Notes under the pieces: model-generated | What the model was told of the DNA's origin: nothing | The model's database searches: none | Seen by the model: the letters and a program-made list of their open reading frames with translations, nothing else | Shown: positions 1-22,837 of the stretch, piece after piece | Layout: each line of letters opens with the position of its first letter | How positions within the stretch are numbered: the stretch's first letter is position 1 | Position numbers and translations under genes: made by a program | Virus record (IMG/VR): IMGVR_UViG_3300009158_000214 | Coordinates: 1-22,837 of that record | Length of the DNA: 22,837 nucleotides | Strand: one strand, 5' to 3' | Source of the DNA: a virus

Positions 1-276
1 AAAATATCTACTTCCTATACGTTTACTATAATCAATAGATCTTAAAAATCTTTCATGAGCTTGTTCATTTTCATATAAATAGTCTTCAATACAAATTCCT
101 AGTTTGTTGAATTTTTTAGTAGACCATTTATTTCTATCATGTTCCATTTCTTCAAATGTTATACGTTCCATACCTAATGGACAACCATGCCCCCAAACAT
201 CATGAATATAATTAAGACCCTTATTAACTTTTACATAGGTATCATATAATATACGATCATATATTTTATGTTTCAT
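1..276 (-). CDS. Unknown protein, C-terminus cut by window edge
   Basis: The minus strand is open from an ATG at 274-276 to the left edge of the window, giving 92 codons without a stop. The protein begins MKHKIYDRILYDTYVK and is rich in charged and aromatic residues, with no motif I recognise. It starts 3 bases after the stop of the upstream gene (280-1029), so it is probably translated from the same mRNA. The start is the only in-frame ATG near that junction. The C-terminus is missing, so length and family cannot be judged. Confidence 0.75.
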   Translation of the reverse strand, partial: MKHKIYDRILYDTYVKVNKGLNYIHDVWGHGCPLGMERITFEEMEHDRNKWSTKKFNKLGICIEDYLYENEQAHERFLRSIDYSKRIGSRYF

Positions 277-279
277 ACA

Positions 280-1029
280 TTAAGTTTCTGAATACATTAG
301 TGATAAATATTGTTCTTTAGAAAGATGATATTGAGTGGTGGTTTCTGTAGGTTTAGCTGAAGTTTTTATTTTAGCTACAATAATATCACCTTGTCTGTAT
401 ATCTTCTCTACATTCTCTTCTGGTACATCTATACGTACAGTCCAGGCAATTGCTCTGATAGCATCTGGTTTATTTCTTTCATCATCACGATTCCACCAAT
501 TGCTTCCTAATGCTGCTTCTCTTGGTACATACAACCAATATTCTCTATTAGTAGTAGTGCACCAGCATCTTACAGCATAAATAGGATTAGGTGGATTGCC
601 CCATCTGTCTTTCTCATACAGTTTAGTACCTTCTATTTCATATAACTCATACACGTCTTCAAATTCATGTGTGTATTCATTAAACTCATCATCCCATCTT
701 GTTCTTTTCTTTTTGATAGTTTGTTTATCAAGAAGAGTGGGCTCAAGACCTTTGAATAGTTTTTCTATACCAATAGCATCAAAGTATGTACGTCTTTCTT
801 CTGTATTAGCTACTTTAAGAGCTTCTTCTACAGTTACTGGTTTTATTTTAGCCCAGCATTCTTGTACAAACTGATCAAAATCATTAAGACTTTCGTGTGT
901 AATAACATCCTTTTGAAAATCTCTATAGTCATCAGCATACTTAGTCTTCCAAAGTTTGAGTGCTGTTGTTAAATCAAACCCACTTCTGTTATTAACAACA
1001 TAGGTTTGATCTGCATAGTTAATCTGCAT
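280..1029 (-). CDS. Conserved-type phage protein of unknown function, 249 aa
   Basis: Open reading frame of 249 codons starting MQINYADQTYVV. It has many Trp and Tyr residues, including a segment RCWCTTTNREYWLYVPREA around residues 153-171, and looks like a soluble alpha/beta protein. There is no signal peptide or membrane segment. Its start overlaps the end of the gene at 1019-1765 by 11 bases, which points to coupled translation in the region 1 operon. I do not recognise a catalytic motif. Confidence 0.85.
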   Translation of the reverse strand: MQINYADQTYVVNNRSGFDLTTALKLWKTKYADDYRDFQKDVITHESLNDFDQFVQECWAKIKPVTVEEALKVANTEERRTYFDAIGIEKLFKGLEPTLLDKQTIKKKRTRWDDEFNEYTHEFEDVYELYEIEGTKLYEKDRWGNPPNPIYAVRCWCTTTNREYWLYVPREAALGSNWWNRDDERNKPDAIRAIAWTVRIDVPEENVEKIYRQGDIIVAKIKTSAKPTETTTQYHLSKEQYLSLMYSET

Positions 1030-1765
1030 TTTTTGTTTGATTTAATTTTTCATCAATGTTGTTAATAATGTCATCTGTTAGTTTTAATACAACATTTCTT
1101 TCATTAGTATCTATTGTATTAACTTCCACCTTGTCTATTTTAAAAACTAACATATCATCTTCTTCAATACTATCTTTTCTTTCTAAAATCCAGCTGTCAT
1201 TGCAACCTCTAAATTCACAACTATCTGTTGATTCATAATTACTAAAAAGTGCATCAAAATCTTCTTCTAAAACCTCCTCTAAGTTACTACAAAAATCTGA
1301 ATGTTCCTGAGTTAAGAAGCCATTTTTTACAATAAATTGAATAGACATATTTGGTGTTTCCTCATAGTTGCCTTCACATTCTACATGAAGTGTATCAAAC
1401 CATAATTTCTTAGGAACGTTAATTATAATAGTAGTATCTAATACATCATTTCCATCTTCACCATAATAATCTGTACCTTCAAATTTTCTTGTTGGAACAT
1501 CATATATAGCTGTACCATTAGCAGTAAATTCTCCTGCCCAAGATCCATAGTCTAATTCATTATACATATAATCTAGAATAGCTTCTGTATATTCATTATC
1601 AACATTATCTCCATCTATTTGAAAATAAGCCCAGCCAGAGTCTCCTCCACCTTCCCACCCTATAGATAGTTCTTTACCTTCTTTATCAAGTTCTTCAATC
1701 CATTTTAAAATTGATTTTTTTATAACAGGTTCTTTTAGTTTTGCTGCTTTTTTACTTAAGCTCAT
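1019..1765 (-). CDS. Acidic protein of unknown function, 248 aa
   Basis: A 248-residue acidic protein. After a Lys-rich N-terminus it contains GWEGGGDSGWAYF at about residues 37-49, then YGSWAGEF and GTAIYD. The GGGDSG-type stretch resembles a motif seen in small uncharacterised phage and bacterial families (DUF6878-like). That resemblance is from memory and weak. The C-terminal third is very rich in Asp and Glu. It overlaps the downstream gene by 11 bases and lies 3 bases after the upstream DUF6915-like gene. No function is assigned. Confidence 0.85.
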   Translation of the reverse strand: MSLSKKAAKLKEPVIKKSILKWIEELDKEGKELSIGWEGGGDSGWAYFQIDGDNVDNEYTEAILDYMYNELDYGSWAGEFTANGTAIYDVPTRKFEGTDYYGEDGNDVLDTTIIINVPKKLWFDTLHVECEGNYEETPNMSIQFIVKNGFLTQEHSDFCSNLEEVLEEDFDALFSNYESTDSCEFRGCNDSWILERKDSIEEDDMLVFKIDKVEVNTIDTNERNVVLKLTDDIINNIDEKLNQTKNAD

Positions 1766-1768
1766 AGT

Positions 1769-2152
1769 TTAAATGTTTGTTGTGTAATCTAATTTTTGTT
1801 CTGCTATTTCTTTTAGCATCTTTCTACCTTCTCCAGGCTTATACATCCAGTTTTCCTGGGTCATACAATCTAGATATTGCTTTATAGTGGGAATGAATCC
1901 TATGTCTTCTAAGATATGTTGTTCTCCTATAAATCTGACTGGTATATTTTTACCATCAGAGTTTGTAATAACAGTTCCAAACTTTTCTTCACACCAAAAT
2001 ATACCTTCAGAATGATGACGTAGTGCTCTATGTCTCATATCTGGGTAATGAGCTTTAGTCTCATCAAACCAGTTGTGTATGTTTATATAATCTTGCCAGA
2101 TTCCTCCATGCTTTTTAGCAGAGGAAATGCTATGATGATATGGATGGCTCAT
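1769..2152 (-). CDS. DUF6915-like protein, 127 aa
   Basis: A His-rich protein of 127 residues with IHNWFDETKAHYPDMRHRAL followed by RHHSEGIFW, near residues 25-53, and GEQHILEDIGFIPT further on. This pattern of clustered His, Asp and Trp residues matches my memory of DUF6915, a small family of unknown function found in bacteria and phages. The conserved His and Asp residues suggest metal binding, which is inference. Its start overlaps the stop of the upstream gene by one base (2152). Confidence 0.85.
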   Translation of the reverse strand: MSHPYHHSISSAKKHGGIWQDYINIHNWFDETKAHYPDMRHRALRHHSEGIFWCEEKFGTVITNSDGKNIPVRFIGEQHILEDIGFIPTIKQYLDCMTQENWMYKPGEGRKMLKEIAEQKLDYTTNI

Positions 2153-2397
2153 TATGCATACAGTTTATGATTAGGAAATTCTTTATTCCATCTATTTACT
2201 AGATCTTTCCAGTAACCTATTTCACTACCGTACCTTTGGGCCACTTCTACAAGTTCTGGGTATCCTCTAGCTATTTTAGTTTGATTGATTATGTCTCCTT
2301 TAAAGATTGTTTCTATAAGAGAGGTTATAAATGAACCTTCTAAGTTTAATTTATACATACAGAATATTTCTTCTGCTGCTGTTACAGTTGTATTCAC
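2152..2397 (-). CDS. Small helical protein, 81 aa, unknown function
   Basis: An 81-residue protein, predicted mostly helical, containing SLIETIFKGDIINQTKIARG and then YPELVEVAQRYGSEIGYW. The pattern of a Phe-Pro/Tyr-Pro-Glu helix followed by a Tyr-Trp end recurs in small phage and plasmid proteins of unknown role, as far as I recall. The gene overlaps the next one (1769-2152) by a single base and follows the HNH gene by 6 bases. It is part of the same operon. Confidence 0.8.
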   Translation of the reverse strand: MNTTVTAAEEIFCMYKLNLEGSFITSLIETIFKGDIINQTKIARGYPELVEVAQRYGSEIGYWKDLVNRWNKEFPNHKLYA

Positions 2398-2403
2398 TAC
2401 TAA

Positions 2404-2790
2404 TTAATTTAAACGTGATTCACTAAATCCAAAATGTTTTGCATCATCTGGGTTTTCTTCTATAAACTTATGACAGTTTCTACATACAGCTAAGAAGTTG
2501 GAAACTTTTGTATAAAGTTCTCCTATCCTTCCTGCTTTGTGATGAATTTCTGTGGCCTGTCCTGTACATTCTACAAGACCTGCTTGGCATGTAGAATGTA
2601 TTGCTAGATAAGCAACTCTTTTTTTACCATATTCATCCATCTCCACCCGTCTCTTTGTAGAGACAGGGGAAATGGATTTGGGTTTATCTATCGAATACCA
2701 GCAAGATTTACAATATTTCTCCTTGCCGTGTGACTTCCATATGTGCTTTAGTTCATTACATCCAGCACACGTTTTAAGTTTTGCTATCAT
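2404..2790 (-). CDS. HNH endonuclease with zinc-binding N-terminus
   Basis: A 128-residue protein. The N-terminus has a C8-x2-C11 and C27-x2-C30 zinc-ribbon pattern. The C-terminal half has C68, C75, then EIHHKAGR with H83-H84, and finally C103-x2-C106-H107 followed by KFIEENPDDA. This is the zinc-stabilised HNH (beta-beta-alpha-Me) layout, in which H84 would be the catalytic base. HNH proteins of this size in phages act as homing, nicking or packaging-associated nucleases. There is no terminase nearby, so a recombination or free-standing homing role is as likely. The start overlaps the upstream gene's stop by 4 bases (2787-2790). Confidence 0.85.
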   Translation of the reverse strand: MIAKLKTCAGCNELKHIWKSHGKEKYCKSCWYSIDKPKSISPVSTKRRVEMDEYGKKRVAYLAIHSTCQAGLVECTGQATEIHHKAGRIGELYTKVSNFLAVCRNCHKFIEENPDDAKHFGFSESRLN

Positions 2791-3323
2791 ATTAACTGAT
2801 AAAAGTTTTTAGGTAATAGACCTGCTTCTATAAGCTTATTAGCAATCTGCATTTGTTTGATTCCTAAATCTCTAAAAGATATTTCATCTTTTGGTTCTAT
2901 TTTATCCAAGTGTCCGTTTATGCCGGTCATTTGTTTAATAATAGGAGAATTTGGGAATAAAAACATCAGAAAATTGTCTAGTTTCTTAAAAGCAATGTCT
3001 TGTTTCCAGTTACGTAATATCCTTTGAGCTTTAGTGTATGTAACAGTTACGTTTATTTTTTTACGTTCTGACATATTCTTAATCTCTTCAGCTGTATAAG
3101 CTTTGAAGCCATACACAACTTTTGAATAAAGGTCTTTTTGTGTTGGGGTTAATTTTATTTCTTCTTCAATCTTTTGATACTTGACAATACCTTCTAGTTG
3201 AATCTTTCTTACATCAGCAGGAGTTTCATAACTCATGTATTGGTGCTTTTTAGCATCTCCATATGATATCACTATACCATTGGAGTTACAAGACACAGTC
3301 TTGCAGGGATTGATTTTACTCAT
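2787..3323 (-). CDS. Unknown basic protein, 178 aa
   Basis: A 178-residue basic protein. It begins MSKINPCKTVSCNSNG, carries a Lys-rich region around residues 84-110 (ERKKINVTVTYTKAQRILRN) and ends with a helical segment DLGIKQMQIANKLIEAGLLP. The basic central part with the LTPTQKDLYSKVVYGFKAYTA segment before it could bind nucleic acid, but I see no named domain. It overlaps the HNH gene by 4 bases and is the first gene after the terminator at 3345-3383, so it probably starts a transcription unit. Confidence 0.85.
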   Translation of the reverse strand: MSKINPCKTVSCNSNGIVISYGDAKKHQYMSYETPADVRKIQLEGIVKYQKIEEEIKLTPTQKDLYSKVVYGFKAYTAEEIKNMSERKKINVTVTYTKAQRILRNWKQDIAFKKLDNFLMFLFPNSPIIKQMTGINGHLDKIEPKDEISFRDLGIKQMQIANKLIEAGLLPKNFYQLI

Positions 3324-3344
3324 TGTTATTGCTTTTTTGGTTTT

Positions 3345-3383
3345 TATATAAAAAAAGAGAGTATAACTTAATATACTCTCTTT
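3345..3383 (-). terminator. Intrinsic terminator after the SSB-like gene
   Basis: Reading the minus strand, a 12-bp perfect stem (3372-3383 with 3354-3365, arms AAAGAGAGTATA and TATACTCTCTTT, 6-base loop) is followed directly by a T run. It sits 18 bases past the stop of the gene at 3401-3868 and separates it from the downstream operon. Confidence 0.85.
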
Positions 3384-3400
3384 CAGTTTAACAGCTTTTA

Positions 3401-3868
3401 TTACAAAGTAACTACTGTGCTTGGTTGTCCAAATGCACTCATTGCTTTCTTTGCTTCCATTACATCTTTAATCTCATTTGTATTTGTATGAGTGATTAAC
3501 TCATCAAAAGCATTAGGATTACTTGTATAGAAGCTATTTCTATAAATTGGTTGATCTTCAACACGGCAAATTATACCGGTATCTCCTGCAATCTTAAGAT
3601 CTTTATCAGGATTTGTAGGATTGAATGGCTCTAAAGCTTCAATTACTACAATTTTACCAGGTAGTTGAGTACCTTCTTTATATTCTGCAGACAAAAGGTC
3701 TTCCATTTTACCTTTTAAAATTGCAGAACGTTTTACTGTTTTTAACCATCCTTGGTCACTAATTTGAACAGTGTGTTGTTGAACACGAATGTATCCGTAT
3801 TCAGGATTGTTTGTTGATTGTCCGATGATGTTGCCGTTCTTGTCAGCAACTACTAGTACTTTACTCAT
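3401..3868 (-). CDS. Possible single-stranded DNA-binding protein
   Basis: A 155-residue protein beginning MSKVLVVADKNGNIIGQS, beta-rich in the first two thirds and ending in the hydrophobic tail AFGQPSTVVTL. It is flanked by its own terminator (3345-3383) and by the upstream terminator at 3889-3921, so it is a single-gene unit, as expected for an abundant protein. The N-terminal pattern resembles the protein annotated as SSB in crAss-like phages, as I remember it. The beta-rich core would fit an OB-fold that coats ssDNA during replication. The assignment is tentative; no residue proves it. Confidence 0.45.
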   Translation of the reverse strand: MSKVLVVADKNGNIIGQSTNNPEYGYIRVQQHTVQISDQGWLKTVKRSAILKGKMEDLLSAEYKEGTQLPGKIVVIEALEPFNPTNPDKDLKIAGDTGIICRVEDQPIYRNSFYTSNPNAFDELITHTNTNEIKDVMEAKKAMSAFGQPSTVVTL

Positions 3869-3888
3869 TTTTTTAGCTTAACAGTTTA

Positions 3889-3921
3889 CAAAAAAAATCC
3901 CTTGACTTTTGGAGTCAGGGA
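3889..3921 (-). terminator. Intrinsic terminator, strong
   Basis: On the minus strand TCCCTGACT pairs with AGTCAAGGGA (3913-3921 with 3898-3907, one bulged base), followed by eight T residues. It ends the unit containing the gene at 3948-4208 and isolates the SSB-like gene. Confidence 0.88.
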
Positions 3922-3947
3922 CATTATTCAGAAATAAATTATTGAAT

Positions 3948-4208
3948 TTATTCATCTTGCATTTCAGAATCTACATCTAGATCTAAAAGCTTATCTATTC
4001 CGGGAACATCTATAAGTTCAGGAAGTATATCAGGTTTATCGTCATCATGAGTTTTATCATGTTTACTAAGTATTGAGCCAAACCATGGATTTTCTTGCAT
4101 TTCTCCATAATTATAAGCTATCAAGTACTCTAATTCTTCGTCCGACATCTCTAAATACTGTTCTGTACTCATTTCTATTACCCTTCCGTTCGGTAATTGG
4201 TAGAACAT
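3948..4208 (-). CDS. Small acidic protein, 86 aa
   Basis: An 86-residue strongly acidic protein with YLEMSDEELEYLIAYNYGE near residues 18-36 and a C-terminal tail rich in Asp and Glu that ends DSEMQDE. No domain is recognised. Short acidic phage proteins often mimic DNA or bind host enzymes, but nothing here shows that directly. It is the last gene before the terminator at 3889-3921. There is an 89-base gap to the upstream coiled-coil gene with no clear signal in it. Confidence 0.8.
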   Translation of the reverse strand: MFYQLPNGRVIEMSTEQYLEMSDEELEYLIAYNYGEMQENPWFGSILSKHDKTHDDDKPDILPELIDVPGIDKLLDLDVDSEMQDE

Positions 4209-4297
4209 TCTTATGTTTTTATTATATAAAATAACACATAAACATTGAGTATTTTCAACCTTTTACCATATAGTTTGGATTATAGAGCTATAACTTC

Positions 4298-4486
4298 TTA
4301 TTGTTTGTTTTTAGCACTAGCTAAATGCATTTTCTTTTTCCAGTATGCATTGGTAGTATTTATGTGCTCTTGTCTTTCAATAAGTTTATCGTTACAAGTT
4401 TTAAGTTGTGTTTTTAAAATATTATTTTCTTGCTCTAAAGAATCAATTTTATGAAACCTAAAGAAATTTTTTATCCACTTAATCAT
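4298..4486 (-). CDS. Small coiled-coil protein, 62 aa
   Basis: A 62-residue protein. The first 12 residues (MIKWIKNFFRFH) form an amphipathic, aromatic, basic segment that could lie on a membrane. The rest (SLEQENNILKTQLKTCNDKL) has heptad-like spacing typical of a coiled coil. It overlaps the stop of the upstream gene by 8 bases. The layout recalls phage spanin or inner-membrane anchor proteins, but no lysis gene is nearby, so no function is given. Confidence 0.65.
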   Translation of the reverse strand: MIKWIKNFFRFHKIDSLEQENNILKTQLKTCNDKLIERQEHINTTNAYWKKKMHLASAKNKQ

Positions 4487-5027
4487 TATTAAACTTTTTA
4501 AATAGTCCTGAAAATCTTCCTCCTAATGAGTCCGGGTTTGAAAATTCTTCAATTTGTTTTAAGTTAACAACATCTACAAGATTACCTGTTGAATTAACTT
4601 GCTTACCTTCACGTAGCATTTCATAGATGAATGAATCATTCTTGTTTTCAGATTCAATTGTAATGATTACAACTTCTTTTTTTATAGGAAGTTTTTTGTA
4701 ATCTGTAATATCATCTTTCTTATCAGCCATTCTTAACCAAGCTTCAGCTGCCCATGCTATACCTTTTGGTATAAACATTTGCTTAATTTCTTTTATAAGA
4801 TCTGGTAAAACTTCAACTATAAAAGTTTCTTTTCCATCATCATTTGACATAAACTGATCAGGAATTGGTATATGAATAAGTGCCGGCTTATCCTTTTCAT
4901 CTTCTTTAGGATGACGTACTTCAGCAAATATTGTAATATGTGGAAATAATCCACCTGTTTCTGTTACATAGTCTTTAATATAGTCTATGTAATCTTTTTT
5001 AAGATCTAGATAAATTTTTTCAGTCAT
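4479..5027 (-). CDS. Unknown protein, 182 aa
   Basis: A 182-residue protein starting MTEKIYLDLKKDYIDYIKDY. An in-frame ATG 24 bases upstream (5051) exists. The 5027 start is preferred because it overlaps the stop of the zinc-ribbon gene by only 8 bases (ATGACTGA), like other junctions here. Central segments GLFPHITIFAEVRHP and ALIHIPIPDQFM look like beta strands, followed by a helical WAAEAWLRMADKK. This looks like a compact alpha/beta protein also present in other Bacteroidota phages, but I cannot name the family. Confidence 0.8.
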   Translation of the reverse strand: MTEKIYLDLKKDYIDYIKDYVTETGGLFPHITIFAEVRHPKEDEKDKPALIHIPIPDQFMSNDDGKETFIVEVLPDLIKEIKQMFIPKGIAWAAEAWLRMADKKDDITDYKKLPIKKEVVIITIESENKNDSFIYEMLREGKQVNSTGNLVDVVNLKQIEEFSNPDSLGGRFSGLFKKFNND

Positions 5028-5205
5028 TTTCTTTTGATTTACATTGTTCACAATATTGTGGGTCTAAATGCTTACCCTTTGTTAAAGCAAATTCCATTTC
5101 TTCTGTTGTAAAATCTACACCAGTTTTAATTATAACACTACAGTTATGACATAGTAGTGCTAGTTCACCTCCATTGAATTTAATTCTTGCTTTTTCTTTT
5201 TCCAT
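5020..5205 (-). CDS. Zinc-ribbon protein, 61 aa
   Basis: A 61-residue protein with two CxxC pairs, CHNC at residues 19-22 and CEQC at residues 52-55, separated by 29 residues. This is a classic zinc-ribbon or treble-clef spacing. Such small ribbons bind nucleic acid or act as protein docking modules. The start shares one base with the stop of the upstream gene (5205), and its end overlaps the next gene by 8 bases. Confidence 0.8.
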   Translation of the reverse strand: MEKEKARIKFNGGELALLCHNCSVIIKTGVDFTTEEMEFALTKGKHLDPQYCEQCKSKEND

Positions 5206-5543
5206 TAGTCATCAATAGTTATTTGTACTTTTTTACCCTTAACAATATTATCAAGGATATCTTCTAATTGAGATCGTTGATCATTATCAAGTCTCATCAG
5301 TTGATCGTTAATGTGATCAAGTCCTAATGAGTCTGATAACTCTTCTTTATATACTTTACGAGTATCTGGTCCAAGTTTATCAAATACATTGTTTAAAATC
5401 CAATCACATTTGTTAATATACCCATTAAAGGTATTTTTTAAATCTCCTGTGCAGCCTATCTTCACATCTTGAAAATACATTTTTGCTATATTTATATGAT
5501 GTAGACCTTTAGCTAAAGAGAACGTGTCTTTTTCATAACTCAT
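5205..5543 (-). CDS. Helical protein of unknown function, 112 aa
   Basis: A 112-residue protein, largely helical, with DHINDQLMRLDNDQRSQLED near residues 76-95. It has no signal peptide, membrane segment or metal motif. Its start overlaps the end of the upstream gene by 11 bases (5533-5543), and its stop abuts the zinc-ribbon gene, so the three are translationally linked. I do not recognise the family. Confidence 0.8.
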   Translation of the reverse strand: MSYEKDTFSLAKGLHHINIAKMYFQDVKIGCTGDLKNTFNGYINKCDWILNNVFDKLGPDTRKVYKEELSDSLGLDHINDQLMRLDNDQRSQLEDILDNIVKGKKVQITIDD

Positions 5544-5742
5544 TTATCTTTGGTTTAGTTTCTTCTCCGTCTACCGGTTCTTCCCAATATCTACAATAGA
5601 AATGCTCTCCTAGTTCATCTATTAGTTTTTGAGGATAACCTTGTTCTACTAACCATGTTAGAGAATCATAACGTCTGTCTTCAGGAATAGGTTTAGGAAA
5701 CCCATATTTCCATCCTGATGGTGGATCAATAATTAATGTCAT
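5533..5742 (-). CDS. Small conserved-type protein, 69 aa
   Basis: A 69-residue protein with MTLIIDPPSGWKYGFPKPIP at the start, WLVEQGYP in the middle and FYCRYWEEP near the C-terminus. The IIDPPSGW and WLVExGYP signatures recur in small proteins of many phages as I remember them, with no known function. It overlaps the metallophosphoesterase gene by 4 bases (5739-5742) and the downstream gene by 11. Confidence 0.82.
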   Translation of the reverse strand: MTLIIDPPSGWKYGFPKPIPEDRRYDSLTWLVEQGYPQKLIDELGEHFYCRYWEEPVDGEETKPKINEL

Positions 5743-6428
5743 AATTGAAATATATTACCAAATGAAGTGAGTCCAAGATCAAATCTTCCATCATCTACAC
5801 ATGCAGCATTAGAGAATATTGTTGGTGTCTTGGAATAATGAGAAACACCTTGATTATCACATCCAGGAGAATCATGTATATGTCCAAACATAACATAATT
5901 CAACTGATCTTTCATCTTAAAGCATTTTCTCATTAAAGCACCATCACCACAAAACTCTAGTTTACCATTTCTATCATGAGAAAGATCTCTAACACCTTTA
6001 GGTGGACCATGAGTAATAAGTACATCTGTATCTTCAGGAATAGTGTCCCACACTTTACCAATAGTTTCTCTTTTCTTCATAAATGCCCATTCACCAAATG
6101 TAGGAGTGTGAGGACTTCCCCAAAACTTAACTCCATCTATTATAGTGGCAGCATTCTCAAGATAGATGATTCCTTCAGAATGAAAATCTCCAGGTGTCAC
6201 TCTATTACGTTCTATTGATGTATCATGATTACCTGCTACATAAATCTTATGTTTTACAGGAACATCTTTATACCAAGCTAGAAAAGTTCTCACTTCTTGT
6301 TCATTCCTAATTACATCTCTATAATTGGAACAATCTCCTGAATGTACCACTAAATCCACACCATCAAATCTCTCCATAGGAAACATCTCATGAAACCCAT
6401 GTGTGTCCGAAATGTGCAAAATCTTCAT
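5739..6428 (-). CDS. Calcineurin-like metallophosphoesterase
   Basis: A 229-residue protein with the full set of metallophosphoesterase motifs: D8-x-H10 (ISDTHG), G31-D32 (HSGDCSN), GNHD at 66-69, H140 (ITHGPP) and GHIH at 182-185. These bind two metal ions and hydrolyse phosphodiesters or phosphomonoesters. With SPHTPTFGEW at about 105-114 it resembles the small soluble phosphodiesterases that cleave cyclic nucleotides or nucleotide by-products. In a phage it could degrade host signalling nucleotides or act in nucleic-acid repair; the sequence does not choose between these. It overlaps the downstream gene by 4 bases. Confidence 0.92.
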   Translation of the reverse strand: MKILHISDTHGFHEMFPMERFDGVDLVVHSGDCSNYRDVIRNEQEVRTFLAWYKDVPVKHKIYVAGNHDTSIERNRVTPGDFHSEGIIYLENAATIIDGVKFWGSPHTPTFGEWAFMKKRETIGKVWDTIPEDTDVLITHGPPKGVRDLSHDRNGKLEFCGDGALMRKCFKMKDQLNYVMFGHIHDSPGCDNQGVSHYSKTPTIFSNAACVDDGRFDLGLTSFGNIFQL

Positions 6429-6431
6429 AAT

Positions 6432-6518
6432 TTATTCATTTATAATTTTATCAAATACTTTCTTCACCAACCATTTAATAGTTTCCCAAACAATTATTAC
6501 TATCAACACTTGTTTCAT
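6432..6518 (-). CDS. Predicted 28-aa single-pass membrane peptide
   Basis: A 28-codon frame, MKQVLIVIIVWETIKWLVKK at its start, lies between the metallophosphoesterase gene (its stop is 3 bases before that gene's start) and the gene at 6541-6795. It has a short hydrophobic stretch (residues 4-11) followed by a basic amphipathic helix. Tight spacing with both neighbours supports it as real, but it is too short for certainty. Confidence 0.5.
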   Translation of the reverse strand: MKQVLIVIIVWETIKWLVKKVFDKIINE

Positions 6519-6540
6519 AATTAATATTTTTTAGGTTGTT

Positions 6541-6795
6541 TTATTTGTTCTCTATTTCTTTTTTTACTTCTTGCCAATAGGTTAAGTACATCGGATGTGC
6601 AGACCAATATTCACTAGCTTCTGATAGCAATGTATCATCAAATCCTTTATCCTCTTTTCTGCTATCAATTATCTCATCTACTGCTATTAAGGCAGATTTC
6701 TTTGCAATATCATTTCTAATTTTTATGCTATTTTGGTGGTATAAAGTGCTATAAAACTTATTTACTAATTCCGTTGCCTTTTCTTTTGGTGTCAT
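6541..6795 (-). CDS. Small protein of unknown function, 84 aa
   Basis: An 84-residue protein, helical, opening MTPKEKATELVNKFYSTLYH and containing AKKSALIAVDEII at about residues 31-43. This N-terminal pattern (KEKAxELVxKF followed by KxxALxxVDEII) is common in small phage genes of Bacteroidota that have no assigned role. It sits 2 bases after the stop of the upstream gene, so both belong to one operon. Confidence 0.82.
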   Translation of the reverse strand: MTPKEKATELVNKFYSTLYHQNSIKIRNDIAKKSALIAVDEIIDSRKEDKGFDDTLLSEASEYWSAHPMYLTYWQEVKKEIENK

Positions 6796-6797
6796 AA

Positions 6798-7253
6798 TTA
6801 ATCTTTTTTAAGTTTTAGTTGTTCTCTATACCATTTAGCACCTTCATAAAATCCATTCATCCAAATATCTTTATCTGAATGATTTGGAAATAACTTTTCA
6901 TCTCCAACATTTTCATATTCTTTTACTACTGCATTGTCTATTTCTTCATCTGATATTTCTTGTTGGGGAAGTTCTCTATTATGCCATCTCATATGACTTG
7001 GTATATCAAGTTCTTGTTCTAACTCAAACATTTCTTTTTCTATATCTTTTTTAAATGTTTCTTGATAGTATTCAGTAGCAGACCTATTAATAACTTTTAT
7101 ATGATCAAAATTATCTCTACCACATTGATAGTATGCATCTATTATCTCTTGCTTGTGTAAAAGTTTGGCTTGTTCAACATACTCACTTGGTATTCTAATT
7201 GTGTGATGTATGTTATTTTGCATTTTCTCTATTAACCATTCTATTGATGTCAT
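6798..7253 (-). CDS. Unknown protein, 151 aa, common phage type
   Basis: A 151-residue acidic, helical protein beginning MTSIEWLIEKMQ and ending GFYEGAKWYREQLKLKKD. The opening IEWLIE and the closing EGAKWYREQLK signatures appear repeatedly in Bacteroidota phages in my memory, without known function. It is the first gene of region 1 and is preceded by the RNA-containing stretch 7254-7645. Its leader contains TTTAAAAACTAAAAC just upstream of the ATG and no Shine-Dalgarno sequence. Confidence 0.83.
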   Translation of the reverse strand: MTSIEWLIEKMQNNIHHTIRIPSEYVEQAKLLHKQEIIDAYYQCGRDNFDHIKVINRSATEYYQETFKKDIEKEMFELEQELDIPSHMRWHNRELPQQEISDEEIDNAVVKEYENVGDEKLFPNHSDKDIWMNGFYEGAKWYREQLKLKKD

Positions 7254-7280
7254 AAGTTTTAGTTTTTAAATTAAGGAATA

Positions 7281-7304
7281 GAGAGGGGCAGCTACTCCCC
7301 TCTC
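7281..7304 (-). terminator. GC-rich hairpin, probable terminator or processing stem
   Basis: GAGAGGGG at 7281-7288 pairs perfectly with CCCCTCTC at 7297-7304 around an 8-base loop. On the minus strand it is downstream of the tRNA-like element and upstream of gene 6798-7253. There is only a weak T-rich tail, so it may slow or stop transcription, or simply end the RNA block. Confidence 0.5.
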
Positions 7305-7424
7305 AATGTTTCTACTTCTGAATATGCTGTTAAATCAGCTAGCATTACAGCAGGAAGTTCATTTTCGTCTATTATTCCCATTAGCTTCCATAAGAAGCAG
7401 ACCTATGATGCTGAGACCATAGGG

Positions 7425-7507
7425 TGGCAGCCAGGGTGAGACTTGAACTCACAACATGCAACCATAAAGGATGTGTTAACCATTTACACATTACACACTA
7501 CCTGACT
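7425..7507 (-). tRNA. tRNA-like gene with encoded CCA, anticodon arm unclear
   Basis: On the minus strand AGTCAGG (7501-7507) pairs in all seven positions (one G-U) with CCTGGCT (7429-7435), followed by a G discriminator and an encoded CCA (7425-7427). The T arm is canonical: GTGAG, loop TTCAAGT, CTCAC. A D-arm-like piece GTGT-AAATGGTTA-ACAC is present, but 11 extra bases with a GTGT repeat lie between it and the acceptor stem. I cannot fold a normal five-bp, seven-base-loop anticodon arm in what is left. It is either a degraded tRNA, a tRNA with an inserted repeat, or a tRNA-like end on another RNA. The amino acid is not assigned. Confidence 0.5.
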
Positions 7508-7645
7508 GTTTGCAACTATAACTTCCCTGTATAAGTTGCCAATACAGCTAGCTTACGATCTAGAGGACTGTTGCACCTGTGCAGGACATGTAGTCTATTC
7601 TGAGAGGTGTTCCTGAACTTACGATCTACTGGCCAACGTAGCTAG
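7508..7645 (-). ncRNA. Structured non-coding stretch with repeat CTTACGATCTA
   Basis: No ORF worth calling. The 11-base word CTTACGATCTA occurs twice (about 7552-7562 and 7618-7628, plus strand). Read on the minus strand, CTAGCTACG near the right end can pair with CGTAAGCTAG near 7550-7560. Between them are small hairpins (GTTC-AG-GAAC; CCTG-CA-CAGG), and outside is CTGTAT-N9-ATACAG. A D-arm-like CTAC-GTTGGCCA-GTAG is also visible. This suggests a folded RNA upstream of the tRNA-like element; boundaries are approximate. Confidence 0.35.
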
Positions 7646-7957
7646 TTAGCTTAAAATCTTTCTCCACCTCTGTTGAGACTCCCATGTATTGTTTACATAG
7701 TCATTTACTTCTTTCATAGCAGACTCTACTGTTTCAAATGCTATAGACTTACAGCCTACGTGTACAATACAGCCCCTGTTAAAGAACTGAATTCTAATTT
7801 CATACTCACGTAATACTTCTTGATTACTTGGTCTGTACTCTTTTGGTTCAGGAACTGGTTCAGTTGCTCTAGGTTGATTTACATAAGCTCGTTCAGCTTG
7901 GTTTAGATAATCTGCTCTAATAGCTTGGTCTAATGGTGGATTTTCTAAATGGTTCAT
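7646..7957 (-). CDS. Unknown protein, 103 aa
   Basis: A 103-residue protein. The first 48 residues are Pro- and Glu-rich and probably disordered (EPVPEPKEYRPSNQE). The second half looks folded, with strands EYEIRIQFFNRGCIVHVGCK and a helix FETVESAMKEVNDYVNN. This short beta-beta-alpha pattern resembles small phage proteins of unknown role. It is separated from the downstream tRNA-like element by about 140 bases of likely RNA. Confidence 0.78.
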   Translation of the reverse strand: MNHLENPPLDQAIRADYLNQAERAYVNQPRATEPVPEPKEYRPSNQEVLREYEIRIQFFNRGCIVHVGCKSIAFETVESAMKEVNDYVNNTWESQQRWRKILS

Positions 7958-8010
7958 TTATTTAGTTTTAATTGGTGACTGTTGTTTATTTTCTACAATA
8001 ATGCTGTTTT

Positions 8011-8028
8011 TGTAGGTTATAACCTACA
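8011..8028. promoter_or_regulatory. 18-bp perfect palindrome TGTAGGTTATAACCTACA
   Basis: A perfect inverted repeat without spacer lies 8 bases downstream of the GIY-YIG/HTH gene and about 55 bases upstream of gene 7646-7957. No T run follows it on the minus strand, so it is more likely a protein-binding site or an mRNA-stabilising hairpin than a terminator. Confidence 0.5.
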
Positions 8029-8035
8029 TTAAGCC

Positions 8036-8620
8036 CTATTCTATTGGTTTCTGGTGAGATTTACCAACTCTAATACAATCTAAGTTTCTAGTAAGTATAT
8101 CTACACCTTTTAATGCTGCTAAGTATTTCTTGACAGCTTCTACTGTTACATTGTTACCACCTTCACATAATGAAATAGTACTTCTACTAAGTCCAGCTTT
8201 TTCAGCTAGTTCATCCTGTGTAAGTTGTCTAGATATTCTTTCAGTTTTTAGTATGTTCCCTAAGTCAAGAATTACTTTTACTAAAGAATTAAACTTATCA
8301 TCATCATCCTGAGTTCTTATTCTATTAATAACATCAGGTAACAATAAAACATTAAAAAGTTCTGGATTTAGTTCATAGTGATAATCTATCCAATACTTTT
8401 CTCTTGCTGCTAGTTCTTCCAATAAAATGTCTTTCTCTATAACATCTATATGGGGAACTAACCCAAGCTGTTCTAACTGCTTAACCCATTCATTAACAGT
8501 TTCATTATGAGATTTTGTTAAGTGTTTAAGAGGTCTTTCATAACCTACTGTAGTCTTACCAATGTAATAGTATACATCATTTCTGGGGTCTCTGAGACCA
8601 TATATTAAGTTTGTCTTCAT
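8036..8620 (-). CDS. GIY-YIG nuclease-like domain fused to Xre-type HTH
   Basis: A 194-residue two-domain protein. Residues 4-95 resemble a GIY-YIG domain: I6-Y7-G8, then Y19-I20-G21-K22, R29 with PLKHL, and AAREKYWI with E74 as the likely metal-binding Glu. Residues 118-172 form an Xre/Cro helix-turn-helix (LKTERISRQLTQDELAEKAG, then LSRSTISLCEGG). The HTH would bind DNA as a dimer. The GIY-YIG part could cut DNA or serve only for binding if degenerate. Two near-palindromic sites upstream share CATAATACAATAT, one over the start codon, suggesting self-repression. Nuclease-repressor fusions of this kind resemble self-regulating homing or defence nucleases. Confidence 0.82.
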   Translation of the reverse strand: MKTNLIYGLRDPRNDVYYYIGKTTVGYERPLKHLTKSHNETVNEWVKQLEQLGLVPHIDVIEKDILLEELAAREKYWIDYHYELNPELFNVLLLPDVINRIRTQDDDDKFNSLVKVILDLGNILKTERISRQLTQDELAEKAGLSRSTISLCEGGNNVTVEAVKKYLAALKGVDILTRNLDCIRVGKSHQKPIE

Positions 8621-8635
8621 AATACAATATATGAA
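8616..8635. promoter_or_regulatory. Putative operator overlapping the GIY-YIG/HTH start codon
   Basis: TTCATA (8616-8621) and TATGAA (8630-8635) form an inverted repeat around an 8-base centre. The start codon (8618-8620) lies in the left arm. The inner 13 bases CATAATACAATAT recur exactly at 8708-8720. A repressor bound here would cover the start of its own gene. Confidence 0.5.
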
Positions 8636-8706
8636 ATATCATTCATTATACCAAATATTTTGAAGTTTTTAACTTAATGTATAGTTTTTAAGACATTTAA
8701 AATATT

Positions 8707-8722
8707 GCATAATACAATATGC
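8707..8722. promoter_or_regulatory. Second putative operator, GCATAATACAATATGC
   Basis: GCATA and TATGC arms surround a 6-base centre. It shares 13 consecutive bases with the site at 8616-8635 and lies 87 bases upstream of the start codon, in an AT-rich intergenic stretch suited to a promoter. The pair are candidate binding sites for the HTH domain encoded next door. Confidence 0.5.
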
Positions 8723-8784
8723 TTTTGAGAATAATGTGTCATTAATGATGGTTATATTATACATTTTGAGTGTTTTATGACTCA

Positions 8785-9138
8785 TTATATTTCAATAGTG
8801 TGTGTTGGTATAATTTCTTCTATTGTACCTTGGTACATAGGCATACGTTCTGTTTTGTTGATAAAATGTAATAGAATGTATAATTCTGCTATTTTATCAT
8901 AATCAACATCACCTGCAAATTCCTTCTTTGGAAATATCATCATATCTCCTGTGTCTATAAGAGATACTATTTCTTCTCCTCGGTTATCTTCAGACCATGT
9001 TTCTTCATGACTTCTAAAAAGTGTAGTCACTTCGTGTCCGTTTTTATTCATGTCCACTATAATATCATACTCATGGACAATTTTATTTTCAGTTTTGTAA
9101 TCGTGAGTGTTAAGCACTCTATACTTTTTTGGCTTCAT
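8785..9138 (-). CDS. Unknown protein, 117 aa
   Basis: A 117-residue mixed protein with KYRVLNTHDYKTENKIVHEY at the N-terminus, which looks like beta strands, then an acidic middle (ETWSEDNRGEE) and a helix DYDKIAELYILLHFIN at about residues 79-94. I recognise no domain. It follows the tmRNA terminator (9188-9217) by about 50 bases and precedes the operator region of the GIY-YIG/HTH gene, so it probably has its own promoter. Confidence 0.78.
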   Translation of the reverse strand: MKPKKYRVLNTHDYKTENKIVHEYDIIVDMNKNGHEVTTLFRSHEETWSEDNRGEEIVSLIDTGDMMIFPKKEFAGDVDYDKIAELYILLHFINKTERMPMYQGTIEEIIPTHTIEI

Positions 9139-9187
9139 TTGTTATGTTTTATAGTTGAAAAATCAGGTTAAAACTGACATAGTAGAT

Positions 9188-9217
9188 ATAAAAGAGACCC
9201 CTGTAAAAACAGGAGCC
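9188..9217 (-). terminator. Intrinsic terminator of the tmRNA unit
   Basis: On the minus strand GGCTCCTGT pairs with ACAGGGGTC (9209-9217 with 9196-9204, nine pairs including two G-U) around a TTTT loop, followed by TCTTTTAT. It lies 51 bases downstream of the mature tmRNA 3' end. Confidence 0.8.
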
Positions 9218-9267
9218 GTTTCAATCCGTACCCTAGAAAACTCTTGTTTCCCTGATCCTAAGATCTG

Positions 9268-9748
9268 TGGAGGTGGAGGGAGTCGAACCCTCGTCCAACA
9301 TTACTCCAAAAATACCGTTCTTACATGCTTTAGTCAAGGTATGAGCTGACAACTCATGTACTAAAGTCAGTGTTTAAGCTGACATTTGCACCGTAGTAGG
9401 GCCAACTCGAAGGTTAGATTCCACCACCTGGCTTCTAATGTTTTTAACGTCCTAATAATCCAGGGAATTTGGGACTGTGCTTTCTTTTTACATCATATAG
9501 TCTTGGATGGTCAGTGTCACAGGAAGACCCTATGTCTTTACAGGTTGCTGTTCTGTTGCAAGGCTATCAGCTGCCCCGGTTGACTAGGCTGCAATAGCTT
9601 CGTCAGCTCCAATGAATGCAAGCATGTCATCGAAGGTCCAAGTAGATAATTCTACGTTGTCGTTTGTTTGTTAACCAATTTGTTTGAGTATTGGCTACCT
9701 CTTGCATGTGATACTTACTTCATAGTGCTGTCAAAACCAGGCACCCCC
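9268..9748 (-). ncRNA. ssrA: Phage-encoded tmRNA (transfer-messenger RNA)
   Basis: The 5' end GGGGGTGCCTGGTTTTGACAG (9728-9748, minus strand) and the 3' end form the tRNA-like domain. GGGGGTG pairs with CACCTCC (9269-9275), discriminator A is at 9268, and a perfect T arm GAGGG-TTCGACT-CCCTC is at 9276-9292. Conserved tmRNA sequences are visible: CATGCAAGAGG near the 5' end and CTAAAGCATGTAAGAA near 9310-9330. CCA is not encoded (CAG follows). The resume codon is probably ACA at 9665-9667, aligned with the GCAAACGAC start of the E. coli tag. The tag frame begins TNDNVELS, ends GADEAIAA and stops at TAG (9584-9586). At 481 bases with a tag of about 27 residues it is longer than usual. It would free stalled ribosomes and tag their products for proteolysis. 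Confidence 0.93.
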
Positions 9749-9754
9749 ATAAAA

Positions 9755-9828
9755 TAGTCAAGATGGGATTTTCACCCATAACCTCCCACCTAAAATGATG
9801 GGGCTCTAAATGTTGGAGCTACTTGACT
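9755..9828 (-). tRNA. tRNA-Lys(UUU)-like gene with divergent D and T loops
   Basis: Minus strand, 74 bases. Acceptor AGTCAAG/CTTGACT has seven perfect pairs and discriminator A. The D arm is GCTC-CAACATTTA-GAGC and the T arm ATGGG-TGAAAAT-CCCAT. The anticodon loop is ATTTTAG with anticodon TTT (Lys), flanked by T33 and A37. Standard spacing holds throughout. Oddities: the D loop lacks the GG pair, the T loop lacks TTC, and the anticodon stem pairs best when shifted by one (CCCATC/GGTGGG). CCA is not encoded. It lies six bases upstream of the tmRNA 5' end, so both are likely processed from one transcript. Confidence 0.65.
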
Positions 9829-10088
9829 AAAATTTAGAAAAAGACCTGTATTTTTCATAAGAGCTTGAGCCCTTACCCAGGTATTGTGCACTGCTACTTT
9901 CTCTAAAAATATGTACAAATATAGTACATTAAGAGGACATACTTTCTAATTTAGAGATACATCTGACCTCATAGTTTCCATAAGTTCCCAATTCCCTGGC
10001 CATATCATCATGTGGGTTGGTATTATGGTGCCCCGTACGTACTGCTGATCTCACTTCTGTACTCATATGGCACTCCTAATCGTACTAA
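9829..10088 (-). other. Non-coding stretch with tRNA-sized stem pairs
   Basis: No convincing ORF. On the minus strand there are long inverted pairs: TTTAGAGAAAG with CTTTTTCTAAA enclosing about 50 bases (9834-9906), and TCTCTAAA with TTTAGAGA enclosing a 6-bp hairpin ATGTAC-TATATTT-GTACAT (about 9900-9957). Further up, GTGCC pairs with GGCAC near 10030-10075. These are tRNA-sized folds, but none shows a recognisable anticodon arm. They may be decayed tRNAs or leader structures of the tRNA-tmRNA transcript. Confidence 0.3.
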
Positions 10089-10367
10089 TTATTTTACTAT
10101 AATAGTTTTGAATGATTGTCCGGATCCTCTTGTTTCTCTAATTATAACTCCAGCTTTTTTAAGCTGGTCTAATATTCTACGTATAGTAGACGGGTCTACA
10201 TCACACTCTGAAGCTGCTCTGTTGACACTCACTGTAAGTGTATTGTCTATATCAGCATAGCTAGCTAAGTAAGCATAAAGTCCTTTGTCTCTCAATGAGA
10301 TATTTGGGTCTCTAACTACTGTGCTAGACACCATGCCATATCCATTTTTAAGTCGTGGGTTCTTCAT
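10089..10367 (-). CDS. Winged-helix DNA-binding protein, replication-initiator type
   Basis: A 92-residue protein. The N-terminal NGYGMVSSTVVRDPNISLRDKG followed by LYAYLASYAD is the signature of the helix-turn-helix module found in phage replication initiators and DnaD-like proteins. Residues 43-83 (VNRAASECDVDPSTIRRILD, then QLKKAGVI) form the recognition helix and wing. Proteins with only this module may act as regulators instead of initiators. It stands just upstream of the tRNA-tmRNA block, and its start follows the terminator at 10403-10428. The Arg at the start of the recognition helix region (R62, R63) would contact DNA. Confidence 0.82.
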   Translation of the reverse strand: MKNPRLKNGYGMVSSTVVRDPNISLRDKGLYAYLASYADIDNTLTVSVNRAASECDVDPSTIRRILDQLKKAGVIIRETRGSGQSFKTIIVK

Positions 10368-10402
10368 TTTACAAAATGTGAAATGTTTAGTTTACAAAAA
10401 AT

Positions 10403-10428
10403 AAAAAAACAGGGCTTCACCCACCCTG
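10403..10428 (-). terminator. Intrinsic terminator of the 10.4-10.7 kb RNA
   Basis: On the minus strand CAGGG pairs with CCCTG (10424-10428 with 10410-10414) around TGGGTGAAG, followed by seven T residues and another T-rich stretch. An alternative ACCCA/TGGGT stem overlaps it. Confidence 0.78.
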
Positions 10429-10694
10429 GGTGTATCACTACTAATCTTTGCAGCAGACTAGGTCTCCACATAAGTTAGATACAGGCCAAGAGGCCTAACG
10501 TGACAAGGAAGTGATTGGTTATTCACTATTACAGGTTATTTTTTCATCCCTGATTAGCCTAGATTCTTGTCTAGACACACGTTCATAGTTGATCAGTACC
10601 CTGAGTTGTTGGTTAGGGCAAGAACGTGCCCTTCAATCCCTACAGAAGTCATAATGACGACCGTAAGGTACTAGCTTTTGCTAGCCTCACCTTC
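10403..10694 (-). ncRNA. Putative structured RNA, about 290 bases
   Basis: The 290 bases between the ParB-like gene and the terminator hold no ORF. On the minus strand they contain a row of GC-richer hairpins: CTAGC-AAAA-GCTAG, GGGCA-CGTTCT-TGCCC, TCTAGA-CAAGAA-TCTAG and AGGCC-TCTT-GGCCT, then the terminator. Base composition is more GC-rich than in nearby genes. It may be an independent small RNA or a 3' extension of the ParB-like mRNA. It does not show RNase P or 6S RNA signatures. Confidence 0.5.
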
Positions 10695-11561
10695 TTAAAT
10701 ACCTTTAGAATAGAATGCATTTAAATCATCATCAGATGAATTAAGAAACTCTAAACGTGCAATGTTCTTCTTTAGATATGCTATAAACTTTTTATGATTA
10801 TAGTTATTATAGTTGTCATAGACAAACATAATGTAACTATTCACCAAACGTCTATTTGTAGTTCTGTCTTGTCTTGGTAACACTTTCAATACATCTGTAG
10901 TATAGTCCATTAGCTTAACTGCTTTCTCTTCAGAATTCACTTTAAACTTACCGGTCTTAAGTGTTTTAGATATATTTTCTGTTCTACCATGTAAAATACC
11001 TGCAATAGTACACATTTCTAAATCGTATGTGTTGAAATACTTAACCAGTGTTTTATAATCACCAGTAGTAAATGACCAAGCTTGTACATAATCAGTCATA
11101 GTCCAAGATTTACTGCTATTATTAAGCAAAGCTAATGACTCAATAAGCTCTTCATCGTTCTTTACGTCAATAGTAACATATGGAATGTCGTATCCCAATC
11201 TGATTAATGCATGATATAAATGCTGGCCATCTATGATGTAATAGTCTTTTACACCTTTGAAATCCAAATATGCTACAACCACTGGTCGTAATATACCTAA
11301 TTTCATAATACTTTCTGCCATCCTTGTCACATGAGCTGGCATAATTGCTCTGTTAACATTGTCTAAAGTTCTAAAACCTTTTTTAGCAGCTTTGCTTAAC
11401 CACTTAACATCAAACATCTTTTTTACAGTGGTTTTAATTTTTTGTATCACTGTTGGTGTTGTTTTTGCAACTTCAATGTCTGGAGTGATAAATTGTGCCA
11501 CTTTACGTTTTACTTGTGTCTTTTGTGTTGTTGTCGTTTTGTTTTTTGTAGTTTTTCTCAT
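10695..11561 (-). CDS. ParB/Srx-fold domain protein
   Basis: A 288-residue protein with a Thr/Lys-rich basic N-terminus (1-45). Residues 66-132 show the ParB N-terminal (ParB/Sulfiredoxin) fold: HVTRMAESIMKLGILRPVVV, then DYYIIDGQHLYHALIRLGYD, with DGQH at 111-114 in the place of the GERR nucleotide motif of chromosomal ParB. LLNNSSKSWTMTDYVQAW (145-162) follows as in other DGQH-type proteins. The rest is helical and basic. Such proteins bind nucleotides and DNA, and some are nucleases. A perfect chromosomal-type parS site lies about 4.8 kb away (16312-16327), but whether this protein recognises it is unknown. It is preceded by an A/T-rich leader with TTTAAAG. Confidence 0.82.
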   Translation of the reverse strand: MRKTTKNKTTTTQKTQVKRKVAQFITPDIEVAKTTPTVIQKIKTTVKKMFDVKWLSKAAKKGFRTLDNVNRAIMPAHVTRMAESIMKLGILRPVVVAYLDFKGVKDYYIIDGQHLYHALIRLGYDIPYVTIDVKNDEELIESLALLNNSSKSWTMTDYVQAWSFTTGDYKTLVKYFNTYDLEMCTIAGILHGRTENISKTLKTGKFKVNSEEKAVKLMDYTTDVLKVLPRQDRTTNRRLVNSYIMFVYDNYNNYNHKKFIAYLKKNIARLEFLNSSDDDLNAFYSKGI

Positions 11562-11597
11562 CTTTAAAAGTTTTTAGAGAATTAATAATGGGGTTTA

Positions 11598-11780
11598 TTA
11601 TCTATTTTGGTAGAATGAACCTCTATGGCCATATCTACTTCCTACTTTAAATTCTTGACACCATTTGATGTATTCTTTTGAATCAAATGGTCTTTCTGGT
11701 GGTAGTTTTGATTCAGGAAGTTGTTCTCCCTGAACTCTTCTACCAAATACTAATGTCGTTATGTAATACATAATTTTCAT
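11598..11780 (-). CDS. Small protein, 60 aa, unknown function
   Basis: A 60-residue protein starting MKIMYYITTLVFGRR. The hydrophobic start is short and followed by Arg residues, so it may be a weak membrane anchor. The rest is Pro-rich then basic, ending GSRYGHRGSFYQNR. No family is recognised. It lies 5 bases from the stop of gene 11786-11983, so the two are likely cotranscribed. Confidence 0.6.
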   Translation of the reverse strand: MKIMYYITTLVFGRRVQGEQLPESKLPPERPFDSKEYIKWCQEFKVGSRYGHRGSFYQNR

Positions 11781-11785
11781 GTTTT

Positions 11786-11983
11786 TTAAAATGATTCAAT
11801 CATTGGTAATAATTCAAGAGCTTCCATGTAAGATTTAGCCCATATCCGATACCCGTTAATGGTCCACATCTTTTTTCCATCAGCATGTTCTGCTTCAGGT
11901 GCTGGTTGCATACAATTCCAATCTATATCAGGTTGATCTTCTTTATTCATTTCATCGATGAGTAAATCCTTCATTCGTCCCAT
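11786..11983 (-). CDS. Small protein, 65 aa, unknown function
   Basis: A 65-residue protein. After an acidic N-terminal half (LLIDEMNKEDQPDIDW) comes MWTINGYRIWAKSYMEALELLP, a strand-helix pattern typical of small phage proteins that sense or bind partners. No function is known to me. The leader has CCTTTTAAAATTTAAAC directly before the ATG, one of the recurring A/T-rich leaders in this region. Confidence 0.7.
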   Translation of the reverse strand: MGRMKDLLIDEMNKEDQPDIDWNCMQPAPEAEHADGKKMWTINGYRIWAKSYMEALELLPMIESF

Positions 11984-12005
11984 GTTTAAATTTTAAAAGG
12001 TTAAA

Positions 12006-12044
12006 CAAAAAATGACACTCTGTTCTTCCCAACTTATAAGTGTC
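12006..12044 (-). terminator. Intrinsic terminator of the 12.0-12.2 kb RNA
   Basis: On the minus strand GACACT pairs with AGTGTC (12039-12044 with 12014-12019) around a 19-base loop, followed by ATTTTTTG. It lies just before the leader of the gene ending upstream at 12239. Confidence 0.6.
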
Positions 12045-12238
12045 GTGGCTGTCCCTGCAGGAGGCTTTCTGTTCTCCCGTGCTGTTTTGTCTAGGCAGGT
12101 TAGGTGGAGACATATTGAATTGTTGATTCCAGGATGCCCTCCTGAGTATAACCTTGTCATACTAGCAAACCTATACAGTTGTCACACTGTTTCCTATCAT
12201 GTTAGGCACATTAGGCAGTAACTACTTGCCTCGTATTT
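12006..12238 (-). ncRNA. Putative structured RNA, about 230 bases
   Basis: No ORF on the coding strand. Minus-strand hairpins include GGCA-AGTAGTTAC-TGCC just after the stop of gene 12239-12586, CAGGA-GGGCA-TCCTG near 12133-12147, and a CCTGCAGG palindrome near 12056-12063. The segment ends in the terminator. Composition is higher in G+C than the genes around it. It could be a 3' untranslated region with a regulatory fold or a separate RNA. Confidence 0.4.
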
Positions 12239-12586
12239 TTAATAAAGTTCATCTGGAATTTCTGGTTTACAATGTACTTGCCACCATTCTGAACCATCAT
12301 ATTCTGCTCTAGTCATCCATTCATTACTAGAACTGAACCATACAGTACCATCTAATTCTTGTCCACCAAATCCAGCATCATATTCAAAGTCAAGTTGTTC
12401 AAGAAATTCTTCCCAAGCTGTTTCATTATAACCCACTTTAAGAATTAGTTTTCTAGGTGCTGAACCTTCTTCATCATTCATAGCCCATAAACTACAAGGA
12501 CTGTAGTCTATTTTAACACATTTAACAGGTCTAGTACGAATAGAAGATAGAAACTCTTCTTTAGCATTTTGATTTCCTCTAGTCAT
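12239..12586 (-). CDS. Unknown protein, 115 aa, Trp-rich
   Basis: A 115-residue acidic protein with several Trp residues, including TVWFSSSNEWMTRAEYDGSE near residues 81-100, followed by WWQVH. It starts MTRGNQNAKEEFLSSIRTRP. Proteins of this WxxxxEYDGSEWW type occur in Bacteroidota phages with no assigned role. The start codon is preceded by AATTGTATT, the same CATAATACAAT word (plus strand) that overlaps the start of the GIY-YIG/HTH gene, so shared control is possible. Confidence 0.8.
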   Translation of the reverse strand: MTRGNQNAKEEFLSSIRTRPVKCVKIDYSPCSLWAMNDEEGSAPRKLILKVGYNETAWEEFLEQLDFEYDAGFGGQELDGTVWFSSSNEWMTRAEYDGSEWWQVHCKPEIPDELY

Positions 12587-12656
12587 AATACAATTAGTTT
12601 TAAAAGTTTAAATGGGTAGCCCTTTGATGTTATCTCCAGGCTTTCCCCATCTATAA

Positions 12657-12929
12657 TTAATTAGCCTCAGTTTTAAAAAACTTTTTGTTCCTTTCAACTT
12701 CATTCAGATCTTTGATTATTTCCAAGGCTCCATTAGGACCTTTCTCATTAGATATAACGTTCATAGTCAATAACTGACATGACATCACTAAATGATCAGT
12801 CTTTTCTTTAATTTCTTTAGCATTGCATAAAAGTTCTGCTTCTTTCAATTCATCGATTGATTCTTGAAGTCTTTCAATAACTTGTTCTTTAGACATCAGT
12901 GATGCCATAATGATTAACATTTCTTTCAT
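12657..12929 (-). CDS. Small helical protein, 90 aa
   Basis: A 90-residue helical protein with EQVIERLQESIDELKEAELL near residues 15-34, compatible with a coiled coil, and a basic end. The ATG at 12929 overlaps the stop of the upstream membrane-protein gene by four bases (ATGA), which supports this start over the internal Met at residue 8 or 12. It is probably a partner of the two small membrane proteins encoded just upstream. Confidence 0.75.
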   Translation of the reverse strand: MKEMLIIMASLMSKEQVIERLQESIDELKEAELLCNAKEIKEKTDHLVMSCQLLTMNVISNEKGPNGALEIIKDLNEVERNKKFFKTEAN

Positions 12930-13120
12930 TTGTTACTTTTTAAAAGTTTAATTTTGTAAAATTGTTTAACAATGATGTATAACATACCCAGAAATATCAA
13001 AGGTTCTATTACACAGAATACTAAAATGTTCATGTGTTTGTAACTCATACCTACAAACTTGGAAACGTGCAGTAGGATTTGGGCTAATACATCGTACAAT
13101 GAATTAATAATCTTGTTCAT
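12926..13120 (-). CDS. Small membrane protein, 64 aa
   Basis: A 64-residue protein with one clear hydrophobic segment, ILVFCVIEPLIFLGMLYIIV (residues 32-51), followed by a Lys-rich tail (KQFYKIKLLKSNK). This positive-inside pattern predicts a single-pass inner-membrane protein with a cytoplasmic C-terminus. A shorter amphipathic helix precedes it. The gene is 10 bases from the upstream membrane gene and overlaps the downstream gene by four bases. Confidence 0.75.
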   Translation of the reverse strand: MNKIINSLYDVLAQILLHVSKFVGMSYKHMNILVFCVIEPLIFLGMLYIIVKQFYKIKLLKSNK

Positions 13121-13130
13121 AATAATGAAT

Positions 13131-13349
13131 TTAAAAGATTTCTGAAAAATAGTCTTCGTACTTCATGTAATATTCCCGGGTTGGGAAAATAGGTATCCAC
13201 CATCCTAAGAATAGAGAATAACACATGAACCAGCTGTCACTAGAAATAACATTTCTATATTCAGTCCATAGTATGCCTATTGTAGATAGTAAGAAGAACA
13301 TACCCATAAATGTTCCTAAGTATATTAGGATTGCAGTGAGAGATTTCAT
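13131..13349 (-). CDS. Small membrane protein with two segments, 72 aa
   Basis: A 72-residue protein with two hydrophobic stretches, ILIYLGTFMGMFFLLSTIGI (residues 7-26) and MCYSLFLGWWIPIF (residues 42-55), and an acidic end YYMKYEDYFSEIF. It is likely a two-pass inner-membrane protein. Clusters of tiny membrane proteins in phage early regions often alter the host envelope or block superinfection, which is inference here. The leader CCACCTTTAAAAATT lies upstream of the ATG. Confidence 0.75.
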   Translation of the reverse strand: MKSLTAILIYLGTFMGMFFLLSTIGILWTEYRNVISSDSWFMCYSLFLGWWIPIFPTREYYMKYEDYFSEIF

Positions 13350-13379
13350 AATTAAATGAATTTTTAAAGGTGGAAAATA

Positions 13380-13413
13380 AAAAATTAAAATGCTTTACAG
13401 TTGTTACAGCATT
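13380..13413 (-). terminator. Intrinsic terminator after the S10-like gene
   Basis: On the minus strand AATGCT pairs with AGCATT (13408-13413 with 13389-13394), enclosing further TGTA/TACA-type pairing, followed by TTAATTTTTTATTTT. It lies 12 bases past the S10-like stop codon. Confidence 0.7.
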
Positions 13414-13425
13414 AACTGGCCTCTT

Positions 13426-13674
13426 TTATTGAGGTCTTTTTAAAGAGTTTAAAGTTACTTTAGTGACTTTCTTATACTTATTAGCATTAATAGCCATAAG
13501 TTTACTGAAAGCTCTATTATTTATACTATAAGCATAAATCATTCTTTTACCTTTAAAAGGAATGGGTCCTGCTTTAACAGAACCTGTACTTTTAATGGCA
13601 AATACTATCTCTTTAGTGAAAGCATCTAACTGTTTGTTAGAAGTGCCTTCTAATATAAATTGTAGATATTGCAT
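13426..13674 (-). CDS. Ribosomal protein S10 (NusE)-like protein, 82 aa
   Basis: Starting at the ATG 13672-13674, the protein reads MQYLQFILEGTSNKQLDAF and continues with TKEIVFAIKSTGSVKAGPIP (residues 20-39). This parallels bacterial S10: a first strand, the helix LDxxTxEIVxxAKxTG, then the G-P-I-P turn (36-39), after which KRMIYAYSINNRAFSKLM aligns with the S10 strand and NK-type helix. S10 is usually about 100 residues, so this is somewhat short and its C-terminal strand is weak. S10 also acts as NusE in transcription antitermination, so a phage copy could change ribosomes or antitermination. A TTG 39 bases upstream would add 13 residues but lacks S10 similarity. Confidence 0.5.
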   Translation of the reverse strand: MQYLQFILEGTSNKQLDAFTKEIVFAIKSTGSVKAGPIPFKGKRMIYAYSINNRAFSKLMAINANKYKKVTKVTLNSLKRPQ

Positions 13675-14573
13675 ACTACTGATAAGGCTGTGGCTGAGAG
13701 TGTTATCCAACAAGAGTTGTATCTTCCATTTCTATGATGGACTCTATGTCTTCTTATTGGCTCTCAGCCGTGCCCCAAGGTTATGATCCTTGTTTGTTCC
13801 TATATGCAAACAGATGTAATATCTTTATGGTCCACTCAACAAGTAATTAGCTTGTAGTTTTGTTACCAATGGTTATTACCCAGAATTTATATTACACCTG
13901 TTGCATTAGAAATAATGTAAACTTAGCACACCGTTTCCAGATTTGAGTCCTAGGGGTCTTAGTTTAGATAGACTTGTACGTTTTACCTCACTGAAAGCAT
14001 GATAAGCATTGAGTACTATACTTACCACTCTAGGTGTGACACTGAGTCTAAATGGATCTCAACAGTACTAAGGTTACATTAATGTTTTTTTAATGCATGT
14101 TGTTGATAATTATTTGGACACAATGTAATTGTTATTTAAGTCTAGATACTTCCAACAAAACTCCAAATATTATCAACTACAGTGTTGGTTGTTTACATAA
14201 AATAAGCCACTTAACGTATGGCATGGGTCAACGAGTGTGTCCCTTACGGCTTTGTTGTGTATCTTAAGCTAATTTGCATTGTTGTTACCCTTATGCTTAG
14301 GTCCTATATTTCCTTATGATGTTCGGTTACTTAGGATAATGGGACATATCTCTTGGATATGATGTACAGGTCTACCGTATTTGCCCTATGATACAGTAAG
14401 TGGACATATATCCACTATTTGACCAGCCTCTTTATCTCCCTTTGGGCCGGATTGGTATGTGCACTACCAATATTTTATATAACAAACAGGTGCTCTAGAT
14501 GTCTTAGTAGGGCCTCAGTCCCATACCTGTTTATTACAATCTTCTTGACTAATAGTGTGTGGGAATAAACAAT
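13675..14573. other. About 900 bases without genes, many inverted repeats
   Basis: I find no supportable ORF here. Clear folds include a 16-bp stem with one bulge (14103-14119 with 14162-14177), AGTGGA-CATATA-TCCACT (14399-14416), and ATTGGTA-TGTGCAC-TACCAAT (14451-14471). There is also an ACATATC/GATATGATGT pair near 14344-14365. Words such as GGACATAT recur. The stretch lies between the leader of the S10-like gene and the terminator at 14484-14532. It could hold one or more long RNAs or a replication or packaging region. No tRNA could be folded. Confidence 0.5.
14484..14532 (-). terminator. Probable terminator after gene 14574-14870
   Basis: On the minus strand AAACAGGT pairs with ACCTGTTT (14525-14532 with 14484-14491) around a 33-base loop, followed by GTTATATAAAATATT. 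The tail is AT-rich but lacks an uninterrupted T run, so efficiency is uncertain. Confidence 0.45.
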
Positions 14574-14870
14574 TTAAGGGTGAACATCTGCTTCACATAC
14601 AAAGTATCTTGAATCAGAGAGTGCCACCCAATTCCAATCAAATAATTCCATTTGATAAAACTGTTCATATATATACATAATATCATCAGCATCTTGTTTA
14701 TAGTAATCTTCTTTAGAAATACTACATACAAATGGTCCTTTAAGAGGAGCATTAGATTCTTCTGCATACTTATTTGCACCTTCTATATTGGCAAATATCT
14801 TACTTACAGATACATCATGGTCTTCATAACTCTGTCCATTATCATAATAGACTAAATAAACTTTTTCCAT
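14574..14870 (-). CDS. Unknown acidic protein, 98 aa
   Basis: A 98-residue acidic, Tyr-rich protein starting MEKVYLVYYDNGQSYEDHDV. The pattern (strand, DNGxSYEDHDV, then a helix FANIEGANKYAEE) resembles small phage proteins predicted to have a beta-alpha-beta fold. It also contains DWNWVALSDSRYFVCE near the C-terminus. No function is known to me. The gene is followed upstream by 14891-15253, with 20 bases between them. Confidence 0.8.
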   Translation of the reverse strand: MEKVYLVYYDNGQSYEDHDVSVSKIFANIEGANKYAEESNAPLKGPFVCSISKEDYYKQDADDIMYIYEQFYQMELFDWNWVALSDSRYFVCEADVHP

Positions 14871-14890
14871 AATATAATGGGTTTAATGGG

Positions 14891-15253
14891 TTAACCAAGA
14901 TACTTCATTTCGTTCTCTTGGTCTGCTATTGTAGCAGCATCAGGGGCATTAGATTCAACTATTCCCCAATCTATGTAGGATAACCACGTAGAAGGAATAT
15001 CTTGAAAACCGTTACCTTTGACAAGGTGACACCTGTGGTGATCATAGTCTTCTTCAGACATAATGATATCACCTACAGATGTAGAACGTAAACCTTTTGA
15101 AGCATAGATATCACTGAAATCATTTTGACATTTTGCAAAAGCTTGTTCAAATGATTCTGCTTCTAATTTGTATACCATTGTGTACATAAATTGTCCTGGT
15201 ACACATTCGTGGTTCATAGAACCTCCGTTTGGGTGGTAAATGTAATACACCAT
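14891..15253 (-). CDS. Unknown acidic protein, 120 aa
   Basis: A 120-residue protein. It starts MVYYIYHPNGGSMNHECVPG and has a helix ESFEQAFAKCQNDFSDIY (33-50) and SEEDYDHHRCHLV near residues 66-78. The fold pattern (strand, then a helix SFEQAFxxCQNDF, then SVGDII) matches a group of short phage proteins that carry a conserved SVGDIIM-type turn, as I remember them. Function unknown. The leader has CACCTTTAAAATTTAAAC just before the ATG. Confidence 0.8.
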   Translation of the reverse strand: MVYYIYHPNGGSMNHECVPGQFMYTMVYKLEAESFEQAFAKCQNDFSDIYASKGLRSTSVGDIIMSEEDYDHHRCHLVKGNGFQDIPSTWLSYIDWGIVESNAPDAATIADQENEMKYLG

Positions 15254-15330
15254 TTGTTTAAATTTTAAAGGTGGGGAAATATTTTTACGTTCTGTTAACC
15301 CACAGTCCGTTCAACAAGGGATTTCTATCA

Positions 15331-15531
15331 TCAGATAGAAACATATGTCTCTACTTCTTTCAAGACACTAGCCACTCTTACGTGACCTATTCCCAGGCCC
15401 AGTTTGGCAGAGGGATTACATTGCTTCAGAAACTTACGGAAACTACCAATAGTGGTAAAGCCGTAGTTAGAAGCAATTTGACAAACTCTCACAGAGAACT
15501 TGTCATTGGTGATTCTAGTTCTGTTGGTCAT
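15331..15531 (-). CDS. Small basic protein, 66 aa
   Basis: A 66-residue basic protein starting MTNRTRITNDKFSVRVCQIA, with GSFRKFLKQCNPSAKLGLGI near residues 29-48. The charge and helix content suggest nucleic-acid binding, but I see no named motif. It sits between non-coding stretches and has no close coding neighbour, so it is less certain than the overlapping genes. A plus-strand frame covers the same bases and is probably a shadow. Confidence 0.55.
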   Translation of the reverse strand: MTNRTRITNDKFSVRVCQIASNYGFTTIGSFRKFLKQCNPSAKLGLGIGHVRVASVLKEVETYVSI

Positions 15532-15539
15532 AGTAAATA

Positions 15540-15722
15540 GAATTTTGGTTTAAGAAATAAAAAATGGTATGTACTCTTCTCTAAGGTGTTATCCCTTATG
15601 TTGCACACGGACTCTTTATACAATCTGTGGTGAAGAATACACACCGTGCAAAAATGAGCTCTAAGTAATACCAATACTATATATAATAGTAATACTAGGA
15701 GCTCAAATTTGCCTGGGGTCGG
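15540..15722 (-). ncRNA. Non-coding stretch with long stem-loops
   Basis: Downstream of gene 15723-16049 on the minus strand lies the long terminator hairpin (15650-15704). After it come GCACGG pairing with CCGTGTGC (about 15603-15650) and AAGG-GATAACA-CCTT, and then ATTTTTTATTT. No ORF of note. It may be a terminated small RNA or the structured leader of gene 15331-15531. Confidence 0.35.
15650..15704 (-). terminator. Long imperfect terminator hairpin
   Basis: GAGCTC at 15699-15704 pairs with GAGCTC at 15656-15661. Inside, TAGTATTAC and GTATTACTTA-type arms extend the stem. On the minus strand the hairpin is followed by ATTTTTGC. It ends the unit of gene 15723-16049, whose stop is 18 bases away. 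Confidence 0.65.
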
Positions 15723-16049
15723 TTAGAACCTTACAGTATCCACACGTACAACATCCCTATCGTCCCCTACTATCTTACACCATATGCTGCCGTTAATAGT
15801 AAAACTATCTAAGGAAGTCCATTTAATAAAACAATCTCCCTTCACTAACATTTCTATAGGGAAGAGAGTAACAATAAAGCCTTCCTTGGTATCAGAAGTA
15901 AATACTGCATCATCTTCAAAGGATGATAGCTTATCTGCCAATTTAAGCAATCTCTGATTGTCTGGCATATAGGGATTAGTGTAGAAGTGTTCTACTTTCT
16001 CAAGAGGATTAACTGTAGTCTTAGTCTGAAAATTGAAAAATGTATTCAT
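15723..16049 (-). CDS. Unknown protein, 108 aa
   Basis: A 108-residue protein starting MNTFFNFQTKTTVNPLEKVE. The second half is beta-rich (EGFIVTLFPIEMLVKGDCFI, then SFTINGSIWCKIVGDD), as in small OB or SH3-like folds. No family recognised. It is transcribed as a single-gene unit with its own terminator (15650-15704), and an RNA-rich region with the parS site lies upstream. Confidence 0.75.
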   Translation of the reverse strand: MNTFFNFQTKTTVNPLEKVEHFYTNPYMPDNQRLLKLADKLSSFEDDAVFTSDTKEGFIVTLFPIEMLVKGDCFIKWTSLDSFTINGSIWCKIVGDDRDVVRVDTVRF

Positions 16050-16249
16050 TTCGAATTTGTTTAGGGAAATTAATGTTGTTTAGGAATTAAGAAGTCTAAT
16101 CAGTGTTCTATATATGTTATAGCTATTTAATCCGTATGTCACCCCATAGAATTGTCAATAGCTGAATTGATGAAAGAACAGGCTGTGTGTTGCCTGGTTT
16201 TCACACACTCACATGTAAATCAATTAGTTACACACGTTTACTAAATAAA

Positions 16250-16310
16250 AAGAAGAACCAAACGTCTCAGTCTATCCAGGATCTTCACAAAGTTCTGTCT
16301 GGTTCTTCTT
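16250..16310 (-). terminator. 10-bp perfect stem with T tail, next to parS
   Basis: AAGAAGAACC (16250-16259) pairs perfectly with GGTTCTTCTT (16301-16310). On the minus strand it is followed by TTTATTTAG. The loop is 41 bases, so it is either a terminator of an RNA that starts further upstream, or the closing stem of a small RNA. It ends two bases before the parS site. Confidence 0.5.
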
Positions 16311-16311
16311 A

Positions 16312-16327
16312 TGTTTCACGTGGAACA
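16312..16327. promoter_or_regulatory. parS: Perfect bacterial parS site, TGTTTCACGTGGAACA
   Basis: The 16 bases read TGTTCCACGTGAAACA on the minus strand, which is the B. subtilis-type chromosomal parS sequence used by ParB across most bacteria, including Bacteroidota. It lies in non-coding DNA between genes 15723-16049 and 16447-16971. A perfect match in a window of this size is very unlikely by chance (16 fixed bases against about 46,000 positions on two strands). Either host ParB or the phage ParB-domain protein could bind it. Confidence 0.75.
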
Positions 16328-16402
16328 CTAGTCACTACACACTGCACACGATATTATAAAGTATGTCCGTAAGTTCGTAAACCGTGAGTTGTGAAAATAG
16401 AA

Positions 16403-16430
16403 AGAACCTACCACTAATGTGATAGGTTCT
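16403..16430 (-). terminator. Intrinsic terminator after gene 16447-16971
   Basis: On the minus strand AGAACCTA pairs with TAGGTTCT (16423-16430 with 16403-16410) around a 12-base loop, followed by TTCTATTTTC. It lies 17 bases past the stop codon. Confidence 0.75.
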
Positions 16431-16446
16431 AATTACTCTCTAACTA

Positions 16447-16971
16447 TTAGAAAGGATTTTCGTTCGTTTCTAATTCTGCCATTGCAGGTGAGGACATTAA
16501 CAATTGAATTCTTTCCCGTGATTTACGAGCTTGTTCAAGCTTACGTTCCTTTTCTTTCTCAACTTGATATTTAGCCTGTGAAGAAGAGGCTAAATCTTTA
16601 GTTTCTGCAATGTACAAATCTGCCTTAAGAAGTGTGCTGTTTGCTTTGTTAAGCATAAGCATACTTGAAGGCTTTCCTGTACGAGGATTGATAAGAGTGC
16701 CGTTAACAATTTGAGCCACTCTATCTTGTCCTGTGTGAAACACTTTGGTTACAATATCTGTATCGTCTTGAACGATAAGAGTACTGCCCAATAAACTGTC
16801 TAACAAGTTGAGGTTTACACCACGGCTTGTTAAAGCATTGTGTGAAACAGCAACTGAAATGCTATCTCTACTTTCAGTTTCACATTTGAAAGTAGAATAG
16901 TCTGTTGAACCAAAAGTTTGGTTAAAATTGTCAACAGAAATGATTTTTAGAAGAGCTTGTGTAGAAGCCAT
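16447..16971 (-). CDS. Unknown protein, 174 aa, with charged C-terminal helix
   Basis: A 174-residue protein. Residues 1-120 look beta-rich and globular (STDYSTFKCETESRDSISVA, then GSTLIVQDDTDIVTKVFHTG). Residues 130-160 form a charged helix (QVEKEKERKLEQARKSRERI). This layout of a folded core with a Lys/Glu helix tail would suit a nucleic-acid-binding or scaffold protein, but no family is recognised. It is a single-gene unit with the array promoter box (17000-17022), the hairpin element (17071-17107) and its own terminator. Confidence 0.85.
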   Translation of the reverse strand: MASTQALLKIISVDNFNQTFGSTDYSTFKCETESRDSISVAVSHNALTSRGVNLNLLDSLLGSTLIVQDDTDIVTKVFHTGQDRVAQIVNGTLINPRTGKPSSMLMLNKANSTLLKADLYIAETKDLASSSQAKYQVEKEKERKLEQARKSRERIQLLMSSPAMAELETNENPF

Positions 16972-16999
16972 AACTTAAAAATTTAAAGATTAAAAAATA

Positions 17000-17022
17000 A
17001 AATACACGATATTAAAGGAAAT
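17000..17022 (-). promoter_or_regulatory. Array promoter-like box 1
   Basis: On the minus strand TTTCCTTTA (17013-17021) is followed by ATATCGTG and an AT-rich leader to the ATG at 16971. It is a variant of the box shared by eight units, TTTCCTTTA-N5-TTGATAT, at a similar distance from the start codon. Confidence 0.6.
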
Positions 17023-17070
17023 ATTAGACAGCTTGATAGTGTATGGTGATACCTATATCTCAAACTGCCA

Positions 17071-17107
17071 ATTTAGTAAAGGTGTCCTGACGAAGTCAGA
17101 ATGGAAG
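17071..17107 (-). promoter_or_regulatory. Hairpin element 1 with CACCTTTA box
   Basis: CTGAC-GAA-GTCAG at 17087-17099 (plus strand), flanked by the conserved GGTGT on the left and ATGGAAG on the right. On the minus strand the hairpin is followed by GACACCTTTACTAAATTG, a sequence close to the array box. Two further copies are at 17771-17811 and 18511-18550. Confidence 0.6.
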
Positions 17108-17116
17108 TAGTCGGGT

Positions 17117-17146
17117 AAAAAGAACCCTACATTTCTGTAAGGTTCT
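17117..17146 (-). terminator. Intrinsic terminator after gene 17153-17674
   Basis: AGAACCTTACA pairs with TGTAGGGTTCT on the minus strand (17136-17146 with 17121-17131), followed by TTTTACCC. It lies 6 bases past the stop. Confidence 0.78.
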
Positions 17147-17152
17147 AACAAA

Positions 17153-17674
17153 TTAAGCTTGCATAGCATACTGTTCTAAATCAGTTGGGTCTTTCTCAAT
17201 AACTACACCGTAGTTTTCCCACTCTTCTAACAGTTTGAAAGCATCTTCATTAGTGATATTGATGCTGAACTCATTTTCAAAATCACTAACAGTTTTGCTG
17301 TTGGTGTTCTCTGAAAATCCATTAGCAGGAATACTACCGTTGTTGTAGTAATCTCCTTTAGGTCTTTCAAGTTGATAGACCTTATTCTGCTGGTCTTCTT
17401 TAGTGATGTAATAAACATTTTGGGTTTTCTGCTTATACTCTTTGTAGCTGATTACATTACCTAATTCATCTATTCCTGTAATCTCTACGAGCTTGTCACT
17501 ATCATATCTGTACTTTCTGAACCTGTTAGAATAGTCTAACTCTTTGGGTTCATACACTCCTAACAACATTTCTGTTGCCACTTGTGGGTTAGGTACATAA
17601 GAAATAATACGTGCTATCATTTCTGCATTCTGGAAGCCTGCAAGTTGTAAGGCTTTTAAAGTAATTTTTTCCAT
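17153..17674 (-). CDS. Unknown protein, 173 aa
   Basis: A 173-residue acidic protein starting MEKITLKALQLAGFQNAEMI. A helical start leads to a middle rich in Tyr and Lys (YSNRFRKYRYDSDKLVEITG) and a C-terminal helix ITNEDAFKLLEEWENYGVVI. No family is recognised. It forms a single-gene unit with the array box at 17703-17725, hairpin element at 17771-17811 and terminator at 17117-17146. A frame inside it (17227-17418) is a shadow. Confidence 0.85.
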   Translation of the reverse strand: MEKITLKALQLAGFQNAEMIARIISYVPNPQVATEMLLGVYEPKELDYSNRFRKYRYDSDKLVEITGIDELGNVISYKEYKQKTQNVYYITKEDQQNKVYQLERPKGDYYNNGSIPANGFSENTNSKTVSDFENEFSINITNEDAFKLLEEWENYGVVIEKDPTDLEQYAMQA

Positions 17675-17702
17675 TTTAAAATGTTTTTATAGATTAAGAA
17701 TA

Positions 17703-17725
17703 AATACCACATTACTAAAGGAAAC
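17703..17725 (-). promoter_or_regulatory. Array promoter-like box 2
   Basis: TTTCCTTTA (17716-17724, minus strand) followed by GTAATGTGGTAT, 42 bases upstream of the ATG at 17674. It belongs to the same family as the boxes at 18036 and 18474. Confidence 0.6.
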
Positions 17726-17770
17726 ACGTACACACAGTAACACACACTATGGTCGTCAATTGTATTATCT

Positions 17771-17811
17771 CTAAGTTATTAAAGGTGTTCGGACGATAGT
17801 CCGTATGGAAG
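17771..17811 (-). promoter_or_regulatory. Hairpin element 2 with ACACCTTTA box
   Basis: CGGAC-GATA-GTCCG at 17790-17803, with GGTGT before and TATGGAAG after it. Relative to element 1 the closing base pair has changed on both sides (T-A to G-C), so the stem is kept while its sequence changes. This covariation supports a real hairpin. The minus strand continues ACACCTTTAATAACTTAG. Confidence 0.65.
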
Positions 17812-17819
17812 AAAATGTA

Positions 17820-17859
17820 TAAAAAAGAAGCCCTAATAGTTTCCTATTTCGGGCTTCTT
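17820..17859 (-). terminator. Intrinsic terminator after the 45-aa gene
   Basis: AAGAAGCCC pairs with GGGCTTCTT (17851-17859 with 17825-17833 as read on minus), followed by TTTTTTATAC. It lies 8 bases past the stop of gene 17868-18005. Confidence 0.85.
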
Positions 17860-17867
17860 AACCAAAT

Positions 17868-18005
17868 CTAATAGCCTAATTCTTCAAGGAGCTTGGCTTC
17901 ACAGCTTATGATTATACAGTCCTTGTTAACTGTGAATTCATAGAAGAAATTAGCTATCTCTTTGAAGAGATAGAATTCGTGAAATGAAAGAGTAATCTTT
18001 TTCAT
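17868..18005 (-). CDS. Small protein, 45 aa, unknown function
   Basis: A 45-codon frame starting MKKITLSFHEFYLFKEIANF and ending EAKLLEELGY. It sits between an array promoter box (18036-18060) and a strong terminator (17820-17859) with the same spacing as its larger neighbours, which is the main reason to call it. It is predicted to be helical, with no signal peptide or motif. An IIIS strand and one Cys pair (C30, C35) are visible. Confidence 0.7.
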   Translation of the reverse strand: MKKITLSFHEFYLFKEIANFFYEFTVNKDCIIISCEAKLLEELGY

Positions 18006-18035
18006 CTTTAATGTTGTTTGAGGTTAAGAAAAAAA

Positions 18036-18060
18036 CATATCAATTTAATAAAGGAAAAAA
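18036..18060 (-). promoter_or_regulatory. Array promoter-like box 3, joined to a terminator
   Basis: TTTCCTTTA (18049-18057, minus) then TTAAATTGATATG. The T tract directly in front is the tail of the terminator at 18051-18088, so the end of one unit and the promoter of the next share bases. Confidence 0.68.
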
Positions 18061-18088
18061 TAAAGCCCTATTGTTAGTAGGGCTTTAT
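18051..18088 (-). terminator. Terminator whose T tract starts the next promoter
   Basis: AAAGCCCTA pairs with TAGGGCTTT (18078-18086 with 18062-18070), followed by ATTTTTTCC. It stops gene 18092-18445 and merges with box 3. Confidence 0.85.
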
Positions 18089-18091
18089 TAA

Positions 18092-18445
18092 TTAAAAATC
18101 TAAATCTTGTTCCATAAGATATCTATCCATTTCAACAAGATATTTTTCAGGGTGAGCCCACTGGAATTTAGATTTAATCTTATCAATGGCAAGCTGTTCT
18201 AAAAAGATAGCTAACTCTTTTTGCATTCTACTATGGTCTGAATAATCCGTAGTAAGATATGTAAATTGAGTGGTCTCTTTGATAAGCTTATTCTTGCCAA
18301 ATGGCTTATCAGTTTGATAAATATTCATTCCTTCAATTTTAGGAAGGTTTGAATTTGGAATTCTGCTAACAGAAATGTTGCAGGTGAATACAATGGCTCC
18401 ATTCATTTGAATGGTTTTAAAGCCAAATAATTTAAAGCTTTGCAT
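18092..18445 (-). CDS. Unknown protein, 117 aa
   Basis: A 117-residue protein starting MQSFKLFGFKTIQMNGAIVF. The first part is beta-rich with basic residues, the last 40 residues form helices (KELAIFLEQLAIDKIKSKFQ). No family recognised. Its leader CTTAACCAATAAATTATTTATT is almost identical to that of gene 19101-19355, showing that the units share leader as well as promoter. Box 4 (18474-18496) and hairpin element 3 (18511-18550) precede it. Confidence 0.82.
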   Translation of the reverse strand: MQSFKLFGFKTIQMNGAIVFTCNISVSRIPNSNLPKIEGMNIYQTDKPFGKNKLIKETTQFTYLTTDYSDHSRMQKELAIFLEQLAIDKIKSKFQWAHPEKYLVEMDRYLMEQDLDF

Positions 18446-18473
18446 AATAAATAATTTATTGGTTAAGAAAAAT

Positions 18474-18496
18474 TATATCAAATTGATAAAGGAAAA
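18474..18496 (-). promoter_or_regulatory. Array promoter-like box 4
   Basis: TTTCCTTTA (18487-18495) then TCAATTTGATATAAT on the minus strand, 42 bases upstream of the ATG at 18445. It fits the shared pattern TTTCCTTTA-N5-TTGATAT exactly. Confidence 0.7.
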
Positions 18497-18510
18497 ATGA
18501 TTGCATAATC

Positions 18511-18550
18511 CTAAATTGTCAAGGGTGTTCTGACGAAGTCAGTATGAAAG
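18511..18550 (-). promoter_or_regulatory. Hairpin element 3 with ACACCCTTG box
   Basis: CTGAC-GAA-GTCAG at 18530-18542, with GGTGT on the left and TATGAAAG on the right. The minus strand continues ACACCCTTGACAATTTAG, the third copy of the element. Confidence 0.6.
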
Positions 18551-18588
18551 ATAGTAATAGAGGTCTTTCGACCTCCTTTGATACTACT
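18549..18588 (-). terminator. GAAA-capped hairpin after the lipoprotein gene
   Basis: On the minus strand GGAGGTC-GAAA-GACCTC forms a GNRA-capped stem (18561-18575), extended by AGTA/TACT-type pairs outside. It is followed by TATTACTATC, not a T run, so it is either a weak terminator or a stabilising 3' hairpin for gene 18655-18792. Confidence 0.5.
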
Positions 18589-18654
18589 TAACCCTAAGTG
18601 TCTTTATCTTATTAGTTCTAAGTGTTTGCTAAGTTGACCAATGGTAAATAAGGT

Positions 18655-18792
18655 TCATTGAACCCTAGTCATGCACTTAGATCTGCCATGGCATCCATAT
18701 CCTGTAGTTGTACAAGATGATAGTGCTGCAATAATTAACCCTGTTAGGATTAATACAAAGAAGAACAGTCTGATTTTGTTTACGAATTTCAT
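18655..18792 (-). CDS. Small lipoprotein, 45 aa
   Basis: A 45-codon frame with a typical lipoprotein signal: basic start MKFVNKIRLF, hydrophobic core FFVLILTGLIIAAL, and lipobox LSSC with the lipidated Cys at residue 27. The mature peptide is only 19 residues (CTTTGYGCHGRSKCMTRVQ), with two more Cys at mature positions 8 and 14. It should be exported, lipidated and cleaved by signal peptidase II, then held in the inner or outer membrane. Phage lipoproteins of this kind often block superinfection (known for several phages; inferred here). Box 5 (18821-18844) lies upstream. Confidence 0.78.
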   Translation of the reverse strand: MKFVNKIRLFFFVLILTGLIIAALSSCTTTGYGCHGRSKCMTRVQ

Positions 18793-18820
18793 GTTAATTA
18801 ATTTAAGTTAAATAATAGTA

Positions 18821-18844
18821 TATATCAAGTTTATAAAGGAAAAA
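18821..18844 (-). promoter_or_regulatory. Array promoter-like box 5, joined to a terminator
   Basis: TTTCCTTTA (18834-18842) then TAAACTTGATATATAC on the minus strand. The preceding ATTTATTT is the tail of the terminator at 18841-18870. Confidence 0.7.
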
Positions 18845-18870
18845 TAAATAGCCCCATATTTCAGGGGCTA
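18841..18870 (-). terminator. Terminator fused to box 5
   Basis: TAGCCCC pairs with GGGGCTA (18864-18870 with 18849-18855) around TGAAATAT, followed by TTTATTTTTCC. It ends the 54-aa membrane-protein unit. Confidence 0.8.
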
Positions 18871-18875
18871 ATAAG

Positions 18876-19040
18876 TTAACAATGTTTATCTATAAACTCT
18901 CCAAACTTCAGTCTGTTATTGAGAAATTTAAAACCAAGTTTAAAGTGTCTCTTATTAAATCCCCATAAATAGCATACAGCTCCTATGATGAATGATAGTC
19001 CAATAAATAAGAAGAATGGAATGTAGATTAAGTACTTCAT
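18876..19040 (-). CDS. Small membrane protein, 54 aa
   Basis: A 54-codon frame starting MKYLIYIPFFLFIGLSFIIG, with one hydrophobic segment (residues 3-26), then basic residues (NKRHFKLGFKFLNNRLKFGE). It is predicted to be a single-pass inner-membrane protein with a cytoplasmic basic tail. Box 6 (19066-19090) and its own terminator (18841-18870) frame it, as for other units of the array. Confidence 0.78.
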   Translation of the reverse strand: MKYLIYIPFFLFIGLSFIIGAVCYLWGFNKRHFKLGFKFLNNRLKFGEFIDKHC

Positions 19041-19065
19041 GTTAATAGATTTTAGGTTAATAGAT

Positions 19066-19090
19066 ATATATCAAGATAATAAAGGAAAAA
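19066..19090 (-). promoter_or_regulatory. Array promoter-like box 6
   Basis: TTTCCTTTA (19080-19088) then TTATCTTGATATATATC on the minus strand, following TTTTCTTT from the end of gene unit 19101-19355. A short AGGG/CCCT hairpin (about 19095-19112) overlapping that gene's last codons may serve as its terminator. Confidence 0.7.
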
Positions 19091-19100
19091 GAAAATCCCC

Positions 19101-19355
19101 CTAAAAAGGGAGATCTTCTAAATCTAATTTCTGCATCTTTTCTTTGAGTCTAGATCTCTCTTCTAATTTGAAAGCACATTCTAGTTCTCTTTCGAAGATA
19201 AGTCTCTGCATTAATGGACTTACTTCTTCTTCAGAACGAGAGTTGATTTCATACTCCATTGCTTGACAATAACTGCAGGTATGACCTGGTTCCCATTGGT
19301 TTTCCCAATCTAAGAATACTGGTTGAGTGCATGAACATTGATTGCTTTCTGACAT
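19101..19355 (-). CDS. Zinc-binding type small protein, 84 aa
   Basis: An 84-residue protein with CSCTQ at residues 8-12 and HTCSYCQ at about 25-31, a Cys/His cluster that may hold one zinc ion. The rest is charged and helical (FERELECAFKLEERSRLKEK). Small Cys-cluster proteins of this kind usually bind partners or nucleic acid. The gene has box 7 upstream and a leader matching that of gene 18092-18445. Confidence 0.78.
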   Translation of the reverse strand: MSESNQCSCTQPVFLDWENQWEPGHTCSYCQAMEYEINSRSEEEVSPLMQRLIFERELECAFKLEERSRLKEKMQKLDLEDLPF

Positions 19356-19381
19356 AATAAATAATTTATTGGTTAAGAATA

Positions 19382-19406
19382 ATATATCAAGATAGTAAAG
19401 GAAAAA
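19382..19406 (-). promoter_or_regulatory. Array promoter-like box 7, joined to a terminator
   Basis: TTTCCTTTA (19396-19404) then CTATCTTGATATATT on the minus strand. The T tract before it is the tail of the RNA terminator at 19402-19446. The ATG of gene 19101-19355 is 41 bases downstream. Confidence 0.7.
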
Positions 19407-19446
19407 ATAAAGCAGTTTATAGACCTACTTAGGTCTTGTGCCTGCT
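19402..19446 (-). terminator. Nested terminator of the three-way-junction RNA
   Basis: On the minus strand AGCAG pairs with CTGCT (19442-19446 with 19411-19415), enclosing the perfect hairpin AGACCTAAGTAGGTCT (19421-19436), followed by TTATTTTTTCC. The T tract merges with box 7. Confidence 0.72.
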
Positions 19447-19640
19447 AAGGCTGTTGTGGTATTACGGTCCAAAGCTATAAGGAACCAACCTAACGGTGAA
19501 TAAATATACAGCAGGTTTAGAGACTCTTAACATGGCTCTACCATGTGAACGTGAGCATCTCTAAACCCTGTAGAACAATTCTACTGCTGTGGTGTGCTTG
19601 CATTACTTACTGCTTAGCATAAAGAATGTCTATACATTCC
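19402..19640 (-). ncRNA. Putative small RNA with three-way junction
   Basis: This unit has a promoter box (19640-19660) and terminator like its neighbours but no ORF. On the minus strand a 6-7 bp stem (19584-19590 with 19508-19514, ACAGCAG/CTGCTGT) encloses two helices. One is GTAGAA-CAA-TTCTAC (19570-19584). The other is a perfect 10-bp stem GGTTTAGAGA/TCTCTAAACC (19558-19567 with 19514-19523), capped by ACATGG-TAGAG-CCATGT. I do not recognise the family. It is likely an abundant early RNA of about 230 bases. Confidence 0.6.
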
Positions 19641-19660
19641 ACCAAGTTAATAAAGGAAAA
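19640..19660 (-). promoter_or_regulatory. Array promoter-like box 8
   Basis: TTTCCTTTA (19651-19659) then TTAACTTGGTGG on the minus strand. It is the outermost box, next to the divergent junction, and drives the putative three-way-junction RNA. Confidence 0.62.
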
Positions 19661-20048
19661 TATTAGAGCCTATATAGTGTAATGCATGTTGCCTCCCTTG
19701 CTCGGTGTTCAATACTAATAGATAGATATAGTATAGATAGATGATAGATAGATAACATAGATGATAGACCTTCTTGTCTTGCTTCCTTCCACCGTGTCCA
19801 CCTTCTCCTTGGTAGAAAGATAAGCATTCTTTTTTTTCCCTGAATTTCCAAAGCCTCCTGCAGTTCAAGGGGGTACCCACCCTGCTGTATGTTGGCCGGG
19901 GCTAGTTGGCTAGGAGGTCTTCACATCCTCAAATACGGACCACGGGGGTACACCAAGGGATATTAACATAGGGGGATAACTTACCAACAAGTTATAAATA
20001 ATATTTTATTAAATTTGTTAAGTTTAAACATTTAAAGTATATTATAGT
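19661..20048. other. Divergent intergenic junction
   Basis: About 390 bases without a supportable gene separate the minus and plus blocks. It contains the GATA-type repeat (19717-19768), a pyrimidine-rich stretch with polyT (about 19770-19850), and two G-rich repeats GGGGGTACCCACC (19869-19881) and GGGGGTACACC (19944-19954). A further GGGGGATA and an AT-rich segment of about 65 bases run up to the first plus-strand ATG. Plus-strand promoters and possibly a replication origin would fit here, but neither is shown. Confidence 0.5.
19717..19768. repeat. GATA/ATAG short tandem repeat
   Basis: About 52 bases of imperfect GATA units (TAGATAGATATAGTATAGAT and so on) lie in the divergent junction. 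Such simple repeats expand or shrink by slippage and can act as DNA-unwinding or protein-binding sites. Confidence 0.8.
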
Positions 20049-20252
20049 ATGAGCCTAACACCACATGCAAAATCCCACTACAGGGAAACAACCAACAAGT
20101 ATGGACAAAAAATTCAAGTTCCTGTCATAGATGTCAGGGATGGTATAGCTGAAAGGATGATAGCTATGAGTGTAATTAAAGCTAACAACCGTAGTAAGTA
20201 TATCAACTACAATGAATACCACAGATCTCATAAACCCCAAACCCAAATATAA
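20049..20252 (+). CDS. Small basic protein, 67 aa
   Basis: A 67-residue basic protein starting MSLTPHAKSHYRETTNKYGQ, with VIDVRDGIAERMIAMSVIKA near residues 26-45 and a C-terminal segment YHRSHKPQTQI. It is the first gene of the plus-strand operon, and its stop overlaps the next start (TAATG). No family recognised. The minus-strand frame over it is a shadow. Confidence 0.72.
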   Translation: MSLTPHAKSHYRETTNKYGQKIQVPVIDVRDGIAERMIAMSVIKANNRSKYINYNEYHRSHKPQTQI

Positions 20253-20545
20253 TGACACACGAATGCAATCTTAATTGTCACTCTATGGATTCCTCTAAGT
20301 TAGAGAATCTTGGTATAGATGATACTGGAAGATGGATGCCTTTTATATTCCACATGTCTATGGTGGAGGCAGCCAAGCTTACAAGTGACGAATCCCCTAT
20401 GTCCACTTATGGATGTACAACAATATTCACTACAAGTGGAGATGCCTACATAATAGACACTCCATATAAAGAATTCTTTGAATTGTACAAAAAGTTCAAT
20501 GCTGATGATATTGAAGATGATTCATCTTTAGATTTAGAATTATAA
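20252..20545 (+). CDS. Unknown acidic protein, 97 aa
   Basis: A 97-residue acidic protein with three Cys residues and TYGCTTIFTTSGDAYIIDTP near residues 51-70, followed by a helix KEFFELYKKFNADDIEDD and an acidic tail. No domain recognised. It overlaps the previous gene by one base (TAATG), so the two are translationally coupled. Confidence 0.8.
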   Translation: MTHECNLNCHSMDSSKLENLGIDDTGRWMPFIFHMSMVEAAKLTSDESPMSTYGCTTIFTTSGDAYIIDTPYKEFFELYKKFNADDIEDDSSLDLEL

Positions 20546-20562
20546 ACCAAAAACCAATAAAA

Positions 20563-20895
20563 ATGGACGAACAATTAAACAAGCAACAAGCTCCTCCTCC
20601 AAGTAAAGAGGAAGTAATCAGATTTTTAAACGAGCAGATTGACGTGAAAGCTGTACAGTTAAAGCTTCAGAATTTAAATGCTGACTTAGCAGAAGGTAGA
20701 GCTAGAGAGTTAAAAGCTCTAGGGTTTATTGCTCAGATGAGTAATCCCACTCCACCGGCTGATGCAGTTCCACACAATCTTACACAGGAAGACATGGATG
20801 AGAATCCAGAATTAACTGAACAAGGATTTAAAGTGGGGGATGAAGTTTTGGTAGCTAAAGATTCAGTTCCGGCTAAACGTAAACTAAAAAAATAA
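20563..20895 (+). CDS. Unknown protein with helical core, 110 aa
   Basis: A 110-residue protein. Residues 13-60 are a long helix (KEEVIRFLNEQIDVKAVQLK, then LQNLNADLAEGRARELKALG), suited to coiled-coil formation. The C-terminal part has a Pro-rich linker and a short FKVGDEVLVA strand, and ends in a basic KRKLKK. It resembles small accessory proteins encoded near structural genes in crAss-like phages. That is context only. Confidence 0.8.
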   Translation: MDEQLNKQQAPPPSKEEVIRFLNEQIDVKAVQLKLQNLNADLAEGRARELKALGFIAQMSNPTPPADAVPHNLTQEDMDENPELTEQGFKVGDEVLVAKDSVPAKRKLKK

Positions 20896-20901
20896 ATCAG
20901 A

Positions 20902-21336
20902 ATGCTCCCCCTTTATAAACTTAAGGATTACAAAGAGACCATCAAGTTTGAAAGAGAACATCCTAAAGAACTTAGATGGGAACCTGGATACAAATTGTAT
21001 ATGCTACAAGAGGAAAAAAATTTCCAGGGTATATGGCTTAAAGATAATAAAACTGATTTAGTGGGAGAGATACTTTTAACATGGTATTCAACCAACATTG
21101 CCCATGTAGAAAGTTTCACTGTACTACCAAGTCATCGGGGTAAAGGATTAGGCCATGAACTTGTAAGACTTGCTATAGAGTGGGGAGCAAATTCTGATTT
21201 TGAATTCATCACAGGAGAAGCTCGTAAGGGAGCTAGTTGGAAAGTATTTGAAAACTTTGGAGCCATTCCAATTCTTACATATAAGGATTGGTACGGTACT
21301 AAAGAAGATTATAAAAGTTTTAAAATAGAACTATAA
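20902..21336 (+). CDS. GNAT-family N-acetyltransferase
   Basis: A 144-residue protein with the GNAT core. Strand GEILLTWYSTNIAHVESFTV leads to the acetyl-CoA-binding loop LPSHRGKGLGHELVRLAIEW (residues 75-94), which carries the R-G-x-G-L-G pyrophosphate-binding motif. The C-terminal NFGAIPILTYKDWYG fits the last strands. It would transfer an acetyl group from acetyl-CoA to an amine of an unknown substrate, perhaps a host protein or a small molecule. The gene overlaps the next start by one base (TAATG). Confidence 0.9.
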   Translation: MLPLYKLKDYKETIKFEREHPKELRWEPGYKLYMLQEEKNFQGIWLKDNKTDLVGEILLTWYSTNIAHVESFTVLPSHRGKGLGHELVRLAIEWGANSDFEFITGEARKGASWKVFENFGAIPILTYKDWYGTKEDYKSFKIEL

Positions 21337-21710
21337 TGGCTATCGTAAACCAAGTGGATAAAAGAGTAAAGATGACTAAGTGGGATATTGTAAAATATCA
21401 AATCCTCACTCATTGTTATCTTAATAAAATATCTGTTAGTGAAGCAGACTTAAACTGCTTGACATATTTGGCTCTGGAAGGAGACCAAGAGCTTACATCA
21501 TTTTGTAGTAAAGCCCACACTAAAGATATATTCTCTAGTACACAGAGTGTACGTAATTGCCTCACTAAAGCAGAGAAGAAAAATTTAATTAAGAAAGAAG
21601 GTAAGAATAAGAAAAAGATATTTATTAACCCCGATATTAAAGTATATTGTATTGGAAATATTCTTCTTGACTTTAAATTTTTAAGTGTAGATGCAACCCA
21701 AGAAAGCTAA
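21336..21710 (+). CDS. Unknown basic protein, possibly winged-helix, 124 aa
   Basis: A 124-residue protein with VKYQILTHCYLNKISVSEAD followed by LNCLTYLALEGDQEL and then SSTQSVRNCLTKAEKKNLIK, near residues 19-88. The helix spacing and the basic SVRNCLTKAEKKNLIKKEG turn look like a winged helix-turn-helix in which the middle segment would contact DNA. Similar proteins sit beside the IHF-like gene in crAss-like phages, as I remember. It overlaps the HU-like gene by 20 bases. Confidence 0.8.
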   Translation: MAIVNQVDKRVKMTKWDIVKYQILTHCYLNKISVSEADLNCLTYLALEGDQELTSFCSKAHTKDIFSSTQSVRNCLTKAEKKNLIKKEGKNKKKIFINPDIKVYCIGNILLDFKFLSVDATQES

Positions 21711-22125
21711 AGAGTATATACCACAGGTTGCCAATGAGCTATCAATATCAGAAAAACTTGTAGAAGATATTGTTACATTTTATTGGCAAGAAGTTAGAAA
21801 GAATTTAGGTGCCCTAAAACATCCTAGATTACACATAACCAATCTTGGAGATTTTACAATCAAGCATTGGAAAATAGATGAGAAGATAAGAATGTTAGAA
21901 AAGTGGGAAGAGAATAATAAACAAAAAGGAATGCAGCAAATGACGGCTCGTTTTAAAACAGCTGAAAACCTTTTTGATTTGAAAACAATTAAAAAAACTA
22001 TTGAGGAAGAAGGGCAGAGAAAAGATTTTATTAAACTGCATAAAAAACGTAGCAATGTCACTAAGATCGAATGTAATAAAAATTTGGAAAGCAAAAGGAC
22101 AAATACTAGAAGGACTAACAAATAG
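21691..22125 (+). CDS. IHF/HU-family DNA-bending protein
   Basis: A 144-residue protein. Residues 1-60 match the HU/IHF fold: helices EYIPQVANELSISEKLVEDI and VTFYWQEVRKNLGALK, then LHITNLGDFTIKHW (residues 47-60) in the place of the GFGTF strand. The remaining 80 residues are a basic extension (KKTIEEEGQRKDF, then KKRSNV) that HU proteins lack. IHF-like subunits are a known feature of crAss-like phages, where they may bend DNA for packaging or transcription. Its final 71 bases overlap the Cys-rich gene in another frame. Confidence 0.78.
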   Translation: MQPKKAKEYIPQVANELSISEKLVEDIVTFYWQEVRKNLGALKHPRLHITNLGDFTIKHWKIDEKIRMLEKWEENNKQKGMQQMTARFKTAENLFDLKTIKKTIEEEGQRKDFIKLHKKRSNVTKIECNKNLESKRTNTRRTNK

Positions 22126-22384
22126 TATATTTAAAAAAGAAGATGTTGAGGAAATTGCAGAGCAGAGAATGCAGATTTGTATGAAATGTGCACTTTTAGA
22201 TATGCAAGGCAAAGGATGTTTTGCAGCTGGAACTCAACCATGTTGTGATGAGAGAAAAGGAGGGTGTGGCTGTTCTCTTGGTTTTAAAACAAGAGCACTT
22301 AGTTCAGAATGTCCATTAGGTAAATGGGGAGCTGAGCTTACAGAAGAAGAGGAAGATCAACTAAAACAAAAATTAGGCATATGA
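22055..22384 (+). CDS. Cys-rich zinc-binding protein, 109 aa
   Basis: Starting at the ATG 22055 it reads MSLRSNVIKIWKAKGQILEG. The middle holds a dense Cys cluster: CMKC at residues 40-43, then CFAAGTQPCCDERKGGCGC and a final C at about residue 87. This would bind two or more zinc ions. Proteins with this CxxC...CC...CxC pattern are common next to IHF-like genes in Bacteroidota phages. A frame extending 54 bases further upstream is open but less likely. It overlaps the HU-like gene by 71 bases and the nuclease gene by 4 (ATGA). Confidence 0.8.
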   Translation: MSLRSNVIKIWKAKGQILEGLTNSIFKKEDVEEIAEQRMQICMKCALLDMQGKGCFAAGTQPCCDERKGGCGCSLGFKTRALSSECPLGKWGAELTEEEEDQLKQKLGI

Positions 22385-22837
22385 GTATATTAAAATTTAC
22401 AGCCCATAATCACAAATACACAAGTGCAGATGATATTAACTGGTTAAGTGTAACAAGTCTTATATCAAATTTCAAGCAACCATTTGATGCAGAAACTATA
22501 GCATCTAAAGTGGCTAAAAGTAAAAAGAGTAAGTGGTATGGAATGACACCTACAGAGATTAAAGAAGCTTGGAAGTCAGAAGCTAAACGTGCTACAGATC
22601 TTGGTACTTGGTATCATAACCAAAGAGAAAATGATATCTGTGGACTTGATAATATGGAAAGACATGGAACTACTGTTCCTATATTTAAACCCATCGAAAT
22701 TGATGGGATTAAACATTCTCCTAATCAAAAACTTACTAATGGTGTTTATCCAGAACACATGGTCTATCTTAAATCTGCCGGCATATGTGGGCAGTCAGAT
22801 CTTGTAGAAGTGATAGATGGCAAAGTACATATAACCG
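22381..22837 (+). CDS. PD-(D/E)XK (RecB-like) nuclease, N-terminal part
   Basis: The frame begins ATG at 22381 and is open to the window end, 152 codons so far. It shows GTWYHNQRE (G75, H79, E83), typical of the first catalytic helix, then PEHMVYLKSAGICGQSDLVE with E125 and G137-x-x-D140, the metal-binding Asp of the RecB-like PD-(D/E)XK fold. The E/D-x-K strand should follow just past the edge. Such nucleases in crAss-like phages are thought to process DNA during replication or recombination. The gene starts four bases inside the previous gene. Confidence 0.82.
   Translation, partial: MSILKFTAHNHKYTSADDINWLSVTSLISNFKQPFDAETIASKVAKSKKSKWYGMTPTEIKEAWKSEAKRATDLGTWYHNQRENDICGLDNMERHGTTVPIFKPIEIDGIKHSPNQKLTNGVYPEHMVYLKSAGICGQSDLVEVIDGKVHIT

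What the first reader, a model, noticed from the sequence alone, without database searches (positions are those of the whole stretch)
16312..16327. Perfect chromosomal parS site in a phage genome
TGTTTCACGTGGAACA equals the bacterial parS consensus on the reverse strand. A perfect 16-base match is not expected by chance here. The site lies in a non-coding stretch, and the window also has a ParB-domain gene (10695-11561). Inference: the phage may recruit host ParB to be segregated like a plasmid during a carrier state, titrate ParB as a decoy, or use its own ParB-like protein at the site. Crass-like phages are known to persist stably without clear lysogeny genes, so a segregation aid would fit.
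Basis: partly seen in the sequence, partly recalled or inferred. Interest (0 to 1): 0.85.

Follow-up and report, generated by a model that had tools for sequence, protein, structure and literature searches.

The report
Host centromere site in a crAss-like phage
This phage carries a perfect copy of the short DNA sequence that bacteria use as a chromosome 'centromere', and unrelated phages carry it far more often than chance, which suggests that many viruses dock onto their host's own DNA-segregation machinery.

Summary
The 16-mer TGTTTCACGTGGAACA at 16312-16327 is real, non-coding and a perfect chromosomal parS (about 8e-6 expected in this window). The window is from a crAss-like phage of a probable Bacteroidota host: a syntenic relative, G460, carries Crassvirales-type portal and terminase. 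Bacteroidota chromosomes use this site (58 of 61 genomes carry the core). G460 also has the exact 16-mer, but elsewhere (inside a gene next to its terminase), and it lacks the window's ParB-like gene. Among 80 loci fetched by terminase, 18 carry the parS core (0.04 expected; none of four control motifs), in at least seven places; the tree needs about 11 gains or losses. More widely, the 16-mer occurs in at least 120 IMG/VR stretches (controls 1 and 0). Two parS variants occur in 164 and 315 INPHARED records (scrambled control 0). Of 50 IMG/VR records with the site, 45 show no ParB-domain gene. Best reading: a loading site for the host's ParB, as in Bacillus phage phi29 (four sites), most likely aiding positioning or inheritance of phage DNA. 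The phage's own ParB-like protein is an unlikely reader (DGQH instead of GERR, no parS-type HTH). ParB binding and the benefit are inferred, not shown.

The parts
16312..16327 (+). parS site TGTTTCACGTGGAACA (reverse complement TGTTCCACGTGAAACA)
   Evidence: exact match, single copy in the record; same 16-mer in chromosomes and phages
16050..16446 (.). intergenic stretch holding parS, between two minus-strand genes
   Evidence: the larger region (about 13.4-19.9 kb) is reduced to about 1.6 kb in relative G460
16247..16310 (-). terminator-like hairpin (14-bp stem, then T-rich tract), starting next to parS when read on the - strand
   Evidence: inverted repeat I24; RNA fold of 16240-16335, z = -1.3, so not significant by energy
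16403..16430 (-). intrinsic-terminator-like hairpin just past the end of ORF 16447-16971
   Evidence: 2 found, 0.6 expected in shuffles
10695..11561 (-). ParB_N-like protein (288 aa) with DGQH in place of GERR and no recognisable parS-type HTH; considered and rejected as the likely reader of the site
   Evidence: absent from G460 and from every parS-bearing record of the 50 relatives tested

Best explanation
The site is a loading site for the host chromosome's ParB. After infection, host ParB-CTP would clamp onto the phage DNA at parS and spread (established ParB behaviour), tying the phage genome to the host ParA and SMC machinery, so that phage DNA is positioned and inherited with the nucleoid when infection is slow or in a carrier state. 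Shown here: the site is a true parS of the kind used in the probable host phylum; it is strongly enriched and repeatedly gained in this phage group and in phages generally; and it is not coupled to a phage ParB. Inferred: that ParB binds it in the infected cell. Most uncertain: that the benefit is positioning or inheritance rather than decoy or regulation.
For: Chance excluded. Host side: 58 of 61 Bacteroidota genomes carry GTTNCACGTGNAAC, usually two copies close together; 50 of 198 carry this exact 16-mer and none of 198 the reversed control. The window's genes lack Shine-Dalgarno motifs, as in Bacteroidota, and the relative's terminase matches Crassvirales and Flavobacterium phages. Relatives: exact parS in G460 at a different place; 9 of 50 terminase relatives have an exact site, 0 reversed controls; 18 of 80 loci have the core against 0.04 expected and 0 for four control motifs; the terminase tree needs about 11 changes. 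General: at least 120 IMG/VR stretches against 1 and 0 for controls; 164 and 315 INPHARED records against 0; 45 of 50 IMG/VR records with the site show no ParB_N gene, and two of those 45 have 12 and 24 sites. Intergenic placement: 33 of 127 sites against 11 expected. Precedent: phi29 has four exact sites, and Spo0J (ParB) traps its genome in spores (Meijer et al. 2005, as cited in PMC9437464). The mobile element SGI1 carries plasmid-type parS, binds that plasmid's ParB and is stabilised by it (PMC10954446).
Against: No binding or phenotype data. The site is patchy: most relative records have none (fragments), and 11 Crassvirales or related genomes have none. One site may recruit little ParB. 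Host identity rests on kinship and ribosome-binding-site style only. Part of the coding-site signal (the V[SP]R[EG]T linker of the gene after portal) may be a protein-level motif, since its Ser wobble base is free. Record counts include many close relatives. Klebsiella phages, at least three of them jumbo phages, also have a site, although their host is thought (my knowledge) to lack chromosomal ParABS.
Confidence: 0.55

Rival explanations
1. Decoy: replicating phage genomes multiply parS and draw ParB (and SMC) away from the host origin, disturbing segregation or freeing host resources, with no partition benefit to the phage.
For: Some phages carry 12 or 24 copies; phage copy number would amplify even one site; SGI1 parS-like sites destabilise the helper plasmid (PMC10954446).
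Against: The window has a single known copy, and most phage records have only one or two; a decoy alone would favour many copies.
Confidence: 0.17
2. Regulatory or insulating site: ParB (or another protein) bound between the two terminator-like hairpins silences or insulates local phage transcription, or controls a short transcript there.
For: The site lies between two minus-strand hairpins, with a promoter-like match upstream at 16381-16353.
Against: Promoter-like matches are no more frequent than in shuffles (5 against 4.7); most phage sites elsewhere lie inside genes and their position is not conserved.
Confidence: 0.1
3. The phage's own ParB-like protein (10695-11561) reads the site as a self-contained partition system.
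For: ParB_N-like fold match in the same record.
Against: DGQHLYHA in place of GERRxRA, no QPR motif and no LTQEE...RSTIANYLRLL-type HTH; no ParA among the window ORFs searched; absent from parS-bearing G460 and from the other parS-bearing relative records; its clear homologue is in a relative without the exact site. 45 of 50 other parS phage records have no ParB_N gene.
Confidence: 0.05
4. Chance or neutral: a coincidental 16-mer, or a fragment of host origin DNA captured by the phage.
For: Large collections hold some coincidences; the sites are patchy.
Against: 8e-6 expected here; repeated independent gains in relatives (18 against 0.04 expected); 0-1 hits for control 16-mers in the same collections. 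Capture of flanking host DNA was not tested directly.
Confidence: 0.07

Closest known systems
Bacillus subtilis phage phi29 parS / Spo0J spore entrapment (Meijer et al. 2005 EMBO J)
   Same: Phage DNA with exact host-type parS (four TGTTTCACGTGGAACA copies) and a host ParB as presumed reader; it shows that host ParB can act on phage DNA.
   Different: phi29 is a small virulent phage of a spore former with several sites, and its benefit is entry into spores; here one site is known, in a crAss-like phage of a probable Bacteroidota host, which is not known to form spores.
SGI1 parS-like sites hijacking IncC plasmid ParABS (PMC10954446)
   Same: A mobile element uses parS-like sites and another replicon's ParB for its own stability.
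   Different: The hijacked system is a plasmid's; the element is an integrative mobilizable island, not a phage.
Phage-plasmids and extrachromosomal prophages with their own ParABS (mycobacteriophages, PMC7157519; P1)
   Same: parS on phage DNA used for inheritance.
   Different: They encode their own partition proteins; no canonical ParB was found in the window or in relative G460.
Chromosomal ParABS-parS of Bacteroidota
   Same: Identical site sequence.
   Different: Located near the chromosome origin; here it is on a phage genome.

Membership tests
Chromosomal-type parS site | Match to TGTTNCACGTGNAACA | tested here: met
   0 mismatches
Chromosomal-type parS site | Same sequence used by chromosomes of the host group | tested here: met
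   Bacteroidota surveys; the exact host species is unknown
Chromosomal-type parS site | Bound by ParB | not testable with these tools
   needs gel shift or ChIP-seq
Phage site recruiting host ParB (phi29 kind) | Exact parS on the phage genome | tested here: met
   phi29 itself re-scanned
Phage site recruiting host ParB (phi29 kind) | No canonical ParB encoded by the phage | tested here: inconclusive
   The only ParB-like protein in the window lacks the CTP motif and parS HTH, and none was found in the whole G460 record; both are partial genomes
Phage site recruiting host ParB (phi29 kind) | Changed fate of phage DNA when the site or ParB is lost | not testable with these tools
   no infection experiment possible
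ParABS partition cassette (phage-plasmid type) | ParB with GERRxRA CTP-binding motif and central HTH | tested here: not met
   alignment of P0001 with Bacteroidota chromosomal ParBs (L245, L249, L250)
ParABS partition cassette (phage-plasmid type) | Adjacent parA | tested here: not met
   no ParA family among the window ORFs searched
Crassvirales (crAss-like phages) | Crassvirales-type terminase and portal | tested here: met
   in syntenic relative G460 only (about 25% identity); the window does not reach these genes

The most novel reading that the evidence does not exclude
Host-type parS sites are a general phage device: phages of many ParABS-bearing hosts, including crAss-like phages of Bacteroidota and single-stranded DNA microviruses, convergently acquire and re-acquire a perfect host centromere anywhere in their genome to load host ParB, for a purpose other than spore entry (persistence, positioning or interference).
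Probability: 0.5. Interest if true: 0.85.

Novelty: new variant of a known kind. Interest (0 to 1): 0.68.

Why it matters
How crAss-like phages persist without classical lysogeny is an open question. If they carry the host centromere and load host ParB, phage inheritance through the host's chromosome-segregation machinery becomes a concrete, testable mechanism. The wider enrichment in phages of many hosts suggests that the phi29 case is one instance of a general phage-host interface; no paper describing this was found in the open library searched.

Tried and rejected
No near DNA relative of the window in INPHARED; no relatives by ORF 16447-16971 or the ParB-like protein in IMG/VR; P0001 has no tblastn match in INPHARED. 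Single-sequence fold of P0001 was too poor to use (pLDDT 43), so no fold search was run. A conserved V[SP]R[EG]T peptide in the linker of the gene after portal (21 occurrences among 57 homologues, always GTT and CGT codons) was considered as conserved in-gene parS, but the free Ser wobble base leaves a protein-level cause open. The GTTCCTCGTGGAAC hits were set aside as a conserved AFHEE protein motif. The promoter and RNA-hairpin scan gave nothing beyond shuffles for the promoter. No paper on phage-borne host parS beyond phi29 was found; the phi29 paper itself is not held.

Full report
OBSERVATION. TGTTTCACGTGGAACA is at 16312-16327, and its reverse complement TGTTCCACGTGAAACA is the classical parS form. 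It is the only copy in the 22,837-bp record, which IMG/VR classes as a virus fragment. About 8e-6 exact copies would be expected in this window. It lies 262 bp from ORF 15723-16049 and 119 bp from ORF 16447-16971, both on the minus strand, between two minus-strand hairpins.

WHAT THE PHAGE IS. Window proteins have few annotated relatives. A protein at 1019-1765 led to two IMG/VR contigs from one metagenome, identical over 13 kb; the larger is G460 (58.9 kb, 87% nucleotide identity over window 280-1723). G460 carries a portal (phrog_6547) and a terminase (phrog_6681). The terminase matches, at 24-25% identity, crAss-like phages such as cr1_1 and cr55_1 and Flavobacterium phages such as Fpv20 (lineages). 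The window's genes lack Shine-Dalgarno motifs, as is usual in Bacteroidota. The window therefore most likely comes from a crAss-like phage of a Bacteroidota host; this is inferred through the relative.

THE HOST SIDE. In 58 of 61 Bacteroidota genomes GTTNCACGTGNAAC occurs, typically as two close copies. The exact 16-mer is in 50 of 198 genomes, and its reversed control in none. Fourteen Bacteroidota genomes that had been fetched through the site carry one to four sites each.

RELATIVES. G460 has the exact 16-mer too, but inside a 94-aa gene just upstream of terminase, beyond the homologue of the window's right edge. The window's 13.4-19.9 kb region, with its parS, is reduced to about 1.6 kb there. 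G460 lacks the ParB-like gene. Eighty further loci were fetched by terminase only. Of 50 of their records, 9 have an exact TGTTNCACGTGNAACA and none the reversed control; one of these nine, G461, has the same terminase as G460 and is not independent. Eighteen of 80 loci (1.01 Mb) have the 14-mer core against 0.04 expected, and four control motifs give 0. The sites lie in at least seven different contexts counting the window, and the terminase tree needs about 11 changes of presence; absence in fragments is uncertain, so this number is rough. Sites therefore come and go while the sequence stays perfect. Eleven Crassvirales or related isolate and gut genomes have none, so this is a trait of some lineages.

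BEYOND THIS GROUP. In INPHARED, 164 records have it as a 17-18-mer, 315 have TGTTTCACGTGAAACA, 108 have TGTTCCACGTGGAACA, and a scrambled control has none. Named carriers are phages of Listeria, Microbacterium, Pseudomonas, Arthrobacter, Gordonia, Bacillus and Mycobacterium, and microviruses. No Escherichia or Salmonella phage is among the rows listed, in keeping with the lack of chromosomal ParABS in those hosts (my knowledge); Klebsiella phages, at least three of them jumbo phages, have the third variant. Of 50 IMG/VR records chosen for the 16-mer, 45 have no ParB_N match, including two with 12 and 24 sites. Viral sites are intergenic three times more often than expected (33 against 11), and bases next to the site favour the same A and T as in chromosomes.

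THE PHAGE'S OWN ParB-LIKE PROTEIN. P0001 (10695-11561) matches ParB_N weakly, below Pfam's cut-off. Against Bacteroidota chromosomal ParBs it has DGQHLYHA where they have GERRYRA, lacks QPR, and lacks their HTH. Of 50 relative records, one without the exact site has a clear homologue. It is unlikely to be a CTP-clamp ParB that reads parS.

MECHANISM. The most economical account is that the site loads the host's ParB. phi29 sets the precedent: four identical sites and spore entrapment by Spo0J (Meijer et al. 2005, cited in PMC9437464). SGI1 shows that parS-like sites can stabilise a mobile element through another replicon's ParB (PMC10954446). In a host not known to form spores, positioning and inheritance during slow or carrier-state infection is the most likely benefit; decoy is the main rival. 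Neither was tested.

CAUTIONS. Records are not independent lineages; IMG/VR contigs are fragments; host species is unknown; and part of the in-gene signal in the gene after portal may be protein-driven.

Noticed in passing
window 9265-9748 (-): A full-length tmRNA match (RF00023, 83.6 bits) that ARAGORN does not report; candidate tag ...NDNVELSTWTFDDMLAFIGADEAIAA is unusually long. Also found in relative G460 (L252:3934-4423, 61.2 bits).
   Followed up: partly
IMGVR_UViG_3300037518_000322 (L045) and IMGVR_UViG_3300038443_000757 (L017): Phage contigs with 24 and 12 exact parS sites and no ParB_N match in the record; most sites of L045 lie in one orientation at gaps of a few hundred bases.
   Followed up: partly
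PQ006097.1 (bajarodino virus 3), M17988.1 (Spiroplasma phage 4): Single-stranded DNA microvirus genomes of 4-6 kb carry exact palindromic parS sites, apparently six of them in the first (12 strand-wise places).
   Followed up: no
KJ409772.2 and related Pseudomonas phages: Exact parS inside the direct terminal repeat near the genome end.
   Followed up: no
L255:1226-2497 and homologues in L257-L336: V[SP]R[EG]T occurs 21 times in a hypervariable linker of the gene after portal, always with GTT and CGT codons although GTA and AGA are the commonest codons; DNA-level or protein-level cause unresolved.
   Followed up: partly
window 18005-19408: Repeated upstream elements (TAAAGGAAAAA with TATATCAA on the + strand) before several small minus-strand genes, perhaps repeated early promoters.
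   Followed up: no
window 8036-8620 (-): Protein with a C-terminal HTH_3 domain and a weak GIY-YIG nuclease match at its N-terminus.
   Followed up: no
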